From: Streptomyces sp. PCS3-D2
GTDB lineage: Bacteria; Actinomycetota; Actinomycetes; Streptomycetales; Streptomycetaceae
Length of the DNA stretch: 64,000 bases
Assembly (NCBI RefSeq): GCF_000612545.2
Contig: NZ_CP097800.1
Coordinates: 5,902,501-5,966,500, forward strand
Direction: 5' to 3'
Shown here: one piece after another, positions 1 through 64,000 of the stretch
Layout: each line of letters opens with the position of its first letter
How positions within the stretch are numbered: position 1 is the first letter of the stretch
Notes under the pieces: model-generated
Database searches by the model: none
Told to the model about the DNA's origin: nothing
Seen by the model: only the letters and a program-made list of their open reading frames with translations
Translations under genes and position numbers: made by a program

Positions 1-1
1 G

Positions 2-934
2 TGGTCCATACCCGCCTTCGTGCTGCTCACCGTCATCGAGCTGGTGAGCTACCGGCTCCATCCCGACGAGGACGCGGCCGGGTACGACACCAAGGACGCC
101 GCCACCAGCATCGGCATGGGGCTCGGCAGCATCGGCTTCGACCTCCTGTGGAAGATCCCGGTGGTCGCGGTCTTCACCGCCGTCTACGAACTCACCCCGC
201 TGCGGGTTCCGTTGCTCTGGTGGACCGTCCCGCTGATGCTGCTCGCCCAGGACTTCCTCTACTACTGGCAGCACCGCAGCCACCACGTCATCCGCATCCT
301 GTGGGCCTGCCACGTGGTCCACCACAGCAGCCGGAAGTTCAACCTCACCACCGCGCTGCGGCAGCCCTGGACCAGTGCCACGACCTACTGGTTCTACCTG
401 CCGATGGTGGCGGTCGGGGTGCACCCCGCCGTGATCCCGTTCTGCTACGGCATCAACCTGCTCTACCAGTTCTGGGTCCACACCGAGCGCATCGGGAAGC
501 TGCCCCGGGCCTACGAGTACGTCTTCAACACCCCGTCGCACCACCGCGTCCACCACGCGTCCCAGGGCGGCTACCTGGACCGCAACTACGGCGGCATCCT
601 GATCGTCTGGGACCGGATGTTCGGCTCCTGGGTGGGGGAGACCGACCGGCCCGTATACGGGCTCACCAAGAACATCGACACCTACAACCCGCTGCGCGTG
701 GCCACTCACGAGTACGCCGCCATCGCCCGGGACGTGCGCGCCGCCCGGAGCTGGAGCGAGCGGGCCGGCCGGGTCTTCCGCGGCCCCGGCTGGCAGCCCG
801 CGGCATCGGTCCAGGCGGCCCCGGCCGCCCAGGCCGCCGCACCCGCGGCGCAGGCCGCCGTGGCCGCGCCCGCTGCCCCCACCGCACCCGCCCCCACCAC
901 CGACCCGGCCGCCGTACAGGAGGCCACCGCGTGA
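2..934 (+). CDS. Sterol desaturase / fatty acid hydroxylase family protein (5' end outside window)
   Basis: A membrane-bound di-iron oxygenase of the fatty acid hydroxylase superfamily. The reading frame is open from base 2, so the true start lies upstream and the 310 codons seen are partial. The family histidine clusters are visible: HRSHH, then HVVHH about 20 residues later, and HHRVHH further on; these bind the iron pair. Hydrophobic segments lie between the clusters. The last 50 residues are a low-complexity Ala/Pro tail, not part of the enzyme. The stop overlaps the next gene's start by 4 bases (GTGA), indicating co-transcription with the YhhN-like gene. The substrate (sterol-like, carotenoid or fatty acyl) cannot be decided from sequence. 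Confidence 0.85.
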   Translation, partial: WSIPAFVLLTVIELVSYRLHPDEDAAGYDTKDAATSIGMGLGSIGFDLLWKIPVVAVFTAVYELTPLRVPLLWWTVPLMLLAQDFLYYWQHRSHHVIRILWACHVVHHSSRKFNLTTALRQPWTSATTYWFYLPMVAVGVHPAVIPFCYGINLLYQFWVHTERIGKLPRAYEYVFNTPSHHRVHHASQGGYLDRNYGGILIVWDRMFGSWVGETDRPVYGLTKNIDTYNPLRVATHEYAAIARDVRAARSWSERAGRVFRGPGWQPAASVQAAPAAQAAAPAAQAAVAAPAAPTAPAPTTDPAAVQEATA

Positions 935-1617
935 GCACCGCTGAGTCCACCGGCCGCCCCGGCCCCTCCTGGGCCGCCGAGCGGGCGGTGCCCGGCAGGG
1001 AGCGGCTCGGCCGCGCCGCCCTCGTGTGCCTGGCCGTGGCCGCCGCCGCCGACCTCGGGGCGCTGCTCGCCGACTGGCACCTCGGGCACGTCATCGCCAA
1101 GCCGCTCCTGATGCCGCTGCTGGTGGTCCACGTGATCACGCGCGGCGCGCCCCGCCTGTTGGCCGCCGCCCTGCTCTTCGGCTGGGGCGGGGACCTGGCC
1201 CTGCTCTTCGACGCCGAGGCGGCCTTCCTGGTCGGCATGGGATCCTTCGCCGTCGGGCACGTCTGCTACCTCGTCCTGTTCGGCAAGCGGCCCGCGAACC
1301 CCCTGCTGGGGGGCGCCTACGCGCTGGCCCTGCTGGGCACCGTCGCCCTGCTGTGGCCCGACCTGCCCGCTGACCTGCGCATCCCCGTGGCCGGCTACAG
1401 CCTGCTGCTGACCGCCATGGCCTTCCGCTCCAGCGCCCTCGGCCTACGGGCCGGCATCGGCGGCGCGCTGTTCCTGCTGTCCGACACCCTCATCGCCACC
1501 GGTGTCGCCGAGTGGCCCCAGCTGCCCCGCCCCGACTTCTGGATCATGGCCACCTATCTGGCCGCCCAGTACCTGCTGGCCACCGGAGCGACCATGCGCG
1601 AAGCAGGCGTACGGTAG
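931..1617 (+). CDS. YhhN family (lysoplasmalogenase-like) integral membrane protein
   Basis: A 228-residue protein with about seven to eight hydrophobic helices after a short cytoplasmic N-terminus. Length and pattern (DWHLGHVIAKPLLMPLL near the N-terminus, GDLALLF in the next helix pair) fit the YhhN/TMEM86 family, some members of which hydrolyse the vinyl-ether bond of lysoplasmalogens. GTG start chosen because it overlaps the upstream TGA and has CAGGAGG 7 bases before it. Probably an operon with the upstream hydroxylase gene; both are membrane lipid-type enzymes. The precise substrate in this organism is unknown. Confidence 0.8.
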   Translation: MSTAESTGRPGPSWAAERAVPGRERLGRAALVCLAVAAAADLGALLADWHLGHVIAKPLLMPLLVVHVITRGAPRLLAAALLFGWGGDLALLFDAEAAFLVGMGSFAVGHVCYLVLFGKRPANPLLGGAYALALLGTVALLWPDLPADLRIPVAGYSLLLTAMAFRSSALGLRAGIGGALFLLSDTLIATGVAEWPQLPRPDFWIMATYLAAQYLLATGATMREAGVR

Positions 1618-2420
1618 GACGGTTCCACAGTCGTACAAGACTGAACGATCTCGAACCGGAGGACTGCACCACCATGCGCGCCACCGTCATCCACGCCCCG
1701 CACGACATCCGCGTGGAGGAGGTGCCCGACGCTGCGATCCAGCGCCCCGAGGACGCCGTCGTCCGCGTCCTGCGTGCCTGCATCTGCGGCAGCGACCTGT
1801 GGGCCTACCGGGGCGAGGCCGCGCGCCGGCCCGGCCAGCGCATCGGCCACGAGTTCCTGGGCGTCGTGGAGGAGACCGGCCCGGCGGTGTCGGGCCTGCG
1901 CGCCGGCGACCTGGTCGTCGCGCCCTTCATGTGGTCGGACGGTACCTGCGAGTACTGCAAGGAGGGCCTCTACACCTCCTGCGACCACGGCGGGTTCTGG
2001 GGCTCGGTCGGCCACGACGGCGGTCAGGGCGAGGCCGTGCGCGTCCCGCACGCCGACGGCACGCTGGTGAAGCTGCCCGCCGAGGCCGCCTCCGACGACC
2101 ACCTGCTCACCGGCCTGCTCGCCCTCTCCGACGTCATGGGCACCGGGCACCACGCCGCCCTGGGCGCGGGCGCGCGTCCGGGCGCCACGGTCGCCGTGGT
2201 CGGCGACGGCGCCGTCGGCCTGTGCGGCGTCCTCGCCGCCAGGCGCCTCGGCGCCGAGCGGATCATCGCCCTGGGCCGCCACACCGTCCGTACGGACATC
2301 GCCAGGCTGTTCGGAGCCACCGATGTCGTCGCCGAGCGCGGCGAGGCCGCCGAGGCGGCCGTGCGCGAGCTGACCGGCGGCCGTGGCGCGCACTGCGTCA
2401 TCGAGGCGGTCGGCACCGAG

Positions 2421-2425
2421 CAGTC
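2421..2425. other. attL core (left prophage attachment site)
   Basis: CAGTC is shared with attR (41843..41847). Left of it is the ADH coding sequence (Gln250-Ser251); right of it is phage DNA. A short common core inside a coding sequence, rather than a long tRNA-type identity block, is what large serine integrases produce. The rejoined phage site would read TTTGTC-CAGTC-AAA, whose dyad TTTG-N6-CAAA is centred on the CA of the core; CA as crossover dinucleotide is an inference. Confidence 0.85.
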
Positions 2426-2457
2426 AAATCCTCCATCAGGACGCTCATTTGGACCCT

Positions 2458-2486
2458 GTGAGCCCCGGTCGAAAGCCGGGGCTCAC
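2458..2486. terminator. GC hairpin terminator just inside attL
   Basis: Perfect 11-bp stem (GTGAGCCCCGG with CCGGGGCTCAC) and a 7-base loop TCGAAAG, no U-tract, the usual actinobacterial form. It lies 32 bases inside the prophage and would stop ADH transcription entering the phage, and phage transcription leaving leftwards. Confidence 0.7.
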
Positions 2487-2597
2487 CTGCATCTATGCCT
2501 GAATGCCGCCGCGTTCGAGTTCGCCGCGTGATCGATTTCGAGGCGCCCGGGATGGTCACGTCGACCCCGCCCGCTGTGCTTCCGGGGTGGGGCATGA

Positions 2598-2629
2598 CTA
2601 CGCCCCCGACGCGTCCGTCGGGGGCGTAG
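2598..2629. terminator. Second strong hairpin terminator near attL
   Basis: Perfect 13-bp stem (CTACGCCCCCGAC with GTCGGGGGCGTAG) with a 6-base loop. Together with 2458..2486 it isolates the prophage left end. The sequence 2532..2769 otherwise holds no gene; its right part is the promoter/operator region of the next HTH gene. Confidence 0.75.
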
Positions 2630-2705
2630 CCGGCCCGTTCCCGCCGCCTGGGGGGCAGGGCAGGGAAGGGCCGGTCTTGATGCGGGCCTCCTGCCCGCAT
2701 ATATG

Positions 2706-2750
2706 CATGATCACGCAATGTAGGATTTGGCCAACTGACTTTCGATCATG
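2706..2750. promoter_or_regulatory. Inverted GATCATG repeats upstream of the HTH gene
   Basis: CATGATC (2706..2712) and GATCATG (2744..2750) form an inverted pair 31 bases apart, directly upstream of the small HTH gene at 2770. Position and symmetry suggest an operator pair for autoregulation; no footprint-level evidence is possible from sequence. Confidence 0.35.
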
Positions 2751-2769
2751 GCTGCCCCAGCGTGGACAG

Positions 2770-3009
2770 GTGCCGCGCTCCGCCCCACCCGACGACGACA
2801 TCCTCGCCCGTCGAAGACGCATCGCGCTCCAGATCCGGGCCGCGCGCGAGTACCGGAACTTCACTCAGGAGCGGCTCGCCAACGCCATGGGCATGGACCG
2901 GCCGTCGTACACCCTGCTGGAGCAGGGCAAGGTTTCCCCGCGGTTGGACACCCTGCTGCGGATCTCTGACGCGCTTGGGATGCCGCTGTCGGAGCTGGTC
3001 AGGGAGTAG
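2770..3009 (+). CDS. Small XRE-family (Cro/C1-type) transcriptional regulator
   Basis: A 79-residue protein that is nearly all one XRE helix-turn-helix domain: LARRRRIALQIRAARE, then FTQERLANAMGMDRPSYTLLEQG (scaffold and recognition helices) and LDTLLRISDALGMPLSELV. Typical of compact single-domain regulators. GTG start at 2770 chosen because the conserved domain begins shortly after; an in-frame ATG at 2707 is possible but would read through the inverted repeats. It is one of three plus-strand genes in the prophage and is convergent with the minus-strand accessory block, separated by the hairpin at 3126..3157. Confidence 0.75.
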   Translation: MPRSAPPDDDILARRRRIALQIRAAREYRNFTQERLANAMGMDRPSYTLLEQGKVSPRLDTLLRISDALGMPLSELVRE

Positions 3010-3125
3010 GGCCTCGGTGGGCCGCAGATAAGATCCGCGTCAGGTGCATGCAGCCACCATACGGATTACGCGGCCAAACGGAAGACTCAATTCCGCATCG
3101 AATCCGCGAGACCCCTTGCCAGGTA

Positions 3126-3157
3126 GCCCCGACCGGAGGGGGACAACCGGCCGGGGC
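3126..3157. terminator. Bidirectional hairpin between convergent accessory genes
   Basis: GCCCCGaCCGG pairs with CCGGcCGGGGC (11 positions, one mismatch) around a 10-base loop, followed on the plus strand by GGTTT. It lies between the plus-strand HTH gene and the end of the minus-strand accessory block, as expected for a shared terminator. Confidence 0.65.
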
Positions 3158-3169
3158 GGTTTCCGCTCG

Positions 3170-3400
3170 TCAGGCTGAGGTGTGCTCGCGGTCGCTGGAT
3201 CCACCGCCGCGGCACGCGAGGCACGGCTGGCTATACACGACCTGGTACTGGCCGTCTACGAGGATGGTCCGTGCGAGACCCCGACACGCGCCGCACCCGG
3301 CGGTAGCCACGTCTCTGCGACGGGATACCGCACCCTTACGGCGCAGCTCCTGCAGGTGATTGATCAACGGACCGTAGTCGGGGCGTTCCTGCGCGCTCAT
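3170..3400 (-). CDS. Small phage protein with two CxxCxG (DnaJ-type) zinc-finger motifs
   Basis: A 76-residue protein. Residues 36-41 (CGACRG) and 60-65 (CLACRG) are two CxxCxG units of the type that pair to bind one zinc in DnaJ and in many small phage proteins; a beta-strand-like segment separates them. The N-terminal 30 residues are basic and helical. Start at ATG 3400; an alternative ATG at 3421 sits 2 bases after the preceding gene's stop. Last gene of the left accessory block. Function unknown; nucleic-acid or partner-protein binding is inferred from the zinc finger only. Confidence 0.6.
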   Translation of the reverse strand: MSAQERPDYGPLINHLQELRRKGAVSRRRDVATAGCGACRGLARTILVDGQYQVVYSQPCLACRGGGSSDREHTSA

Positions 3401-3423
3401 GCTCGTCAGCCTAGCGAGCATGT

Positions 3424-3909
3424 CTAGTTGGGGTGGTCCGCGCGGCAGTTCGCCTCGCAGTTCCCGTCGGCGCAGCCGTTGTCGTGCTGGCAGGTGGCAG
3501 CGACGGGGATCCCCTCCAGCGGGGCGGTCCACAGCTCCATGTCGACCTCGAAGCCAGCCGTGCGGATCCGGTCGATGGTGTGGTCGAGCGCGCCCGGCTG
3601 GTACCGGGTGGGGTCGGGCAGCTCGGGGACGTGGTGCACGAACCGGCCAAGGCGTGTGCACAGCTGGGCGTACACGATGGTGTGCAGGATGAGCGCGTGC
3701 CATCCCTCGTCGACGACCCGGGACGGGCGCATGCCGCCGGGGAACTGGGCGGCGGCCGCGACGAACTTCAGCCCCTCCTCGGTGATCCGGTCGGCGTCGG
3801 CGCTGGACATGTCGGGGTTGTTGCTGGCGACGGTCGCGGCGACGGCCTCGAACTCGGTCTCGGAGATGAGGGCGCGGGCGCTGCGGGTGCGAGGGGTGGC
3901 GAGCGTCAT
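3424..3909 (-). CDS. Accessory protein with glycine-rich-domain-like (GRDP) His motif and Cys-rich tail
   Basis: A 161-residue protein; ATG with GGAGG 5 bases upstream. The central segment (DEGWHALILHTIVYAQLC, then GRFVHHVPE) resembles the DxxWHxhhLhTxxYxxFC...hHHxP signature of the GRDP-type domain found in assorted bacterial and eukaryotic proteins of unknown biochemistry. The last 20 residues contain four cysteines and could bind metal. It lies after a 115-bp gap in the accessory block next to attL, outside the late operon, so it is probably expressed in the lysogen. Function unknown. Confidence 0.6.
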   Translation of the reverse strand: MTLATPRTRSARALISETEFEAVAATVASNNPDMSSADADRITEEGLKFVAAAAQFPGGMRPSRVVDEGWHALILHTIVYAQLCTRLGRFVHHVPELPDPTRYQPGALDHTIDRIRTAGFEVDMELWTAPLEGIPVAATCQHDNGCADGNCEANCRADHPN

Positions 3910-4024
3910 GGTTCCTCCGGAGTGAGAGGGCGGGGGCGGAGTGTCGGGTCCGGTGCTGCACGGGGGCGGTACGGGCGTGGACATGGCTGTCCCCTTCGCG
4001 TCGCAAATGCGGGATACGGGATGG

Positions 4025-4180
4025 TCAGGTGATGCCGTGGCGGCCGCCGCGCGGGCAGCCCTTCGCGTGGACGACGGCGCCGCCCTCGGGGCCGCCGAGC
4101 GGCAGCGGTCGCGCGCCGCACGAGCAGGGCCGCGGCGGCTGCTGGGCCGCCCGCTGGTAGGTGACCTCGTTGGTCGTCAC
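4025..4180 (-). CDS. Small Cys-containing protein of accessory block
   Basis: A 51-residue ORF with a GTG start that overlaps the upstream gene's TGA (GTGA), so translation is coupled. It contains CSCGARP and a later KGCPRGG, three cysteines and a histidine that could form a minimal zinc knuckle. No family recognised beyond similar small proteins beside XRE regulators in Streptomyces. Confidence 0.55.
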   Translation of the reverse strand: MTTNEVTYQRAAQQPPRPCSCGARPLPLGGPEGGAVVHAKGCPRGGRHGIT

Positions 4181-4401
4181 CGGATGGCCTGAATATTCGA
4201 GACGGCCGTGGACAGTTCGCGGCCGCCGCCGACCGGCCGAATGTAGGCGATCTCCGCCCAGCGTTCCGGCTGGCCGACCTCGGCCGCGTTCTCCACTAGC
4301 ACGGCCATCAGCGTGCCCTCGGTGCCGGACGCGATGTCGCGTACCGGCTTGCGGAGGAGCGGGTGCGGGATCTCTGTATGCGCGTCTTGCCGGGCGGCCA
4401 T
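4177..4401 (-). CDS. Small conserved Streptomyces-type protein downstream of XRE regulator
   Basis: A 74-residue protein with the pattern HPLLRKPVRDIASGTEGTLM, a central VLVEN turn and IRPVGGGRE near the C-terminus. It resembles small beta-rich proteins that often sit beside XRE regulators in Streptomyces genomes and mobile elements (from memory, unverified). The palindrome at 4466..4484 lies 65 bases upstream of its ATG, so it may be controlled by the neighbouring regulator. No catalytic motif seen. Confidence 0.6.
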   Translation of the reverse strand: MAARQDAHTEIPHPLLRKPVRDIASGTEGTLMAVLVENAAEVGQPERWAEIAYIRPVGGGRELSTAVSNIQAIR

Positions 4402-4465
4402 GCTGGGGCTCCCTACCGTCGTCAGCGGGTGGTAGGACGACGGTAGGGGCGGTCACCCGACGGCA

Positions 4466-4484
4466 GGGGTACAGAATGTACCCC
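4466..4484. promoter_or_regulatory. Perfect palindrome GGGGTACA-GAA-TGTACCCC
   Basis: An 8-bp perfect inverted repeat with a 3-base centre, between the stop of the XRE regulator and the start of the next minus-strand gene. Two imperfect direct copies of GACGGYAGGGG lie just downstream of it in transcription order. It could be the operator of the XRE protein or a short terminator hairpin; the stem is short and contains A/T pairs at the loop, which favours operator. Confidence 0.45.
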
Positions 4485-4491
4485 CTCGATT

Positions 4492-5736
4492 TCAGGCAGT
4501 CAGCAGGCCCAACTGCTGCGCGAGTTCGGACGCCCGGCGCCGGCGGGCAGGGCTCTTGCTCGCTGCCTCCTCCAGGACGATGCGCTTGGCGTACCCGTTG
4601 TACTGCACCGTTTCCGGCGCTGCCTCGTGCGCCTGCGCCAGCGTCGCCAGCGCGACGTCCGGCTGGGCGTCGAGGTGGTAGGCGCGGGCCTGCTCGATCC
4701 GGTGCCGGGCCCGCCGCGGCCGCGACGGGATCGTGTCCGCCTCCGCGCGGGCGGCTTGCCGTGCGGACTCACCGCCCATGTGCAGTTCCACCGCGACCGT
4801 GACCGCGTGCGCGCCGATGACCGCCCGAGAGAACGACGTGACGGGGTGGAAGTAGTCGTCAGGCAGCGTCGCGGCCAGGCGGCTGGCCTCGTCCCAGTAC
4901 CGCCACGCCGTCCCCGTCTCCCCGCGGCGCGCGGCCGTCAGCCCGGCCTCGACGGTGAGCGCGCCAGCCACCGCGCGGACGTCCGCGCCCGCGTCGGGGA
5001 GCAGCGGCTCCAGGTAGCGGAGCGTCTCCATGGTGACCGCGTCTGCGGCGTCGAGGTGGGTGGACTCGCGGTGGGCCTGCGTCGTCAGCCACGCGGCCAG
5101 GCCGATGGCGTGCGGGTCCTCGGAGTCCTGCGCGGCCATCATGCCGCGCTCGGCCACCCGCCACACGAGCGGCGCGTCCGGCTGGTAGGCGCAGAAGAAC
5201 TGTGCCAGGAAGTACACCTCGGCGAGGCGGGCCTGGGCGGCCTTGCGGTCGGCGATCGTGGTGGCGGCCCGGACCGCGGCCTGTGCGTCGAGGACCAGGT
5301 CGGGCAGCAGCGACCCGATGACGTCGCGGTGGTTCGGGGCTGAGTGCCGGGCCTTCCACGCGCGGGCCAGGCGGGCGGACAGGTGGTCGGCGGACGGGGC
5401 GCGTCGGTCGGCGCCGAGCTGGAGGGCGTTGAGGGCCTCGCGCACTGCGGCGAACCGCGGGTGCCCGGGGCCGGTGAACAGGTTGACGGTCATGGACTGG
5501 TCCCCCGTGAGGTCGGACAGGTCCCGGACGCGGAGCACCTCGGCGAGGCGGAGGATCATCTCCAGCTTGGGTGTGCGCAGCCGGCCGGTCTCCAGGGCCT
5601 TCACCCATTCCCCGGATCGGCTGGCAAGGCCGCCGAGTTGGTCGCGGGTGAGGCCGCGGCGGGTGCGTAGGAGCTGGAGTCTCTGGCCGAACGCCAACGA
5701 CTCGCGGTACGGGTCCGGGGTAGCATCGGTAGACAT
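4492..5736 (-). CDS. XRE-family regulator with helical-repeat (TPR-like) C-terminal domain
   Basis: A 414-residue protein. Residues about 15-75 form an XRE domain (FGQRLQLLRTRRGLTRDQLG, then SGEWVKALETG and LRLAEVLRV). The remainder is alpha-helical with Ala/Leu-rich repeats (ARLAEVYFLAQFFCAY, ALTVEAGLTAARRGETGTAWRYWDEA) like the TPR-type sensory domains of large Streptomyces XRE regulators. ATG 5736 has GAGAGGGGC upstream. It sits beyond the late-operon terminator, a position typical of genes expressed in the lysogen. Its ligand and target are unknown; the palindrome just downstream (4466..4484) is a candidate site. Confidence 0.8.
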   Translation of the reverse strand: MSTDATPDPYRESLAFGQRLQLLRTRRGLTRDQLGGLASRSGEWVKALETGRLRTPKLEMILRLAEVLRVRDLSDLTGDQSMTVNLFTGPGHPRFAAVREALNALQLGADRRAPSADHLSARLARAWKARHSAPNHRDVIGSLLPDLVLDAQAAVRAATTIADRKAAQARLAEVYFLAQFFCAYQPDAPLVWRVAERGMMAAQDSEDPHAIGLAAWLTTQAHRESTHLDAADAVTMETLRYLEPLLPDAGADVRAVAGALTVEAGLTAARRGETGTAWRYWDEASRLAATLPDDYFHPVTSFSRAVIGAHAVTVAVELHMGGESARQAARAEADTIPSRPRRARHRIEQARAYHLDAQPDVALATLAQAHEAAPETVQYNGYAKRIVLEEAASKSPARRRRASELAQQLGLLTA

Positions 5737-5820
5737 GGCGGCCTTGCCCCTCTCGCAGCAGCGTAGACACCTGCCAGCGTAGGGGGCGAGGCCGGTTCTG
5801 TGTGATCGAGAACGCACGAA

Positions 5821-5858
5821 AGCGCCCCCTCCCGGCCCGAAGGCCGAGAGGGGGCGCT
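5821..5858 (-). terminator. Late-operon terminator
   Basis: Stem AGCGCCCCCTC / GAGGGGGCGCT (11 bp) extended through one mismatch by 5 more pairs (CGGCC/GGCCG) around a CGAA tetraloop. On the minus strand it starts 4 bases after the tail-fibre stop and is followed by TTT. It ends the long late operon and insulates the accessory block. Confidence 0.85.
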
Positions 5859-5862
5859 GTGT

Positions 5863-7977
5863 TCAGGCCGCGAGTTCTTGGATTGCCGAGACCACCCGCG
5901 ACGCGAGGTACTTGTGCCCCGCGTCCGTGGGGTGGGTCGCATCTGTCCCGATATAGAGGTCGGCATTCCCCGACCCGGTGGGCGCGCCGACCCGGCCGGT
6001 GCCGGTGATCCACGGCCCGTGCGTCGCCACGAGCGCCCCGGCAGCGTCGTACACCGCTCCCGTGATGGGGGAGATGAACGGCAGGCCCGCGGCGGCCGCG
6101 GCCAGCCGGAGTGTTTCGTCCGTGGTCGTCAGCGAGGCTCCCGGTGAGCCGGTCGGCGCCCAGCAGCCGAGGATGTAGATCCGCGCCGCCGGTAGCCCGG
6201 CGGTCACCGCGCTGTACAGGCTGGCTGCGGCCGCCGCGATGGCCGACTGTGATCCGCCGGAGTCGTTGTACCCGGCGAAGATCAGCAGCACGTCCGGGTT
6301 GTGCGGGATCACGTCGATCGGCGCGCGCGTGCCCAGCGTGGCCGTGGACCCGGCAGTGATGTAGCCGGTCGAGCCGAGCGCCTCGTTCCAGGCGTCCGTG
6401 TACCCGAGCGCGCGGGCCGCCCGCGGGAAGAAGGTGCCGGCGCCGCCGGCGGTGTTCATGCTGGAGCCGCCCGGGATGGAGTCCCCGAACACCATGATCC
6501 GGCCGGACGGGGCCGGCGGTTTCCACATCGTTGCCCCAGGCGGGAGGAAGATCCCTCCGAACGGGGCCACGCTGAAGTCCAGCCGGATCACGCGCGGCTG
6601 CGCGGCGCCCAGCGTCACCGTCATCAGGTGCGTGTTGCCGGGCGTCGTCCCGCCGAGGGGCTGCATGAGGTCCGTCATGCGGCGGCCGTCCACCCACAGC
6701 CGGTAGGAGCCGCCCGTCTGCCAGTTGAATCGGAGCTGGAACGCGGTGGCGTCCGTGCCGAACTCCACCGACCAGATCGACTGTGAACTGCTGAGGGTGC
6801 CGCGGGTGTTCGGGTAGCGGGTCGTCGGCAGGACGTAGGTGGAGTCCGGTGTGCCCGAGCCGATCTGGAACCCCCCAGCCCCCAGATACGAGAACGGGCC
6901 CGTCACGTCCGAGCCGGCCAACGCCACCCCGGGCGGCGCGTACTTGACGTACCCGGCCGCTGGCGTCGACGTCTGCGCCACGCTGATCGCCGACGGGGCC
7001 GGTGCGGGCCCCATGTTCGTCAGCGTCATCCGCCACGGATAGCCGGAGTATGCGTACACCCGGCCGGCGCCGGTGCCCTGGTTGACGAGTGCGATCGTCG
7101 CCTGCCCGCCGGCGAGGTGGCTGGCGGCCACCGTGAACGTGCCGCCGCTGGTCGCCTTCCCGAACGAGGTGGACGGGTAGAACTCCGGCGCGCCCTCCGC
7201 GAGCGGCGACGACGTTCCGGAGGCCCCGTATTGGGCGATGGCGCCTGCGGAGTCGAGGAGCGCCAGGTCGAGGTACCTCGTGCCGCTGTAGAGCATGCCG
7301 AGGTCTACGCGGATCCGGTCCCCGGGCTCGGCCGGGATGCTGCACTTGAGTTGGGTGCCGACGCTCGTCGCCGCGATCGTCCACGATGCGGCGGACGCCA
7401 GGTCCTGCACCGCGCCGTCGGAGATCTGGACCTCTGCGGTACGACTCGGGGCGCCGTCCGCTCCCGCCAGGCCCTGGAGACCCTGCGCGCCGTCGGCGCC
7501 CGCGGGCCCGGCCGCTCCGGTCTCTCCGGCAGGGCCAGTATCGCCCTGCGGGCCGGTCGCCCCGTCCGCGCCGTCCGCGCCGTCGGCGCCTGCCGGTCCG
7601 GCCGGACCCTCGGGGCCGCGCAGGTAGGTGACGTTCCCGGGGTCGGCCTGGATCAGGTCGGTGATGGGGACCGGGCTCCCGTCGCCGTAGGGCAGCAGGA
7701 AGTGGAGCACCTTGACGATGACGCCCTGGTGGTACTCCTCGTACCGCCACAGGCGGCCGGTGACCGGCTCGATGGTGGTGTCGTCGGTGGTGACCAGCTC
7801 GGCGGACCAGGCGCCGTTGGTGATGGTCTGCTCCTCGCCCGGCGAGGCGAGGATGGTGTCTCCGTCGGTGTCGGTCCAGCGGGCCGGGTAGGGGGCCAGG
7901 ACGACCCGCCGGATCCCTGACGACGCCCCGATGATCTGGCTGCCGACCAGCCCGGTCACGGTACGGGTGGTGGGCAT
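5863..7977 (-). CDS. Tail fibre / receptor-binding protein with collagen-like region and SGNH hydrolase domain
   Basis: A 704-residue protein and last gene of the late operon. Residues 1-120 are a conserved phage tail attachment-like segment; 121-177 are Gly-X-Y collagen-like repeats (GPEGPAGPAGADGADGADG), which trimerise fibres; 180-470 are beta-rich; 498-704 form an SGNH/GDSL hydrolase with GDS (498-500), GYND (569-572) and DATH (679-682), so the serine, Asn and Asp/His catalytic positions are present. By family analogy it may deacylate cell-surface or capsule polysaccharide during adsorption. It follows lysis genes rather than tail genes, which is common for receptor-binding modules swapped between phages. 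Confidence 0.85.
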   Translation of the reverse strand: MPTTRTVTGLVGSQIIGASSGIRRVVLAPYPARWTDTDGDTILASPGEEQTITNGAWSAELVTTDDTTIEPVTGRLWRYEEYHQGVIVKVLHFLLPYGDGSPVPITDLIQADPGNVTYLRGPEGPAGPAGADGADGADGATGPQGDTGPAGETGAAGPAGADGAQGLQGLAGADGAPSRTAEVQISDGAVQDLASAASWTIAATSVGTQLKCSIPAEPGDRIRVDLGMLYSGTRYLDLALLDSAGAIAQYGASGTSSPLAEGAPEFYPSTSFGKATSGGTFTVAASHLAGGQATIALVNQGTGAGRVYAYSGYPWRMTLTNMGPAPAPSAISVAQTSTPAAGYVKYAPPGVALAGSDVTGPFSYLGAGGFQIGSGTPDSTYVLPTTRYPNTRGTLSSSQSIWSVEFGTDATAFQLRFNWQTGGSYRLWVDGRRMTDLMQPLGGTTPGNTHLMTVTLGAAQPRVIRLDFSVAPFGGIFLPPGATMWKPPAPSGRIMVFGDSIPGGSSMNTAGGAGTFFPRAARALGYTDAWNEALGSTGYITAGSTATLGTRAPIDVIPHNPDVLLIFAGYNDSGGSQSAIAAAAASLYSAVTAGLPAARIYILGCWAPTGSPGASLTTTDETLRLAAAAAGLPFISPITGAVYDAAGALVATHGPWITGTGRVGAPTGSGNADLYIGTDATHPTDAGHKYLASRVVSAIQELAA

Positions 7978-7986
7978 GCGGTGCTC

Positions 7987-8232
7987 CTATCGGCCGAAGA
8001 GGGTGTAGAGGAGCGAGCCGACGCCTGCCAGGGTGGCGATGGTGGCCAGGGGCCAGCGGTTCCGCTCGAGGGCGTCCAGCCTCGTCTCATGGTCGGCGAG
8101 CTGCTTGTCCGTTTGGTCACTCCGCTGGACGAGGAGCGCCAGGGCCCCGTCGACCCGGGCGAACCCGGTGTCGACGGACCCGCGCAACTTGGCGATTTCG
8201 GTGGCCACGTGCTGCGACTCGGAGGGTGTCAT
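7987..8232 (-). CDS. Coiled-coil protein with C-terminal membrane helix (XhlA/holin-associated type)
   Basis: An 81-residue protein: residues 1-57 are a heptad-patterned helix (IAKLRGSVDTGFARVDGALALL and the following LADHETRLDALE), and 60-79 are a single hydrophobic segment (WPLATIATLAGVGSLLYTLF). This layout is that of XhlA-like proteins encoded next to holins and endolysins. The ATG overlaps the stop of the holin-like gene (ATGA). Probable membrane partner in lysis. Confidence 0.65.
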   Translation of the reverse strand: MTPSESQHVATEIAKLRGSVDTGFARVDGALALLVQRSDQTDKQLADHETRLDALERNRWPLATIATLAGVGSLLYTLFGR

Positions 8233-8456
8233 GCCGCGTCGTCCGGGTCGGCGGTGCGCAGCCAGCCCGGGAGGAGCTGCTGCACGCTGGGGAGGGCCAT
8301 GACGCGGGCGAGTCCGCCGGCCACGGCCAGGGCGCCGGCGACCCAGGGGAGGGCCTCGGGGATGCCGGAGGCGTCCACGATCGCGGGCAGCGCGACGGCC
8401 ACGCCGAGCCCGGTCTGCAGAACGGTGCGGGCGGTGCGCTTGGTGCTGTCCTTCAT
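8229..8456 (-). CDS. Putative holin
   Basis: A 75-residue protein with a charged N-terminus and two hydrophobic segments (about 12-27 and 36-54), directly downstream of the amidase endolysin and translationally coupled to the coiled-coil membrane protein. Size, topology and context match actinophage holins that permeabilise the cytoplasmic membrane at lysis. No sequence family is firmly recognised, so the call rests on context. Confidence 0.7.
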   Translation of the reverse strand: MKDSTKRTARTVLQTGLGVAVALPAIVDASGIPEALPWVAGALAVAGGLARVMALPSVQQLLPGWLRTADPDDAA

Positions 8457-8495
8457 GACTGGTCTCCGATCAGTTAGAGGGTGCGGGGTGGCTCA

Positions 8496-9440
8496 TCAGC
8501 CGGTGGTGGGGGCGCTGGTGACGTTGACGTTCACGTCGATGACGGCCTCGGCGATGGCGCGCTCGACCGCGGCGACCACGGTCGCGGTGTCGACGCCCTC
8601 GGCCTGGCCGAGCTGCGTGGCCAGCGCGGTGATCGCGGCCTGCTGGGCGGTGAGCTGCCGGAGGATGGTGTCGGTCTGGGTGTTGTGGACGCGGTCCATC
8701 CAGGCCATGACGGCGCCCATGTAGACGGGGCGGCCGGTCGCGGCGTTGGTCTCGGTGTGCCGCCAGACCGCCTCGGCGATCTCCTGCGCTGTGGGCATGT
8801 CGTCCTCCTCGGGCGTCGGGGGTGTGGTGGCACCGCGCAGGCGGGCCGCGATCCGATCGCGCATGCCCGTCATGGAGAAGCCGCGCGGGTCGGACTTGTC
8901 GTCGGACCACTCCAGGTGCCCGATGACGCTCTTCGCGGTCCAGCCCATGAGGCGGCAGATCGCGGCGGACACCCGCTCGATCGCGTCGAGCTGCGGGGCG
9001 GGCCACGGGTCGTTGCCGTCGCCGAGGTTCTCGCACTCGAAGCCGTAGAAGTGGCGGTTGCCGTCGATGCCGTCCGCGTTGCCGACGTTGGGCACGGGCG
9101 GCCGAGTGCCGTAGTCCTCGGCGATGACCGCGGCCAGGGTGTCCGGGTCGCCGCCGCCTGCGTGGTTGGTCCGGCCGTAGCCGACAAGATGCACCCGGCC
9201 GTCCTTGGTGATGACGCCGTGGCACAGGGGGCCGGGCAGTTCGGCGTAGCCGTCGCGGCAGAGGCTGACGGTGTAGGCGCTGCCCTTGCTCACCGTGTGG
9301 TGGATCATGACGCCGTGGATCGGGCCCCAGGGGCCCTTGTGGTTGCGGTTGTGGGTGCGCCACGCGCCGACCTCGACGACGTTGACGCCTTCGGCGCGGA
9401 GCGCGGCGAGGAACCGGTCAGCGGACGGTGGATCAGCCAT
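8496..9440 (-). CDS. Endolysin, N-acetylmuramoyl-L-alanine amidase
   Basis: A 314-residue protein; ATG with GGAGG upstream. The N-terminal ~200 residues are an Amidase_2/PGRP fold: HGVMIHHT (first zinc histidine), then YGFECENLGDG (conserved strand), then GHLEWSDDKSDP (second zinc histidine and the Asp/Lys region). It would cut the amide between muramic acid and the stem peptide. Residues about 205-314 contain a helical linker and an Ala-rich C-terminus that may hold the wall-binding part. No signal peptide, consistent with release through a holin. Confidence 0.92.
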   Translation of the reverse strand: MADPPSADRFLAALRAEGVNVVEVGAWRTHNRNHKGPWGPIHGVMIHHTVSKGSAYTVSLCRDGYAELPGPLCHGVITKDGRVHLVGYGRTNHAGGGDPDTLAAVIAEDYGTRPPVPNVGNADGIDGNRHFYGFECENLGDGNDPWPAPQLDAIERVSAAICRLMGWTAKSVIGHLEWSDDKSDPRGFSMTGMRDRIAARLRGATTPPTPEEDDMPTAQEIAEAVWRHTETNAATGRPVYMGAVMAWMDRVHNTQTDTILRQLTAQQAAITALATQLGQAEGVDTATVVAAVERAIAEAVIDVNVNVTSAPTTG

Positions 9441-9461
9441 CAGGCCTCCAGGGCATGAGGA

Positions 9462-9488
9462 ACGCCCCGGCCGGCGGGCGCGGGGCGT
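9462..9488 (-). terminator. Hairpin in late operon, upstream of lysis cassette
   Basis: ACGCCCCG (9462..9469) pairs with CGGGGCGT (9481..9488) around an 11-base GC-rich loop in the 70-bp gap between the zinc-finger gene and the endolysin. It may attenuate readthrough into the lysis genes or protect the mRNA 3' end; weak evidence. Confidence 0.4.
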
Positions 9489-9510
9489 GTGGGTGGTCGG
9501 GGGGAGCGGG

Positions 9511-9771
9511 TTACCAGCCGGGTGGCATGCGTCGCTTGGGTGGGCCGCCGGGCCGGTCCTCGTTGCCGGTGAACGGGAACTCGGGCGTGGCCGGGGCCGG
9601 GCATCCGCAGCTCTTGCCGGGGCCGGGGCACGTCGCCTCGTGGACGTAGCCGGCGGCCGCGGGGGTCATGGCGTGGTCGGCGCAGCCGCCGACGGGCTCG
9701 GTGGCCCTCTTGTCGGGGGTGCGGCGGCGCCACTGCACCACCGCCTCGGCCCCGCACGTGGTGCAGATCAT
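9511..9771 (-). CDS. Small zinc-ribbon protein in tail/lysis region
   Basis: An 86-residue protein beginning MICTTCGAE, with cysteines at 3, 6, about 30, and a later CxC pair (SCGCP); a treble-clef or ribbon zinc site is plausible. The start is the ATG that overlaps the upstream TGA, rather than the ATG 12 bases upstream. Similar Cys-rich proteins are common in Streptomyces phage late operons; function unknown. Confidence 0.6.
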   Translation of the reverse strand: MICTTCGAEAVVQWRRRTPDKRATEPVGGCADHAMTPAAAGYVHEATCPGPGKSCGCPAPATPEFPFTGNEDRPGGPPKRRMPPGW

Positions 9772-10244
9772 GCGTGGATCCATTCGACGTACATCATGGA
9801 CGCGGACTCGAACGTCACCGCGGTGGACAGGGCGCCGCCGGAGTTGTGGCCGCCGGCGATCTCGACGTAGTCGCCGACGTTCAGGTACAGGATGTGCTCG
9901 GTGTACGGGTTGCCGGCGAGGGTGCCGGCGCCCTGCAGCGTGGCCGCGCCGGGGATGTAGTTGGCGTTGACGTGGACGCGGGCGCCGCGGGACCCGGTGG
10001 CGTTCGCGACGAAAGCGGCCCTACCGCCGACCCGGTACCAGCCTGCGTACTGGCAGGTGTAGCGGGAGGTGTTGACGCTGATGGAGTGGCCGCCGTAGGT
10101 GTCGACGTCCTCAGTGTCGAAGGCGATGATGCCCCAGGTCCCGTTAGGGACGGACTGGCTCACGGTCTGCTTGAGGACGGCCAGCGGCGGCCGCTCCATT
10201 CGAGTGCACCACTCGGCGTCGATGATCTCCCCGGCTTGGGTCAC
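9768..10244 (-). CDS. Minor tail protein, C1q/TNF-like beta-sandwich
   Basis: A 158-residue protein: short N-terminal helix (about 1-30), then strands with motifs typical of C1q-like jelly rolls in phage tail proteins (GIIAFDTEDVDTYGG, YTCQYAGWYRVGGRAAFVAN, LYLNVGDYVEIAGG, MMYVEWIHA at the end). Such domains usually trimerise at the tail tip or baseplate periphery. It follows the large minor tail protein with a 9-bp gap. Confidence 0.7.
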   Translation of the reverse strand: MTQAGEIIDAEWCTRMERPPLAVLKQTVSQSVPNGTWGIIAFDTEDVDTYGGHSISVNTSRYTCQYAGWYRVGGRAAFVANATGSRGARVHVNANYIPGAATLQGAGTLAGNPYTEHILYLNVGDYVEIAGGHNSGGALSTAVTFESASMMYVEWIHA

Positions 10245-10253
10245 GGCTCCCTC

Positions 10254-13200
10254 CTACAGGGCGGCTCGGGCGGGCTGGGCGAGACGGATCCGCTCGCCGG
10301 CCGCATGGGACTTGGTGACGTCGTTCACGGCGCGCGTCACCGTGATGCGCTGCGGCGACTCGACGAGGAAGTTGTCGAAGCGGTACTCCACGCCCGTGTT
10401 GGTGTTGCCGGTGCCGCCGTGGCAGCTGAGACCGATGGCGCCGGCCGGGTTGGTGGCGGAGACGTCGGTGCGGTCGATGTGCCAGAGGATCGGCTCGGTG
10501 GTGCCGGTGCGCCACACCCGCATCAGGACCCGGTAGCCGATGATCCGCACCCGCACCTCGAAGGTGTCGCCCGGGCTGTAGGTCAGGCCGGTGGCTTCGT
10601 TGGTGCCGATGATCGTGGACCCGTTGGTGACGGACACGTTGATGGCGCCGCCGGTGGTGAACTCCAGCCGCGCCCGGTAGTGCGCGGTGGTCGACGTCCA
10701 GCGCAGCAGCACGCACCCGGTCAGGTTGCCGCCGGTGGCGGTGGCGGACACGGCCATCTGGCAGCGCACGTCGGCGTCCTGGCAGGTCTCGGAGACGGTC
10801 TGCTGCCGGTGCAGGGTCTGCGAGCTCGTCACGGTGACCACGCCGCGGTTGGACGCCACGGACCGCTCGTTGTTGCTGACGCCACCGTTGAGTGTCCAGG
10901 CGTGCCCGTCGGCGGCGAGGCCCCACCCGCCCGCGGCGACGGTCCGGGTGAAGTCGTCCTCGGCCAGCGAGGTGGCCGCGCTCGCGGTGACGACCTCGCC
11001 GTCGACGCGGAGGTCCATCGGGTACTGCGCGGGGTCCTGGGGCCACCGTTCGCGGGACCAGGCGACGGCCGTCTGCTCGGTGTGCACCACCAGCGTCGTC
11101 GCCGAGTCGGTGGCGTCGGCGCCGAGGACCGACCCGGTAGTGTCCGCCCGCCCATAGACCGGGTCCTCGACGACGGCGACGTTCCACGGGCCGGCGGGCG
11201 AGCAGTTCAGCACGATGTCCCAGCTGTTCGGGTGGCCGAACGCTTCGGTGTAGCCCTCGACGAGGAGGTCGATCGGGCCGGGCGGCAGCCAGGCCGGGGG
11301 GTTGACGATCTGGATCCGGTCGCCGATGTCCAGTGCGAGGACGGCCGGGATCAGGGACGGTGCCGCTGCCAGGTTGATGTGGACGGTCGGGTAGCGCGGC
11401 TCGTCCCACGTGCCCAGGTGCAGGGCCCACGCGGCGATCTGCTCGACCTGGCTGTCGGCGCGGAGGTTCAGCGTGCGCGAGTCGTCGTAGGGGCCCACCC
11501 CCAGCGGCGGTGGCAGCACCGACAGGGCGCTGGTCTCGTCGACTGCGCGGGCGGAGGAGCCGCCGGTGCGGGTGATCGTGCGGTCGTTGCGGATCCGCTG
11601 GTCGTCGTCGATCGGCTCCAGCGGCGGCGACACGTGGCCGTCGGCCTCGTAGTCCAGGGTGAGCGCGACGGGCTGGGTGTAGAGGGACTCCCGGGACCGG
11701 TAGACCAGCGCCAGCCGCTCCCGGTCCTCGAACAGCACCCCACCGTCGGCGGCCTCGCACTCACCGAACAGGGAGAGCAGCGAGTTCGGGCGTTGCGCGC
11801 CCAGGGGTGTTGAGCCGCCGTGTGTCCGGATTCCGACGCCCTCCTCTGCGCCGAGCCGGTTGAGCCGGACATCCGCGGGTTCCCCGCCGTACCCGTTGTC
11901 GCTGCCGCCCCACACGCCGAGGTCGGAGCTGGGGAAGACGGTCAGGTGGCCGATTTTCATGCCGCTGAAAGCCGCCCCGAAGGCGGTGTCGAACTCCTCG
12001 ACGGTGCCCACGGTCCCGGCCTCGGACCAGTTCCATGCGCTGCCGACCCCGTCGACCTCAACCCAGCCAGCGTGGTAGTCGACGTTCCCGCCGTTCTGCT
12101 GGGCGGAGAAGTCGAAGCGCCACCAGCGGCCCGGCCCGTAGGTGTCGCTGTTACCGAAGCTCTCGTTCCAGATCAGGGCGCTGGAGGAGTCGTAGCCGTC
12201 GATCTCGATCGTGCCCGCGGTGTAGCTGATGACGATGCCAGCCGCGGTGCCGGTCGTGCGGAAGGACAGCCAGGGCTGTTTCGATCCGCTCGGCGCGTCC
12301 AGCTGGAACACCAGGGAGATCAGGTAGCCGTTGCCGGTGCTGGTGTACTCGGGCACGGCTCCGGCCATGATGGCGGCGGCGCCGAGGGACGGGAGGGCCG
12401 CCGACCCGGGACAGCTGTCATCCTGGCCGAAGGAGAACCCGGGGGTGGTGAGCGCGGCGCAGCCCACCAGCGGCGAGTAGGCCTGCACGGCGTCGCGGCC
12501 CTCCTCCATGGGCCAGTACGCCACCGGGCCCTGCGACGGCAGCCGGCGGGCCAGCGTCGAGGCGAGCGCCTTCTGGCCCTGGCCGAGACGGCGCAGGATT
12601 CCCGCGGCCTCGATGGGCACGTACACGTCACGCCCGGAGACGTCCCAGCGGGCGGGCCAGGACGACACCTCGGCGTGCAGCCGATACCAGCGGTCCCGGA
12701 TCGCCGCATCCCCGGCGATGGTCCAGGTGCGTCCCGCGCCGTCCGCGAACGAGGTCGTGCCCGCAGGCTGCGCCCGGAAATCGGGGCTGGCGACCACCGT
12801 CCCGGCGATGCCGTCGCGGACCTCCGCCCGGTGCACACGGCCGGCCATGGGCAGGACGGACCCGGACGTCGGCGCGATCTGCAGCGCGGACGTCCCCGAG
12901 TGGATGCTGGTGACACCGGTCCCGGACAGCTGGTCGCCCTCCAGGAGCTCCGTCCACGGCCCGTCCATAGTCCGCGCCCAGTACAGATGCGCGGTCCACC
13001 CGCCGGTCCCGTCGTTGACGTCCAGGGCCCCGCGGACAGCGGCCCGGGCGGGGATCGTGGAGGGCAGCGGAGCCTGCGCGAAGGCTGTTGTCGTGCCGTC
13101 GGTGGTCCACACCAGTTGCAGGTAGTTGGAGTTGATCGACAGCCGGTAGGAGCGCTGCCCCGTGGTCGCACTCCACTTGCCCATGAGGATCGTGGGAGTG

Positions 13201-13568
13201 GTGCTCGCCCAGTCGACCGTTGCTTCGATCCGCAGGTCGATGTCGCCGGTGATGTCGAGGCTGGCATGGTCCGGGGTGCTGATCAGGTCCGGGCTCAGGC
13301 CGGTCAGGTCCAGGTAGGACTCGCCGGGCACGGAGAACCGGATGGGCGCGTTGCGGCCGAACAGCCCGTAGTTCGCCGAGCGGGGGTTGCCCGGACTGTG
13401 CCGGCCGTCCCGGTTGTCGAGCTGCAGCCGCGCCCTGCTGGGGCCGACGACGGCGTCTTCATCGCGCCGGCCCCGCTCGACCACGAGCGGCGACCGCGCG
13501 TACACGCTGGCCTGGATGGGGGTCCACACTCCGCCGATCTGCAGCTCGGTCATCAGGCCGTGGGCCAT
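10254..13568 (-). CDS. Large minor tail protein with LamG-like domains
   Basis: A 1104-residue protein following the tape measure. Residues 1-75 resemble the start of actinophage minor tail proteins (VVERGRRDEDAVVGPSRARLQLDNRDGR). At least three jelly-roll/LamG-like segments occur, about 85-240, 345-560 and 865-1060, each rich in strand-turn patterns with W and G. The middle one begins PVAYWPMEEG, a typical laminin-G lead-in. It likely combines distal-tail/baseplate-hub and carbohydrate-binding roles. No protease or lysozyme motif was found. Confidence 0.8.
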   Translation of the reverse strand: MAHGLMTELQIGGVWTPIQASVYARSPLVVERGRRDEDAVVGPSRARLQLDNRDGRHSPGNPRSANYGLFGRNAPIRFSVPGESYLDLTGLSPDLISTPDHASLDITGDIDLRIEATVDWASTTPTILMGKWSATTGQRSYRLSINSNYLQLVWTTDGTTTAFAQAPLPSTIPARAAVRGALDVNDGTGGWTAHLYWARTMDGPWTELLEGDQLSGTGVTSIHSGTSALQIAPTSGSVLPMAGRVHRAEVRDGIAGTVVASPDFRAQPAGTTSFADGAGRTWTIAGDAAIRDRWYRLHAEVSSWPARWDVSGRDVYVPIEAAGILRRLGQGQKALASTLARRLPSQGPVAYWPMEEGRDAVQAYSPLVGCAALTTPGFSFGQDDSCPGSAALPSLGAAAIMAGAVPEYTSTGNGYLISLVFQLDAPSGSKQPWLSFRTTGTAAGIVISYTAGTIEIDGYDSSSALIWNESFGNSDTYGPGRWWRFDFSAQQNGGNVDYHAGWVEVDGVGSAWNWSEAGTVGTVEEFDTAFGAAFSGMKIGHLTVFPSSDLGVWGGSDNGYGGEPADVRLNRLGAEEGVGIRTHGGSTPLGAQRPNSLLSLFGECEAADGGVLFEDRERLALVYRSRESLYTQPVALTLDYEADGHVSPPLEPIDDDQRIRNDRTITRTGGSSARAVDETSALSVLPPPLGVGPYDDSRTLNLRADSQVEQIAAWALHLGTWDEPRYPTVHINLAAAPSLIPAVLALDIGDRIQIVNPPAWLPPGPIDLLVEGYTEAFGHPNSWDIVLNCSPAGPWNVAVVEDPVYGRADTTGSVLGADATDSATTLVVHTEQTAVAWSRERWPQDPAQYPMDLRVDGEVVTASAATSLAEDDFTRTVAAGGWGLAADGHAWTLNGGVSNNERSVASNRGVVTVTSSQTLHRQQTVSETCQDADVRCQMAVSATATGGNLTGCVLLRWTSTTAHYRARLEFTTGGAINVSVTNGSTIIGTNEATGLTYSPGDTFEVRVRIIGYRVLMRVWRTGTTEPILWHIDRTDVSATNPAGAIGLSCHGGTGNTNTGVEYRFDNFLVESPQRITVTRAVNDVTKSHAAGERIRLAQPARAAL

Positions 13569-13580
13569 GGGGGCTCCCTT

Positions 13581-15650
13581 CTAGCGGCCGGTGCTGAAGT
13601 ACGTTGCGGCGTCGCCGCGGCCGTCGGTGCGCACGGACTTCTTGATGGCGGTGGCGAATGCGGAATCGACGTTGCTGTCGATGACGAGTCGGGTGACGAT
13701 CTCCTGGCGGCCGCCGCCGGCCGCCCCGACGCCGACGTTGACGTTGTGGGGGATGTCGGAGGTGACGCCCTGGAGGGTGCGCCGCAGGGCGGGCAGGCGG
13801 TCCTCGACGCCGTCCATGAGGCCGCTCATGAGGGCCTCGCCCGACGGGGTCAGGAGCCGCATGTCCAGGGACATCGGGCCTTTCCAGTCCGGGATCATGT
13901 TGGTGATCGTGGAGAACCGGCGCTGCAGGCTGCCGATCATGCCGGTGACGCCGTCGATCAGGCCCTGGATGATGGAGCGTCCGGCGCCGCGCAGCAGACC
14001 GCCGAGGTCCCCTACGGCGGACTGGACGCTGCCGGGGATGCCGTGGACCCAGTTGATGAGGGACTCGCCCTTGGCCTTGGCCTCGGAGACCATGCCGCCG
14101 AAGTAGGCGCCGACGCGGCCGGGCAGAGCCTGCAGCCAGTCGATCGTCGCGGTGATGTCCTCGACGGTCTCCTGCACGTTGTTGCTCACCCAGGCGCCGG
14201 CCGCTGCGACACCGGCCTTGATCTGGTCCCAGTGGTCGATGACGAACTTCCAGCCGGTCCACGTCAGCAGGAAGTTCGCGATCTTCATGAACTCGGCCGA
14301 GACCTGCTCCCACAGCCACTTTGCGGCTGCGACCACCGCGTCGACGGTGACCTTCCACGCGGTCTGGAACCAGGTGGTCTGCGTCGCGACGTACACGATC
14401 GCGGCGACGAGGGCCACGATGGCGAGGATGATCCACGTGATCGGGCTGGCGAACATGGCGGCGTTCATCGCCCACTGCGCGGCGGCGGCGATGGCCATGG
14501 CCACGGCGAAGACACCCAGCGCGATGGCGATGGCCTTGAACGCCTCGGGGTGTTCCTTGGCGAAGGTGGCCACCGTGGCCAGGGCGGGGGCCAGGTATTC
14601 GCCGAGGGCGGTGGTCAGGGACCGGACGATGGAGTCGTAGGCCATCATCGGGTCGGCGGCCAGGGCGTCCTCCATGGAGGCGGCGGCGCCGGCGGCCTCC
14701 GCCATCCCGGAGGAGACAGCCGCGGTGGCGGGGTCCATCGCCCACAGCGCGTCGGCGCCCTCACCGGCCATGTCGCCGAACAGTTCGATGGCCAGCGCGG
14801 ACTGTTCGCCGCTGTCCTCCACCCCGCGCAGGGCCTCGATCGTTTTCTGCAGCGCGGCCTTGGCGGCGGGACCGCCCTTGTGGATCTCGGCCAGCATCTC
14901 CTTGGCCGGCAGCCCCAGCCCCTTGAACGCCTCGGCGGCCTTGTCGGTCTCCTCGGAGGTGATGCGCGCGAACTCGTGGAGGACGTCGCCGGCCTGGTCG
15001 ATGTCCCGGCCGCCCGCCTTGACGTACTGGGACATCATGCCCATCGCGTCCTTGGCGTCCAGGCCTATACGCGCCCAGTGCTTGCCGTACTCGTTGATGG
15101 CCAAAGGGATGTCGGCCATCATCGACTTGGGCAGCGTCTGAGCCGCTTTGGTCAGGACGTCGAAGGCCTCCTCGCCGTCCTTGACCAACTTGTTGTTGAT
15201 CATCGCTCCGGCGGCCGTCGCCGCCTCCGACACGTCCAGCTCGAAGGTCTTGGCCAGCGCCAGGGCCGAGCGGGTCATCGACTCCAGCTCGGAGTCGGTC
15301 AGCTCGGACAGCCCGCCCAGGGCGGACCCGACCGAGCCGAGCGCCTCGTTCACCTCCGCGATCGACTCGCCCCAGCCGTCGGAGAAGACCTCTCCCGCGA
15401 CGTCTCCCGCGCGGGCCGCCTCCGCCTCGGTCAGGCCCAGCTGCGCGGTCAGCTTGGCGTTCGCCGCGCTGGCGTCCATCGCGGAGGACAGCCCGGCCGC
15501 GAACATCGCGCCGACCGCCGCGCCGGCGGCCGCGCCACCGATCCCCGCGAGCGAGCGGTCCACTTGGTCGGCTGCGCCTTGCGCGCCCTCGGTCAGTTCA
15601 TCGCTGTTGATGCCGAGCTCGACGAGGAGCTCGGCCAGTGTCTGCGCCAT
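13581..15650 (-). CDS. Tail tape measure protein
   Basis: A 689-residue, helix-rich protein immediately after the frameshifted tail chaperone pair and overlapping its end by 53 bases. The N-terminus (MAQTLAELLVELGINSDELTE) and the following Ala/Gly-rich helix match actinophage tape measures; a hydrophobic block at about 370-425 carries two to three putative membrane segments as in other tape measures. At the usual siphovirus scale of roughly 0.15 nm per residue this predicts a tail of about 100 nm. Confidence 0.9.
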   Translation of the reverse strand: MAQTLAELLVELGINSDELTEGAQGAADQVDRSLAGIGGAAAGAAVGAMFAAGLSSAMDASAANAKLTAQLGLTEAEAARAGDVAGEVFSDGWGESIAEVNEALGSVGSALGGLSELTDSELESMTRSALALAKTFELDVSEAATAAGAMINNKLVKDGEEAFDVLTKAAQTLPKSMMADIPLAINEYGKHWARIGLDAKDAMGMMSQYVKAGGRDIDQAGDVLHEFARITSEETDKAAEAFKGLGLPAKEMLAEIHKGGPAAKAALQKTIEALRGVEDSGEQSALAIELFGDMAGEGADALWAMDPATAAVSSGMAEAAGAAASMEDALAADPMMAYDSIVRSLTTALGEYLAPALATVATFAKEHPEAFKAIAIALGVFAVAMAIAAAAQWAMNAAMFASPITWIILAIVALVAAIVYVATQTTWFQTAWKVTVDAVVAAAKWLWEQVSAEFMKIANFLLTWTGWKFVIDHWDQIKAGVAAAGAWVSNNVQETVEDITATIDWLQALPGRVGAYFGGMVSEAKAKGESLINWVHGIPGSVQSAVGDLGGLLRGAGRSIIQGLIDGVTGMIGSLQRRFSTITNMIPDWKGPMSLDMRLLTPSGEALMSGLMDGVEDRLPALRRTLQGVTSDIPHNVNVGVGAAGGGRQEIVTRLVIDSNVDSAFATAIKKSVRTDGRGDAATYFSTGR

Positions 15651-16367
15651 TGGGCTGGCCCTCCTTGGTGAGGTCGCGGCCGCCCAAAGAGCGGTTCATG
15701 GTCTTGGCTGCGGCGAGCATCTCGGTCCAGTCCATGCGCGGGCGCCCGGCACCGTGGTCCCACTTGGGCAGGAAGTCGGTGATCTTCGCTTTCCGGCCCT
15801 TGCTGCGGCTGGCGTTGCTGATCGTGGCCGCGAGGATGGCCATGAGGATGTCGTCGCGGCCCTGGCCGATAGGGCCGGTGATCTGCTCGTAGGCGATCCA
15901 CTCGGTGAGCTCGGCCGAGGAGTGCGTGGCCAGGAGCTCGGCCACAGATATCCCCTTGGCGAGGGCTAGGCGGAAGTAGAAGGCCCGCTCGGGGCGGGCT
16001 CGGAGTTTCCCGCGGCGTCCTCGACTGCCTGCTTGCCGAGCCCGGACAGCTGCTGGGCCTTGGCGTACAGGCGCTTGATGACCTTGCCGTTGCGGGCGCC
16101 GAGCGCCTGGACCTCCTTGTCGGTGTAGAGCCGCTGAAAGTCCTCGTCGACGATGCACTTGGCGAGGAGGCGGGCGGAGGCGTCCAGGAGGTTCACGCCG
16201 GAGACCTTGCCGGTGGTGCCGACGCGGACCATGGACGCCTCGTAGGCGTCGCGTTCGGTGCCCGACAGGGCGAGGAGGCGGACACTGCCACCCCACTCGG
16301 GGACCTCGACGTCCTCAAAGATCCGGTCTTCGGCGGCGTCGATCTGTGCGCGGGTCAGCAGGGCCAC
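15598..16367 (-). CDS. Tail assembly chaperone gpG-T-type fusion made by -1 frameshift
   Basis: Ribosomes shifting -1 at GGGAAAC (16005..16011) would join residues 1-121 of the upstream chaperone to a 135-residue extension (begins LRARPERAFYFRLALAKG; ends RHQQR), giving 256 residues. The second frame has no start of its own near the junction, runs open to 15598 and overlaps the tape measure start, as in lambda G/GT and most siphoviruses. The extension recruits tail tube subunits or the tape measure in that system. Expression by frameshift is inferred from the canonical slip site and frame arrangement. Confidence 0.85.
15966..16367 (-). CDS. Tail assembly chaperone (short, unshifted product)
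   Basis: A 133-residue protein, the zero-frame product ending 12 codons after the slip site. It lies between the tail tube and the tape measure genes, the invariant position of this chaperone. The helical C-terminal half (YTDKEVQALGARNGKVIKRLY) is typical. It acts in the cytoplasm during tail assembly and is not expected in the virion. Confidence 0.85.
   Translation of the reverse strand: MALLTRAQIDAAEDRIFEDVEVPEWGGSVRLLALSGTERDAYEASMVRVGTTGKVSGVNLLDASARLLAKCIVDEDFQRLYTDKEVQALGARNGKVIKRLYAKAQQLSGLGKQAVEDAAGNSEPAPSGPSTSA
16005..16011 (-). other. -1 ribosomal frameshift slip site GGGAAAC
   Basis: On the minus strand the zero frame reads GCG GGA AAC, so the heptamer G-GGA-AAC fits X-XXY-YYZ exactly; re-pairing gives GGG AAA C and enters the frame of the chaperone extension. 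Sequence downstream is very GC-rich (CCGAGCCCGCCCCGAGCGGG), which could form a stimulatory structure. Confidence 0.88.
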
Positions 16368-16392
16368 GGCCGTGCGCCTTTCTCTCGGTGGG

Positions 16393-16806
16393 TCAGCTGA
16401 TGGTGGGCTTGCCCGACACCTTGAACGTCAGCGTCGCGGCCAGCTTGTCGTCGTAGGGGGCCTCGGGTTCGAAGCCGGTCATGATGGCCTTGAAAGCCCA
16501 GGTGGTGGTGTCCGGGTCGGGGAAGACGATGCGGTAGTTGCGGGGCGCGTCGTCGTCGAAGTCGTCGATCAGGGCATCGTGGTTGGCGGGGTCGTAGTTG
16601 ACGTCGAGCGACACTTCGCCGCCGTCCTTGAGGCCGCCGATGAACTCCATGTAGGCGTCCGGTGATCCGTGGCTGGTGACGTCGATGGTTTCCCGGGACA
16701 GGCCCGGGCCGGAGACGTTGGTGACGTCGGCCACCGCGGTGAACACTTCGGAGCCGGCGCCGTCGCCGCGCTGGAACTGGGTGCCGAAGCCGTCGAGTCC
16801 TGCCAT
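16393..16806 (-). CDS. Major tail (tube) protein
   Basis: A 137-residue beta-rich protein with the pattern of siphovirus tail tube subunits: an N-terminal MAGLDGFGTQFQRGDG, then IDVTSHGSPDAYMEFIGGLKDGGEVSLDV (the typical DVTS...E...G.KDGGE loop; shown in parts), and a C-terminal TLTFKVSGKPTI strand. It sits between the tail terminator and chaperone genes. Polymerises into the tail tube. Confidence 0.9.
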   Translation of the reverse strand: MAGLDGFGTQFQRGDGAGSEVFTAVADVTNVSGPGLSRETIDVTSHGSPDAYMEFIGGLKDGGEVSLDVNYDPANHDALIDDFDDDAPRNYRIVFPDPDTTTWAFKAIMTGFEPEAPYDDKLAATLTFKVSGKPTIS

Positions 16807-16810
16807 GGGT

Positions 16811-17224
16811 CTACTCCTGTTCGGTGGTGATGCGGAACCGCATCGGGATGTGCCGGATGTCCCCGGGCGGTTCCGGGTCGGTGAGGGTCTGGGAGAACTC
16901 GAACCGGGTCGAGACGTGGTGCAGGCCGGTGATGGTCAGTGGCTGGTGGTCGAGGAGCGCGACGATGCGGGCCGCGATGCGCTGGCCGCGCGCGTGCCCG
17001 CGATACCGGGTCCAGACGTGCAGGGTGAGCGTGGTCTGCCGGCCGAACCCGCCGTGCCGGTTGTCGGGGATCTCGGTGGCCTCGCCGATGGTCACGTAGT
17101 CGAAGACGACGTCCTCGGGGACGTAGTCGTAGACGCCCGTGATCAACGCCATGAGTTCCGTGTCGGCCGTAAGGAGGGTGTAGGCGGCCTGTTGGACCGG
17201 GCCGAGGGCGGCGGGAGCGGTCAC
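16811..17224 (-). CDS. Tail terminator / completion protein (DUF3168 type)
   Basis: A 137-residue protein with LGPVQQAAYTLLTADTELMA at the start, VYDYVPEDVVFDYVTIGEA and a later LTLHVWTRYRGHARGQRIAA, the hallmarks of DUF3168/gpU-like tail terminators. It caps the tail tube and joins it to the head connector. The start overlaps the HK97-gp10-like gene's stop by 4 bases. Confidence 0.85.
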   Translation of the reverse strand: MTAPAALGPVQQAAYTLLTADTELMALITGVYDYVPEDVVFDYVTIGEATEIPDNRHGGFGRQTTLTLHVWTRYRGHARGQRIAARIVALLDHQPLTITGLHHVSTRFEFSQTLTDPEPPGDIRHIPMRFRITTEQE

Positions 17225-17589
17225 CGTGTGGCCCGCCGTACCTCGTCGGTGATCCGGCCGACGATGCGGGTCCGTTCGATCTCCAGCGCCGGGCCGAGCG
17301 CCGGTTTCGCGGTGATCTTCCGGGTGCCGTGCTCGTGCAGGGTGGCGTAGGCCGCGGTGTCCGCCTCGCTCCAGCCGACTTGGGCGGTCAGCCCGGCATC
17401 GGAGTAGGTGATGTCGACCTTCTCGCGGAGGTTGCCGGTGTCGACGCGGACGGCCTCCTGCGTGTCCTTCTTCACCGCCTCCGCGGACTCTTTCACTGCG
17501 CGCCGCAGCGCTTCCTTGATCTCCTCGGGGAGTTCGTCCAGCCGCCTGGCGAGCTCTTCGAGGCCGGTAACCCGGACGGTCACGGCCAC
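17221..17589 (-). CDS. HK97 gp10-family head-tail / tail completion protein
   Basis: A 122-residue protein: an alpha-helical N-terminus (LEELARRLDELPEEIKEALRRA), the family hallmark VRVDTGNLREKV, and a C-terminal ALEIERTRIVGRITDEVRRA helix with the HEHGTRKITAKPAL segment before it. The GTG at 17589 was chosen for AGGAGG 5 bases upstream; a second GTG lies two codons on. Confidence 0.88.
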   Translation of the reverse strand: MAVTVRVTGLEELARRLDELPEEIKEALRRAVKESAEAVKKDTQEAVRVDTGNLREKVDITYSDAGLTAQVGWSEADTAAYATLHEHGTRKITAKPALGPALEIERTRIVGRITDEVRRATR

Positions 17590-17591
17590 GG

Positions 17592-17750
17592 CTACCTCCT
17601 CTTGCGCAGGTCGCGCCGGATCGTGGCGAGCTCGCCGGCGATGGCGATCAGCGCCCACGCGATGGCGTAGGTGGGGCGGGTGTCGTGCAGCTCGGCCTCG
17701 GCGCGCGCGAGGACGGTGTCCGTCGTGGCCGGCGGTTCGGGCGTGGCCAT
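17592..17750 (-). CDS. Small helical protein between head-tail connector genes
   Basis: A 52-residue ORF (starts MATPEPPATTDTVLARAE, ends IRRDLRKRR) with a central helix. The ATG overlaps the stop of the preceding gene (ATGA) and the stop is followed within a few bases by the next GTG, so it fits the tiling of this operon exactly. Unknown function; possibly a small connector accessory. Confidence 0.55.
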   Translation of the reverse strand: MATPEPPATTDTVLARAEAELHDTRPTYAIAWALIAIAGELATIRRDLRKRR

Positions 17751-18085
17751 CAGGTGCCCAGTTCGAAGGCGCCGACCTTGACGGAGGTGACGCCGTCGTA
17801 GGTGATCGCGGCGCGACCGGTGGCGCCCCGGAACATGTTCGACAGGGGGATGGCCGCGGTCATGCCCGCGGCGACCGCCACGGTGACGTCGGCGATCGCG
17901 ACGCCGGAGACGGTGCCCGGGGTGGCGATGGTGACGGTGTGGGGGGAGGCGTCGCCGTTGAAGACGTACAGGAACCGGCCGGGGCCGCAGGGGGCGGTGT
18001 CGCCGCCCGCGGCCGCGGCGACGGCGGTGGTGTCGAGGGTGGCGCCTCCGGCCACGGGGACGACGGTGAGCGCGAGAGCGGCCAC
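17750..18085 (-). CDS. Small beta-rich virion-associated protein of unknown role
   Basis: A 111-residue, Ala/Val/Gly/Thr-rich protein of predicted strand content (VTIATPGTVSGVAIADVTVA, AAITYDGVTSVKVG), between the head closure and gp10-like genes. No Cys/His sites or known catalytic motif beyond a single Cys. By position it is a head-tail junction or decoration component. The family is found in Streptomyces phages but its role is not known to me. Confidence 0.55.
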   Translation of the reverse strand: MAALALTVVPVAGGATLDTTAVAAAAGGDTAPCGPGRFLYVFNGDASPHTVTIATPGTVSGVAIADVTVAVAAGMTAAIPLSNMFRGATGRAAITYDGVTSVKVGAFELGT

Positions 18086-18086
18086 G

Positions 18087-18434
18087 TCAGGCTCCTTCCC
18101 GCTGGATCAGCTCGCAGGCTGCCCGGCGGTAGACAGGGGTTGAGGGGGCGACCACGGACAGCACGCGCAGCCGCTGGTGCTGTCCGAGCCGGTCGGTGCC
18201 GCGCAGCTCGTCGCCGCGGCGCACGTCGGCGCTGGGGAGGAGGAACACGGTGTGGTCGTGTCGGCTGCCCGCCTGGGCGGCGAGCATCCGGTCGGCGTTG
18301 GAGGGCTGATCGACCTTGGCGCGGACGGTGCCCTGCAGGGCGAGGCTGGTGTCCTGGCCGCCCGCACCGTCGTCGGCGGTGACCGGCCGCCACACCTCCA
18401 GGCGCCGGTTGAGGTGGCGGCCCGGGGAGATCAC
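18087..18434 (-). CDS. Head closure / head-tail adaptor protein (SPP1 gp16 type)
   Basis: A 115-residue protein starting at a GTG that overlaps the upstream TGA. The pattern LNRRLEVWRPVTADDGAGGQ followed by VRAKVDQPSNADRMLAAQAGS matches head-tail adaptors (R.. h.V.R....D..GG....W......VWA.V...). It would close the connector after packaging. Confidence 0.8.
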   Translation of the reverse strand: MISPGRHLNRRLEVWRPVTADDGAGGQDTSLALQGTVRAKVDQPSNADRMLAAQAGSRHDHTVFLLPSADVRRGDELRGTDRLGQHQRLRVLSVVAPSTPVYRRAACELIQREGA

Positions 18435-19027
18435 CGGGACCGTGCCACGGTGAGGCCGCCGCCGAACCGGGCGGCGAGCCGCTCGGCCCAGGCTGGCGAG
18501 AGTTCCATCTCCGAGAGGCGGCCGTCGGCCGCGTAGGTGACGGCCCAGTCGCCGAGCCGCTCGGAGGTGATGACCTTCCCCGCGGCCAGGCCGCTGCCGT
18601 CTTCCTGCGCGCGGTAGGAGACGAGGGCGGCCGCCGCCATCCGGCAGACGAGGTCGATGATGTCGGCGGGGACGGCGGCCAGGCCGTGGGTGTAGGTCAC
18701 CTCGACCTCGGCGGGGCCGTCGCAGCCGGTCCAGCCGGCCGACCGCCACAGCATCCCCGAGCGCAGCCGCCAGTCCGTCACCGTGACGCCGTCGATCGAG
18801 ACGGTGGCGACGGCAGTGACGGGCAGGCCGGGGAGCCGCAGCCACTGGCCCGGCTCCCCTTCCACGGTGACCGTCGAGGTCGTCAAGCTGATCGGCGTCC
18901 CGGCCGCTTCCCGGACGGCCGCGGACGCCACGCCGAGGTAGACCTCCGTGAGGGCGGTCTCCTCCGGGTCGATGGCCAGGCCCCGCTGGGACAGATCCTC
19001 GATACCGGCAAGAGGGGTCAGTGCCAT
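18431..19027 (-). CDS. Head-tail connector protein (gp6-like)
   Basis: A 198-residue protein; begins MALTPLAGIEDLSQRGLAI and contains YLGVASAAVREAAGTPIS and a beta segment with LRLPGLPVTAVATVSIDGV, as in gp6/gp15-type connector proteins of siphoviruses. Forms the ring below the portal. Overlaps the next gene by 4 bases. Confidence 0.82.
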   Translation of the reverse strand: MALTPLAGIEDLSQRGLAIDPEETALTEVYLGVASAAVREAAGTPISLTTSTVTVEGEPGQWLRLPGLPVTAVATVSIDGVTVTDWRLRSGMLWRSAGWTGCDGPAEVEVTYTHGLAAVPADIIDLVCRMAAAALVSYRAQEDGSGLAAGKVITSERLGDWAVTYAADGRLSEMELSPAWAERLAARFGGGLTVARSR

Positions 19028-19043
19028 GGGGGCCTCCAGCCGG

Positions 19044-19394
19044 TCAGCTGACCATGTCGATCAGGTCGGCCTTGGTGTAGTTCGCCGCGTCCTCGGCGGA
19101 GTGCAGCCCGGACGCGACAACGAAGGCGATCCACTCCGCCTTGGGCGCGTTGATGCCCGGGCGGGCGGCACGCGCCGGCTCGGGTACCGGGGCGGGGTCG
19201 GGCGGCGGCGGGTCGTCCGGGTCGTCCGGGCCGGGGGGCGGAGCAGAAGCGGCCCGGGCCGCGTAGGGGGAGCCGTCGGAGTGGACGCGAACCAGCTGCC
19301 CGCGCTCGTAGCGTTCGGCAATGCCCTCGGGCAGGGGCAGGTCCATCGCGATGACGGCCCCGCCCTCCCCGCGGACGTAGATGGTCTCGACCAT
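19044..19394 (-). CDS. Small virion-region protein with C-terminal HeH/Rho-N-like helix
   Basis: A 116-residue protein: an N-terminal 45 residues of beta pattern, a Pro/Asp linker (PPPGPDDPDDPPPPDPAP), and a C-terminal helical unit (AEDAANYTKADLIDMVS) like the small SAP/HeH/Rho-N-type modules often found in actinophage proteins just after the capsid gene. Role unknown. Confidence 0.6.
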   Translation of the reverse strand: MVETIYVRGEGGAVIAMDLPLPEGIAERYERGQLVRVHSDGSPYAARAASAPPPGPDDPDDPPPPDPAPVPEPARAARPGINAPKAEWIAFVVASGLHSAEDAANYTKADLIDMVS

Positions 19395-19395
19395 G

Positions 19396-19767
19396 TCAGG
19401 TGTTCCTCGGGACCTTGAGAGCGGTGATCGTGCCCGTGGTCGTCGAGGACTCGATCATCATCGAGCCGTCCGACTGGACGAACCGGCCGGACTCGAACGG
19501 TCCGATGAGCTGGACGGTGCCGAACGCGACCGTGACGGCCAGGTCGCCCTGGCCTGCGGCGAGCGCGGGCGGGTGGTCGCCGGCCTTGACGGTCAGCGTC
19601 AGCGCGGTGTCGTCGTCGGTGTTGGACACGCGCAGGACGGTCAGCTCGGGGAACGCGTTCGCCAGCTGCATGTCGTCCGTCGGCGCGGCCACCAGCGTCG
19701 TCCCCGCAGGCTGCAGGAGGTTGCTGTTCGGCACGAGGTTGGAGTAGCTGAGCTGCGTTGTCGCCAT
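19396..19767 (-). CDS. Head decoration-type protein
   Basis: A 123-residue beta-rich protein directly after the capsid gene with N-terminal ATTQLSYSNLVPNSNLLQPA and C-terminal TTGTITALKVPRNT. Position and size suggest a capsid-stabilising decoration or fibre-like protein; sequence family not firmly recognised. Confidence 0.6.
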   Translation of the reverse strand: MATTQLSYSNLVPNSNLLQPAGTTLVAAPTDDMQLANAFPELTVLRVSNTDDDTALTLTVKAGDHPPALAAGQGDLAVTVAFGTVQLIGPFESGRFVQSDGSMMIESSTTTGTITALKVPRNT

Positions 19768-19782
19768 GAGTGATGTCTCCGA

Positions 19783-20646
19783 TCAGGCGGCGGGGTTGAT
19801 GAACGCGGCGGCCAGGTGGTCGGGCCGGATGACCTTCGCGCCGTACAGGGCCAGGCCCTTGACCGCGTCCGAGAAGCTCGACTCGGGCCGGTAGGCCTCG
19901 GTCTTGTTCAGCTGCTCGGCGAAGGTGATGGCCTCCTTCACGCCGGCCTGGACCACGGTGGTGTCACCCGTCGGGACGGGGCAGTTGTTCGACTCGTAGA
20001 TGTCGAAGCCGGCGGCCCGGCCGACGAGGCCGTTACGCAGGCCCGCGTCCGTGCCCGCGTTGTCGGCCTTGATGAACCGGTCGTCCAGGAGCAGCGAGGC
20101 GTAGCCCTCCGGCGGGACGATCACGTACCGGCCGGCCTTCGGCACGTCGGCCTTGGTCAGCTTGGTCCGCAGCGGCACCAGCACCTTGTCGTAGAAGTGC
20201 TTGGGGTCGGTGTAGGTGTCGATGGGGGAGCCGACCACGTTGAGGAAGTTGGCTGCCGCGATCTGCGTGTACAGGCCGGCGACGTACTGGTCCATCACGT
20301 CGGAGAGCCCGTAGGCGGCCTCGCTCATGGCCTGCGGCACCAGGCCGGCCTTGGTCTGCCGCTTGTCGACGTCGTCGACCATGAACGCCCAGTACTTGGA
20401 CTGGTCGACGACGAGGGTGCGCTGGCCGGTGGTCAGCTTCTCCGGGGTGATCACGGTGGATCCCGGGGTGTAGGTGCCGATCGCCGGGCGGGAGACGGAG
20501 GTGATACGGACGGTGTCGCCCGCCTCGCCGATCTCGCCTTCCCAGTCGCGGTTGACGACGTTCGGGGCCGCGTAGACGAGGGCCTTGCGGGTGGCGACGA
20601 GGAGCTTGCTGCTCCAGATTTCGGGAACGAAGTTCCGCACGGTCAT
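19783..20646 (-). CDS. Major capsid protein, P22 gp5-like
   Basis: A 287-residue protein. The start (MTVRNFVPEIWSSKLL) and the sequence NRDWEGEIGEAGDTVRI, followed later by KTEAYRPESSFSDAVKGL and LYGAKVIRP, are the signature of the P22-coat-like family common in actinophages. HK97-fold shell protein; no N-terminal delta domain is obvious, in agreement with a separate scaffold gene upstream. Confidence 0.92.
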   Translation of the reverse strand: MTVRNFVPEIWSSKLLVATRKALVYAAPNVVNRDWEGEIGEAGDTVRITSVSRPAIGTYTPGSTVITPEKLTTGQRTLVVDQSKYWAFMVDDVDKRQTKAGLVPQAMSEAAYGLSDVMDQYVAGLYTQIAAANFLNVVGSPIDTYTDPKHFYDKVLVPLRTKLTKADVPKAGRYVIVPPEGYASLLLDDRFIKADNAGTDAGLRNGLVGRAAGFDIYESNNCPVPTGDTTVVQAGVKEAITFAEQLNKTEAYRPESSFSDAVKGLALYGAKVIRPDHLAAAFINPAA

Positions 20647-20660
20647 GGTGGCCTCCTGGC

Positions 20661-21413
20661 CTACTTGCCGCCCATGAGGTCGTCGAGCCGGCCGTCTTCG
20701 CGGGCGCGGTCGATTGCCTCGGCGGTCATGGATTTGAGGTCTGCTCGGGTGAGCTGCTTGGGCCGGGACGCCTTGCGCGCCGCTCCGCCGTCGCCAGTGC
20801 CCTGGAACCTCTTGGCCGGTGCGGCTGCCAGGTAGGGCTTGGACTTGATGAGGTCCTGGATCGCGTCGGCGACCTCGTCCTCGTCGAGGTTGCCGTCCTC
20901 GTCGACCTCGAACTGGTCGAGGTCGAGGAACTTGAAGGCGTCGGCCGGGTCGGCCAGGACGCCCTTGGCCGCGGCCTTCACCTCGGACCGGATGATCCGG
21001 GCGTTGGCCTTGGCGACCGCGTCCTGCTCGGCCTGCCGGCGCATGGCCGCGGCCTCGTCGGCGCCGTCCTTCTCCGCCAGGCGCTGCTCCAGCTCGCGGG
21101 CCCGGTCGCGCTCGGCGCGCCACTTCCCCTTCATGGAGGCCAGCGCACGCTTGCCCTTGTCGCCGAGCGCGTCGGCGCCGGCCGGGTCCGTGTCGTCGGC
21201 ATCCTGCCCGGCATCGTTGGCGTCGTCGCCCTGGCCGCCGTCGTTGTCGTCGGTGTCCTCACCGCCCTCGCCCTCGCCCTCGTCGGCGGCTTCGCCGTCG
21301 TCGTCCTGGTCGCCGTTGGCGTAGAAGACGGGGGAGAACAGGGAGAGCGGGTAGGGGCGGGCCCAGCCGGGCGCGTGCGCGCGGGCGTGGCGGGGCAGGG
21401 TGGATCGCTGCAT
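20661..21413 (-). CDS. Capsid scaffolding protein
   Basis: A 250-residue protein with a highly acidic segment (about residues 25-75: repeated D/E/G with few other residues), then a long charged coiled-coil (KWRAERDRARELEQRLAEKD) and a C-terminal basic tail. This composition and the position between MuF-like and capsid genes are characteristic of scaffolds. The ATG at 21413 is preceded by GGGAGC. Confidence 0.85.
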   Translation of the reverse strand: MQRSTLPRHARAHAPGWARPYPLSLFSPVFYANGDQDDDGEAADEGEGEGGEDTDDNDGGQGDDANDAGQDADDTDPAGADALGDKGKRALASMKGKWRAERDRARELEQRLAEKDGADEAAAMRRQAEQDAVAKANARIIRSEVKAAAKGVLADPADAFKFLDLDQFEVDEDGNLDEDEVADAIQDLIKSKPYLAAAPAKRFQGTGDGGAARKASRPKQLTRADLKSMTAEAIDRAREDGRLDDLMGGK

Positions 21414-21465
21414 GGGTGCTCCCGTTGCGGGGGTGGGCGCGTGCGCATTGCGCGCGGGCGCGGGT

Positions 21466-22431
21466 TCAGGTGATGTAGCCGTTGCGCTGCAGCAGCCGGA
21501 CGGCGTGCTCGCGGCTCTCGGCCCGGCGGAAGATCTCCTCGGGCATGAGCCGAGGCGTCTTGGCGGTGCGGTACCGGTTGCCGGCCAGCTTCTCGAAGTT
21601 CTTCCGGCGCTGTCCGGCCAGGCCCCGGCGGGTGATGCCCTCGGTGGTGGCCTGCACGGTCCGCCCGTACACGGTCGCGGAGGCCATGCCGCGGCGGGCG
21701 TTGACGACCTGCGCGATGTCGGCTCCCGCATCGATGGCCTTCACGGCCGCCTCGCCGAACGTCTTGCGCCGTTGGGCGTCGGACATCTTGGCGTAGACGT
21801 CGGCGGGGTCGGTCGGGGTGGGCCGGTGCTCACGAGTGACCGGCTCCATACTGCAGTGACAGCGCGGGTGCCGGGCGAACGCGGAGGAGACGCCGTACTC
21901 GCGGCCGGCGAGGACCACGCACCGGGAGCAGGCGCCGGCCTCGACGACCCGCACGTAGGAGGTGACCGCCGGACGGGAGATCATGCCGACCGAGTCAGCC
22001 GCCCGCCCGGTGTCCGCGATCGTGGTGCGGACGATCAGGTCGAGGAGGGCCTGCCCGCGGGCCATCGCCTGGACCACGGGCACGCCGGCCGTGACCAGCC
22101 GCAGCGCCGACCACATCGGCGACATCAGGACGTCGGCCAGGGGCAGCCCGTTCCCGGTGACGCCGACGAGCGAGGACGGCACCAGCCGGTCGGAGGACGC
22201 CCGGTCGGGGTCGTCGCCGAGGAGGGACTGCAGCCACGGCTCGGTCGTCGAGGCCGCCGCCAGCTGCCCGCCAGAAACGACCGTGACCACGTGCAGCAGC
22301 AGCTCCAGCCAGGAGGCATGGATGTTGTCGCGGTCCACCCGCCCCCACAGCGCGCGCACACCGCGCGACGTCGCGGCGGCCAGCCGCGCCCGGGCCTCCA
22401 TGTGGGCGGTCGACTCAGGCGACGGGCTCAC
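21466..22431 (-). CDS. MuF-like minor head / capsid morphogenesis protein
   Basis: A 321-residue protein overlapping the portal gene's end. The central motif EAGACSRCVVLAGREY followed by RHPRCHCSMEPV is the Cys/His core of actinophage MuF-like proteins (ACxxC...HPxCxC). GTG 22431 chosen: AGGAGG lies 6 bases upstream. Packaged into procapsids and thought to bind the portal inner side. Confidence 0.85.
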   Translation of the reverse strand: MSPSPESTAHMEARARLAAATSRGVRALWGRVDRDNIHASWLELLLHVVTVVSGGQLAAASTTEPWLQSLLGDDPDRASSDRLVPSSLVGVTGNGLPLADVLMSPMWSALRLVTAGVPVVQAMARGQALLDLIVRTTIADTGRAADSVGMISRPAVTSYVRVVEAGACSRCVVLAGREYGVSSAFARHPRCHCSMEPVTREHRPTPTDPADVYAKMSDAQRRKTFGEAAVKAIDAGADIAQVVNARRGMASATVYGRTVQATTEGITRRGLAGQRRKNFEKLAGNRYRTAKTPRLMPEEIFRRAESREHAVRLLQRNGYIT

Positions 22432-23908
22432 GGTCCGCCTCCTCACCCTCCGACTCCTCCTGCTCCTCCGGTCCGGTGTCCGCCGGCGGGCCGGGCTGGT
22501 TGGCCATCATCCGGGTGATCTCCGCGACCGGGTCCGCCTCGAGCTCGCGGTCCTTCATAGCGATCACGGTGGCGACCTCGGTCGGGGTCAGGCCGTAGCG
22601 CAGGGCCAGCCACTCGAACGGGAACCCCAGCTGCTTCAACTTCAGCAGCGCGTCGGCCAGCTGCGCGTGACTGCGGGATTCGGTTTCCGCCCACAGCACC
22701 CGGCCCGAGCGCATCGCGTCGGCCTTCGCGTCCTGCCCCTTGGCCAGGGCGATCAGCCGGGCGACCTCGCGCAGGCCCTGGCCGAACCACAGCGTCTTCT
22801 CGTCACAGCGCTTGACCAGGCCGGTCTCAGCGGCCAGGAGCGTCCCCTCTCCGATATTCGCCATCTTCCCGATCAGGTAGTGCTGCGGGGTGCGGCTCTG
22901 GGCAGCGACGTGCCCGACGGCGACCTCGATGATCCCGGTGTACATGGCCAGGTTGGCGGCCTGCCACTGTGCGATCCTCGCGTCCTTGCCGGTGATCCAC
23001 GCGATGCGGTCGATCTGGAACTTCTCCAGGTCGACGGGCTGCTTGCCGATGATCTCCCCGGCCGCGTTCAGCTTGGGAATCATCGGCCGCTCGGCGCCCA
23101 TGATGACGCGCTGGGGCCAGGACGCGGCGTCGGAGGCGGTGAACAGCTGGGCCCAGATCAGGTTGATGGCGTCCTGCATGGCGATGACGCCGGCGATGTC
23201 GCTGATCGGGTCCTCGACCAGCATCGGCTTGTTGGGCAGCTCGACCATCGGGACGACGCCCATCGGGTTGGGCTGCGGGTTCGGCTCGTCGCCCATCTCC
23301 CGCGGCTGCCACCGCTTGAGCTCCTCGTCGACCTCCGCCATCTGCGGCGACTTGTCCTGCCGCTGCAGGGGCCGGCGGAACTTCCACACCTCGTCGCGCA
23401 GGTAGAGGGTGGCGTAGTCGTCGCCGCCGTCCTGCCACCGCTTGAGCGCCGCCCGCCGGTTGCGGCGGGAGCCGGCCTCGTAGGCGACGACGCACTGCGT
23501 GGCGTCCTCGAAGGTGACGACCGGCATGTCCGGGTCGTTGGGGTCTCCCCACACCAGGACGAACGTGCGCGCGCCGGTGATCGCGCCGAGGAACCCCAGC
23601 TGCGAGTCGGCGTCCAGTCCGTTGACCTGCCACACCTTCCACAGGTCCTTGTCCGCCGAGAGGTCTCCGTCGGCCACGAACCCGGTCACGACGAGGCGCT
23701 CCACCGGGGCGTCGGCGACGACCTGCACCCAGTTGTCGGAGAAGTCCCGGTAGCGGTCGCCGTGGAACTTGGCGAACTCCTCGGACGCGAACTTCAGCCG
23801 GCCGTCGCCCCGGTAGTAGCCGTTGAACGTATCGATCGGACCGCGCCGGCGGATGAGCTCGCTCTCCAGGAGCGAGACCAGCCGGAGGGCTTCTGCCTCT
23901 GTGGCCAT
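22415..23908 (-). CDS. Portal protein
   Basis: A 497-residue protein of the SPP1-gp6-like portal family: early YYRGDGRLKFASEEF, then NWVQVVADAPVERLVVTGF, a central LPNKPML segment and the wing/crown helices with RMMANQPGP near the acidic C-terminus (EEQEESEGEEADREP). Forms the dodecameric DNA gate at one capsid vertex. It lies 10 bp after the large terminase. Confidence 0.92.
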   Translation of the reverse strand: MATEAEALRLVSLLESELIRRRGPIDTFNGYYRGDGRLKFASEEFAKFHGDRYRDFSDNWVQVVADAPVERLVVTGFVADGDLSADKDLWKVWQVNGLDADSQLGFLGAITGARTFVLVWGDPNDPDMPVVTFEDATQCVVAYEAGSRRNRRAALKRWQDGGDDYATLYLRDEVWKFRRPLQRQDKSPQMAEVDEELKRWQPREMGDEPNPQPNPMGVVPMVELPNKPMLVEDPISDIAGVIAMQDAINLIWAQLFTASDAASWPQRVIMGAERPMIPKLNAAGEIIGKQPVDLEKFQIDRIAWITGKDARIAQWQAANLAMYTGIIEVAVGHVAAQSRTPQHYLIGKMANIGEGTLLAAETGLVKRCDEKTLWFGQGLREVARLIALAKGQDAKADAMRSGRVLWAETESRSHAQLADALLKLKQLGFPFEWLALRYGLTPTEVATVIAMKDRELEADPVAEITRMMANQPGPPADTGPEEQEESEGEEADREPVA

Positions 23909-23918
23909 AGGGCCCTCC

Positions 23919-25553
23919 TCAGCTGCCGTAGTAGTAGGAGTCGTCGCGCTCGGCCAGGCCAGCCGCGATCACGTCGCCGAGGGCCTCATGGGCCAGAACA
24001 GACGGGATCACCGCGTCAATCTTCTGAGGCGGGGACGCCTTGCGGAGCACGTACCGGTCCATCGGCCGGGCGGCCGCGCGCGCGTTCGCCAGGTGCGCCG
24101 CGGTGATCTCACACCCGTCGTGCGTGAACGCCGCCCCCGCACTGTTGCGCTTGATCACATCGGTCTTGAGCCGCTCGCAGGCGGAGTGCATCTGCACGAT
24201 GCGGCGGGTGTGCCAGCGGATGACGCGCTCCTCCCCGTACAGGTCGACCCACTCATCGATCTCGGTGTCCCAGTACGGCGGATCCGCGTACAGCCGCACC
24301 ACGTCGTAACGGTGCATCAGCTGATCCATCGCGGCGCGGACCTCGGCGCGCGGGACCTGGCCGCCGTAGTCGGCCGGGTTCCAGATGGTCGGCTCGTCGT
24401 CCGGCCCGTACACCGGGGTGAACTGGTAGCCGTCCATCGTCTCGGCCCGAATCGCCGTCCAGTCGTCGGAGTCCGAGCCGTCGAAACCGAGCACGATGCG
24501 GGTCGTCGGCCGGATCCGGCGCGGCTTCTCCTTCGCCGCCCACTTCGCCACGTCCAGCCACGACGCCGCCCCGGCCACGCACCGGTTACCGAAGAACCGC
24601 TCGGCCTGCGCCTCGTCCTTCTCCATGATCTCGGCGGCCTCGGCCTCGATCGCGTCGAGGTCGACGTGTGCCGAGCCTGCGTAGACGATGCTGTGGATCT
24701 TCCGGCGCTGCCTCTTGTCCCGGTACGACAGGGACTTGGGGGCCTGCGGGTGGTACCGGAAGATGTCGCGGGCCTTCGCCTCCGACGTCGTCTGCGCGAC
24801 GGAGTTCTCCGACGGGTCCCACCCGTTGGTGGTCTCCATGGAGCGGCCACCCATGCCGGCCGCGCCGCGGCGCTGCGTCTCGGCGACGCGGCGCAGCTTG
24901 TTCGCCGTGTTGTACAGGCCGGTCTCGTCCTGCAGGGCGAAGATGATCGGGTTACCGAGCCGGGAGAGCGCCGAGGACGTCACGACGTCGATGCGGCCCT
25001 CGTCGCCGACGCGGGTGAACTCCTCGCCGACCCGCATCCGGCCGGCCAGGGCGCCGAGCTTCACCATCGCCTGCAGCGGCCGGTAGACGTTGGCCACCTG
25101 GTCCTCGGAGGTGGCCGTCAGCTGGATCAGCGGCGTCGGCCACGGCACGCCCATCGGGTCGCCCGGGCGGTACTCGTACCACCATCCGCAGTCACAACCG
25201 TGGTCGGCGCACTCGTACCGCTCCCCGCCCTTGGCCCAGCCGGCGAACACGACCGGGCCCGCGGCCTCGGCCAGGACCAGCGCGGCCGACCACGGGCCCT
25301 TGCCGGTCTTCTGCGGCGCGACGACCTGCGAGCGGCGGTAGTGGAACGCGGGCGCCAGCTGGCCCACGCGCGCGGCCGGCTTGACCCGGTAGTGGTTGAC
25401 GGTGCACCACAGCTGCCACGGGTACATCTCCAGACGCTCGCCGCGGCGGAACCCGTCCGGGACGGGGCAGTGCTCCTCGATCCAGTCCGCGACGACCCAC
25501 AGCGTGGGAAAGTCGACGACGAACTCGGCGCCGGCGTCAGCTGCCTTCGCCAC
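23919..25553 (-). CDS. terL: Terminase large subunit
   Basis: A 544-residue packaging motor. A Walker A variant APQKTGKG at 79-86, Walker B with acidic pair DE at 209-210 (IIFALQDETG), a coupling segment around SLSYRD, and a C-terminal RNase-H-like nuclease beginning VLGFDGSDSDDW (D358) with later acidic residues in ADPPYWDTEIDEW. Full length. It overlaps terS by 17 bases. The HNH partner two genes upstream points to cos-type packaging. Confidence 0.95.
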   Translation of the reverse strand: MAKAADAGAEFVVDFPTLWVVADWIEEHCPVPDGFRRGERLEMYPWQLWCTVNHYRVKPAARVGQLAPAFHYRRSQVVAPQKTGKGPWSAALVLAEAAGPVVFAGWAKGGERYECADHGCDCGWWYEYRPGDPMGVPWPTPLIQLTATSEDQVANVYRPLQAMVKLGALAGRMRVGEEFTRVGDEGRIDVVTSSALSRLGNPIIFALQDETGLYNTANKLRRVAETQRRGAAGMGGRSMETTNGWDPSENSVAQTTSEAKARDIFRYHPQAPKSLSYRDKRQRRKIHSIVYAGSAHVDLDAIEAEAAEIMEKDEAQAERFFGNRCVAGAASWLDVAKWAAKEKPRRIRPTTRIVLGFDGSDSDDWTAIRAETMDGYQFTPVYGPDDEPTIWNPADYGGQVPRAEVRAAMDQLMHRYDVVRLYADPPYWDTEIDEWVDLYGEERVIRWHTRRIVQMHSACERLKTDVIKRNSAGAAFTHDGCEITAAHLANARAAARPMDRYVLRKASPPQKIDAVIPSVLAHEALGDVIAAGLAERDDSYYYGS

Positions 25554-26013
25554 TGGGCACGACCTTGAGGCGGTCGCGGGCCGACGGCCGCCGTACAGCC
25601 GGCGCCGGTACCGCGTCCGCCGCCGGGGCCGGGACGCCGGGGGCGATCTTCCACCGGTTGCGGAGCATGCCCTGCACGCTCAGCCCCAGGCTGTCGAGGT
25701 AGCCGCGCACCATCTTCTTGATGTCGACCCGGGCGTCCGGCCGCTCGGCCTCGGCCAGCGTCCGGACGAACAGGGCCACCTCGAGGGCCTGGCCGAGCTC
25801 CTCCCACATCACCGCCTGCGGCGACTCCCACAGGTCCAGCCACACGTCGTGCTCGCGCTCGGTGGCCTCGGTCAGCGGCCACTCGGGCGCGGGGCCCGGC
25901 CGGCCGTCGGCCGGGAGCGTCCGCCAGCCGGCGGCGTCGGTCTTCCGCTCGCGCCGCAGCGCGTTCGGGTCAGGTGCCGGGCCGGACACGGCGCGGGCTC
26001 CACCACGGGGCAT
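25537..26013 (-). CDS. terS: Terminase small subunit
   Basis: A 158-residue protein directly upstream of and overlapping terL. Pattern RRERKTDAAGWRTLPADGR, WPLTEATEREHDVWLDLWESPQAVMWE and a C-terminal helix with LGLSVQGMLRNRWKIA resembles actinophage small terminases, which recognise the packaging site. ATG at 26013 with GAGGAGT upstream; an ATG 33 bases earlier lacks this. Confidence 0.82.
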   Translation of the reverse strand: MPRGGARAVSGPAPDPNALRRERKTDAAGWRTLPADGRPGPAPEWPLTEATEREHDVWLDLWESPQAVMWEELGQALEVALFVRTLAEAERPDARVDIKKMVRGYLDSLGLSVQGMLRNRWKIAPGVPAPAADAVPAPAVRRPSARDRLKVVPSGEGS

Positions 26014-26172
26014 GATGATCACTCCTCGGCCGCGTTGCGCGACCAAATCGGCGTCACAGTGCGTGACGCTCGGGGACCCTTTGAACCTGACGCACCCCCC
26101 AGCGCCCTCCCCCGCGTCTGGGCCCCCCGGCGCCGGCCGGAGTTACCCCCCTGGGTCGACCACTGTGTGTGA
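26014..26172. other. Candidate cos / packaging site between HNH and terS
   Basis: A 159-bp non-coding gap in an otherwise tightly packed region. It holds the inverted repeat GCGTCAC-AGTGC-GTGACGC (26051..26069) and runs of cytosines around 26095..26120 and 26145. In HNH-terminase phages cos is normally beside these genes, so this gap is the best candidate; the cut position is not visible from sequence. Confidence 0.45.
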
Positions 26173-26529
26173 TCAGCGACTCCAGGTCTCCTCAGCGGTC
26201 TTGCGGCTGTGGTGGCGTTTGCTCATGGCCTGCCAGTTCGTGGGGTCGAAGCCACGCGGTCCGAGCGGTCCGAGTCCGTCGATGTGGTCCACCTCGGTTG
26301 CGACGTCGCGCTGCAAGGGGGGCAGCAGGGCACAGGCTGGGCACTCGCAGTACGGATGATCGAGGAGGTACTGCGCGCTGGCGTTGCGCCATCGCGTGTT
26401 ACGTCCTGCGTCCTTGTGAGCTGGCCTGCTCGCCTCGGCCTTCGCGCGGCATGGGGGGCATCGTCCCTGGGGGGTGAGGGAGGGGCATCCAGGCGTCGGG
26501 CACACCTGCAGGGCCTTGCGCGGGCTCAT
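26173..26529 (-). CDS. HNH endonuclease (packaging-associated)
   Basis: A 118-residue protein: N-terminal zinc ribbon-like CPTPGCPSLTPQGRCPPC, then the HNH core EVDHIDGLGP with the central Asn region FDPTNWQAMSKRHHSRKTAEE. Located just upstream of terS, the standard partner that cuts cos sites together with TerL. Its ATG overlaps the stop of the 51-codon gene before it. Confidence 0.9.
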   Translation of the reverse strand: MSPRKALQVCPTPGCPSLTPQGRCPPCRAKAEASRPAHKDAGRNTRWRNASAQYLLDHPYCECPACALLPPLQRDVATEVDHIDGLGPLGPRGFDPTNWQAMSKRHHSRKTAEETWSR

Positions 26530-26681
26530 GACTTCTTGGTGATCAGCGCCTTCAACAGCTCCATGGCCTCGGCCTTGGTGAACCCGGCCTTCACATACTC
26601 GGTGTAGAGCTCGTGCAGGGACACCGCAGCCGCGGCGAGCTTGGAGAGCGGACTGACGAGGGCTTCCTGCGAGTCGGACAT
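26526..26681 (-). CDS. Small helical protein at head of late operon
   Basis: A 51-residue ORF (starts MSDSQEALVSPLSKLAAA; ends ALITKKS) with AGGAGG 7 bases before the ATG and stop overlapping the HNH start (ATGA). The segment YVKAGFTKAEAMELLKAL is a helix-turn-helix-like pair common to small actinophage proteins. First gene of the packaging/late operon; function unknown. Confidence 0.6.
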   Translation of the reverse strand: MSDSQEALVSPLSKLAAAAVSLHELYTEYVKAGFTKAEAMELLKALITKKS

Positions 26682-26704
26682 GATGCTGCCTCCTAGGCGC
26701 GCGT

Positions 26705-26735
26705 GAGCCCGGCCTGCATGGTGCGGGCCGGGCTC
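26705..26735 (-). terminator. Terminator after the lipoprotein gene
   Basis: Perfect 10-bp stem GAGCCCGGCC / GGCCGGGCTC with an 11-base loop, located 14 bases after the lipoprotein stop in transcription order and just before the late operon's first gene. Confidence 0.7.
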
Positions 26736-26748
26736 GGGTGGGCGTGAG

Positions 26749-27201
26749 TCAGAAGGTGGGGCAGAGGTGTGTGTGCACAACGTCGTTGATCTTCTGGCCG
26801 TTCGCAGGTGTGGCGATCTCGGGGAGCCTGGTGTCGACGGTGAAGCGGCCCAGTGCGAGGGTCGCGAGCTTGGCCTGGTCTTTGGTGGTCTTGATACTGC
26901 TGCACTGGTTGATGCCGCGGCTGACTGCCTGGTCGTCCTTGCCGGGCTTGATGATGCGCGGATCGATGGCGTTGAGCGCGTCGAGGTATGCCTTGCGGGT
27001 GGCGGCGTCGGGCTCGGGCGGGAGGCCGGCGGCGGCGCGTGCCGCGTCTTGGTCGACGCTCGGCGAGGGGGCCGGGGCGCTGGTTGGTTGGTTCTTGCCC
27101 TCGTTGCTCGTGCTGGCGGGGTCCTTGTCGGCTTCGGCGCAGCCGGTGAGCGTGAGCAGGGTGGCCGCGATGAGTGCGGCGGCAGTGTGGTGTGTGCGCA
27201 T
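26749..27201 (-). CDS. Prophage-encoded secreted lipoprotein (DUF732-like)
   Basis: A 150-residue protein with a lipoprotein signal: basic MRTHH, hydrophobic stretch, lipobox LTGC with Cys21. A Ser/Pro/Gln linker follows, then a helical domain of about 95 residues with one Cys pair (INQCSSI and HTHLCPTF) that resembles DUF732 domains of actinobacterial secreted proteins. It stands alone between two terminators, so it has its own promoter in 27202..27263 and is probably expressed in the lysogen. A surface-exclusion role is a guess from this pattern. Confidence 0.75.
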   Translation of the reverse strand: MRTHHTAAALIAATLLTLTGCAEADKDPASTSNEGKNQPTSAPAPSPSVDQDAARAAAGLPPEPDAATRKAYLDALNAIDPRIIKPGKDDQAVSRGINQCSSIKTTKDQAKLATLALGRFTVDTRLPEIATPANGQKINDVVHTHLCPTF

Positions 27202-27263
27202 CAGGACATGGTGGGCTCCGTGGTCCGGAGGCGGGTGCGGCGTTGCAGTGCTGTGACACGGGA

Positions 27264-27287
27264 GAGCCCCGCGCGAGGGCGGGGCTC
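27264..27287 (-). terminator. Terminator after small HTH gene
   Basis: 9-bp perfect stem GAGCCCCGC / GCGGGGCTC with a 6-base loop between the MerR-type HTH gene and the lipoprotein gene. Confidence 0.7.
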
Positions 27288-27355
27288 GGAGTCCTGGTCA
27301 GCCTGCGTTTGGGCATGGCTGTACGCGCAAATCGTGGCGCGTGGTTGTTCGAGTG

Positions 27356-27580
27356 TCAAGCCACATGATCGGCAGCCCGCTGCCCAGGCCTGCTCGGCTT
27401 GGGCGCAGCATGGGCGGCGAGGACGTCCTGCAGGCGGTAGATGGGCCGCTTGGGTGTGCCGCCGATCCGGGTGAGTAGGCCGCGGCGTACCCAGTCGCGG
27501 ATGGTGGCCGGCTGCACCCCGCAGGCGAGCGCGGCCGTGGTGGTGGTGACCAGTCCGGGGGGTAGGGCGAGGTACTCCAT
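27356..27580 (-). CDS. MerR/excisionase-type winged-HTH protein
   Basis: A 74-residue protein: LVTTTTAALACGVQPATIRDWVRRGLL (HTH; shown in pieces: AALACGVQPATIRDWVRRG) followed by the wing RIGGTPKRPIYRLQDVLA, the layout of single-domain MerR/Xis-like DNA binders. ATG 27580; a GTG five codons earlier is possible and neither has a clear Shine-Dalgarno. It is bracketed by terminators at 27264 and 27627, so it is a stand-alone unit. Candidates: late-gene regulator or recombination directionality factor; no evidence to choose. Confidence 0.7.
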   Translation of the reverse strand: MEYLALPPGLVTTTTAALACGVQPATIRDWVRRGLLTRIGGTPKRPIYRLQDVLAAHAAPKPSRPGQRAADHVA

Positions 27581-27626
27581 GTGGATCAGTGTCACCGAAC
27601 AGCGGACGGCTGCGCGAACGGCAGGA

Positions 27627-27657
27627 GGCCCCGCCCGATGTGTGATCGGGCGGGGCC
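27627..27657 (-). terminator. Strong terminator ending the early operon
   Basis: 13-bp perfect stem GGCCCCGCCCGAT / ATCGGGCGGGGCC with a 5-base loop, 84 bases after the DUF6221 gene stop in transcription order. Confidence 0.85.
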
Positions 27658-27740
27658 GTCCCGAGTAGCGTCAGCAGCCCTGCAAACGCTGGTGGGATGT
27701 CTCGACGGTACGGGCGGGGTCTGACACGGCGGTGCCGCCG

Positions 27741-28205
27741 TCAGACCTCGGGCCACCACTCCTCGCGGTAGTCCGGGTGGTCGGCGTACACCGCAGCATC
27801 GTCTAGTAGGTCTGGGCACGGCCACTCAACGATGTCCTGCTCCTCCCGGCGGATGACCCGGTTGGGCGTGCAGGACGCGCAGATCAGGAACGCCATGGAG
27901 GTCGTACCGTCTGCGTCCTCCAGCGCGAGACGTCGCCGTTCAGAGGTGTGGCGGGCGAGGCGTCGCCGCTTGGCGTCGACCTCGGCGAGGACGCGGGCCG
28001 GATCATGGCGGGCGATGTGGTGGCCGTGCTCGGCGTCGAGGAAGTCCTGACTGCCTGTGGCGATCGAGTATCCCTCCCGGGCGACGAGGACCCATCCGTG
28101 ATCGGCGTCGTACCGCCAGTCCTCCCCTAGTTCAGCGCCGGCGGTTCGGGCGACGCTGGCGTCCTCGTCGAGGCGGGCGCGGAGGAACTGCACGAGGTCG
28201 GTCAT
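27741..28205 (-). CDS. DUF6221 family protein
   Basis: A 154-residue protein beginning TDLVQFLRARLDEDASVARTA and containing HIARHDPARVLAEVDAKRR, the signature of DUF6221, a family nearly restricted to Streptomyces phages and prophages. A CxxC-like pair occurs in ICASCTPN. Last gene of the early operon. Biochemical role unknown. Confidence 0.8.
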   Translation of the reverse strand: MTDLVQFLRARLDEDASVARTAGAELGEDWRYDADHGWVLVAREGYSIATGSQDFLDAEHGHHIARHDPARVLAEVDAKRRRLARHTSERRRLALEDADGTTSMAFLICASCTPNRVIRREEQDIVEWPCPDLLDDAAVYADHPDYREEWWPEV

Positions 28206-28209
28206 GTCG

Positions 28210-28638
28210 TCATCCTGTCGCGGTCGTTGTCGCGGTGTCGCGGTGGGGTGTCGCGGCCGGGCCGGTGAGGTGGGGGTACAGCTCGCGGAAGGTGTCGGCG
28301 ATGTCGCGGAGGCGGTTGGCGTCGTCGCGCAGCTGGGCGATCCACTGGGCGGCTGTCGCGTCGTCGATGAGGACTTGGTAGGCGGGCCGGGCGGCTGCTG
28401 TCGCGGTCACGGCCGCGTGCAGCTGCGCCATCGCTGTACGCGCCTGATCAGCCTTGTCGCGGAAGAGAGCGCGCGGTGTCGCGAGTGCCTGCTTCTTGAG
28501 CCACTGCTGGTCGCGGTGGACGACGTCCTTGGTGACGCCGAGCTCGGTGGCGATGTCGCGGATGGTCAGCTTGTCGCGGGTCAGTTCCGCGACACGGGCG
28601 CGTCGCTGCGCGACCTCGTCGGTGCTGGGGCGGGGCAT
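28210..28638 (-). CDS. HTH protein whose gene carries a TGTCGCGG octamer cluster
   Basis: A 142-residue protein. Residues 8-45 form a helix-turn-helix (LTRDKLTIRDIATELGVTKDVVHRD in parts: TIRDIATELGVTKDVVHRD), then a long helical region with two further R-D-K/I motifs and a Thr/Ala-rich tail (HRDTATTTATG). The domain resembles Trp-repressor/ParB-like HTHs. The coding DNA and the 40 bases upstream contain about a dozen TGTCGCGG octamers, so the product may bind its own gene, as initiators and partition proteins can. Function not established. Confidence 0.65.
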   Translation of the reverse strand: MPRPSTDEVAQRRARVAELTRDKLTIRDIATELGVTKDVVHRDQQWLKKQALATPRALFRDKADQARTAMAQLHAAVTATAAARPAYQVLIDDATAAQWIAQLRDDANRLRDIADTFRELYPHLTGPAATPHRDTATTTATG

Positions 28639-28676
28639 GGGTGGTCCTGTCGCGGTTGGGGCCGGGCCTGTCGCGG
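28216..28676. repeat. Cluster of TGTCGCGG octamers in and around the HTH gene
   Basis: Exact copies start at 28216, 28228, 28236, 28249, 28302, 28399, 28455, 28554, 28572, 28648 and 28669, with one inverted copy (CCGCGACA) at 28587; near copies at 28354 and 28477. Four lie within 41 bases at the gene's 3' end and two within the 5' upstream gap. They fall in different codon phases, so codon bias alone does not explain them. Confidence 0.8.
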
Positions 28677-28691
28677 TGCGGCGGGCCCGGC
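28661..28691 (-). terminator. Hairpin between zinc-finger gene and HTH gene
   Basis: 8-bp stem GCCGGGCC / GGCCCGGC enclosing one TGTCGCGG copy in its loop, within the 61-bp gap 28639..28699. Could be a weak terminator or an operator structure. Confidence 0.4.
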
Positions 28692-28699
28692 AGAGGTGG

Positions 28700-29362
28700 T
28701 CAGGCGGCTTCCTGGTCTTCGGGGGCGTGTTCCTCGCGGTCGTGGTCGATCCAGGCCTTGAGGCGGGCCCAGGAGTGCATGGGGTAGACCGAGCTGCACC
28801 AGGGGCAGGTGACCTGGCGCATGCTGCTGCGGTAGTGGCGCAGGGTGGCCCCGCACACGGTGCCGTCGACCTGCTCGGCGGGGCAGGGGCCGAGCAGGGT
28901 GCCACGTTCGCGGGTGTCGTGCGGGCAGACGATGTCCATGGCGGTCTCGTCGAGCCGGCGGAGCTCCCTTGCGAGCTGCGGGCCTTCCTCCCACTCGGCC
29001 ACATAGTCGAGGTGGAAGGTCAGCTGCTTGGCGGCCCTGGTGACGCGCTCGTCGTACGTCCCGGTGATGAGGGGTGCCGACCCGCCGCGTGAGGCCTGCA
29101 TCGCGGACCACCAGTCTTCGAGGACGTGCACGATGCCGCCGGGGCCGCGCAGGGTCAGGACGTGTGCGGACACCGGCATGGGCGCCTCGACGAGGCCCAC
29201 CCGCCCGTACGAGGGGGCGCCGGCCGCGGGCTGCAGCTCCGGCTGCAAGAGCCGGTAGAGGACGGGCATGCGGCGCAGCCGGCCCGCCGTCGCGGCCCTA
29301 CAGCGCGGGCAGATGTGCTCGCTGGCGGCCAGCGCCGTGCGGCAGGTGCAGAGACGGGTCAT
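28700..29362 (-). CDS. Phage protein with two zinc-finger sites
   Basis: A 220-residue protein. N-terminal finger: LCTC...HICPRC (residues 5-21). C-terminal finger: CPHDT, CPAEQVDGTVCGATL and CPWCSSVYP (about 145-195), probably one or two zinc sites, followed by helix WARLKAWIDHDREEH. The middle is alpha-helical. Similar proteins occur in Streptomyces phage early regions; likely DNA-binding, but no known family assigned. Confidence 0.65.
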   Translation of the reverse strand: MTRLCTCRTALAASEHICPRCRAATAGRLRRMPVLYRLLQPELQPAAGAPSYGRVGLVEAPMPVSAHVLTLRGPGGIVHVLEDWWSAMQASRGGSAPLITGTYDERVTRAAKQLTFHLDYVAEWEEGPQLARELRRLDETAMDIVCPHDTRERGTLLGPCPAEQVDGTVCGATLRHYRSSMRQVTCPWCSSVYPMHSWARLKAWIDHDREEHAPEDQEAA

Positions 29363-29997
29363 GGCTGCTGTGCCTCCGCCTCGAACCGGGCCGCCAGCGC
29401 GGCGTACTGGTCACGCTCGGCGGCGTATTTCGCGGCGTACTCCGGGGCCTGGTCCGAGTAGGCCCTGGGGGGCTGCTGGTTGGCGACCTGCTCCCAGGAG
29501 CTGGCGCGCTCCTGGGCCTGCTGGGCGGCGTGGCGTGCCTCGTCGGCGAGGGCCGCCGGGGTGGCCCAGGTGTCGTCACAGATCAGCTCGCGGCCCCCGA
29601 AGAGGTGGTCCTGCAGGTAGCTGTGCAGGGTAACGAGCGACATCCCTGCGCTCCGGTCGTAGAAGGCTGCCTTGTAGAACACGGCGACGCGGCGGCGGCC
29701 GAGCTCGTCGAGGATGTACGACCACATGTCGTGGTCGGATGCCTCGCGGGTCCAGCCGGCCGGGAGCGTGGCCGGGGCGAACAGCGGGTCGGCGGGGTCA
29801 GGGTCGCCGAGGGTGAAGCCGAGGGCCTCGAACTCGGCGCGGTCGCCGCGGATCTCGGTGGGGAGCCGGTCGGAGTTGACGAGCTGCTGCTGGCCACGCT
29901 TCTCCTGGCTGCCGATCAGCTCGTCGTTGGACTGGCCGGCCATGGCGCCGAGGAGGAGGAGCTCCAAATCGGCCGGGTTGTTGAAGTTCTCGATCAC
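29359..29997 (-). CDS. Conserved Streptomyces-phage early protein, C-terminal coiled coil
   Basis: A 212-residue protein; the GTG start overlaps the upstream stop (GTGA). N-terminal motif NPADLELLLLGAMAGQSNDELIG, central FYKAAFYDRSAGMSLVTLHSYLQDHLF, and an Ala/Gln/Glu-rich C-terminal helix (EYAAKYAAERDQYAALAARFEAEA; coiled-coil). No catalytic signature found. Unknown function. Confidence 0.6.
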   Translation of the reverse strand: MIENFNNPADLELLLLGAMAGQSNDELIGSQEKRGQQQLVNSDRLPTEIRGDRAEFEALGFTLGDPDPADPLFAPATLPAGWTREASDHDMWSYILDELGRRRVAVFYKAAFYDRSAGMSLVTLHSYLQDHLFGGRELICDDTWATPAALADEARHAAQQAQERASSWEQVANQQPPRAYSDQAPEYAAKYAAERDQYAALAARFEAEAQQP

Positions 29998-30581
29998 GGG
30001 GTCTGCTCCTTGGGTTCGTCGAGGGCGGCGTTGGTGAGTGGGGCTTCGTAGTTGCCGTCTGGCCATTTCGCCGAGAGCAGGCCGAGGATCTGGCTGGCGT
30101 TGATCATCCCGCTGGGGCCAACGCGGTCGCGGACGCTCTGGCACCGATTGCGGACGCGGGCGATGGCGGCCCGCATCCGGCGGGCTTCCTCAACGGTCGC
30201 CCTGTGGTTCATGAGGACGCACTCCTCGGCTGTCGCGCCGTTTGCCATGAATCGGGCAGCGACATCGAGGCGCTGCTCCAAGGTGGCCCGGTTCCAAAGC
30301 CAGATCCACTGAGCCGGGGTAGACGTGGCGCGCCAGTCCGGCTGCGGTTCTTCGCCCTCGTGGAAGGCGGCGAGCGCGGCCTCGGCCTGCTCGGCGCGCG
30401 CGTACAAGGCGTCGAGGGCGTCGTCGGTGATGGTGCTGGCGGTGTGGCGGCCGCTCGCCTCCGGGGCCGACGGGGCGGCGTCCTTGTGCCGGTTGGCGCG
30501 GTAGCCGAGGTAGCCGAGGACGAGGCCGGCGAGGCTGGCGAGCGTGCACCAGGCGATGAAGAACTTGAGGAGGTCGGTCAC
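29994..30581 (-). CDS. Membrane-anchored phage protein with helical cytoplasmic domain
   Basis: A 195-residue protein; GTG start overlaps the upstream stop. One N-terminal membrane helix (residues 5-27, FFIAWCTLASLAGLVLGYLG), then a charged helical region and a domain rich in R/A (EEARRMRAAIARVRNRCQSV). The end (SQILGLLSAKWPDGNYEAPLTN) is typical of a family seen in Streptomyces phages. Role unknown. Confidence 0.6.
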   Translation of the reverse strand: MTDLLKFFIAWCTLASLAGLVLGYLGYRANRHKDAAPSAPEASGRHTASTITDDALDALYARAEQAEAALAAFHEGEEPQPDWRATSTPAQWIWLWNRATLEQRLDVAARFMANGATAEECVLMNHRATVEEARRMRAAIARVRNRCQSVRDRVGPSGMINASQILGLLSAKWPDGNYEAPLTNAALDEPKEQTP

Positions 30582-31273
30582 TGGGTCATCCCTGCTTCGC
30601 CGGGCCCGCGGCGGACGATGGTGCGGATCGTCTCGGTGAGCGGGGCGGGGTCGATGTGGAGCGTGTAGGCGGCGGGCTTGGGCGGGAGCGGCTCGTCGAG
30701 CCACACGATCTCGGTGGCGCCGCCGTGCCCGTGGACGTGATCGACGCTGAGCTGGCCGCGGTCCCAGAAGACGACGCTGGGGTGGTCGCCGCGCCAGCGG
30801 ACGGACGCGGTCCCGTCGGGCCACAGCACGCCGTCGGCGACCACTCCCGTCCCGGAGATGCCGGAGACGTCCGTGTGGCGGTTCAGGTAGAAGCGGCGGG
30901 GTTGCGGGCCCGACTCGGCGCCCGGGGTGGTCGCGTCGGCCTGCGCTCCGTCCTGCGGCCGCCGGTCGAGGTCGGACACCCAGGCCGCACACACCGCAGC
31001 AACCTGGATCAGCTCGGCGCGCAGCCGGGCCGCGTCGGTCTCGGCCATGACCTCGGTGAACTCCTCGTAGAGGATGTGGCCCCAGGTGAGGGCGTCCTCG
31101 TCGGCGGCGTGCTGGCACTGGGCGAGGGCTTCCAGCGCCCAGGTGGCGTTGCCGGTGCTGGTGCCGTCGCGGTGCCGCTGGTCGCCCCACTTCTGGAGCT
31201 GTCGGCGGCGCTCGGCGTCGAGCTCCTCGGCGAACTTGGCGAGGCCGGGGGTTGTGAACAGGGTGGGGTACAC
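30578..31273 (-). CDS. Phage protein with MazG-like (all-alpha NTP-PPase) N-terminal domain
   Basis: A 231-residue protein. Residues 15-100 show RRRQLQKWGDQRH, then ILYEEFTEVMAE and LRAELIQVAAVCAAW, matching the ExxE...ExxD-type helices of MazG-related nucleotide pyrophosphohydrolases that clean nucleotide pools. A Pro/Ala linker follows, then a beta-rich C-terminal domain (FYLNRHTDVSGISGTGVVADGV, FWDRGQLSVDHVHGHGG in pieces) often fused in Streptomyces phages. Enzymatic activity is inferred; some metal ligands are not certain. Confidence 0.55.
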   Translation of the reverse strand: MYPTLFTTPGLAKFAEELDAERRRQLQKWGDQRHRDGTSTGNATWALEALAQCQHAADEDALTWGHILYEEFTEVMAETDAARLRAELIQVAAVCAAWVSDLDRRPQDGAQADATTPGAESGPQPRRFYLNRHTDVSGISGTGVVADGVLWPDGTASVRWRGDHPSVVFWDRGQLSVDHVHGHGGATEIVWLDEPLPPKPAAYTLHIDPAPLTETIRTIVRRGPGEAGMTQ

Positions 31274-31295
31274 GGTGGTGCCTCCGTTGGTGGGG

Positions 31296-31547
31296 TCAGG
31301 CGGGCCGGGCGATGCCCACGGGCTGGTACTGGGCGAAGGTGCGGCGGGTGATCGAGATGGCGGCGGTTCCGCCCCGCGGCGCGGTCACGCGGACGTCACT
31401 TACGGTGTGGGCACCCCGGCTACGGCACCAGCCACGCGGCGTCGCGACGGGCACGGCGGTGATGTGGGTGGGCGTGGTGCCGGCGACGAGGACGGTGCTG
31501 CCGAACGGGGCCTGGTAGACGGTGCCGGGGGTGGGGTCGGTGGCCAT
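31296..31547 (-). CDS. Small beta-rich early protein
   Basis: An 83-residue protein (MATDPTPGTVYQAPFGSTVL at the start; ISITRRTFAQYQPVGIARP at the end), basic, predicted strands, no motif. It lies in operon tiling between the MazG-like gene and the J-domain remnant. Unknown. Confidence 0.5.
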   Translation of the reverse strand: MATDPTPGTVYQAPFGSTVLVAGTTPTHITAVPVATPRGWCRSRGAHTVSDVRVTAPRGGTAAISITRRTFAQYQPVGIARPA

Positions 31548-31563
31548 CGGTGTCTCCTGGGGC

Positions 31564-31656
31564 GGGTGTCAGGCGCTCGCGCGGCGGCGGGCTGCCTGGT
31601 AGGCGGCGTGGGCGGTCATGCACGCGGCGTCGGTGCCGCCGCGGTCGGGGCGGGCG
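31564..31656. repeat. Copy A of a ~93-bp duplication (J-domain 3' end)
   Basis: About 90% identical by eye to 32027..32119, the 3' end of the WhiB/J-domain fusion gene, 463 bases away in the same orientation. Both copies end with equivalent stop codons. Confidence 0.8.
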
Positions 31657-31661
31657 TCAGA
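31569..31661 (-). pseudogene. J-domain C-terminal remnant
   Basis: The minus strand here encodes RPDRGGTDAACMTAHAAYQA and a final ARRRASA before a stop, closely matching the end of the 358-residue fusion protein (HPDRGGTDTACMTAHTAYQE). It has no start of its own and overlaps the stop of the preceding gene, so it is a leftover of a second gene copy. The HPD triad is changed to RPD. Confidence 0.65.
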
Positions 31662-32001
31662 CGGGCTGGGCGAGGGCGCGGCAGCCGATGACGGTGCCCG
31701 TGCTGTTGCGGACCTCGCTGTACGGGACGAGAAGGTCGGAGCGCCGGGGGGCGAGAGCCAGCGCGACAACGAGGGAGACGACGTGGCGGACGCCGTCCTG
31801 GGGGCGCGGGAGGTCGACGCGGTGGCCGAACTCGACGAGCTCGATGCCGTCGGCCTGGGTGCCGAGTTCGATCGTGGCGAGGCGGGCGGGCTCGGGCTCG
31901 GGGTCGATGACGGACTTCAGCCCGAGGCCGAGGTCGTCGTTGCCGTCCTGACGGTCCCATTCGTAGACGCGTATGGGGTGCGGGGTGCGGTTGAGGATCA
32001 T
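31657..32001 (-). CDS. Small phage protein, paralogue of the gene at 33855..34220
   Basis: A 114-residue protein starting MILNRTPHPIRVYEWD and ending LLVPYSEVRNSTGTVIGCRALAQP. The first and last parts match the pattern of the 121-residue protein at 33855..34220 (MIINLTGDTVRVYG; LLIGFDSVHDAAGALVGYRH), so the two genes are diverged tandem copies flanking the fusion gene. Beta-rich, no catalytic motif; family frequent in Streptomyces phages. Confidence 0.65.
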   Translation of the reverse strand: MILNRTPHPIRVYEWDRQDGNDDLGLGLKSVIDPEPEPARLATIELGTQADGIELVEFGHRVDLPRPQDGVRHVVSLVVALALAPRRSDLLVPYSEVRNSTGTVIGCRALAQPV

Positions 32002-32026
32002 GGTGTGCTGCTCCTGATGCCTGGGT

Positions 32027-32119
32027 GGGTGTCAGACACCCGCGCGGCGGCGGGCTTCCTGGTAGGCGGTGTGGGCGGTCATGCACGCCGTGTCGGTGCC
32101 GCCGCGGTCGGGGTGTGCG
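32027..32119. repeat. Copy B of the ~93-bp duplication
   Basis: Partner of 31564..31656; lies in the 3' end of the WhiB/J-domain fusion gene and its stop region. Confidence 0.8.
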
Positions 32120-33108
32120 TCGGCCATGGCCTGCCGGAGGGTCTGGAGGGAGGCGGGTTCCGGGTGTGTGGGGAGCTCCGGGGGTGCCAGGTACAGCAGG
32201 CACCGCAGTCGGCGGTGGTAGGCCTCGCCGTGGGCTTCGATGTGCTGCCGGTCGACGTAGCTGGCCTTGCCCATGAACGTGAAGCTGATCCGCTGGGGGG
32301 TCTTCTTCGTGATGGGGTGGCGGCGGATCTCGTAGTTGCCGGCGGGGCCGTCGTCCCAGTTGGCGTCCCACAGGTCGTACAGGTACTCCACGGGCGCGGG
32401 TACGGCGGGCGCGGGCGGGGTGGGGGCGGCGAGGGCGTCGCGCAGCTGCCGGTCGGTGAGGTGCTGCCAGGCCACGCAGTTGTCGACGTCGCAGGTCCTC
32501 TTGACCGTGCCGTCCGGGAGCCGGCCGTGGCCGACCTCGAAGGCGAGGCGGACGCCTTTGACCCGGCGGCCGCCGACGACGGTGCCTTCGTCGCCGGTCC
32601 ACAGCAGGTGGTCGTCCGGCCCCGGGCGCGTGCGATGTGCGAGGCGCTCGGCCGGGGTTGTGCCCCGCAGGTCGGCGTGTGTGGGCAGGCCCAGGTCCCG
32701 GCGCAGTTGGCTGACGGTGTGGCGGCCCACTCCGGTGGCGTCGGAGACCTTTTCGTTGCTCAGCAGGCCTTCGCGCAGCAGCCGTTCGGCCTGCTCCATG
32801 TCGCCGGTGATCCGGCCGCCGGTCGGGGCGGCGGGCCGCTGGTAGCCGGAGAGGGCGGCGCGCTCGCTCGGGGTGAGGCCTCCGCGGATGTCCGAGCGGT
32901 ATCCGGGTGGGGTGGTGCCTTCCTCCCGGAGGGCCTGGTCGAGGCAGCGGAGCCTGACCGGGCAGTCTGCGCACAGGTCCTTGGCCGCGGTGTCGCTGGA
33001 ATGGAAGTCCTGCAGTTTCCCGACGCATGCGCCGAGCGCGGCCCAGTCGGTGGCCGGATCGGTGTCGGCGTGCGGGCGGGACCGGGGGTTGGAGACGAGG
33101 GTCGACAT
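32032..33108 (-). CDS. WhiB-like / HTH / HNH-like / J-domain fusion protein
   Basis: A 358-residue multi-domain protein. Residues 20-90: WhiB-type [4Fe-4S] domain with C28, C46, C49, C55 (CX2CX5C) and RGGLTPSER in place of the usual G(V/I)WGG turn. 105-142: HTH (LSNEKVSDATGVGRHTVSQL). 165-225: HNH-like zinc unit (TGDEG...HGRLPDGT, CDVDNC, WQHLTD). 240-305: an extra domain (YEIRRHPITKKTPQRISF). 322-358: a truncated J-domain helix pair with HPDRGG at 332-337. WhiB proteins sense redox/NO and bind sigma factor; a J motif would recruit Hsp70. The combination is unusual; each domain call is by pattern. In the early operon, likely regulatory. Confidence 0.7.
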   Translation of the reverse strand: MSTLVSNPRSRPHADTDPATDWAALGACVGKLQDFHSSDTAAKDLCADCPVRLRCLDQALREEGTTPPGYRSDIRGGLTPSERAALSGYQRPAAPTGGRITGDMEQAERLLREGLLSNEKVSDATGVGRHTVSQLRRDLGLPTHADLRGTTPAERLAHRTRPGPDDHLLWTGDEGTVVGGRRVKGVRLAFEVGHGRLPDGTVKRTCDVDNCVAWQHLTDRQLRDALAAPTPPAPAVPAPVEYLYDLWDANWDDGPAGNYEIRRHPITKKTPQRISFTFMGKASYVDRQHIEAHGEAYHRRLRCLLYLAPPELPTHPEPASLQTLRQAMADAHPDRGGTDTACMTAHTAYQEARRRAGV

Positions 33109-33118
33109 CGAGGCCTCC

Positions 33119-33289
33119 TCAGGTGCTGGTCGGGGCGGTGACGGTGAGGGTCCAGTCGCTGCTGATCAGGTAGGCGGCGATGAACTGGGCGAGGGCGGCC
33201 GGGGTGGACTGGTCGGGCGGGGTGATCACGCGGTGGTCCTCGATGGCGGCGGTGATGACGAGCAGCGCGGCGTCCGGGACACCGGTCAC
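33119..33289 (-). CDS. Small hypothetical early protein
   Basis: A 56-residue ORF with GTG overlapping the upstream stop (GTGA); contains a hydrophobic start (VPDAALLVITAAIED) and ALAQFIAAYLISSDWTLTV. No family recognised. Coupled translation between two convincing genes supports it as real. Confidence 0.5.
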   Translation of the reverse strand: MTGVPDAALLVITAAIEDHRVITPPDQSTPAALAQFIAAYLISSDWTLTVTAPTST

Positions 33290-33828
33290 TGGGTCGTCCG
33301 TCCGGTCGCGGACCGCCACTGCTCGACGACCGTTTGCGGGACGATGCCGACCGGCGCGCATTCCACCCCGGCCTGCTGCGCCCAGGACCGGACCTCGGCC
33401 GGGGTGTAGTCCCGGGCGGCCGGCGCGGGACGGGGCTTGGTGGTGCGGCCCTTGCCCTTGAGTTCGGCCTCTCGCGTCTTCAGCCGGTTCAGCTGCTCCT
33501 GCAGCTCGTCCACCTGGCTGATGATGCGCAGGAGCTCTTCCTCGTGCTGGTGGCGGTTCTGCAGGGCTTCCAGCGCGGTCAGGGCACGGTCGGCGTACTG
33601 GCGGACCGCGGCGGCCGGGTGGTTGGTGCCCCAGGCGAGGAGCGCGACCGCGTTCGGGACGGCCTGCGGCGTCTCGGGCTGCGGGATCTTGCCGCGGGCG
33701 ACGAGGGTCTTGTGCGTGTCGATGATGGCGGTGACGTCGGCCAGGGGGGCGCCGGTCTGGTCGGCGATCCGCTGGTCGCTGTACCCGTCGCGGTGCAGCT
33801 GCATCACGACGGCGGCGGAGACTCTCAT
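33286..33828 (-). CDS. DNA-binding protein with C-terminal Lsr2-like domain
   Basis: A 180-residue protein. Residues 1-35 are an HTH (VVMQLHRDGYSDQRIADQTG), 85-125 a coiled coil (LLRIISQVDELQEQLNRLKTRE), and 140-172 match the Lsr2 C-terminal AT-hook-like fold (YTPAEVRSWAQQAGVECAPV, then GIVPQTVVEQW). Lsr2 is the actinobacterial xenogeneic silencer; phages carry such domains as antagonists, own nucleoid proteins or regulators. The coiled coil would allow dimerisation or mixing with host Lsr2. RBS GAAGGGA upstream of ATG 33828. Confidence 0.75.
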   Translation of the reverse strand: MRVSAAVVMQLHRDGYSDQRIADQTGAPLADVTAIIDTHKTLVARGKIPQPETPQAVPNAVALLAWGTNHPAAAVRQYADRALTALEALQNRHQHEEELLRIISQVDELQEQLNRLKTREAELKGKGRTTKPRPAPAARDYTPAEVRSWAQQAGVECAPVGIVPQTVVEQWRSATGRTTQ

Positions 33829-33854
33829 GGGCTGTGTCCCTTCTGTGCGGCGGG

Positions 33855-34220
33855 TCAGCAGGGGCTGACGAGGTGGCGGTAGCCGACGAGGGCCCCGGCG
33901 GCGTCGTGGACGGAGTCGAACCCGATGAGGAGGTCGGCGCGGCCGCGCGCGGTCAGGCCGATGGCGGCGTCGACGAGGAGGTAGGTGTTCGGGCGGCTGG
34001 GCGGCAGGTCGCGGACGACGTGCCGGACCAGGTAGGTCTGGACAGGGCGGCCGCCGTGGAAGGTGCGCTCGCCCCGGCCGAGGGAGACGAGGTCGACGTA
34101 AGCCGGCGGAACTTCGGCGGCGAACACGGTGCACCCGGTGTCGAGGGCGTCGTCGGCGATGACGTCGGGAGCGTCCGGCCCGTACACGCGCACGGTGTCG
34201 CCGGTCAGGTTGATGATCAT
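33855..34220 (-). CDS. Small phage protein, paralogue of the gene at 31657..32001
   Basis: A 121-residue protein beginning MIINLTGDTVRVYG with a middle YLVRHVVRDLPPSRPNTYLL and ending YRHLVSPC. The start overlaps the preceding stop (ATGA). Shared N- and C-terminal patterns with 31657..32001 indicate duplication. Unknown role. Confidence 0.65.
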   Translation of the reverse strand: MIINLTGDTVRVYGPDAPDVIADDALDTGCTVFAAEVPPAYVDLVSLGRGERTFHGGRPVQTYLVRHVVRDLPPSRPNTYLLVDAAIGLTARGRADLLIGFDSVHDAAGALVGYRHLVSPC

Positions 34221-34441
34221 TCGGGGTCCTTCGGGGACGGGCGGCCCTCGGCCGCGGTGATCGGTGGGCAGATGTGCCAGCCCTCGCTGCGGACGTCGGC
34301 CACGGCCTGCGCCCCGACGAGGGCGGCGACCCGCTCGGGCAGGTCCACGCCGAGCGCCAGGAGCTCGCGCTGCACGGCCGCCGCGACGACCGCGGCCACC
34401 GCGTCCGCCACGACGCCGGCCGGCCGGTTCACCGCGTCCAC
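34217..34441 (-). CDS. Small hypothetical early protein
   Basis: A 74-residue protein, Ala/Val-rich helix at residues 5-40 (VVADAVAAVVAAAVQRELLA), then WHICPP and a Pro-rich end. Its ATG overlaps the end of the zinc-finger gene by 13 bases. No known family. Confidence 0.55.
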   Translation of the reverse strand: MDAVNRPAGVVADAVAAVVAAAVQRELLALGVDLPERVAALVGAQAVADVRSEGWHICPPITAAEGRPSPKDPE

Positions 34442-34746
34442 CCCTGCCAGCGCACCGGCCGCACACCGGACCGCTCACGGGGCGTGGCACGGCCGCTGCG
34501 CCCGGGCCGGGGGGCGGTGCAGGTGGCGGCGTGGGGCATGTAGCGGCGCTCGTAGGTTTCGACGTCGGGGCGGTCGGCGGTCAGGCCGCGGGAGCGCAGG
34601 GTGCCGACGCCGTCGCGGTAGGCGGCGAGGTTGCCGAGCGGGTTGGGTTCGGCGTTGACGGCCTGGCGGCGGCCGGCGGCGGTGATGGTCCACCGGATCG
34701 GCTGGCCGCACCTGTTGCAGGCGGTGACGTCGTAGTCGCTGGGCAT
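34429..34746 (-). CDS. Small zinc-finger protein
   Basis: A 105-residue protein with CNRCGQPIRWTITAAGRRQA near the N-terminus and ATCTAP in the second half; the CxxC unit with a following beta hairpin and a later HAATC suggests one zinc site. The basic C-terminus fits nucleic-acid binding. Common type in Streptomyces phages. Confidence 0.6.
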   Translation of the reverse strand: MPSDYDVTACNRCGQPIRWTITAAGRRQAVNAEPNPLGNLAAYRDGVGTLRSRGLTADRPDVETYERRYMPHAATCTAPRPGRSGRATPRERSGVRPVRWQGWTR

Positions 34747-34756
34747 GGGTGGCTCC

Positions 34757-34966
34757 TCAGATGCCCGGGAGCGGGACGCATCCGCGGTGGTTGAGGCACT
34801 CCACCTCGTCGCCGGAGACGAGGTGGACGTGCCGGCCCTTGGCGGCCAGGTCCTCGGCGGCGGTACGGGCGGGCGGGACCGGCGCGGGGCTGCCGAACGG
34901 GACAGGGGCGGTGTCGGCCCATGCCTCGTGGAGGTCCGGGGCGGTGGGGGCGGCGTGGAGCGTCAT
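34757..34966 (-). CDS. Small hypothetical early protein
   Basis: A 69-residue protein (MTLHAAPTAPDLHEAWADTA at the start; VSGDEVECLNHRGCVPLPGI at the end) with a CxxxxxC pair near the end. It follows the replication-initiator-like gene by 12 bases in operon order. Unknown function. Confidence 0.5.
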   Translation of the reverse strand: MTLHAAPTAPDLHEAWADTAPVPFGSPAPVPPARTAAEDLAAKGRHVHLVSGDEVECLNHRGCVPLPGI

Positions 34967-34978
34967 GGGTGGGCCCTC

Positions 34979-36001
34979 TCAGGCGGTGTCGGTGGCGGTG
35001 GTGTCGTCGCGGAGGTGGGGGGAGACCAGGCGCCAGCCGTAGACCTTGATGGCCTCGGTCCGGCCGAGCTTGCGGATCGCCCGCCGTACGGCCTCGGGGT
35101 CGGTCTCGGCGGCCGCGCGTACGTCGGCGACCGTGGCCACGTGCTCGGGGTCGCGCACCGACAGCAGGAGCGGCATCTGCCCCCGGCTGCTGGCGCTTTT
35201 CGTCTTGACCTCAGCGGCGCGGGCGTCGCGCCGCTCCTGGGTGGTCAGGGCCAGGCGCGGCGGCGCGGGCGGCGGGGCGGTGTCGAACGGGTCGGCCTCG
35301 GTCGGCGTGGTGTCGACCTCGTCGACCTCGGGCGGCTCGCCGAGCTCCTCGGGAGCGACCCCCAGGGTCAGGTGACCACCAACAGCAGCCGATTCCTGGG
35401 GTAGTACCTGGGTAACCCTGGGACGTTGGGGGGCCGGTCCCCCCATTTCAAGGGGGGCCGGTCCCCCCATTTCCAAGGGGGGCCGGTCCCCCCATTTGCC
35501 TTCCGGTGAATTGGGGGGCCGGTCCCCCCTATTCGGGCCCTCGGAATGGGGGGCCGGTCCCCCCATCTCGGGGGCGGCCTCCTCGGCCCACGGCGCCGAC
35601 TCCTTCTTCGGCCGGCGCCGCTTCCGCTCCTCGATGACCGCGACTGCCGCGGCCCAGTCGGGGCGAGGGCTGATGACCAGTACGTACACGGTCGGGCGGC
35701 CCGGGCCGGGCGGTTCCTCGGTGGTCACGACCCCGGCGGCGACCGCGGCCTGCAGCCACACCCGGACCTCCTTGATGTCCGAGCAGGAGGCCGCGGCCAC
35801 GCTCTGCACGCGGATCGCCTTGCCGTCCCGCATCCGCAGCACACCGCTGGTGTTCGCGGCGGTCGCCAGGGCGTACAGGACGGTCAGGAAGCCACCGCGC
35901 AGGGGCCGGGGGAGGCCCCGCGTCCACCGCCAGTACAAGGCGTTGCGGTAGGCGTGCGGGACGCCTCCGCTGACGTGGTCCGGCTGCTGCTCGTCGGGCA
36001 C
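34979..36001 (-). CDS. Replication initiator-like protein with winged-helix N-terminus and internal iterons
   Basis: A 340-residue protein. Residues 20-110 form a winged helix-like domain (FLTVLYALATAANTSGVLRM, then IKEVRVWLQAAVAAGVVTTEE, PTVYVLVISPRPDW). Residues 145-195 are a Gly/Pro segment with repeats of the type LEMGGPAP, encoded by the 17-bp iterons. The C-terminal domain (DVRAAAETDPEAVRRAIRKLGRTEAIKVYGW, in part) is another helical DNA-binding-like unit. Domain order and the location of iterons inside the gene parallel lambda O and similar phage initiators. The identity is inferred, not matched to a named family. Confidence 0.6.
   Translation of the reverse strand: MPDEQQPDHVSGGVPHAYRNALYWRWTRGLPRPLRGGFLTVLYALATAANTSGVLRMRDGKAIRVQSVAAASCSDIKEVRVWLQAAVAAGVVTTEEPPGPGRPTVYVLVISPRPDWAAAVAVIEERKRRRPKKESAPWAEEAAPEMGGPAPHSEGPNRGDRPPNSPEGKWGDRPPLEMGGPAPLEMGGPAPQRPRVTQVLPQESAAVGGHLTLGVAPEELGEPPEVDEVDTTPTEADPFDTAPPPAPPRLALTTQERRDARAAEVKTKSASSRGQMPLLLSVRDPEHVATVADVRAAAETDPEAVRRAIRKLGRTEAIKVYGWRLVSPHLRDDTTATDTA
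35428..35564. repeat. Five perfect 17-bp iterons: candidate replication origin
   Basis: GGGGGGCCGGTCCCCCC occurs at 35428, 35452, 35477, 35513 and 35548, every copy exact, with start-to-start spacings of 24, 25, 36 and 35. Each is nearly palindromic (GGGGGG CCGG T CCCCCC). They sit inside the initiator-like gene. Regular spacing and perfect conservation point to binding sites under selection, as in phage and plasmid origins. Confidence 0.8.
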
Positions 36002-36050
36002 GATCGCCTCTCTGGGTCGGGGTGGTGCTGCAGTGCGGGCGGGAGCGGCG

Positions 36051-36422
36051 TCAACGGCACCCGCGGACCCGGGCCATGGCGGCGGCGGGGATGGACAGCT
36101 GCAGCGGTTCGGTCTCGTACCGGGCGCCCCGGACGGGCTGGATCCACTGGCGCTGTTCCAGCGCGGCCAGCTGGACCAGCACCATCCCCGCGGTCAGGCC
36201 GGTGGCCTTGACCAGGCCGGGGACACCGGGCTGCCTGTTCGCGGGGATCACTCCGTCGGGGTTGGCGAACACCCCGAGGACCAGGGCGACGACCTTGGTG
36301 TGGGGGATCATGCGGGCGTCGCGGACGGCCTGCAGGTAGTTCCCGCGGAACTTCCGGCGGGACCCGGCCAGGACGGCGGGAGCGAACCGCGCAGCGAGGT
36401 CGGCGGGAGTCGGGGTCTTCAT
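36051..36422 (-). CDS. Winged-helix phage protein next to the initiator gene
   Basis: A 123-residue protein with MIPHTKVVALVLGVFANPDG and LVKATGLTAGMVLVQLAALE, then QWIQPVRGARYETEPLQL: a helix-turn-helix followed by a wing. It resembles the N-terminal domain of the next gene's product, so the two may act together at the origin or be diverged copies. ATG at 36422; no catalytic motif. Confidence 0.6.
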   Translation of the reverse strand: MKTPTPADLAARFAPAVLAGSRRKFRGNYLQAVRDARMIPHTKVVALVLGVFANPDGVIPANRQPGVPGLVKATGLTAGMVLVQLAALEQRQWIQPVRGARYETEPLQLSIPAAAMARVRGCR

Positions 36423-36425
36423 CGG

Positions 36426-36644
36426 TCAGTCCTCCGAAGTGGCGTCGGCGGGCGGGTCGGGGTCAGGAAGCTGGAGGTTGAGGTAGGAACCGGCAGGCCA
36501 GCCCGGACCGGGCGGCGTCTCAGGCCGCCCGGCCAAGGCGTTCGGGGTGTGCCGGGCGCAGCGCCACCCGCACGGGTACAGGCGGGCGGGCTGCAGGCTG
36601 TGCGGCAGGAGCAGGGCCTCGCAGGCCGGCGGCCTGCGAGTCAC
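36426..36644 (-). CDS. Small Cys-containing phage protein
   Basis: A 72-residue protein: PACEALLLPHSLQPARLYPCGWRCARHTPNALAGRPE in order (given in pieces: CEALLLPHS, LYPCGWRCARHTP, ALAGRPE). The pattern is frequent in Streptomyces phages and is often mislabelled as a LigA-like dioxygenase; no dioxygenase active site is present. GTG start overlaps the upstream stop. Confidence 0.6.
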   Translation of the reverse strand: MTRRPPACEALLLPHSLQPARLYPCGWRCARHTPNALAGRPETPPGPGWPAGSYLNLQLPDPDPPADATSED

Positions 36645-36793
36645 AGGCGGCGGACGGCCACGGCCACGGCGGCCCGCCACCCGGCGGCCACGGCGCGGAC
36701 CGTGACCACCAGGAACAGCAGGAGACCGACGGCCCAGGCCAACAGGCCCATGAACAGCAGGACGAGGAGGACGAGGGCGGTCAGGTTGCTCAT
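36641..36793 (-). CDS. Small membrane protein
   Basis: A 50-residue protein with one long or two short hydrophobic helices (ALVLLVLLFMGLLAWAVGLL, then LFLVVTVRAVAAGW). Both ends overlap neighbours by 4 bases. Unknown; small phage membrane proteins in this position may affect superinfection. Confidence 0.6.
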   Translation of the reverse strand: MSNLTALVLLVLLFMGLLAWAVGLLLFLVVTVRAVAAGWRAAVAVAVRRL

Positions 36794-37164
36794 CCCAGCC
36801 CGGGCTCTCTCTGGGCCGGCAGCGGCGTGGCGGGCGTCCGCAGCTCCCGCAGCTCCCTCGTCAGCGACTCGTTGCAGGCCTGCGCCTGGAGGAGCAGGGC
36901 GTCGAGTTTGCCCGCCCGCTCCCGCCAGGTCCGCAGCTCGGTGGCGAGCTCCGTCGCGCCGGGGACCGTGGTCATCTGCCGCAGGGCGCGGATCTGACCG
37001 CGCAGCAGCGTCTCCGTGGCGTCCGGGGTGGTGGACTCGGCCGGCGGCGGGGGCGGCCCGGGCCGTACGGCCAGCCGCGGCCGGGCCTTCTCCTCCTCCA
37101 GCCGCGACCGCAGGTACGCCACCTCCGCCTGCAGGCGCCGGCGCGACGCGAACCAGCCGCTCAC
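36790..37164 (-). CDS. Coiled-coil early protein
   Basis: A 124-residue protein with two heptad segments (RLQAEVAYLRSRLEEEKAR and LRTWRERAGKLDALLLQAQA) separated by a Pro-rich linker (PGPPPPPAEST). GTG start overlapping the upstream stop. Unknown function. Confidence 0.55.
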   Translation of the reverse strand: MSGWFASRRRLQAEVAYLRSRLEEEKARPRLAVRPGPPPPPAESTTPDATETLLRGQIRALRQMTTVPGATELATELRTWRERAGKLDALLLQAQACNESLTRELRELRTPATPLPAQREPGLG

Positions 37165-37700
37165 AGGTCCGCCTCCTCGCGGGTCTCGCGCTCGGCGCAG
37201 TCCTCGCACCCGCAGTACGTCCACGACCCGTCGATGAACTCGGCGCCGCAGTCCTCGTCGTCCTCGGGGCCCGCACCGTCACCCGCCTCGGCCTCCTCGG
37301 CCGCCCGGCGCTCGTCGTCGGCGACGTCCAGGGCGATCTCGGCGGCCTTCTCCTCCTCGCGGGTGGGGTGCTCCACCTCGTCGGCGTACTCGGCGTAGTC
37401 GTGCATGGGTCCTCCGGGAGTCACGTCGCCGCACTCGTCGCAGACGAGGCCGGCCGGGGTACGGGTGTGGCGGGTGGTGAGGTGGGCGCAGTGGGGGGTG
37501 TGGCAGACGGCCCAGGCGTCCGGGGCGGCGCGGCGGTGCCGTCCGCTGCCGGGGCCGTAGGGCCAGTCGGCGGCCGGGAGCTCCACCGGCGGGAACCGGT
37601 GGGGCGGCCGGCGCTCCAGCGGAGGCCTCACCCCGTACTGGACGAGCTGCACCACGAGGCAGGCAACGGCGAAGAGCAGTAAGGGCAGCTCACGAGGCAC
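37161..37700 (-). CDS. Membrane-anchored zinc-ribbon protein
   Basis: A 179-residue protein: N-terminal membrane helix (LPLLLFAVACLVVQLVQYGV), then a zinc-ribbon (CHTPHC...CDECGD, about 66-90), an acidic linker, and a second Cys cluster near the C-terminus (DCGAEF, YCGCEDC). GTG start. Early operon, unknown role. Confidence 0.6.
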   Translation of the reverse strand: MPRELPLLLFAVACLVVQLVQYGVRPPLERRPPHRFPPVELPAADWPYGPGSGRHRRAAPDAWAVCHTPHCAHLTTRHTRTPAGLVCDECGDVTPGGPMHDYAEYADEVEHPTREEEKAAEIALDVADDERRAAEEAEAGDGAGPEDDEDCGAEFIDGSWTYCGCEDCAERETREEADL

Positions 37701-38184
37701 GGTGCACCGCCCCGGACCAGGCAGTGACGGCGTCGCCGGTGATGACCAGGTAGACCGTCACGCCGTCGCGGCGGCCGCGCACGGTATACGTGCCGCCCAG
37801 GTAGGTCCCGGTCTGCGGGTCGGCCTCGAACCGCCCCAGCCACCACCGCAGGCAGTCGGGCGACTGCGGGCGGACGGTGACCTGCACCTCCGTCGCCGAG
37901 CGCACGACCGTCCCGAGGACGTCGGGCTGCGACGTCCGCAACCGCAACGCCAGGTCGGCGGCCGGGGAGTCCTCCTCCACGTCCGGGTCGATGGTGTGCA
38001 CCGGGACGGTCACCGGCCGGACAGTGACCGGCCGGAGAGACGCGCGGGCGGCCGCGGTCTCCGGGGACTGCAGCAGCTGGCAGTCCTCCAGCGCCTGCGC
38101 CAGCTCCTCGGCCGTCGTGTGACCGAGCTCCATGGCCGCCTGCAGCGCGCCGGCCGCGTGCCGGACCCGCAGCACGGCGCTCAC
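37690..38184 (-). CDS. Hypothetical early phage protein
   Basis: A 164-residue protein: helical N-terminus (AAGALQAAMELGHTTAEELAQA), a central linker, and a beta-rich C-terminal half (YLGGTYTVRGRRDGVTVYLV) ending VTAWSGAVHRAS. Overlaps neighbours at both ends. No family recognised. Confidence 0.55.
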   Translation of the reverse strand: MSAVLRVRHAAGALQAAMELGHTTAEELAQALEDCQLLQSPETAAARASLRPVTVRPVTVPVHTIDPDVEEDSPAADLALRLRTSQPDVLGTVVRSATEVQVTVRPQSPDCLRWWLGRFEADPQTGTYLGGTYTVRGRRDGVTVYLVITGDAVTAWSGAVHRAS

Positions 38185-38612
38185 GACGCCTCACCGCCGG
38201 TCCGACCCGCGACGACGGCCTCCAGCTCGGCGATCCGCTCCCGCAGCCGGTGCTCGGGCGACCCGACCGGCACGACGGCGCGCAACTCGACCTGGCGGCT
38301 GCCGTACGTGAACTCCAGCTGGTACCAGTCGTGCGTGTCGTTGTACCGCCGGCCGTCGGCCTTGGGCGTCCCGCCGAACAGGTCGGCGGCCAGGTCCAAG
38401 AGCCTCGCGCCGTGCTCTTCCTGGCCCGGTGTGTACGGGTAGAGGGTGCCGCTCAGGACGATCGGGCCCTCCGGCAGGTGAACCCAGTACACCGCGGTGA
38501 GGAGGGTGGCGAGGTCCCGGTCCCGCTCGGCACGCAGGGTCAGCCGGGACAGCAGGACCGCGGACTGCGACGTCCGGGGCGGGGTGTTGGGGGGAGTACT
38601 GTCGTCGTCCAT
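38181..38612 (-). CDS. Hypothetical early phage protein
   Basis: A 143-residue protein, alpha/beta pattern with LLTAVYWVHLPEGPIVLSGT, DWYQLEFTYGSRQVELRAVV and a C-terminal coiled helix (EHRLRERIAELEAVVAG). No family recognised. First gene after the hairpin at 38646..38679 in the early operon. Confidence 0.55.
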   Translation of the reverse strand: MDDDSTPPNTPPRTSQSAVLLSRLTLRAERDRDLATLLTAVYWVHLPEGPIVLSGTLYPYTPGQEEHGARLLDLAADLFGGTPKADGRRYNDTHDWYQLEFTYGSRQVELRAVVPVGSPEHRLRERIAELEAVVAGRTGGEAS

Positions 38613-38645
38613 GGTGTTCCTCGATTCGTTGGGTTGAGGAATGCC

Positions 38646-38679
38646 GGGGTCGCTCGGGCCGGGAAGTCGGAGCGACCCC
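38646..38679 (-). terminator. Hairpin downstream of the first early genes
   Basis: 9-bp perfect stem GGGGTCGCT / AGCGACCCC with a 16-base loop, in the 86-bp gap between the 60-codon gene and the next early gene. It could attenuate the early transcript, a point where antitermination may act. Confidence 0.55.
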
Positions 38680-38698
38680 TTCTGCGTGGTGCGGTAGC

Positions 38699-38881
38699 TC
38701 AGGCGGCCAGCGGCAAGGCCGGCAAGGCCGGCCGGGGCGCCGTGCCCGAGCGGAACAGCCCGCGGATCCGGGCCTCCTGCTCGGCCGTCAGCGGCGGCGC
38801 GGCGGCCACAAGCGCGGCAATGTGGTCCGCGTAGGGCGACGCCGGCCGGGCTGCGGCCTGTCGTGTGGGCGCGGCTTTCAT
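38699..38881 (-). CDS. Small phage protein coupled to the XRE gene
   Basis: A 60-residue protein with the helix YADHIAALVAAAPPLTAEQEARIRGLF, given in pieces (YADHIAALVAAAPP, LTAEQEARIRGLF); this pattern recurs in Streptomyces phages right after the first early regulator. ATG overlaps the stop of the XRE gene. Unknown role. Confidence 0.6.
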   Translation of the reverse strand: MKAAPTRQAAARPASPYADHIAALVAAAPPLTAEQEARIRGLFRSGTAPRPALPALPLAA

Positions 38882-39177
38882 CCGGCGGCCCGTACGACGG
38901 AGACCGTGGCCTCGCGGTGGGGGACCGGTACCGAACGGCCGGCCGGGGCGAAGAGGATCAGTACGTCGACACCGATCGCGGTGGCGATGGCGTGGGCGTT
39001 GCTGGAGACGATGCACTCTTTCTCGCCACTGACGAGACGTCCCACGGTGGTGCTGGAGCAGCCTGCATTGGCGGCGAGTTCACGGATTGTGACCTTCTGG
39101 CCGCTGCCTGTGCGCTCCATGAGCGTTTTCAGCAGGTCCACGTTGAGCAGCCGATACAGGGGCTCGCTCGGCGACAT
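38878..39177 (-). CDS. XRE-family early regulator (Cro-like position)
   Basis: A 99-residue protein. HTH in residues 28-75: KVTIRELAANAGCSSTTVGRLVSGE (pieces: TIRELAANAG, SSTTVGRLVSGE), then SNAHAIATAIGVDVLILF. First gene leftwards from the operator region, so it is in the position of a cro-type lytic regulator. ATG 39177 selected because GGAGG is 5 bases upstream; a GTG two codons earlier overlaps that site. Confidence 0.75.
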   Translation of the reverse strand: MSPSEPLYRLLNVDLLKTLMERTGSGQKVTIRELAANAGCSSTTVGRLVSGEKECIVSSNAHAIATAIGVDVLILFAPAGRSVPVPHREATVSVVRAAG

Positions 39178-39456
39178 ATCCACCTCCCTGGACTATGTGT
39201 CCACTGGGGTGGACGTGGCCAGCATGCCACGGGGGTGGACAGCCTGTCCACCCTCGTGGATGAAGTCTCTCTGTCGGCGCCCCAAGGGCCTCGATCCGGT
39301 CAAAAATCCCGCCCGGCATGGCGCGCGCGTCCATCACGGTGGACACTCTGTCCATGCTGGGGGGCAGTTCTGCCCGTGTTACCAGCGCGTTTGTGGATCA
39401 ACTCACGCCGGCAACAGGGACACCTACTGGCACACCGCCCACCGGGGAGTGGCAAG
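39178..39456. promoter_or_regulatory. Immunity/operator region with TGGACA-N3-TGTCCA dyads
   Basis: Divergent 279-bp non-coding region. Dyads: GTCCAC-N4-GTGGAC at 39199..39214; GGGTGGACA-GCC-TGTCCACCC at 39233..39253; TGGACA-CTC-TGTCCA at 39340..39354; half-sites near 39179..39193, 39253..39261, 39329 and 39391. The first dyad is 22 bases from the leftward XRE start. This is the classic layout of a repressor/Cro switch with shared operators for both directions. Confidence 0.85.
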
Positions 39457-39900
39457 ATGACCGCCATGGTCGAGGACAACAGCGCAAGCGCGCCCGCACG
39501 GACGGACCTGTCCGACCTACTGCGTGAGCGCCGGGCGGAGCTACGCCGTTCCCTGACGGACGTCACGGAACGGACGGGAACGCGCGAGGATGGAACGCCG
39601 TTCATCAAGCGCAGCACGCTCGACAATCTGGAGAAGGCTTCCCCGCGGATGCAGTGGACGCCGCGCCTGCCTGAGCTAGAGGCTCTCGCACGGGCGTACG
39701 ACCTCCCGCTGCAGCAGGTCCGCGATGCGGCCGGCCGCCAGTACTGGGGGGTGGACCGCATCGAAGGTGGGTCCGGCGGCGGGAGTGCCTACCTCCGCGA
39801 CGCTGACAAGCTCACCCCTCAGGAGCTGGAGCAGATTCAGCGGTTGATCGACCTGTTCGCAAATCGCACCCCTGGCGGGACGCTGGATGCTCAGGAGTGA
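39457..39900 (+). CDS. Probable lysogeny repressor (HTH protein)
   Basis: A 147-residue protein on the plus strand, divergent from the XRE early gene across the operators. N-terminal HTH-like region (LSDLLRERRAELRRSLTDVT, then PFIKRSTLDNLEKASPRM) followed by LPELEALARAYDLPLQQVRD, and a C-terminal helical region (LTPQELEQIQRLIDLFANR) that could dimerise. No peptidase domain, so not a RecA-cleaved LexA/CI type; induction route unknown. ATG 39457 with GGGGAG 8 bases upstream; ATG 39466 also possible. Confidence 0.7.
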   Translation: MTAMVEDNSASAPARTDLSDLLRERRAELRRSLTDVTERTGTREDGTPFIKRSTLDNLEKASPRMQWTPRLPELEALARAYDLPLQQVRDAAGRQYWGVDRIEGGSGGGSAYLRDADKLTPQELEQIQRLIDLFANRTPGGTLDAQE

Positions 39901-40062
39901 ACAGTTTCGATTTGTAGTAGTTGTGCGCTCCCTGTAGTGCGCCCCTCACGGAAGTGGCATGCTGGCCTTTCCGCCTGGGGGGCGTGAGGTTCGGTAGCCT
40001 GTACCTGCCGATCGATCGAACATGTGGTCGAACAGGTAGTGCACCCAACGCATGGGGGTTTC

Positions 40063-40314
40063 ATGGCAGACGACGACGTCTCGCAGGCGGATGCGCATAT
40101 GCCCCCGGCATGCATCCCCATGGTGCAGTCAGTCCTCGTCCCCGACGGTCGAGCCGTAGTTCTCCTCGAACGAGAGGACGGCTCCCTCTGCCTCGCCGTC
40201 CACCCGCTCAAAGTCAGCAAGCAGGCGGTCGACGAGTACAACAACGCCATCCAGCACGCCGGCAGAACCGGCATCGGCACCCTCGCAGCCGCCCGCCCGC
40301 ACCCTGCCCTCTAG
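40063..40314 (+). CDS. Small plus-strand protein between repressor and integrase
   Basis: An 83-residue protein, ATG preceded by GGGGG; residues VLVPDGRAVVLLEREDGSLC and AVDEYNNAIQHAGRTGIG are visible. It is convergent with the integrase, with stop codons overlapping by 4 bases. The 162-bp gap 39901..40062 before it holds no gene and presumably its promoter. It is one of the few lysogen-expressed genes by position. Function unknown; a directionality-factor role would be a guess. Confidence 0.6.
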   Translation: MADDDVSQADAHMPPACIPMVQSVLVPDGRAVVLLEREDGSLCLAVHPLKVSKQAVDEYNNAIQHAGRTGIGTLAAARPHPAL

Positions 40315-41795
40315 CCCTGCCTCCAGCGGATATCGATCCGCTCGACATCCAGCTCCACACCCTTCGGCATACGGCCACGCCGCGCCGGGAGCACCCACAC
40401 CTCCAGGAGGGCATCGATCACCGCGCGCTGCCGCGACAGGTCGATGCCCTCCCACTCCGCCTTAACGTCGGCCGCACCCGCCAACCCCACCAGCGGGTTC
40501 GTCACCGACGCCAGCGACAACAGTTCCTCCGCGCGCCGCTTCCGCTCCCGCGCCTTCGCCGCCGCGGCCTGGTACTCCGCCTTACTCATATCGCCATCAC
40601 CGAACATCTCCGCCAGCTCCCGCAACCGCTGCTCAGCCGCCGACAGCTCAGCGTCCGCCGCCGCCAGGTCGACAGGGTCCTCCTCGCGCTGCGCCAGCAG
40701 ATGCACCGCGTCCTTGCGTGACAGACGGGCGATCACCACAGCCTTCACGTAGTCGTCCAAGGGCTGCGCCCGCCGCGTGACGTGCGCCCCGCTCGAACAC
40801 CGGTAGGCCGCCACATGCCTGTGACCCGCGCCGGTCCCCGAGGTCGAACAGCGCACCGGCAGCCCGCACTCCCCGCCGTCCACGGGATGCGCGCACCGGA
40901 ACAGGCCCGAGCCCAGCCAGCGGCGCGCATTGCTCACCGCGGTCAGCCGGGCCGGATCCTTCAGCTTCGCCACAACGCCACGCCACACCGGCTCAGGGAT
41001 GATCGCGGGCCACGCAGCAGCCCGGACCTCCGTACCGTGGTGCGACAGCAGTCCAGCGTTGCGGTGCCGCAACAGCAGCGTGCGCAGCTCGCTCGGCGAC
41101 CACTCCCGGGATCGTGGTTCCCCGCGGGTACCGTCCTCCTGCCGGTAGCGGCGCGGCACGGTACGCACACCAGCCTCCTGCCACTCCCGGGCGATGGACC
41201 GGATGGACGCGCCAGCCAGCACCGCCTCGGCGGCCTCGCGCAAGTACCGGGCCTCCGACTCGCGGATGGTCATGCCGTCCGCCTCGTACCCGAAGGGTCG
41301 GGGGCCGCCGCGGTAGCCGCCCTCGGCGGCCGTCTGCGCCTTCGCGTCCCGGACGCGCTCGCCGATCTCCTCGGACTCGTACTGGCCGTCGATCGCCGCG
41401 CGGCGGGCGTCGCGGCGGCCCTCCGCTGTCGTGAGGTCGTAGCGGCCCTGCTTGATGGTCTCGACGTGGATGCCCTGCTCGGTGATCAGGTCGAAGAAGT
41501 CGAAGGCATCCCCGATACGGCGGTAGAGGCGCTTCGGCGTCAGTGCGAGGACCGCGTCGGCCATGCCGGCCCGCAGCATGCCCAGCATCTGCTCGTACTT
41601 CGGGCGCCTCTTGCCGCTGTACGCGGAGAGGTCGTTCTCGATGAACACGGCAACGACGTCCCAGCCGTTGCGTTCCGCGCGGGCGCGGCAGTCCTTCTCC
41701 TGGCGGGCGACGCCGGCGCCGCGGCCTTCGCGGTCGTCGCTGATGCGACAGTAGATGATGACGCGGAGACGCTTGCCGTCGTGGTAGGTGCCCAT
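40311..41795 (-). CDS. int: Large serine integrase
   Basis: A 494-residue site-specific recombinase. Resolvase-type catalytic domain (1-150) with nucleophile Ser19 in YCRISDD, conserved GVARQEKDC and YSGKRRPKYEQML. A recombinase domain (about 175-285: GPRPFGYEADG, ATYL-equivalent REAAEAVLAG, PAIIPEPVW). Zinc ribbon with C-x8-C type spacing (CAHPVDGGECGLPVRC ... YRC, about 299-335), then a coiled coil (AEQRLRELAEMF). Size at the short end of the family (often 450-620). It catalyses attP x attB integration; excision needs a directionality factor, not identified here. Intact reading frame. Confidence 0.95.
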   Translation of the reverse strand: MGTYHDGKRLRVIIYCRISDDREGRGAGVARQEKDCRARAERNGWDVVAVFIENDLSAYSGKRRPKYEQMLGMLRAGMADAVLALTPKRLYRRIGDAFDFFDLITEQGIHVETIKQGRYDLTTAEGRRDARRAAIDGQYESEEIGERVRDAKAQTAAEGGYRGGPRPFGYEADGMTIRESEARYLREAAEAVLAGASIRSIAREWQEAGVRTVPRRYRQEDGTRGEPRSREWSPSELRTLLLRHRNAGLLSHHGTEVRAAAWPAIIPEPVWRGVVAKLKDPARLTAVSNARRWLGSGLFRCAHPVDGGECGLPVRCSTSGTGAGHRHVAAYRCSSGAHVTRRAQPLDDYVKAVVIARLSRKDAVHLLAQREEDPVDLAAADAELSAAEQRLRELAEMFGDGDMSKAEYQAAAAKARERKRRAEELLSLASVTNPLVGLAGAADVKAEWEGIDLSRQRAVIDALLEVWVLPARRGRMPKGVELDVERIDIRWRQG

Positions 41796-41842
41796 GCCCC
41801 TGAAGTGTAGGACCGTTGAAGCGTCTTGACAGCGGCTTTGTC
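41796..41842 (-). promoter_or_regulatory. Putative integrase promoter abutting attR
   Basis: On the minus strand TGTCAA (41831..41826), 16 bases, TACACT (41809..41804), then only 8 bases to the ATG at 41795. The spacing places the transcript start at or next to the ATG, and no Shine-Dalgarno is present, so the integrase mRNA may be leaderless. The whole promoter lies in phage DNA 12 bases inside the core and would be present in the circular form too. Confidence 0.55.
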
Positions 41843-41847
41843 CAGTC
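41843..41847. other. attR core (right prophage attachment site)
   Basis: CAGTC, matching attL. To its right the ADH coding sequence resumes with ATGCGCACCGCG (Met-Arg-Thr-Ala), in the same codon phase as at attL. It lies 48 bases from the integrase start, as is usual for serine integrases. Confidence 0.85.
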
Positions 41848-42139
41848 CATGCGCACCGCGGTGAACATCACCCGCGACGGCGGGGCGATCGGCTACGTCG
41901 GCGTCCCGCACGGCAGTGGCACCGGCCTCGACCTCGGCGTCATGTTCGACCGCAACATCACCCTGCGCGGTGGTGTGGCCCCGGTCCGCGCCTACATTCC
42001 GGAGCTGCTGGAGGACGTGCTGAGCGGGGCGATCGACCCGTCGCCCGTCTTCGACCGTGCCGTCCTTCTGGACGAGGTCCCGGACGGCTACCGCGCGATG
42101 GACGACCGCAGCGCGCTCAAGGTGCTGATCAAGCCCTGA
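41848..42139 (+). pseudogene. Zinc-dependent alcohol dehydrogenase, C-terminal part
   Basis: The last 96 residues of the split ADH: TAVNITRDGGAIGYVGVPHG with the second half of the Rossmann fold, then the C-terminal lobe (LLEDVLSGAIDPSPVFDRAV) to the natural stop. A phage-derived TTG/AAG lead-in (41816) keeps the frame open but it lacks the catalytic domain, so any product is not an enzyme. Joined to 1674..2425 it gives 347 residues. Confidence 0.9.
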
Positions 42140-42202
42140 CGGTGCCCCGGGTGCGCGAGCCGTGATCCGCGGCCGGTACGGGCCCGGGCCCGCCGTCGGG
42201 CG

Positions 42203-42242
42203 CGGCCGGGCCGGGCGGAGTGGTCCCCGCCCGGCCCGGCCG
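42203..42242. terminator. Bidirectional terminator between ADH and subtilase
   Basis: A perfect 16-bp stem CGGCCGGGCCGGGCGG / CCGCCCGGCCCGGCCG with an 8-base loop, between two convergent genes. Confidence 0.9.
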
Positions 42243-42256
42243 TTCACCGCGCGGGA

Positions 42257-43801
42257 CTACTTCACGGCCTTGAGGGCGTCCACGACGCCGTAGCCGTAGT
42301 AGCCGGTCTGGCCCCACTTGGCCTGGCAGGTGGTGGCGTTGACCAGGGTGCCCGTGGCGTCGTATATCTGCGCCGGGCAGGCCGCCTTGGCGGCCTGCGC
42401 CTTCAGCATCGTCCGGAGCTGCGACGGCGTCGCCGACGGGTGGGCGCTCTTGAGCAGCGCCGCGACGCCCGCGACGTGCGGGGCGGCCATCGAGGTGCCC
42501 TGCTTGTAGCCGTAGCCGCCGCCCGGGACGGTCGAGAGCACGCGCCCGTTGGCGTCCGGGGTGGCCGGGACCTGCCACTTGTCGCCGCCGGGGGCCGCGA
42601 CGTCCACGACCCCGAGGCCGTAGCTGGAGTAGTACGAGCGCAGGCCCTTGTCGCCGGTCGCGGAGACGGTGACCACGCCCGGCAGCTGCGTGGGCAGGTC
42701 CAGGCAGACCTTCGGGTCGATGGTGCGGGTGACCGGGGTGGTGTCGTTCGGGCTGGTCGTGTCCTCCAGCGAGGCCGCCGCCAGGTCCTGGTTGGAGTTG
42801 CCGGCCGAGGCCACGTGCAGCGTGCCCTTGCGCTCGGCGTACCGGGTCGCCCGCCCGATGGCCTCCACCAGCGCCTTCTGGTCGTCGTCGGTCTTGCAGT
42901 TGAAGAGCCACGGGTCGACGTAGTAGCTGTTGTTGGTCACCTCGATCCCCTTCTCGGCGGCGAACATGAAGCCGCAGACGACCGCCTCGGTGTAGAAGAG
43001 GCTGGTCCCGGGCTCGCTCACCTTGATCGCGGCGATCTTCACGCCGGGCGCCACACCGCTGATGCCGATGCCGTTGCGCGGGGCGCCGATGGTGCCGGCC
43101 ACGTGCGTGCCGTGGTCGCTGCCGTCCGGGTACGGGCGCCAGGCGCCCTCGGTGGTGTCCGCGACGCCGCCCACGCAGTTGGCGGACTGGCCCTTGGAGA
43201 AGTTCGGGGCGAGGTCGGGGTGGGTGTCGTCCACGCCCGTGTCGATGATGCCCACGGTGACGTTCCGGCTGCCATCGTTGATCTTGTGAGCCTCGTCGGC
43301 CTTGATCGCCCGCAGGTCCCACTGGTTGGGTTCGAGCGGTTCCTGCCCCTCCTGGGCCTGTGCCGCCGCCTTGGCGGCGTCCGCCTCGCTCAGCCGCTGG
43401 GTCGCGCCCTCCTCGGTGGTCTGCACGGCCGACATCGGGGCCGTCCGGGTGGCGCCGACGGACACGAACAGCCCACGCTGGGCGCGCAGCCGCTTGGCGA
43501 AGTCCGGGTTCTGGGAGTGTGCGACGACGACCCCGATCTCCTCATAGGCCGTCACCACCGTTCCACCGGCCCGCTCGACGGCCTTCTTCGCCGCCTTCAC
43601 CGTGGCGTAGGCGTTCAGGTTCGCCACGTACGACAGTTCGGGGCCGGTGGCCGCGGCCCTCGAAGCCGTCGCCGTGTCCGCGGTGCCGGCCAGCGGGGCG
43701 GCGGCGGCCGACACCGAGGGCAGCAGGGCGAGCGAGGCGGTGAGCGCCAGGCCGACCGGTACGGCGAGGGCACGCCGGCGGACGGGTCCCAGATGAGCCA
43801 T
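42257..43801 (-). CDS. Secreted subtilisin-like serine protease (S8 family)
   Basis: A 514-residue protein with Sec signal peptide (RRRALAVPVGLALTASLALL, cleavage near SAAAA), an inhibitor-type propeptide (about 55-150) and catalytic triad Asp in IIDTGVDDTHPDL (~188), His in HGTHVAGT (~235), Ser in GTSMAAPHVAG (~435). Ends soon after the domain (GVVDALKAVK), so no large C-terminal extension. Exported peptidase; substrate unspecified. Stands alone, ending at the 42203..42242 terminator. Confidence 0.93.
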   Translation of the reverse strand: MAHLGPVRRRALAVPVGLALTASLALLPSVSAAAAPLAGTADTATASRAAATGPELSYVANLNAYATVKAAKKAVERAGGTVVTAYEEIGVVVAHSQNPDFAKRLRAQRGLFVSVGATRTAPMSAVQTTEEGATQRLSEADAAKAAAQAQEGQEPLEPNQWDLRAIKADEAHKINDGSRNVTVGIIDTGVDDTHPDLAPNFSKGQSANCVGGVADTTEGAWRPYPDGSDHGTHVAGTIGAPRNGIGISGVAPGVKIAAIKVSEPGTSLFYTEAVVCGFMFAAEKGIEVTNNSYYVDPWLFNCKTDDDQKALVEAIGRATRYAERKGTLHVASAGNSNQDLAAASLEDTTSPNDTTPVTRTIDPKVCLDLPTQLPGVVTVSATGDKGLRSYYSSYGLGVVDVAAPGGDKWQVPATPDANGRVLSTVPGGGYGYKQGTSMAAPHVAGVAALLKSAHPSATPSQLRTMLKAQAAKAACPAQIYDATGTLVNATTCQAKWGQTGYYGYGVVDALKAVK

Positions 43802-44058
43802 GGGTTCTCCAGATCATCTTGAAAAGCCGCCCGTACGCGGTCGCGTCGGGCGGGTCCATGACAAGTGAACCTAGTGCCGACGTTCCCCTTTCCGCCATCA
43901 GTTCGAGAAATCGGTCCCCGAAGAATCCAAGGGCGTTGAACCGTCCCGACACGCCGGCCGTGCCGTTGACAGAGGGGGCTCAGCGCCATCGATCCCCCCA
44001 CACGGAGGTTGTTTTGTCCGTCGTCCCCACCGCACCCGCGTCACAAGGAGATCCCCCC

Positions 44059-44424
44059 GTGACCACCGAAGCAGCGCCGCCTCCGGGCAGCGCGGGAACG
44101 CCCCTGGCGGGCCCCACGGCAGATGAGTTCGTGAGCGTCCAGCAGAGCCCCGAGTTCGCCGAACTCCGCAGCTCCTACCGCTCCTTCGCCTTCCCGCTCA
44201 CCGCGGCCTTCATCGCCTGGTACCTGCTCTACGTCCTGCTCTCCAACTACGCGGGCGGCTTCATGGGGACCAAGGTCTTCGGCAACATCAATGTCGCCCT
44301 GGTGCTCGGACTCGCACAGTTCGCGACGACCTTCCTCATCGCCTGGCTGTACGCGCGCCACGCCGCCGCCAGGCTCGACCCCCGGGCGGCGGCCATCAAG
44401 GCGCGGATGGAGGGCTCCGAATGA
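44059..44424 (+). CDS. DUF485 membrane protein (symporter partner)
   Basis: A 121-residue protein with two membrane helices (LTAAFIAWYLLYVLLSNYA and VALVLGLAQFATTFLIAWLY) and the family sequence YRSFAFPL. Encoded immediately before an acetate-type sodium:solute symporter with a 4-base overlap, the standard pairing of DUF485/YjcH with ActP. GTG 44059 has AAGGAG 8 bases upstream; an in-frame TTG about 45 bases earlier also has GGAGG, so the N-terminus is uncertain. Confidence 0.88.
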   Translation: MTTEAAPPPGSAGTPLAGPTADEFVSVQQSPEFAELRSSYRSFAFPLTAAFIAWYLLYVLLSNYAGGFMGTKVFGNINVALVLGLAQFATTFLIAWLYARHAAARLDPRAAAIKARMEGSE

Positions 44425-46049
44425 GTGGAACGCACCACCTGACGCCGCTCGCGGCAGGAGCCTCCGAACACCGCCCGCTCATCATCACCCTGTTCGGGCT
44501 GTTCGTCGTCGCCACCCTGATCATCACGGTCTGGGCCGGCCGCCAGACCAAGGACGCCGCGGACTTCTACGCGGGCGGCCGCCAGTTCACCGGCTTCCAG
44601 AACGGCCTCGCCATCTCCGGCGACTACATGTCCGCCGCGTCCTTCCTCGGCATCGCCGGCGCCATCGCCCTCTTCGGCTACGACGGCTTCCTGTACTCGA
44701 TCGGCTTCCTCGTGGCCTGGCTGGTCGCCCTGCTGCTCGTCGCCGAGCCGCTGCGCAACTCCGGCCGCTACACCATGGGCGACGTCCTCGCGTACCGGAT
44801 GCGCCAGCGGCCCGTCCGCACCGCCGCCGGGGCCTCCACCATCGTGGTCTCGATCTTCTACCTGCTCGCCCAGATGGCCGGCGCCGGCGTCCTGGTGTCC
44901 CTGCTCCTCGGCATCACCAGCGACGGGGGCAAGGTGGCGGTCGTCGCGCTGGTCGGCGTCCTGATGATCGTGTACGTGACCATCGGAGGGATGAAGGGCA
45001 CCACCTGGGTCCAGATGGTCAAAGCGGTCCTGCTGATCGCGGGCGCCCTCCTGATCACCTTCCTGGTGCTCCTGAAGTTCCACTTCAACGTGTCCGACCT
45101 GCTCGGCAAAGCGGCCGAGAACAGCGGTCAGGGGGCCAAGTTCCTCGAACCGGGCCTCAAGTACGGCAAGGACGCGACCTCGAAGCTGGACTTCATCTCC
45201 CTCGGCCTCGCCCTCGTCCTGGGCACCGCCGGCCTTCCGCACATCCTGATCCGCTTCTACACCGTGCCCACCGCGAAGGCCGCCCGTAAGTCCGTCAACT
45301 GGGCCATCGGCATCATCGGCGCCTTCTACCTCATGACCATCGCCCTCGGCTTCGGTGCCGCGGCCCTGCTGGAGCGGGCCGACATCCTGGCCTCCAACAG
45401 GGCCGGCAACACCGCCGCGCCCCTGCTGGCCCAGGCCGTCGGCGGCGGTGCGGACTCCACCGGCGGGGCCGTCCTGCTCGCCGTGATCTCCGCGGTCGCC
45501 TTCGCCACCATCCTCGCCGTGGTCGCGGGCCTCACCCTCGCCTCCTCCTCGTCCTTCGCCCACGACCTGTACGTGAACGTGATCCGCAAGGGCAGGGCCA
45601 CCGAGCAGGAGGAGGTGCGCGCCGCCCGCTGGTCCACCGTCGTCATCGGCGCGGTCGCCATCGGCCTGGGAGCCCTGGCCCGCGACCTGAACGTGGCCGG
45701 GCTCGTCGCACTCGCCTTCGCGGTCGCCGCCTCCGCCAACCTGCCGACGATCCTCTACAGCCTCTTCTGGAAGCGCTTCAACACCCAGGGGGCGCTCTGG
45801 TCCATCTACGGCGGACTCGTTTCGGCCGTCGGCCTGGTGCTGTTCTCCCCGGTCGTGTCCGGAAAGCCGACCTCGATGTTCAAGGACGCGGACTTCTTCT
45901 GGTTCCCGCTGGAGAACCCGGGCCTCATCTCCATCCCCCTCGGCTTCCTCCTGGGATGGCTGGGAACCGTCCTGACGAAGGAGAAGGCCGACCCGCAGAA
46001 GTTCGCCGAGCTGGAGGTGCGCTCCCTCACCGGAACGGGGGCGCACTGA
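44421..46049 (+). CDS. Sodium:solute symporter, acetate/monocarboxylate type (ActP-like)
   Basis: A 542-residue protein with about 13 membrane helices. Family motifs: KDAADFYAGGRQFTGFQNGL and ISGDYMSAASFLGIAGAIAL in helix 1-2, GRYTMGDVLAYRM, and the ASSSSFAHDLYV loop. Imports acetate or similar short carboxylates with sodium. The ATG overlaps the DUF485 stop, so the two are made together. Followed by the terminator at 46071..46100. Confidence 0.92.
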   Translation: MSGTHHLTPLAAGASEHRPLIITLFGLFVVATLIITVWAGRQTKDAADFYAGGRQFTGFQNGLAISGDYMSAASFLGIAGAIALFGYDGFLYSIGFLVAWLVALLLVAEPLRNSGRYTMGDVLAYRMRQRPVRTAAGASTIVVSIFYLLAQMAGAGVLVSLLLGITSDGGKVAVVALVGVLMIVYVTIGGMKGTTWVQMVKAVLLIAGALLITFLVLLKFHFNVSDLLGKAAENSGQGAKFLEPGLKYGKDATSKLDFISLGLALVLGTAGLPHILIRFYTVPTAKAARKSVNWAIGIIGAFYLMTIALGFGAAALLERADILASNRAGNTAAPLLAQAVGGGADSTGGAVLLAVISAVAFATILAVVAGLTLASSSSFAHDLYVNVIRKGRATEQEEVRAARWSTVVIGAVAIGLGALARDLNVAGLVALAFAVAASANLPTILYSLFWKRFNTQGALWSIYGGLVSAVGLVLFSPVVSGKPTSMFKDADFFWFPLENPGLISIPLGFLLGWLGTVLTKEKADPQKFAELEVRSLTGTGAH

Positions 46050-46070
46050 CATCGTCCGAACACCCGGCGT

Positions 46071-46100
46071 GGCCGTGTCGTAGGTCCCTACGACACGGCC
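46071..46100 (+). terminator. Terminator after symporter gene
   Basis: 13-bp perfect stem GGCCGTGTCGTAG / CTACGACACGGCC with a 4-base loop, 21 bases after the symporter stop. Confidence 0.85.
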
Positions 46101-46226
46101 GTGTCACGTCTCGTTCATTCGGGCATCACGGAACGACACATGCGTCCCGTAGTCTCGAAATAGAACGCGTGAAGTGGATCCGATGTCGCGCGTACGTCTA
46201 CTTCCGGACAGGGGAGGGGGCCCACA

Positions 46227-47216
46227 GTGCTTCTTGACACCTATGGCCGCGTGGCCACTGACCTGCGCGTCTCGCTCACCGACCGGTGCAACCTGCGCTG
46301 CACCTACTGCATGCCCGAAGAGGGCCTGCAGTGGCTCGGCAAGTCCGATCTGCTCACCGACGACGAGATCGTCAGGCTGATCCGCATCGCCGTCACGCAG
46401 CTCGGCATCACCGAGGTCCGCTTCACCGGCGGCGAACCGCTGCTGAGACCCGGCCTGGTCGGGATCGTCGAACGGTGCGCGGCCCTGGAGCCCCGCCCCA
46501 AGATGTCGCTGACCACCAACGGCATCGGCCTGCGCCGCACCGCTCAGGCCCTGAAGACCGCCGGCCTGGACCGGGTGAACGTCTCCCTGGACACCCTGCG
46601 CCCCGAGGTGTTCAAGACCCTCACCCGCCGTGACCGGCACAAGGACGTCATCGAGGGCATGGCCGCGGCCCGCGAGGCCGGCCTCACTCCCGTCAAGGTC
46701 AACGCCGTGCTCATGCCGGGGCTCAACGACGACGAGGCCCCCGACCTGCTGGCCTGGGCCGTCGAGAACCAGTACGAGCTCCGCTTCATCGAGCAGATGC
46801 CCCTCGACGCCCAGCACGGCTGGAAGCGCGACGGCATGATCACCGCCGGCGACATCCTGGAGTCGCTGCGCACGCGCTTCACGCTCACCGAGGAGGGTGT
46901 GGACGAGCGCGGCTCCGCCCCGGCCGAGCGCTGGGTGGTCGACGGAGGCCCCGCCACCGTCGGTGTCATCGCCTCGGTCACCCGGCCGTTCTGCGGCGCG
47001 TGCGACCGTACCCGGCTCACGGCCGACGGCCAGATCCGTACGTGCCTGTTCGCCACCGAGGAATCGGACCTGCGCTCCGCCCTGCGCTCGGGCGCCCCGG
47101 ACGAGGAGATCGCCCGGCTGTGGAAGGTGGCGATGTGGGGCAAGAAGGCCGGCTCCGGCCTCGACGACCCGACGTTCCTCCAGCCCGACCGCCCCATGTC
47201 CGCGATCGGCGGCTGA
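46227..47216 (+). CDS. moaA: GTP 3',8-cyclase
   Basis: A 329-residue radical SAM enzyme that starts molybdenum cofactor synthesis. The N-terminal cluster motif CNLRCTYC (C21, C25, C28), FTGGEPLLRPGL (SAM-binding GGEP), and the C-terminal second cluster CGACDRTRLTADGQIRTC (about 256, 259, 273) are complete; the essential C-terminal GG is present (SAIGG). GTG start with GGGGAGGGGG upstream. Stop abuts the convergent gene's stop. Confidence 0.97.
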   Translation: MLLDTYGRVATDLRVSLTDRCNLRCTYCMPEEGLQWLGKSDLLTDDEIVRLIRIAVTQLGITEVRFTGGEPLLRPGLVGIVERCAALEPRPKMSLTTNGIGLRRTAQALKTAGLDRVNVSLDTLRPEVFKTLTRRDRHKDVIEGMAAAREAGLTPVKVNAVLMPGLNDDEAPDLLAWAVENQYELRFIEQMPLDAQHGWKRDGMITAGDILESLRTRFTLTEEGVDERGSAPAERWVVDGGPATVGVIASVTRPFCGACDRTRLTADGQIRTCLFATEESDLRSALRSGAPDEEIARLWKVAMWGKKAGSGLDDPTFLQPDRPMSAIGG

Positions 47217-47468
47217 TCAGCGCGGGCGCTCCGAGCCCTCCGGCTGCACCCACGCGTCGAGCCCGACGACGTCCTTGAGGAAACCGCGGACCCCCAGGAA
47301 CTGGGAGAGGTGTTCGCGGTGCTCCTCGCATGCCAGCCACGTCTTGCGCCGCTCCGGCGTGTGCAGCGCCGGATTGTTCCACGCGAGGACCCAGACGGCC
47401 GCGTCACGACAGCCCTTGGCCGAGCAGGTGGGGATTTCTTCGGGGGTGGGGGAGTCGGAGGAAGTCAC
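47217..47468 (-). CDS. Small conserved actinobacterial zinc-binding-type protein
   Basis: An 83-residue protein with CSAKGC and a later WLACEEHREHL, giving a Cys/His set suited to zinc, followed by FLGVRGFLKDVVGLDAWV. Conserved next to moaA in Streptomyces (from memory, unverified). Convergent with moaA with no gap. Function unknown; sometimes mislabelled acetone carboxylase. Confidence 0.75.
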   Translation of the reverse strand: MTSSDSPTPEEIPTCSAKGCRDAAVWVLAWNNPALHTPERRKTWLACEEHREHLSQFLGVRGFLKDVVGLDAWVQPEGSERPR

Positions 47469-47604
47469 GGCCCCACCCTAGAACGGAAGGGCGACGCCGA
47501 GCAGCCACGGGGGGAGCTGCCCGGCGTCGGTCCGTCGCTCCGACGGGGGATGCGGAGCGCGTGAGCAGTATGTCACGCAGGACCCGGTGCAGTGCACCGG
47601 AACT

Positions 47605-47946
47605 TCATGATTGATCTGAGCTTTTATTGAGGTTTCCCGCGTCCAGCGCCGGACGGACGGGAGCCGGGACGAAATGGGAGGGCAGCGACGGCGTCGACTC
47701 GCGGCCGGCGTTGGCGATGACCACGGCCACGTACGGCAGCAGCGCGCCCGCGACGAGCGTCACCACAGCCACCGGGCGCGATACGTTCCACAACAGCACG
47801 GTCGCGATGACCGACAGGGTCCGCACCGTCATCGAGATGACGTAGCGGCGCTGGCGGCCCCGCACGTCCTCGGCGAGCCCCATGCGCGCGCCGGTGATCC
47901 GGAAGACCTCGGCCCCGTTCCGCTTCTGTCGCTTGACCCGTTCCAC
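47605..47946 (-). CDS. DUF3099 membrane protein
   Basis: A 113-residue protein: basic, nucleotide-like N-terminus (AEVFRITGARMGLAEDVRGR), two membrane helices (TVRTLSVIATVLLWNV and VAVVTLVAGALLPYVAVVIA) and a Ser/Pro tail. GTG 47946 was chosen; the longer upstream frame is Gly/Pro-rich non-coding. DUF3099 is an actinobacterial family of unknown function. Confidence 0.8.
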   Translation of the reverse strand: MERVKRQKRNGAEVFRITGARMGLAEDVRGRQRRYVISMTVRTLSVIATVLLWNVSRPVAVVTLVAGALLPYVAVVIANAGRESTPSLPSHFVPAPVRPALDAGNLNKSSDQS

Positions 47947-48123
47947 GTCACTACCACCCGATCGCCGGCCGGGCGTTCCGCTGCCCGGACCCTCTCCACG
48001 GTACGCCGCCCCCGCCGCCGCGGGGACAGGGGGACCCTCAACGGTGCCGCCCGAAATGCGCGGTACGCCGGACGGGTCGAAACTGGGCCCACGTGCGCAC
48101 ACCGCGCCGGGAGGAGGCTGGAC

Positions 48124-48402
48124 ATGAGCTGGTTGTGGGCGATCATCGTCGGTTTCGTACTGGGGCTGATAGCCAGGGCCATCCTGCCGGGCAGACAGCA
48201 CCAGCCACTGTGGCTGACCACGCTGATGGGCATCATCGGCGGCATCCTCGGCAACGCCGTCGCCGTCTGGATCGGCGTCGCCGACACCCGGGGCATCGAC
48301 TGGACCCGCCACCTCCTGCAGCTCGCGGGAGCGGTCCTCTTCGTCTTCCTCGGCGAAATGGCCTACAAGGCGATGCGCGGCGGCAGCCGGCAGACGACTT
48401 AG
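48124..48402 (+). CDS. GlsB/YeaQ/YmgE family membrane protein
   Basis: A 92-residue protein with three hydrophobic helices: WAIIVGFVLGLIARAILPGR, LWLTTLMGIIGGILGNAVAV and LLQLAGAVLFVFLGEMAYKA, with the family Gly pattern G..G...AR...PG. These transglycosylase-associated proteins are stress-linked; biochemistry unresolved. Confidence 0.85.
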   Translation: MSWLWAIIVGFVLGLIARAILPGRQHQPLWLTTLMGIIGGILGNAVAVWIGVADTRGIDWTRHLLQLAGAVLFVFLGEMAYKAMRGGSRQTT

Positions 48403-48407
48403 GGGTG

Positions 48408-48469
48408 CGGCACACGCCGGAGGGGCCGGCCGGACCGCGAGTCCGAACCGGCCCCTCCGCCGTGTGCCG
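48408..48469. terminator. Bidirectional terminator before tyrS
   Basis: CGGCACACG-CCGGAGGGGCCGG pairs with CCGGCCCCTCC-GC-CGTGTGCCG, about 20 pairs with small bulges and an 18-base loop, between convergent genes. Confidence 0.88.
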
Positions 48470-48492
48470 TGCTGGTCCGCCTCCCGCGCCGG

Positions 48493-49761
48493 TCAGGCGC
48501 CGGTGACCTCGACCGCCGCCAGGTTCTTCTTGCCGCGGCGCAGCACCAGCCAGCGCCCGTGCAGCAGGTCCTCCTTGGCGGGGACCGCGTCCTCGGCGGT
48601 GACCTTCACGTTGTTCACGTAGGCGCCGCCCTCCTTCACGGTCCGGCGGCCGGCCGACTTGCTCGCGACCAGGCCCGTCTGTGCGAAGAGGTCCACTACC
48701 GGGGCCGGCTCCGCCACCTCGGCGTGCGGCAGCTCGGACAGGGCCGCGGCCAGCGTGGCCTCGTCCAGCTCGGCCAGATCGCCCTGACCGAACAGCGCCC
48801 GCGACGCGGCGATCACGGCGGCGCACTGGTCGGCGCCGTGTACCAGAGTGGTCAGCTCCTCCGCCAGGGCCCGCTGGGCGGCGCGTGCCTGCGGCCGCTC
48901 GGCGGTCTGCGCCTCCAGTTCCTCCAGCTCCTCGCGGGACCTGAAAGAAAGGATCCGCATGTAGGTGGAAATATCCCGGTCGTCCACGTTCAGCCAGAAC
49001 TGGTAGAACGCGTACGGTGTGGTCATCTCCGGGTCCAGCCAGACGGCCCCACCCTCGGTCTTGCCGAACTTCGTGCCGTCCGCCTTGACCATCAGCGGGG
49101 TCGCCATCGCGTGGACGTGTGCGTCCGGCTCGACCCGGTGGATCAGGTCCAGGCCGGCCGTCAGGTTGCCCCACTGGTCCGAGCCGCCCTGCTGCAGGGT
49201 GCAGCCGTGACGCCGGTACAGCTCCAGGAAGTCCATGCCCTGGAGCAGCTGGTAGCTGAACTCCGTGTAGCTGATGCCCTGGTCCGACTCCAGCCGCTTG
49301 GCGACCGAGTCCTTCGTCAGCATCTTGTTGACGCGGAAGTGCTTGCCGATGTCCCGCAGGAACTCGATGGCGGACATGCCCGCCGTCCAGTCCAGGTTGT
49401 TGACCAGGACCGCGGCGTTCTCGCCCTCGAAGGACAGGAACGGCTCGATCTGCGAGCGCAGCCGGGTCACCCACTCCGCGATGACCGCGGGGTCGTTCAG
49501 AGTGCGCTCGGCGGTCGGACGGGGGTCACCGATCTGACCGGTGGCCCCGCCGACCAGCGCGAGCGGCCGGTTGCCCGCCAGCTGCAGCCGCCGCATCGTG
49601 AGCACCTGCACCAGGTGGCCGACGTGCAGTGAGGCGGCGGTCGGGTCGTAGCCGCAATAGAACGTGACCGGACCGTCCGCGAAGGCCTTGCGCAGCGCTT
49701 CTTCGTCGGTGGACTGGGCGAAGAGCCCGCGCCACTTCAGTTCGTCGACGATGTCCGTCAC
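48493..49761 (-). CDS. tyrS: Tyrosyl-tRNA synthetase
   Basis: A 422-residue class I synthetase. HIGH-type motif HVGHL (46-50) after [15 protein letters not shown]-equivalent KFGKT (~231-235), tyrosine-binding [20 protein letters not shown] region, and a C-terminal S4-like RNA-binding domain ([16 protein letters not shown]). Charges tRNA-Tyr. Full length. Confidence 0.97.
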
Positions 49762-49813
49762 GGTCTCTCGACTCCTTACGTTCTGTGGAAATGCCGTGCT
49801 CAGTCTAGGTGGG

Positions 49814-51205
49814 TCAGACGCCCTTGCTCACCGAACTCATGTTGAAGTCCGGGATGCGGACAGCCGGCATCGCGGCCCGTGTGAACCAGTCGCTCCACTC
49901 GCGCGGCAGGGTCTTCTCCGTCCGGCCCGCCTCCGAGGCCCGCGACAGCAGGTCCACCGGGGATTCGTTGAACCGGAAGTTGTTCACCTCACCCACGACC
50001 TGCCCGTCCTCCACCAGATAGACGCCGTCCCGGGTGAGGCCCGTGAGCAGCAGGGTGGCCGGGTCCACCTCGCGGATGTACCACAGGCAGGTCAGCAGCA
50101 GGCCCCGCCGGGTGTCCGCGACCATCTCGTCCAGGGTCTTGTCACCGCCGCCGTCCAGGATCAGGTTCCCGAAGCCGGGGGAGACGGGCAGGCCGGTCAG
50201 GCCGGCCGTGTGCCGGGTGGTCGAGAGTCGGGCCAGCTCGCCGTCCCGGATCCACTCGGTCGCCGGGACCGGTAGGCCGTTGTCGAAGGCCGAGACGTCG
50301 TCGCCGGAGCTGTGGGCGATGACGAAGGGCGCGGACTCCAGGCCCGGCGCGTTCGGGTCGCTGCGCAGCGTCAGCGGCAGGTCGGTCAGCTTCTCGCCGA
50401 GCCGGGTGCCGCCGCCGGGCTTGGAGAAGACCGTGCGGCCCTCCACCGCGTCCCGGGCGGAGGCCGACCACATCTGGTAGATCAGCAGGTCCGCCACGGC
50501 CGTCGGCGGCAGCAGCGTCTCGTACCGTCCGGCCGGCAGGTCGATCCTCCGCTCCGCCCAGCCCAGCCGTACGGCGAGCTCCGCGTCCAGCGCGGTGGGA
50601 TCCACGTCCTTGAAGTCCCGGGTGGAGCGGCCCGCCCAGGCCGAGCGCAGGCGGTCCGGGGACTTCGCGTTGAGCTCCAGGGTGCCGTTGGGCTGGTCGT
50701 GGCGCAGCCGCAGGCCGGTCGAGGTGCCGACGTAGGTGGAGACCAGCTCGTGGTTGGCGAAGCCGTACAGTTCCCGGCCGCCCGCCCGGGCCCGGGCGAA
50801 GGCCTCGCCCAGGGCCGGGGCGAAGTCCGCGAACACGGCGGAGGTGGTTTCGGCCGGGCCGTCGGTGAAGTCCGGCGAGGCCGGGGTCCCGGTGACCAGC
50901 GGCTGGGCGTCCTCGGCGGGACCCGCTCCCCGCGCGGCCGCCTCGGCGGCCCGCACCAGCGGCTCCAGGTCCTCCGCGGTGACGGCGGAGCGCGACACGA
51001 CCCCCGAGGCAGTGCCCTCCTTGCCGTCGACGGTCGCGATGACGGTCAGGGTCCGCCCGCGGGTGACGCCGTTGGTCGTCAGGGCGTTGCCGGCCCAGCG
51101 CAGGTTGGCGCTCGACTCCTCGTCGGCGATGACGACGCACCCGTCGGCGGTGGACAGCTCCAGGGCCCGCTCGACGATCTCGTGCGGCTTGGTCGATCGG
51201 CTCAT
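49814..51205 (-). CDS. Metalloprotease subunit, PmbA/TldE type
   Basis: A 463-residue member of the TldD/PmbA family lacking the HExxxH zinc site, hence the PmbA/TldE-like partner. Conserved [16 protein letters not shown] at the start and the C-terminal [20 protein letters not shown] and [20 protein letters not shown] segments are present. Forms a heterodimer with TldD in other bacteria and processes peptides. Start ATG overlaps the stop of the 31-codon ORF. Confidence 0.9.
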
Positions 51206-51231
51206 CGGCCGGCCTCCTGCGTGGTGTTCAG
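51200..51231. repeat. 32-bp direct repeat, copy at pmbA start
   Basis: Identical to 51292..51323 over 32 bases; includes the last codons of the upstream ORF (LNTTQEAGR), the GGAGG and the ATGA overlap. Confidence 0.9.
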
Positions 51232-51297
51232 ACTGTGCTGTCCCGGGGGGCGACCCCCGGACCCCCGGCGGATCCCGTGGTGATCGTGCGTGCTCAT
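51202..51297 (-). CDS. 31-codon spacer ORF between tldD and pmbA
   Basis: ATG overlaps the tldD stop and TGA overlaps the pmbA start, so it fits exactly in the operon. Its last nine residues (LNTTQEAGR) repeat the end of TldD because a 32-bp sequence is duplicated 92 bases apart. The middle (HDHHGIRRGSGGRPPGQHS) is GC-rich and hairpin-prone. It may be a by-product of the duplication rather than a functional peptide. Confidence 0.4.
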   Translation of the reverse strand: MSTHDHHGIRRGSGGRPPGQHSLNTTQEAGR

Positions 51298-51323
51298 CGG
51301 CCGGCCTCCTGCGTGGTGTTCAG
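51292..51323. repeat. 32-bp direct repeat, copy at tldD end
   Basis: Partner of 51200..51231; contains the natural 3' end of tldD. Confidence 0.9.
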
Positions 51324-52856
51324 GATGTTCACGTCGCGGAACAGCGCGGACGGGCAGCCGTGCGAGACCGCCGCGACCTGGCCCGGCTGGGCCTTGCCGC
51401 AGTTGAAGGCGCCGCCCAGGACATAGGTCTGCGGGCCCCCGACCTTCTCCATCGAGCCCCAGAAGTCGGTGGTGGTGGCCTGGTAGGCCACGTCCCGCAG
51501 CTGCCCGGCCAGCCTGCCGTTCTCGATCCGGAAGAACCGCTGCCCGGTGAACTGGAAGTTGTAGCGCTGCATGTCGATCGACCAGGAGCGGTCGCCGACC
51601 ACGTAGATCCCGCGTTCCACGCCGCCGATGAGGTCCTCGGTCGACAGTCCGCCGGGGTCCGGCTGGAGGGACACGTTCGCCATCCGCTGGACGGGCACGT
51701 GCCCGGGGGAGTCGGCGAAGGCGCAGCCGTTGGAACGTCCGAGGCCGGTCAGCCTCGCGATCCGCCGGTCGAGCTGGTAGCCGACCAGGGTGCCGTCCTT
51801 GACCAGGTCCCAGCTCTGCGCCTGGACGCCCTCGTCGTCGAAGCCGACGGTGGCCAGCCCGTGCTCGGCGGTGCGGTCGCCCGTCACGTTCATGATCGGA
51901 GAGCCGTACCTGAGCTTGCCGAGCTGGTCGAAGGTGGCGAAGGAGGTGCCCGCGTACGCCGCCTCGTAGCCCAGCGCCCGGTCGAGCTCGGTGGCGTGGC
52001 CGATCGACTCGTGGATGGTGAGCCACAGGTTGGACGGATCGACCACCAGGTCGTAACGCCCGGCCTGCACGCTCGGTGCCCGCATCTTCTCGGCGAGCAG
52101 GCCGGGGATCTCCTCCAGCTCGGCGTTCCAGTCCCAGCCGGTGCCCGTCAGGTACTCCCAGCCGCGGCCGGCGGGTGGGGCGATGGTGCGCATCGAGTCG
52201 AACTCGCCCGTCGTGCCGTTCACCGCGACCGCCGTGAGCTGCGGGTGGATCCGGACCCGCTGCTGCGTGGTCGTGGTGCCCGCGGTGTCGGCGTAGAACT
52301 TGTTCTCGTGTACGGCGAGCAGCGACGCGTCCACGTGCGCCACGCCGTCGGCCGCCAGAAGACGGGAGCTCCAGTCGGCGAGCAGCGCGGCCTTCTCCGC
52401 GTCCGGCACCTCGAAGGGGTTCACCTCGTAGGCGGAGATCCACGTCTGGTCCGCGTGCACCGGCTCCTCGGCGAGCTCCACGCGCTCGTCCGAACCGGCG
52501 GCCCTGAGCACCTGCGCGGACAGCTTCGCCATGGCCACGGCCTGGGAGGCCACCCTGGCGGCGCCGTCCATGGTCAGGTCCACGCCGGAGGCGAAGCCCC
52601 AGCTGCCGGCGTGTACGACCCGGACCGCGTAGCCGAGGTCGGTGGTGTCGGACCCGCCGGAGGGCTTGGCGTCACGCAGCCGCCACGAGGCGCTGCGGAT
52701 CCGCTCCAGCCGGAAGTCGGCATGGTCGGCACCCAGCGCGCGGGCCCGGGCGAGCGCCGCGTCGGCGAGCGCCCGCAGGGGCAGCGCGGTGAAGGCCGCG
52801 TCGATGGAATGGGGCACGGAAGTCCTCCCGGGGTCGGGGACGGTCGCCCCGATCAT
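51294..52856 (-). CDS. tldD: Zinc metalloprotease TldD
   Basis: A 520-residue catalytic partner: HESIGHATELDRALGYEA holds the HExxxH zinc motif, with later conserved GLSTEDLIGGVERGIYV and NGRLAGQLRDVAYQ; ends LNTTQEAGR. The divergent fabG-fabI operon starts 145 bp away; an inverted repeat CCTACA-N6-TGTAGG (52878..52895) lies between. Confidence 0.93.
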   Translation of the reverse strand: MIGATVPDPGRTSVPHSIDAAFTALPLRALADAALARARALGADHADFRLERIRSASWRLRDAKPSGGSDTTDLGYAVRVVHAGSWGFASGVDLTMDGAARVASQAVAMAKLSAQVLRAAGSDERVELAEEPVHADQTWISAYEVNPFEVPDAEKAALLADWSSRLLAADGVAHVDASLLAVHENKFYADTAGTTTTQQRVRIHPQLTAVAVNGTTGEFDSMRTIAPPAGRGWEYLTGTGWDWNAELEEIPGLLAEKMRAPSVQAGRYDLVVDPSNLWLTIHESIGHATELDRALGYEAAYAGTSFATFDQLGKLRYGSPIMNVTGDRTAEHGLATVGFDDEGVQAQSWDLVKDGTLVGYQLDRRIARLTGLGRSNGCAFADSPGHVPVQRMANVSLQPDPGGLSTEDLIGGVERGIYVVGDRSWSIDMQRYNFQFTGQRFFRIENGRLAGQLRDVAYQATTTDFWGSMEKVGGPQTYVLGGAFNCGKAQPGQVAAVSHGCPSALFRDVNILNTTQEAGR

Positions 52857-52877
52857 GTCGCGATCGGGGTGCTTGTG

Positions 52878-52895
52878 CCTACATCTTTCTGTAGG
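52878..52895. promoter_or_regulatory. Inverted repeat in tldD/fabG divergent region
   Basis: CCTACA-TCTTTC-TGTAGG, 6-bp perfect arms, in the 145-bp region between divergent tldD and fabG. Further right the only A/T-rich stretch (TATAGGTTTTCGGTATTCA, 52961..52979) could hold the fabG promoter's -10. Confidence 0.4.
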
Positions 52896-53001
52896 GACTC
52901 GACAGAGCCCGCTGCGCGGCCCTGTCGGGGGTCGATTCCCCGGACGAGCGACGCGACCTATAGGTTTTCGGTATTCAGACCGCTAGCGAAAGGGTGATCC
53001 G

Positions 53002-53721
53002 TTGAGCCGCTCGGTTCTCGTCACCGGAGGAAACCGGGGCATCGGCCTCGCCATCGCCCGAGCCTTCGCGGAGGCCGGCGACAAGGTCGCGATCACATAC
53101 CGGTCGGGTGAGCCGCCGCAGGCGCTCACCGAGCTCGGTGTCCTGGCGGTGCGCTGCGACATCACCGACTCCGAGCAGGTGGAGCAGGCCTACAAGCAGA
53201 TCGAGGACGCGCACGGCGCGGTCGAGGTGCTCGTGGCCAACGCCGGCATCACCAAGGACACGCTGCTGATGCGGATGTCCGAGGAGGACTTCGCCTCCGT
53301 GGTCGACACCAACCTCACCGGCACGTTCCGGGTGGTCAAGCGTGCGAACCGCGGCATGCTCCGCGCCAAGAAGGGCCGGGTCGTCCTGATCTCCTCGGTG
53401 GTCGGGCTCCTCGGCTCGGCGGGGCAGGCGAACTACGCCGCCTCCAAGGCCGCGCTGGTCGGCTTCGCCCGCTCGCTCGCCCGCGAGCTGGGCTCCCGCA
53501 ACATCACCTTCAACGTCGTCGCGCCCGGGTTCGTGGACACCGACATGACGAAGGTGCTCACCGACGAGCAGCGTGCGGGGATCGTGGCGCAGGTGCCGCT
53601 GGCCCGCTACGCGCAGCCCGAGGAGATCGCGGCAGCCGTCCGCTTCCTGGCGTCCGACGACGCCGCGTACATCACCGGAGCCGTCATTCCCGTTGACGGC
53701 GGATTGGGCATGGGTCACTGA
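53002..53721 (+). CDS. fabG: 3-oxoacyl-ACP reductase
   Basis: A 239-residue SDR. Cofactor motif TGGNRGIG, NAG loop (VANAGITKD), catalytic Ser ~132, Tyr145 and Lys149 (YAASK), C-terminal PVDGGLGMGH. TTG start with AAAGGG upstream. Reduces 3-ketoacyl-ACP in type II fatty acid synthesis. It is followed 5 bp later by fabI, the mycobacterial mabA-inhA-type arrangement. Confidence 0.93.
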   Translation: MSRSVLVTGGNRGIGLAIARAFAEAGDKVAITYRSGEPPQALTELGVLAVRCDITDSEQVEQAYKQIEDAHGAVEVLVANAGITKDTLLMRMSEEDFASVVDTNLTGTFRVVKRANRGMLRAKKGRVVLISSVVGLLGSAGQANYAASKAALVGFARSLARELGSRNITFNVVAPGFVDTDMTKVLTDEQRAGIVAQVPLARYAQPEEIAAAVRFLASDDAAYITGAVIPVDGGLGMGH

Positions 53722-53726
53722 TCACC

Positions 53727-54497
53727 ATGAGCGGAATTCTCGAGGGCAAGCGCATCCTCATCACGGGTGTGCTGATGGAGTCCTCCATCGCCTTCCACAC
53801 GGCCAGGCTGGCGCAGGAGCAGGGCGCCGAGGTCATCCTCACCGCGTGGCCCCGCCCCTCGCTGACGGAGCGCATCGCGAAGAAGCTGCCCAAGCCGGTC
53901 AAGGTGATCGAGCTCGACGTCACCAACGACGAGCACCTGGCCCGCCTGGAGGGACTCGTCCGCGACGAGCTCGGCGGCCTCGACGGCGTCGTGCACTCCA
54001 TCGGCTTCGCGCCGCAGGACGCGCTCGGCGGCAACTTCCTGAACACGCCGTTCGAGTCGGTCGCCACCGCCATGCACGTCTCGGCGTTCTCTCTGAAGTC
54101 GCTGACCATGGCCTGCAAGCCGCTCTTCCCGGCGGAGGGCGGGGCCGTCGTCGGCCTCACCTTCGACGCGCAGTTCGCCTGGCCGCAGTACGACTGGATG
54201 GGCCCGGCCAAGGCCGCCCTGGAGGCCACCAGCCGGTACCTCGCCCGCGACCTGGGCAAGGAGAACATCCGCTGCAACCTGGTCTCGGCCGGTCCGATCG
54301 GCTCCATGGCCGCGAAGTCCATTCCGGGATTCGGCGAGCTGGCCGAGGTCTGGAACACCCGCTCCATGCTGGAGTGGGACATGAGCGACCCGGAGCCGAC
54401 CGGCCGCGGCGTCGTCGCCCTGCTGTCGGACTGGTTCCCGAAGACCACGGGTGAGATCGTCCACGTGGACGGCGGCGTCCACGCGATGGGTGCCTGA
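53727..54497 (+). CDS. fabI: Enoyl-ACP reductase (InhA/FabI type)
   Basis: A 256-residue SDR. ITGVLMESSIAFHTA is the enoyl reductase NAD-binding variant; YDWMGPAK gives catalytic Tyr155-x6-Lys162; VHVDGGVHAMG ends the substrate loop region. Completes the elongation cycle after FabG; the target of isoniazid-like drugs in mycobacteria. Followed by a strong terminator. Confidence 0.95.
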   Translation: MSGILEGKRILITGVLMESSIAFHTARLAQEQGAEVILTAWPRPSLTERIAKKLPKPVKVIELDVTNDEHLARLEGLVRDELGGLDGVVHSIGFAPQDALGGNFLNTPFESVATAMHVSAFSLKSLTMACKPLFPAEGGAVVGLTFDAQFAWPQYDWMGPAKAALEATSRYLARDLGKENIRCNLVSAGPIGSMAAKSIPGFGELAEVWNTRSMLEWDMSDPEPTGRGVVALLSDWFPKTTGEIVHVDGGVHAMGA

Positions 54498-54523
54498 CCC
54501 CGGGCCGCAACCGAGTATCCGTA

Positions 54524-54568
54524 CGGCGGCGGCCGCGCTTCCCCCCGGGGGGAGGCGCGGCCGCCGCC
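54524..54568 (+). terminator. Terminator after fabI
   Basis: Long imperfect stem CGGCGGCGGCCGCG...CGCGGCCGCCGCCG with inner CCCCCC/GGGGGG, 27 bases after the fabI stop. Confidence 0.88.
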
Positions 54569-54702
54569 GTTCTCGCGTCCGCCGACCGCCTTCGCTCGCA
54601 TGTTCAGCGGCCGACCGGATCTTCCCGAGTCGAAAACCAGGACAGATGCCTGCAAACTGACCAAGTCGGGATCTTCCTGGCTTCGGCGGGGAGGAGGCAG
54701 GG

Positions 54703-55134
54703 GTGCGCACCAGGCCGAGCCGAGCAGTATCGATACTGGTCACATCAGTGATCGTGACCGGACTCCTGATCCCGGCCGTGGCCGCTCAGTCCTCCGGAGA
54801 CGAGGCGGCTCCGGGCGCCGAGGCGGCGACGCCGGCCGCCGTCGACCTCGCCGACATCCCCGCCGAGCCCCCCGCGCAGCCTTCGCGGCCCGCCGCCCGC
54901 GAACTCTTCGGCGCCGACTGCGCCACCTCCATTGAGGGCTCCCTGGTGACCGCGCACTGCCACAACGCCTATCCGGAGACCGACCTGGTGAGCCTGCACG
55001 TCGAGTGCGACCGCTGGTGGGACCTGGACGGCGACGGCGCGGCCGTGGCCGTGGGCCCGGCCGCCCGGGCCGAACTCACCGGCCGCTGCTGGAAGGAGGT
55101 CCGCGCGGCCTGGGTCAGCCACCGGCGGCCGTGA
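54703..55134 (+). CDS. Secreted protein with signal peptide
   Basis: A 143-residue protein; GTG with GAGGAGG upstream. Signal peptide (SILVTSVIVTGLLIPAVAAQ), a low-complexity Ala/Pro linker, then a domain with four cysteines (FGADCATS, TAHCHNAYP, HVECDRWW, GRCWKEV) that could form two disulphides. No known family. It overlaps the 3' end of the convergent GntR gene by 20 bases. Confidence 0.7.
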   Translation: MRTRPSRAVSILVTSVIVTGLLIPAVAAQSSGDEAAPGAEAATPAAVDLADIPAEPPAQPSRPAARELFGADCATSIEGSLVTAHCHNAYPETDLVSLHVECDRWWDLDGDGAAVAVGPAARAELTGRCWKEVRAAWVSHRRP

Positions 55135-55900
55135 CCGGACCCCCCTGGGCGTCCCCGGGCCCCTGGGCGCCCACGGGCTCCTCGGTCCGCCCGGCCTCCT
55201 CGGTCCGCCCGGCCTCCTCGGTCCGCCCGGCCTCCTTGCCGAGGCAGACGAACGGATAGCCCGCGGCCTCCGAAGCCGCCGCGTCCCCGTCCCCGCGCCG
55301 GATCGCCTCGATCAGTCGGGTGTGGTCGAGATGGGCTGCGGGGTCCAGCACGGCGCCCACGTCGGCCCGCAGCCAGTCGGCGACCAGCTCGCCGAGGTCC
55401 GCGTACAGCTCGATCAGCACGTCGTTGTGCGAGGCCGTCACCACCGCCATGTGCAGACTCACGTCCGCCGCCACGAAGAGCTCCGCGTTCCCGCCCGCCC
55501 AGGCCTCCTCGCGGCGCGCCAGCAGGGCGTCCAGCTGGAGCAGGTCCCGTTCCGTGCGGCGCTCCGCGGCCAGCCGGGCCGCTGAGGACTCCAGCGTGGA
55601 GCGGAGCTCGGCGATGTGCCTCGGCTCTGCCCCGGCGAAGCGGCGGTGCATGACGCCGGCCAGCTCGCTGGTCGCGATGACGTACGTACCCGAGCCCTGC
55701 CGGATGTCGAGCAGGCCGTTGTGCGCCAGCGCGCGCACGGCCTCGCGCACGGTGTTGCGGGCGACTCCCATCAGCTCCACGAGCTCCGGCTCGGTGGGGA
55801 TGCGCGAGCCGACCGGCCACTCGCCGGAGGTGATCTGGTTGCGCAACTGGGCGATCACCTGATCGACGAGCGCGGAGCGCCGGGGCGAGGTCAGCGGCAT
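55115..55900 (-). CDS. GntR/FadR-type transcriptional regulator
   Basis: A 261-residue protein. Winged HTH (residues 6-72: VDQVIAQLRNQITSGEWPVG, EPELVELMGVARNTVREAVR, GSGTYVIA) and FadR-type FCD ligand domain with metal-site histidines (LHMAVVTASHNDVL; HLDHTRLIEAI). The C-terminus carries three EAGRTE repeats. Divergent from the MFS transporter gene with an operator-like dyad between, so it probably controls that transporter. Confidence 0.9.
   Translation of the reverse strand: MPLTSPRRSALVDQVIAQLRNQITSGEWPVGSRIPTEPELVELMGVARNTVREAVRALAHNGLLDIRQGSGTYVIATSELAGVMHRRFAGAEPRHIAELRSTLESSAARLAAERRTERDLLQLDALLARREEAWAGGNAELFVAADVSLHMAVVTASHNDVLIELYADLGELVADWLRADVGAVLDPAAHLDHTRLIEAIRRGDGDAAASEAAGYPFVCLGKEAGRTEEAGRTEEAGRTEEPVGAQGPGDAQGGPVTAAGG
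55179..55232. repeat. Three 18-bp tandem repeats in the GntR gene 3' end
   Basis: TCCTCGGTCCGCCCGGCC repeated three times exactly, encoding (EAGRTE)x3 in the unstructured C-terminal tail of the regulator. Likely a slippage-prone length polymorphism. Confidence 0.95.
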
Positions 55901-55985
55901 GGGTTCCTCTCACGTGCGGCCGGGGTCGCGGCCGCTGCTGCGGTGCGGGTGCAAGTGTGGCTGACGCCGCTGGACAACCAATCAT

Positions 55986-56004
55986 CCCATGATTCTATGA
56001 TGGG
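55986..56004. promoter_or_regulatory. Operator-like dyad upstream of MFS gene
   Basis: CCCAT-N9-ATGGG with partially symmetric centre (GATTCTATG), directly in front of the MFS start and between divergent GntR and MFS genes. An A/T-rich dyad in GC-rich DNA at this location is a good FadR-type GntR operator candidate. Confidence 0.55.
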
Positions 56005-56007
56005 TGA

Positions 56008-57306
56008 ATGTCCGACGAAGAGACCAAGACGCTCCACCGGCCCGCCGCGGCAGCCGCCGCCGTCGCCACCCCGCACGCGCCGGCCCCGCCGGCCTGGCTC
56101 GGCCCCGTGCTCATCGTCGGAATCGTGCTGGCCGCCCTCAACCTGCGCCCCGCCATCACCAGCCTCGGCGCCCTCTTCGAGGAGACCCGGGCCGGTCTGG
56201 GCATGAGCGGCACCGTCGCGGGCCTGATCACCTCCGTCCCGGCCCTGTGCTTCGCGGTCTTCGGTGTCACCGCGCCCCGGCTCTCCCGCCGCTTCGGCCC
56301 GGTCGCCGTCGTCTGCGCGGGCATGGCCGCCGTCGCCGCCGGGCTGCTGATCCGCCCCTTCGCGGCCGGCGCCGCCGGGTTCCTGGCCGCCAGCGCCCTG
56401 TCCCTGGCCGGCATCGCCCTCACCAACGTCCTGCTCCCGGTGATCGTCAAGCGCTACTTCCCGGACCGGGTCGGCACCATGACCGGCCTCTACTCCATGG
56501 CCCTGGCCGCCGGTACCTCGCTCGCCGCCGCCGCGACCGTCCCGCTGACCGAGGCCCTCGGCGGCAGCTGGCGCACCGGCCTGCTGATGTGGGCCTCCCT
56601 CGCCGTGGTCGCCGTACTGCTGTGGCTGCCCATCGCGCGCGCCGCCGCTCGTGCCGACCGGCCCCGGGACGCCGCCGGCTCCGGCGCGAATGCCGCCGCA
56701 GGGAGCGACGCGGGCCCGCGGGTCGTCCGTAGCCGCACCGCCTGGGCCCTGGCCTGCTACTTCGGTCTCCAGGCCACGGGCGCCTACATCACCATGGGCT
56801 GGCTCCCGCAGATCTTCCGCGACGCCGGGGTCTCCGCCTCCACCGCCGGCGTGCTGCTCGCCGTCACCATGGTCATGGGCGTACCGCTCGCCTTCGTCAT
56901 CCCCGGCCTGGCCGGCCGCATGAGGAACCAGGGCGCCATCGCGGCAACCCTCGGCGTCTTCGGCCTCGTCGGCTACCTCGGACTCTTCTCGGCCCCCGCG
57001 GCCGGAGCCTGGGCATGGGCCCTCCTGCTCGGCGTCTCCAACTGCGCCTTCCCCCTCGTCATCACCATGATCGGACTGCGCGCCAAGTCCCCGGCGGGCG
57101 TGGTCAGGCTCTCCGCCTTCGCGCAGAGCACCGGCTACCTCATCTCCATCCCCGGCCCGCTCGTCATCGGCGCCCTCTACCAGCACAGCGGAGGCTGGGA
57201 CCTGCCGCTCGCCCTGATGGCCGGCCTGCTCGTACCGCAGATCGCCCTCGGCGTCCTCGCGGGCAGGGACCGCACGATCGAGGACGAATGCGGCATGCGA
57301 GACTGA
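56008..57306 (+). CDS. MFS transporter, CynX/NimT family
   Basis: A 432-residue protein with 12 membrane helices. Family traits: LNLRPAITSLGALFEETRAG at the first loop, GLYSMALAAGTSLAAAATVP in the middle, and LSAFAQSTGYLISIPGPLVIG near the end. The family includes cyanate and nitroimidazole transporters. Substrate unknown. It is followed by an SGM_5486-type microprotein. Confidence 0.9.
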   Translation: MSDEETKTLHRPAAAAAAVATPHAPAPPAWLGPVLIVGIVLAALNLRPAITSLGALFEETRAGLGMSGTVAGLITSVPALCFAVFGVTAPRLSRRFGPVAVVCAGMAAVAAGLLIRPFAAGAAGFLAASALSLAGIALTNVLLPVIVKRYFPDRVGTMTGLYSMALAAGTSLAAAATVPLTEALGGSWRTGLLMWASLAVVAVLLWLPIARAAARADRPRDAAGSGANAAAGSDAGPRVVRSRTAWALACYFGLQATGAYITMGWLPQIFRDAGVSASTAGVLLAVTMVMGVPLAFVIPGLAGRMRNQGAIAATLGVFGLVGYLGLFSAPAAGAWAWALLLGVSNCAFPLVITMIGLRAKSPAGVVRLSAFAQSTGYLISIPGPLVIGALYQHSGGWDLPLALMAGLLVPQIALGVLAGRDRTIEDECGMRD

Positions 57307-57311
57307 ACCGC

Positions 57312-57431
57312 ATGTCACCCGTACTCGAACCGAACCCGGAGGGCGGCCGCAGGAAGCTCGGCCTCGTCCTCGGCGCCATGCTCGTCGTATCCGTGATCAT
57401 CTCCGTGATCGCGACGATCGCCTCGCCGTGA
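57312..57431 (+). CDS. SGM_5486-type transporter-associated small protein
   Basis: A 39-residue protein: MSPVLEPNPEGGRRKLGLVL then one membrane helix (MLVVSVIISVIATIAS). It begins 6 bases after the MFS stop. Very small single-helix proteins of this type follow CynX/NimT transporters in Streptomyces; likely transporter-associated. Confidence 0.75.
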   Translation: MSPVLEPNPEGGRRKLGLVLGAMLVVSVIISVIATIASP

Positions 57432-57595
57432 CGAACGCGACCCCGGCCGCTGGCGTGGGTAGGGACATCTCCACCCACCCCTAGGGGGTCAGGCTCAGGG
57501 TGAAGTGGGGTGTGCCCCGGATGGGAACCGCCGTCCCGGATCCGTAGATTCGCAGGCAGCGAGCCAGTCCGGTCCACACACCCACGGAGGCGGCC

Positions 57596-57817
57596 ATGTC
57601 GGCCCCCACGCACACACGGTCCCTTGCCCCCGCCCGCCGGACGCGCACGACCACCGCCGTGAGCACCAGGCTGCACTGGTGGGCGCCGGCGCTGCCCGCA
57701 CTCGCCTTCGGCCTCCTGCTGCTGCTCCTCACGGGATCCGGTGAGGCCCACGCGGCCACCGGCGGGGTCTCCGGCCTCGTCCAGCTCGTCGAACAGCTCC
57801 TGCGCGCCGTCGTCTGA
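57596..57817 (+). CDS. Small membrane/secreted protein
   Basis: A 73-residue protein; GGAGG upstream of the ATG. A basic N-terminus, one hydrophobic helix (LPALAFGLLLLLLTGSGEA) with a possible signal cleavage at AHA-AT, then VSGLVQLVEQLLRAVV. No family recognised. Confidence 0.55.
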   Translation: MSAPTHTRSLAPARRTRTTTAVSTRLHWWAPALPALAFGLLLLLLTGSGEAHAATGGVSGLVQLVEQLLRAVV

Positions 57818-57899
57818 CCTCGCGAGCGCCCCCACCACCTGGGACGAGCCCCCTCAACACCCTGCGCTCCACGGCCCGTTTCATGCGAAGCTGGGAGCC

Positions 57900-58421
57900 A
57901 TGAGCGCAGACACACCCCGCAGGATCGCCCTCCTCCGGCATGCCAAGGCCGACTGGCCCGATGTGTCCGACCACGACCGTCCGCTGGCGGAACGGGGCCG
58001 CAAGGACGCGCCGGCCGTCGGTCTGAAGCTCGCCGAGACCGGCATCGTCTTCGACCTGGCCCTCTGCTCGACCGCGGCCCGCACCCGCGAGACCTGGAAG
58101 CTCGCCGTCCAGGAGATGCCGCACCGGCCGAAGACCCACTACGAGGAGCGGATCTACGACGCCTCGCCGGGCGAGCTCATCGCCCTGCTGAACGAGACCT
58201 CCGACGAGGTCTCCGACCTCCTCGTCATCGGCCACAACCCCGGCATGCACGCCCTCGCCGACGCCCTCGCCGGGCGCGCGGAGGGCGACACCCTGGCGCG
58301 GATGACCCGTACGGGGTTCCCGACCGCTGCGCTCGCCGTCGTCTCCTTCACCGGATCGTGGAAGTCCCTGGAGCACGGGGTGGGCACCCTGCTGGACTAC
58401 TGGACCCCCAAGGGGCACTGA
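57900..58421 (+). CDS. SixA-like histidine phosphatase
   Basis: A 173-residue histidine phosphatase family protein. LLRHAKAD gives the RH signature (residues 11-12), second catalytic His in VIGHNPGMHAL, and conserved RTRETW / STAARTRE. SixA-type enzymes dephosphorylate phosphohistidines on signalling/PTS proteins; substrate here unknown. Confidence 0.85.
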   Translation: MSADTPRRIALLRHAKADWPDVSDHDRPLAERGRKDAPAVGLKLAETGIVFDLALCSTAARTRETWKLAVQEMPHRPKTHYEERIYDASPGELIALLNETSDEVSDLLVIGHNPGMHALADALAGRAEGDTLARMTRTGFPTAALAVVSFTGSWKSLEHGVGTLLDYWTPKGH

Positions 58422-58439
58422 CCGGCACGGCACGCGAGC

Positions 58440-58472
58440 GGGCCCCGGCAGCCGCACCGGCCGCCGGGGCCC
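58440..58472. terminator. Bidirectional terminator between sixA-like gene and serB
   Basis: 9-bp stem GGGCCCCGG / CCGGGGCCC with a 15-base loop that can extend; between convergent genes. Confidence 0.75.
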
Positions 58473-58513
58473 TCACGTTCGGGGACCGGGGTGCCTCGCG
58501 CACCCGTCACGGG

Positions 58514-59713
58514 TCAGGCCAGGTCGGCGGCCTCGATCTCCTCGCGGGTGATCCCGAGCAGATACAGCACCGCGTCGAGGAAGGGCACGTTCACCGCGGT
58601 GTGCGCGGCCTCCCGGACCACCGGCTTGGCGTTGAAGGCCACGCCGAGCCCGGCCGCGTTCAGCATGTCCAGGTCGTTGGCGCCGTCGCCGATGGCCACC
58701 GTCTGGGACAGCGGTACGTCGGCCTCCGCGGCGAAGCGGCGCAGCAGCCGGGCCTTGCCCGCCCGGTCCACGATCTCCCCGGTGACCTTGCCCGTCAGCT
58801 TCCCGTCGACGATCTCCAGGGTGTTGGCGGAGGCGAAGTCCAGCCCCAGCCGCTCCCGCAGGTCGTCCGTCACCTGGGTGAAGCCGCCCGAGACCACGCC
58901 CACCTGGTAGCCGAGCCGCTTGAGCGTGCGGATCAGGGTCCGAGCGCCCGGCGTCAGCTGCACCTCGGCGCGGACCTTGTCGACGACGGACGCGTCCAGG
59001 CCCGCCAGCAGCGCCACCCGGGCGTGCAGCGACTGCTCGAAGTCCAGCTCCCCGCGCATGGCCCGCTCGGTGACCTCGGCGACCTCGGCCTCGCACCCGG
59101 CGTGGGCGGCGAAGAGCTCGATGACCTCGTCCTGGATGAGCGTGGAGTCCACGTCCATGACGACCAGCCGCTGCGCCCGGCGGTGCAGACCGGCCGAGAC
59201 CACGGCGATGTCCACGCCGATGTGCGAGGCGGCCGTGGCCAGTGCGGTGCGCAGCGGTTCCGTCTCCACCCCGGAGACGGCGAACTCCACCGCGGTCACG
59301 GGGTACTTGGCGAGGCGAAAGATACGGTCGATGTTGCCGCCGGCCCCGGTGATTTCCGCGGCGATGGCGGCCGTGGACTCGGCGGTGAGCGGATGTCCGA
59401 GCACGGTGACGTGGGACCGGCCGCTGCCGCGCGGCCGGTTGTCGCCGGTGCCGGACAGGATCTCGGCCTGCAGCTTGTGCGATTCGGCCCAGCTGTGGAC
59501 GGTGGCCCGCAGGTCGCCCTCGGTGCCGCCGACGGGCTTGGTGACGAGGGCGCACAGGACGATGCGGCCACGGGTGACGACCTGCTCGATGTCGACGACG
59601 TCGACGGAGTAGGCGGCGAGGGTGTCGAACAGCCCGGCGGTGATCCCGGGACGGTCCTTGCCGAAGATCTTGACGAGGAGGGTGGGGACGTCGGAGGTCT
59701 GCGATGCGCTCAT
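58514..59713 (-). CDS. serB: Phosphoserine phosphatase with N-terminal ACT domains
   Basis: A 399-residue protein. Residues 8-165 hold two ACT-type domains (LLVKIFGKDRPGITAGLF, and later SHVTVLGHPLTAESTAAIAA); the HAD domain has DVDST (~187-191), VSGGFTQVT with the second motif, and GDGANDLDML as motif IV. Catalyses the last step of serine synthesis. ATG at 59713; the 88 upstream codons of the open frame are non-coding-like. Actinobacterial length and order. Confidence 0.93.
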   Translation of the reverse strand: MSASQTSDVPTLLVKIFGKDRPGITAGLFDTLAAYSVDVVDIEQVVTRGRIVLCALVTKPVGGTEGDLRATVHSWAESHKLQAEILSGTGDNRPRGSGRSHVTVLGHPLTAESTAAIAAEITGAGGNIDRIFRLAKYPVTAVEFAVSGVETEPLRTALATAASHIGVDIAVVSAGLHRRAQRLVVMDVDSTLIQDEVIELFAAHAGCEAEVAEVTERAMRGELDFEQSLHARVALLAGLDASVVDKVRAEVQLTPGARTLIRTLKRLGYQVGVVSGGFTQVTDDLRERLGLDFASANTLEIVDGKLTGKVTGEIVDRAGKARLLRRFAAEADVPLSQTVAIGDGANDLDMLNAAGLGVAFNAKPVVREAAHTAVNVPFLDAVLYLLGITREEIEAADLA

Positions 59714-59793
59714 GGTGCCCTCACCGTATCTTCCCGGCCCCCACGACAGGACCCCCGTCCCATTTCCTGAACGTGCCGCGTCCTGCCCGGCCG

Positions 59794-61362
59794 TCAGCGC
59801 GGCGGGACCGGCGGCCCCGGCGGCATCGGCGGCTTCGGCGGCGGCGGGGCGCCCGGCGGGGGCGGTGGGGTGAACGGCGGCCGCTGCGGGGGCGGGGTGC
59901 GGCGGGGCGGGCGAGGGGGGATGCCGGTGACCGTCACGTCCCAGGAGGCGTCCGGGTCCAGGTACGGCACCGCCCACCCCGGCGGCGCACCCGGCACCTC
60001 ACGCGCACCCCGCGCGCCCGTCCCGCCAGGACCCGTCCCGTACGGGGCCGTGGGCGCGCCGGGATCCACCGGGGCCGGCCCCCCGGTACCGCCCGCGGCC
60101 CGGACCTCCGCCGGCCGCCTCCGGCCCGCCAGCACCGCACCGGCCGCACCGGCCGCGGCACCCCACACCGAGCCCAGCAGCAGGGCGTAGGGGACGTCCC
60201 CCCGCAGCTCCACCCCGGCGTCCACCAGGTCCACGCCCAGCACCGCCAGCGAGGCGTCCGCCGACAGCCGCGTCAGCCGCACCAGCACCACCAGGGCCAC
60301 CCCGGTCACCGCGCCCAGCCGCACCGCGCACCCCGCGACGCCGCGTCCCGGTGTCCGTACGGCCGCCAGCACACCCGCGGCGAGCAGCAGCACCGAGACC
60401 CCCACGACCAGCAGCCAGGCCCGCCCGTCGTACTCCGCGAGCCGGGCCACCGTCACGGGCTCCCGTGCCGAGGCCGACAGGAGGTCGTCCAGCGGATCGG
60501 GCAGCAGCCGTGCCGAACTGCCCGTGGCCACGCCGCGCAGCGGTACCGACAGCCCCAGCAGCACCCCCAGCCAGCTCCCGTTCGGTGCGCCCAGCAGCGC
60601 TGCGCCCAGCACCCGCCGGGGGTGTTCGTCGCCCGCCGCCGCCCACACCGCGGCGGCCAGCCCCGCCGCCACCGCGACCAGCAGCACCGTCACCACCGCC
60701 GAGGCGGCGGGACGCAGTCGGGCCAGCGCGGCGGGTCCGCGCCGCGAGACCAGCAGCGCCACCGCCAGCACCGCGAGCGCCCACAGGCCCGCGCCCAGCA
60801 GTGTCGGCCCGGTCGCCACGGAGAAGCCCACCCGGGTCCGTGCCTCGATCAGGTCGCCGACGCGGTCCGGGAGGAGCCCGCCGATGTCCCCGACCCCTGG
60901 CACCTCGATCCGCACCGGGGGGCTCGGCGGTGACACACCGTCGAGGGTGACCACGTCGTGCCCGGCCCATGCCAGCCCGCCCGCCGTCGCGACGAGCAGC
61001 GCCGTGAACGCCACGACCCTGGCCGCCGTCCCGCCCGGACCCTCCCCGGCCCGCAGCGACCGCAGGAACACCCCGGCCAGCACCAGGGCGCCGGCCAGTG
61101 ACACGCCCAAGGGCATGACGTCCAGGGAGGTTTCGGCCCCCGCCCCGGCAACTCCGAACACCGAGACGTCACCCGAGGGGTCCACGGTTCCACCGACGGC
61201 GAGAACCACCACCGCGGCCGTCATCGGCCCCAGCGAACCCCCGGCGGCGTCCGCCCCCAGCAGGCGCAGACCCAGGCCGGCCACCCCCGCCATCACGATC
61301 AGGGACCAGCCCACGGCGGCCACGGCGGACAGGACCACGTCTCCCCAGCGGATGCGGTGCAT
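59794..61362 (-). CDS. Streptophobe family membrane protein
   Basis: A 522-residue protein: about 10 membrane helices (MHRIRWGDVVLSAVAAVGWS, LLGAGLWALAVLAVALLVS, LLVVGVSVLLLAAGVLAAV among them) followed by a 110-residue Pro/Gly-rich cytoplasmic tail (GTGGPAPVDPGAPTAPYG). Streptomyces-type family near serB; function unknown. Confidence 0.8.
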   Translation of the reverse strand: MHRIRWGDVVLSAVAAVGWSLIVMAGVAGLGLRLLGADAAGGSLGPMTAAVVVLAVGGTVDPSGDVSVFGVAGAGAETSLDVMPLGVSLAGALVLAGVFLRSLRAGEGPGGTAARVVAFTALLVATAGGLAWAGHDVVTLDGVSPPSPPVRIEVPGVGDIGGLLPDRVGDLIEARTRVGFSVATGPTLLGAGLWALAVLAVALLVSRRGPAALARLRPAASAVVTVLLVAVAAGLAAAVWAAAGDEHPRRVLGAALLGAPNGSWLGVLLGLSVPLRGVATGSSARLLPDPLDDLLSASAREPVTVARLAEYDGRAWLLVVGVSVLLLAAGVLAAVRTPGRGVAGCAVRLGAVTGVALVVLVRLTRLSADASLAVLGVDLVDAGVELRGDVPYALLLGSVWGAAAGAAGAVLAGRRRPAEVRAAGGTGGPAPVDPGAPTAPYGTGPGGTGARGAREVPGAPPGWAVPYLDPDASWDVTVTGIPPRPPRRTPPPQRPPFTPPPPPGAPPPPKPPMPPGPPVPPR

Positions 61363-61595
61363 GCGGTGAACCCCCGATGCCTGCCGAGCCGTACGCGGCG
61401 GGACACCCCTGGCGAGAAGTCCCGTATCTCACTCTCCGGGTGACTTTCGCCCCCGTCAACGGGCAGACGTAGACGCCCGGGCCAGGCCCGGATTCCACAT
61501 ACGGCTGTGGGCCTGAAATAGTTCCCCCGGATGTTCGCCATCCCTAGACTCCCTGACGTCGTGGGGGAATCTCGGGGGACTTAAGTGGGGCTGGA

Positions 61596-64000
61596 GTGCC
61601 GGAACTCGTACTGGAATTGAATGGCAGGACCTGGACGCTCGATCCGTCCAGGTCGTACTCGCTGGGGCGGGACCCCCAGGGAGACGTGGTGATCGACGAT
61701 GCGCGGGTGTCGTGGCGGCATGCCACCATCGCCTGGAACGGCCAGGGTTGGGGGCTCGAAGACCACGGCAGCACCAACGGCACCTACGTGCAGGGGGCGC
61801 GGGTCCAGCAGACCGCGCTGGTTCCGGGGACGCCGGTCCACCTGGGCAACGCCACCGACGGCCCGCGGCTGAATCTGAGCGCCGCCGCCGCGCCGCAGCC
61901 GGCCGTGGCGCAGCAGCAGCCCCAGCAGACTCCGGCCCAGGCCTACGCCCAGCCGCAGGCAGCCGGCTACCAGGCTCCCCAGCAGCCCCAGCAGGCCTGG
62001 AACCAGCCGCCGCAGCAGCCGCAGGCCCACGTGCCGCACCAGCAGGGCGACGGCGCCGCGTCCCTCCCGGCGCAGGGCGGAGCACCGCAGTACGGCGGCG
62101 ACCGCAGCCCGACGACCTTCCACCAGCTCGCGCTGGGACACGTGATGCGGATCGGCCGTGCGCTGGAGAACGACCTGGTGGTCTCCGACCTCCAGGTCTC
62201 CCGCCACCACGCCGAGTTCCACTCGATGCCCGGCGGCCGTTTCGAGATCCGCGACCTCGGCAGCCACAACGGCACCTACGTCAACGGCCAGGCGCTGCCG
62301 AAGTCCGGCACCGCGCTGCTGGGCCCGAACGACATCGTCGGCGTCGGCCACTCGACGTTCCGCATCGTCGGCGACCGCCTCGAGGAGTTCGTCGACACCG
62401 GTGAGGTCTCCTTCTCGGCCCGCCACCTCACGGTCACGGTCGACGGCGGCAAGCAGATCCTCAAGGACGTCACCTTCGGCGTCCCGGAGAAGTCGCTGAT
62501 CGGCGTCATCGGCCCCTCCGGCTCCGGCAAGTCCACCCTGCTCAAGGCGCTGACCGGCTACCGGCCCGCCGACCAGGGCGACGTCCTGTACGACAACCGC
62601 AACCTGTACAAGCAGTTCGCCGAGCTCCGCCAGCGCATCGGCCTGGTCCCGCAGGACGACATCCTGCACAAGGAGCTGAAGGTCAGCACCGCGCTCAAGT
62701 ACGCGGCCAAGCTCCGCTTCCCCGGCGACACCGCCGAGGCCGAGCGTGCCGCCCGCATCGACGAGGTGCTGCGCGAGCTCAAGCTGGACATCCACAAGGA
62801 CAAGAAGATCACCGCGCTCTCCGGTGGTCAGCGCAAGCGCGTCTCCGTCGCCCTGGAACTGCTCACCAAGCCCTCGCTGATCTTCCTGGACGAGCCGACC
62901 TCCGGCCTCGACCCGGGCATGGACCGCGACGTCATGCAGCTGTTGCGCGGCCTCGCCAACGACGGCCGCACGGTCCTCGTCGTCACGCACTCCGTCGCCG
63001 AGCTGTCGCTCTGCGACAAGCTGCTGGTCATGGCCCCGGGCGGGTCCGTCGCCTACTTCGGCCCGCCGGACGAGGCACTGAACTTCTTCGGCTACGGCAC
63101 GTGGGCGGACGTCTTCTCCGCCTTCGAGAACTACCGGGACTACGACTGGGCCGGCCGCTGGAAGGGCTCGCAGCACTACCAGCTCTACGCCGCCGAGCTC
63201 GACGCGGTCGCCCCGCAGCCGGTCGTCATGCCGTCGGCCCAGCAGATGCGCCCGGCCAAGCCGCAGGGCTGGGGCGCGCAGCTGTGGACGCTGATCCGCC
63301 GCTACGTCTCGGTGATCGCGTCGGACAAGGGCTTCATGGGCCTGATGCTGATCCTGCCGGCCGTCCTGGGCGTGGTCTCCACGGTCATCCCGGCGACCTT
63401 CGGCCTGGCACCGCCGACCCCGCCGTCGCGCTTCAACGGCGACGCGGGCACGATCATGCTGATCCTCGCGGTCGGCATGTGCTTCTCCGGCGCCGCGAAC
63501 TCGGTCCGTGAGCTGATCAAGGAACGCGTCATCTACGAACGCGAGCGCGCGACCGGCCTGTCCAGGTCGGCGTACCTCATGTCGAAGGTGATCGTCCTCG
63601 GCTTCATCACGGCCATCCAGGGCGTGATCATCTGCGTGATCGGCTTCACCCCGCGCGACCTGCCCGCCGAGGGCCTGCTGATGCCGCCGGCCGTCGAGCT
63701 GTGCCTGTCGGTCATCGCGCTCGGCTTCACCTCGATGATGGTCGGCCTGGTGATCTCCTCGCTGGTGAAGACCGCCGAGAAGACCATGCCGCTGCTGGTC
63801 ATGTTCGCGATCGTCCAGGTCGTCTTCACCGGCATCCTCTTCCAGGTCTACGACTCCCCGGGGTTGGAGCAGGTCGCCTGGCTGATGCCCTCCCGTTGGG
63901 CCATCGCCGCCGCCGGCACCACCCTGAACCTCGGCCGGCTCATGCCGCCGTGGGACCGTGACAACCCGACCAACACCGATCCGCTCTGGGACGCCACGGT
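61596..64000 (+). CDS. FHA-FHA-ABC transporter (3' end outside window)
   Basis: An ABCG-type half transporter fused to two FHA domains. Residues 1-90: FHA 1 (GRDPQGDVVIDDARVSWRHA with SWRH and GSTNGTYVQG). 90-180: Gln/Pro-rich linker. 183-260: FHA 2 (GRALENDLVVSDLQVSRHHA, GSHNGTYVNG). 275-500: ATPase with Walker A GPSGSGKST (306-314), LSGGQ (408-412), Walker B LIFLDEPTSGLDPG. 560 onward: ABC2-type membrane domain, cut at the window end. GTG 61596 is the most plausible start. FHA domains suggest control by Ser/Thr kinases. Confidence 0.9.
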   Translation, partial: MPELVLELNGRTWTLDPSRSYSLGRDPQGDVVIDDARVSWRHATIAWNGQGWGLEDHGSTNGTYVQGARVQQTALVPGTPVHLGNATDGPRLNLSAAAAPQPAVAQQQPQQTPAQAYAQPQAAGYQAPQQPQQAWNQPPQQPQAHVPHQQGDGAASLPAQGGAPQYGGDRSPTTFHQLALGHVMRIGRALENDLVVSDLQVSRHHAEFHSMPGGRFEIRDLGSHNGTYVNGQALPKSGTALLGPNDIVGVGHSTFRIVGDRLEEFVDTGEVSFSARHLTVTVDGGKQILKDVTFGVPEKSLIGVIGPSGSGKSTLLKALTGYRPADQGDVLYDNRNLYKQFAELRQRIGLVPQDDILHKELKVSTALKYAAKLRFPGDTAEAERAARIDEVLRELKLDIHKDKKITALSGGQRKRVSVALELLTKPSLIFLDEPTSGLDPGMDRDVMQLLRGLANDGRTVLVVTHSVAELSLCDKLLVMAPGGSVAYFGPPDEALNFFGYGTWADVFSAFENYRDYDWAGRWKGSQHYQLYAAELDAVAPQPVVMPSAQQMRPAKPQGWGAQLWTLIRRYVSVIASDKGFMGLMLILPAVLGVVSTVIPATFGLAPPTPPSRFNGDAGTIMLILAVGMCFSGAANSVRELIKERVIYERERATGLSRSAYLMSKVIVLGFITAIQGVIICVIGFTPRDLPAEGLLMPPAVELCLSVIALGFTSMMVGLVISSLVKTAEKTMPLLVMFAIVQVVFTGILFQVYDSPGLEQVAWLMPSRWAIAAAGTTLNLGRLMPPWDRDNPTNTDPLWDAT

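What the first reader, a model, noticed from the sequence alone, without database searches (positions are those of the whole stretch)
35428..35564. Five perfect near-palindromic 17-bp iterons inside an initiator-like gene
GGGGGGCCGGTCCCCCC five times with no mismatch and ordered spacings (24, 25, 36, 35) is seen directly. The carrier protein has a winged-helix N-terminus, and iterons inside the initiator gene are the lambda O arrangement. The repeat is unlike AT-rich iterons and could instead form G-quadruplex or cruciform structures.
Basis: partly seen in the sequence, partly recalled or inferred. Interest (0 to 1): 0.7.

Follow-up and report, generated by a model that had tools for sequence, protein, structure and literature searches.

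The report
Phage replication origin inside initiator gene
A dormant virus in what is probably a Streptomyces chromosome carries what looks like its DNA-copying start site inside the gene for the protein that recognises it, and comparing dozens of relatives shows one amino acid of that protein changing together with one letter of the DNA site.

Summary
They are no coding repeat: copies lie in two reading frames. In 52 of 52 analysable homologues the same place of the gene holds 4-7 near-palindromic sites of about 17-23 bp. Their sequence differs between genes (28 consensus 17-mers) but is kept similar within each gene. Spacings fall in helical steps (208 of 213 at 23-26, 35-37 or 45-46 bp). A codon-controlled AT-rich tract follows in 52 of 52. 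Residue 75, at the N-terminus of the predicted recognition helix, covaries with base +4: Asp-C 32/33, Arg-G 7/7, Ser/Asn-A 11/12. Close gene pairs that differ at residue 75 differ at +4 in 14 of 15; pairs alike at residue 75 in 1 of 19. Best reading: an unannotated family of phage replication initiators binding iterons inside their own genes, next to an unwinding tract, as lambda O and pSK41 Rep do. Recognition of the repeats by the protein is very likely; origin function is likely but unproven. No homology to lambda O or RepA_N is established. New variant of a known kind.

The parts
34979..36001 (-). Putative replication initiator gene, 340 aa, GTG start; annotated 'hypothetical protein' in phage relatives (Chymera gp45, OnionKnight gp46)
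   Evidence: ORF; homologues; annotation
35612..35968 (-). N-terminal winged-helix DNA-binding domain (about residues 12-130)
   Evidence: AlphaFold2 model pLDDT 81.2, pTM 0.73; 45-row alignment
35735..35776 (-). Predicted recognition helix, residues 76-89
   Evidence: DSSP of the model; that this helix is the DNA-reading one is inferred from the winged-helix order
35777..35779 (-). Codon of Asp75, the residue just before that helix, which covaries with iteron bases -4, -3 and +4
35548..35564 (-). Iteron 1 (first in the gene), GGGGGGACCGGCCCCCC on the coding strand, read as MGGPAP
35513..35529 (-). Iteron 2, read as GDRPP
35477..35493 (-). Iteron 3, read as GDRPP
35452..35468 (-). Iteron 4, read as MGGPAP
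35428..35444 (-). Iteron 5, next to the AT-richer tract, read as MGGPAP
35356..35426 (-). Candidate DNA-unwinding tract, +10 to +80 from the centre of iteron 5; holds three CCCA motifs (35419-35422, 35409-35412, 35397-35400)
   Evidence: AT 0.375 against 0.230 expected for the same peptide with this gene's codon usage, z 8.8; controls; alignment; coordinates read from the sequence
34982..35302 (-). C-terminal region with conserved GQMPLLL peptide, one of several C-terminal types in the family; putative replisome-contact part (inferred)
   Evidence: no Pfam match
36051..36422 (-). Small neighbouring gene upstream, 123 aa; no Pfam or PHROG match at E up to 0.1. In Chymera the gene just upstream (gp44) has weak winged-helix matches
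40311..41795 (-). Serine integrase of the prophage
   Evidence: Pfam Resolvase and Recombinase, phrog_95 integrase

Best explanation
The gene encodes the replication initiator of a temperate Streptomyces-type siphophage, and the five repeats are its binding sites: a replication origin embedded in the initiator gene. Proposed mechanism: the N-terminal winged helix, probably as a dimer, reads each near-palindromic iteron, with residue 75 contacting base pair +/-4. Five dimers on helically phased sites form one wrapped complex. This melts the AT-richer tract immediately downstream. The C-terminal part, joined by the linker that the iterons encode, brings in the host replication machinery. Shown computationally: the DNA-level nature of the sites, their phasing, their similarity within a gene, the AT-tract and the residue-base covariation. 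Inferred: dimer binding, wrapping, melting, helicase recruitment and origin activity.
For: Copies lie in at least two reading frames in 52 of 52 genes and in all three in 37. Spacings: 208 of 213 are 23-26, 35-37 or 45-46 bp, and the last two of the array are 25 and 24 in 50 of 52 genes. Sites are 89% identical within genes and 69% between genes, with 28 distinct consensus 17-mers. Outside the gene copies are almost absent: 149 in-gene matches against 1 outside in 523,506 bases, in the 32 of 52 loci of at least 9 kb; in the host genome only the two prophage genes hold the 17-mer. Residue 75 and base +4 fit Asp-C, Arg-G, Ser/Asn-A in 50 of 52 genes. On the tree, 6 independent pairs on well-supported branches differ in Asp or not-Asp; base +4 follows in 5.7 of 6 on average and never opposes, median p 0.031. 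Non-overlapping closest pairs (62-90% identical in the domain): those that differ in residue-75 class differ at +4 in 14 of 15, those alike in class in 1 of 19. Of 8 later-found homologues 7 have iterons and all 7 fit, four Asp-C and three Arg-G. The AT-tract is present in 52 of 52 genes against 1, 4 and 5 of 52 for three control segments. Two complete relatives, Chymera and OnionKnight, have no annotated helicase, primase, polymerase or other initiator. Weak recurrent PHROG matches name replication initiation: phrog_391 and phrog_270 in 11 of 45 members each, phrog_5810 in 6 of 45.
Against: No experiment. PHROG matches are weak (best E 0.0029 among those three families) and the most frequent match is 'transcriptional regulator' (phrog_2030, 26 of 45, best E 1.2e-4). 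Fold matches are to generic winged helices and none in the PDB reaches Foldseek E 0.001. No helicase-loader gene was identified, and GC skew does not switch at the site across the loci tested (up to 31 per bin). One short homologue (L093) has no iterons. L048 and L061 break the rule at +4, and in the Ser/Asn group base -4 is T in only 5 of 12 genes. The sign tests for Arg alone (2 pairs) and Ser/Asn alone (median p 0.0625) do not reach 0.05. The pair 75/+4 was picked from 1,568 pairs; with sequence weights 75/-4 ranks first and 75/+4 second. The 7 later homologues include near relatives of the first set and no Ser/Asn case.
Confidence: 0.85

Rival explanations
1. The protein is a sequence-specific regulator or partition-type protein that binds the intragenic sites as operators or a centromere, controlling its own operon, and is not a replication initiator.
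For: The most frequent PHROG match is a transcriptional regulator (26 of 45); folds match regulators such as CRP and MarR, and the plasmid segregation protein TubR appears at rank 48. All the recognition evidence would hold equally.
Against: Sites begin 142-165 codons into the gene, not at a promoter, and are almost absent elsewhere in the loci scanned. The codon-controlled AT-tract at a fixed place and the lack of any other annotated initiator in two complete phages fit an origin better.
Confidence: 0.1
2. The repeats are a coding repeat that makes a proline- and glycine-rich linker, and the DNA repetition is a by-product.
For: The encoded peptides are linker-like, and high GC limits codon choice: synonymous shuffles still give 2.35 copies on average.
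Against: Two to three frames per gene, helical spacing, copy number above all 40 shuffles in 46 of 52 genes, and covariation with the DNA-binding domain.
Confidence: 0.01
3. The repeats act as G-quadruplexes, cruciforms or mRNA hairpins rather than as protein-binding duplex sites.
For: G-run and dyad symmetry are present in the window copy.
Against: Relatives keep the dyad but not the long G-run. One-turn spacing steps and covariation with the predicted recognition helix point to a protein on duplex DNA. No folding computation was run.
Confidence: 0.03

Closest known systems
Bacteriophage lambda O protein and ori-lambda (and Stx-phage relatives)
   Same: Origin in the middle of the initiator gene; 4 (lambda) or 6 (Stx phages) iterons that are imperfect 19-bp inverted repeats; dimeric initiator; AT-rich tract flanking the iterons (PMC7466680, passages). 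Here 4-7 near-palindromic sites are followed by an AT-richer tract.
   Different: No significant sequence relation found (phrog_391 at E 0.0099 for the window protein; no Pfam O family among 45 members at E up to 0.1). Iterons are GC-rich and spaced in 24-25, 35-36 and 46-bp steps. No P-like helicase loader recognised.
RepA_N plasmid initiators (pSK41 Rep)
   Different: None of 45 members matches Pfam RepA_N at E up to 0.1. The fold scores do not stand above unrelated winged helices. Hosts here are Streptomyces-type, not Firmicutes.
RepA of the Vibrio cholerae PLE satellites
   Same: The RepA_N domain covaries with iteron-bearing origins, so specificity modules switch (PMC8263062, passages).
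   Different: There the origin is intergenic, iterons are about 30 bp and the covariation described is of domains; here it is one residue with one base pair, in an intragenic origin.
RepA-type mycobacteriophages (Miko, Jeeves)
   Same: Actinophage initiators for which an origin upstream of or inside repA, lambda-like, was suggested (PMC7157519, passages).
   Different: Those authors found no repeat motifs between the tail genes and parS-L, and the prophages are extrachromosomal with parABS. The window prophage has an integrase; no parABS was looked for.

Membership tests
Lambda O-type phage initiators | Iterons inside the initiator's own gene | tested here: met
   52 of 52 analysed genes
Lambda O-type phage initiators | Iterons are imperfect inverted repeats of about 19 bp, several copies | tested here: met
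   Near-palindromic 17-23-bp sites, 4-7 copies; lambda facts from PMC7466680 passages
Lambda O-type phage initiators | AT-rich tract next to the iterons | tested here: met
   52 of 52 genes with codon-controlled excess at +10 to +80; richer relative to the gene, not AT-rich in absolute terms (mean AT 0.43)
Lambda O-type phage initiators | Sequence homology to O | tested here: inconclusive
   phrog_391 'replication initiation O-like' in 11 of 45 members, best E 0.011, full window protein E 0.0099; no Pfam O family at E up to 0.1; viral fold match to a replication protein O, E 5.8e-4 but TM 0.44/0.29
Lambda O-type phage initiators | Partner helicase-loader gene (P) downstream | tested here: inconclusive
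   None annotated in Chymera or OnionKnight; many genes are hypothetical
Lambda O-type phage initiators | Binds iterons, melts DNA, initiates replication | not testable with these tools
   needs bench work
RepA_N initiators (pSK41 type) | Pfam RepA_N domain | tested here: not met
   No RepA_N match among 45 members at E up to 0.1
RepA_N initiators (pSK41 type) | Binding boxes centrally within the rep gene | tested here: met
   definition from PMC5703833 passages
RepA_N initiators (pSK41 type) | RepA_N-type winged helix and tetramer | tested here: inconclusive
RepA_N initiators (pSK41 type) | C-terminal domain contacts DnaG primase | not testable with these tools
   C-termini vary between members

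The most novel reading that the evidence does not exclude
This is an undescribed family of Streptomyces-phage initiators with self-contained intragenic origins. One residue at the start of the recognition helix sets origin identity by a simple code (Asp reads C, Arg reads G, Ser or Asn reads A at base +4). The residue and the gene's set of sites switch together between proteins as little as 11% apart in the binding domain, giving many natural, probably mutually independent replicons.
Probability: 0.7. Interest if true: 0.8.

Novelty: new variant of a known kind. Interest (0 to 1): 0.72.

Why it matters
How an initiator and its origin change specificity together without dying in between is an old question, and here the two are in one gene. 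Pairs 81-89% identical in the binding domain, yet differing at residue 75 and at a few bases of the site, make it directly testable with natural proteins. The family also offers candidate origins for temperate Streptomyces phages; its members are annotated as hypothetical proteins in the two named phages. And it is a natural set of some 50 pairs for working out a winged-helix recognition code.

Tried and rejected
Coding-repeat reading: rejected by reading frames and synonymous shuffles. G-quadruplex: not favoured because long G-runs are not kept while the dyad is. Strand-skew signal: mean GC skew in 1-kb bins showed no switch at the site. Downstream inverted repeat containing CTGAGG: the longest stem reported in 12 of 52 genes only, so not claimed as a general part. 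J-domain in the neighbouring WhiB/HNH protein, suggested by an HPD motif: no match in solved structures or Pfam, not claimed. A profile search of solved structures gave two weak matches, PefI E 0.0085 and 2x48 E 0.079. NCBIfam: no family for 5 members. Plasmids: no match at E up to 0.01. Outside the window's genus only three weak genome matches, E 4.0e-4 to 7.5e-4, and none. Two contigs found by iteron pattern alone (L075, L086) had no homologue in the stretches held and were not used. Rows dropped before counts: L027 (gene cut by contig end, two copies seen) and L070 (fragment). Six genes (L019, L021, L023, L024, L037, L052) had one extra degenerate match 82-399 bp from the array; I treat these as chance, and spacings of 60 bp or more are not in the 213. 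Context clustering around 36 loci gave no conserved helicase or loader that I could name; most clusters were wrong-frame ORFs. The C-terminal region was not modelled. Papers: eight searches listed no work on this gene family or its repeats; I saw listings with starts of abstracts, and passages of four papers.

Full report
What is there. The window carries five exact copies of GGGGGGCCGGTCCCCCC at 35428, 35452, 35477, 35513 and 35548, all inside the minus-strand ORF 34979-36001 of 340 codons. The genome holds the 17-mer ten times: five here and five in a second copy of the gene at 5.354 Mb. The gene belongs to a siphophage-like prophage: serine integrase at 40311-41795, terminase, portal and major head protein, tape measure protein.

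Not a coding repeat. On the coding strand the five copies are read as MGGPAP three times and GDRPP twice. Shuffling synonymous codons inside each gene, with protein and codon usage kept, gave 2.35 copies on average against 4.88 observed; 46 of 52 genes exceeded all 40 shuffles, the window gene among them (5 against at most 4).

Relatives. Protein searches found phages Chymera and OnionKnight (3 records, two of them the same phage), no plasmid, two IMG/VR contigs and one Streptomyces genome with the single sequence, then 32 IMG/VR loci with an alignment. Genomes: 5 of 100 relatives; 23 of 393 of the window's genus, three of them only as weak fragments at E 2e-4 to 8e-4; 5 of 345 of the class, one weak and outside the genus; 16 of 296 relatives of another member, two weak and outside the genus. 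These searches overlap. From the loci of calls up to 42 I extracted 82 matching ORFs, 54 distinct. L027 (cut by the contig end) and L070 (fragment) were set aside, leaving 52.

Anatomy of the family. De novo repeat detection found 3-7 near-identical 15-mers in each of the 52 genes. Rescanning with dyad-centred 23-mers gave 4-7 sites, five in most genes. The first site lies at codon 142-165, right after the N-terminal domain. Spacings fall in three narrow classes one helical turn apart: of 213 spacings under 60 bp, 126 are 23-26, 44 are 35-37, 38 are 45-46, and 5 are none of these. The last two spacings of the array are 25 and 24 in 50 of 52 genes; L028 and L069 differ. Copies lie in at least two frames in all 52 genes and in all three in 37. 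Site sequence is 89% identical within genes and 69% between genes, with 28 distinct consensus 17-mers: each gene keeps its own set alike. In the 32 of 52 loci of at least 9 kb I found one match (up to two mismatches) outside the gene in 523,506 bases, against 149 inside.

The tract behind the sites. From +10 to +80 after the centre of the last site, AT content is 0.428 on average, where the same peptides with the same genes' codon usage would give 0.305; the excess has z over 1.64 in 52 of 52 genes. Three control segments in the N-domain gave 1, 4 and 5 of 52, a segment at +150 to +220 gave 3 of 50, the +80 to +150 segment 28 of 52, and the iteron region itself 45 of 52. In the window gene the values are 0.375 against 0.230. 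The alignment shows three CCCA motifs about 10-12 bp apart. Where the first CCCAGG was found (49 genes) 42 read it in one frame and 7 in another, so protein constraint may contribute.

Who reads the sites. The N-domain model is a winged helix (mean pLDDT 81.2, pTM 0.73) with a helix at 76-89 in the place of the recognition helix. Among 1,568 pairs of variable protein column and variable iteron position, residue 75 with base +4 ranks first without sequence weights and second, behind 75/-4, with them. For +4 the next protein column is far behind (normalised information 0.68 against 0.25; for -4, 0.53 against 0.16). With Asp75, base +4 is C in 32 of 33 genes; with Arg75 it is G in 7 of 7; with Ser or Asn75 it is A in 11 of 12. 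The exceptions are L048 and L061. On a tree built without the columns around residue 75, the residue class changes at least 10 times and the base at least 11. Independent pairs that differ in Asp or not-Asp number 6 on well-supported branches (8 on all); C at +4 follows in 5.7 on average and never opposes, sign test median p 0.031. The tests for Arg alone (2 pairs) and for Ser/Asn alone (4.8 of 6, median p 0.0625) do not reach 0.05. Close pairs are the most telling. Taking non-overlapping closest pairs 62-90% identical in the domain, those that differ in residue-75 class differ at +4 in 14 of 15 and at -4 in 12 of 15; those alike in class differ at +4 in 1 of 19 and at -4 in 0 of 19 (both exceptions at +4 involve L048). 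L018 and L009, 89% identical, Ser against Asp, differ in the 17-mer at -4, -3, -2 and +4 only; L030 and L019 (86%) at -4, -3, +3 and +4. Eight homologues found later served as a check: seven have sites and all seven fit (four Asp-C, three Arg-G, no Ser/Asn case), although some are near relatives of the first set; the eighth, L093, is a 126-aa protein without sites and with Gly at this place. That Asp-C, Arg-G and Asn-A are classical residue-base pairs is recalled knowledge.

Function. The order N-domain, phased dyad sites, AT-richer tract, variable C-terminus resembles ori-lambda and pSK41 rep, both with the origin inside the initiator gene (PMC7466680; PMC5703833; passages seen). Chymera and OnionKnight are complete genomes of 34.7 and 39.9 kb with no annotated helicase, primase, polymerase or initiator; their homologues, gp45 and gp46, are 'hypothetical protein'. 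PHROG matches are weak but recurrent to replication initiation (phrog_391 and phrog_270 in 11 of 45 members each, phrog_5810 in 6), while phrog_2030, a transcriptional regulator, is matched by 26. Pfam gives weak matches, mainly to generic winged-helix families (most often FaeA-like, 18 of 45, best E 1.6e-4), NCBIfam nothing for five members, and fold searches generic winged helices, with a replication protein O among the viral models. So binding of the sites by the protein is very likely (my estimate 0.95) and origin function likely (0.85). Helicase recruitment is inference; C-termini fall into at least two types, a GQMPLLL type (11 genes) and CxxC types.

Against. GC skew shows no switch. 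No helicase loader was found. The three-residue code rests on 52 related sequences and on a pair chosen after the scan. Nothing was tested at the bench.

Literature. Eight searches listed nothing on this family or its repeats; the library lacks most subscription papers. The nearest printed case that I saw of initiator and origin covarying is PLE RepA_N, at the level of domains and with an intergenic origin (PMC8263062, passages).

A control was added (pairs alike at residue 75), the host genus is marked as inferred, and several counts were tightened.

Noticed in passing
G000:C1 about 5.32-5.38 Mb (L087-L089) against the window: A second, related prophage lies 583 kb away. Window 33666-38586, including the initiator and all iterons, is letter-identical, 32020-38652 is 99.4% identical, and other parts are 76-98% alike or unmatched. 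Two resident prophages with the same origin might interfere with each other (inference).
   Followed up: partly
window 1374-2528 and 41816-42139 (+ strand): Two pieces that look, from recall, like the N- and C-terminal parts of one zinc alcohol dehydrogenase flank the prophage, suggesting insertion into that gene and a prophage of about 39 kb. No family search was run.
   Followed up: no
window 34982-35302, alignment A4: A conserved GQ[MR]PLLL-type peptide in 11 homologues; it resembles, from recall, sliding-clamp-binding peptides.
   Followed up: no
window 32032-33108 (- strand): One protein joins WhiB-like and HNH-like parts and ends with an HPD motif like a J-domain; no J-domain match was found.
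   Followed up: partly
L086:7860-8130: An array of GGACGGGGGACCGCACCCC-like units at about 45-bp spacing in a viral contig, with no homologue of the initiator in the stretch held.
   Followed up: no
L093 (G662:C3): A 126-aa stand-alone relative of the N-domain without any iterons, possibly a derived regulator.
   Followed up: partly
12 of 52 genes, L002 and L001 among them, downstream of the last iteron: An inverted repeat with CTGAGG in one arm follows the AT-tract in a subset of genes only.
   Followed up: partly
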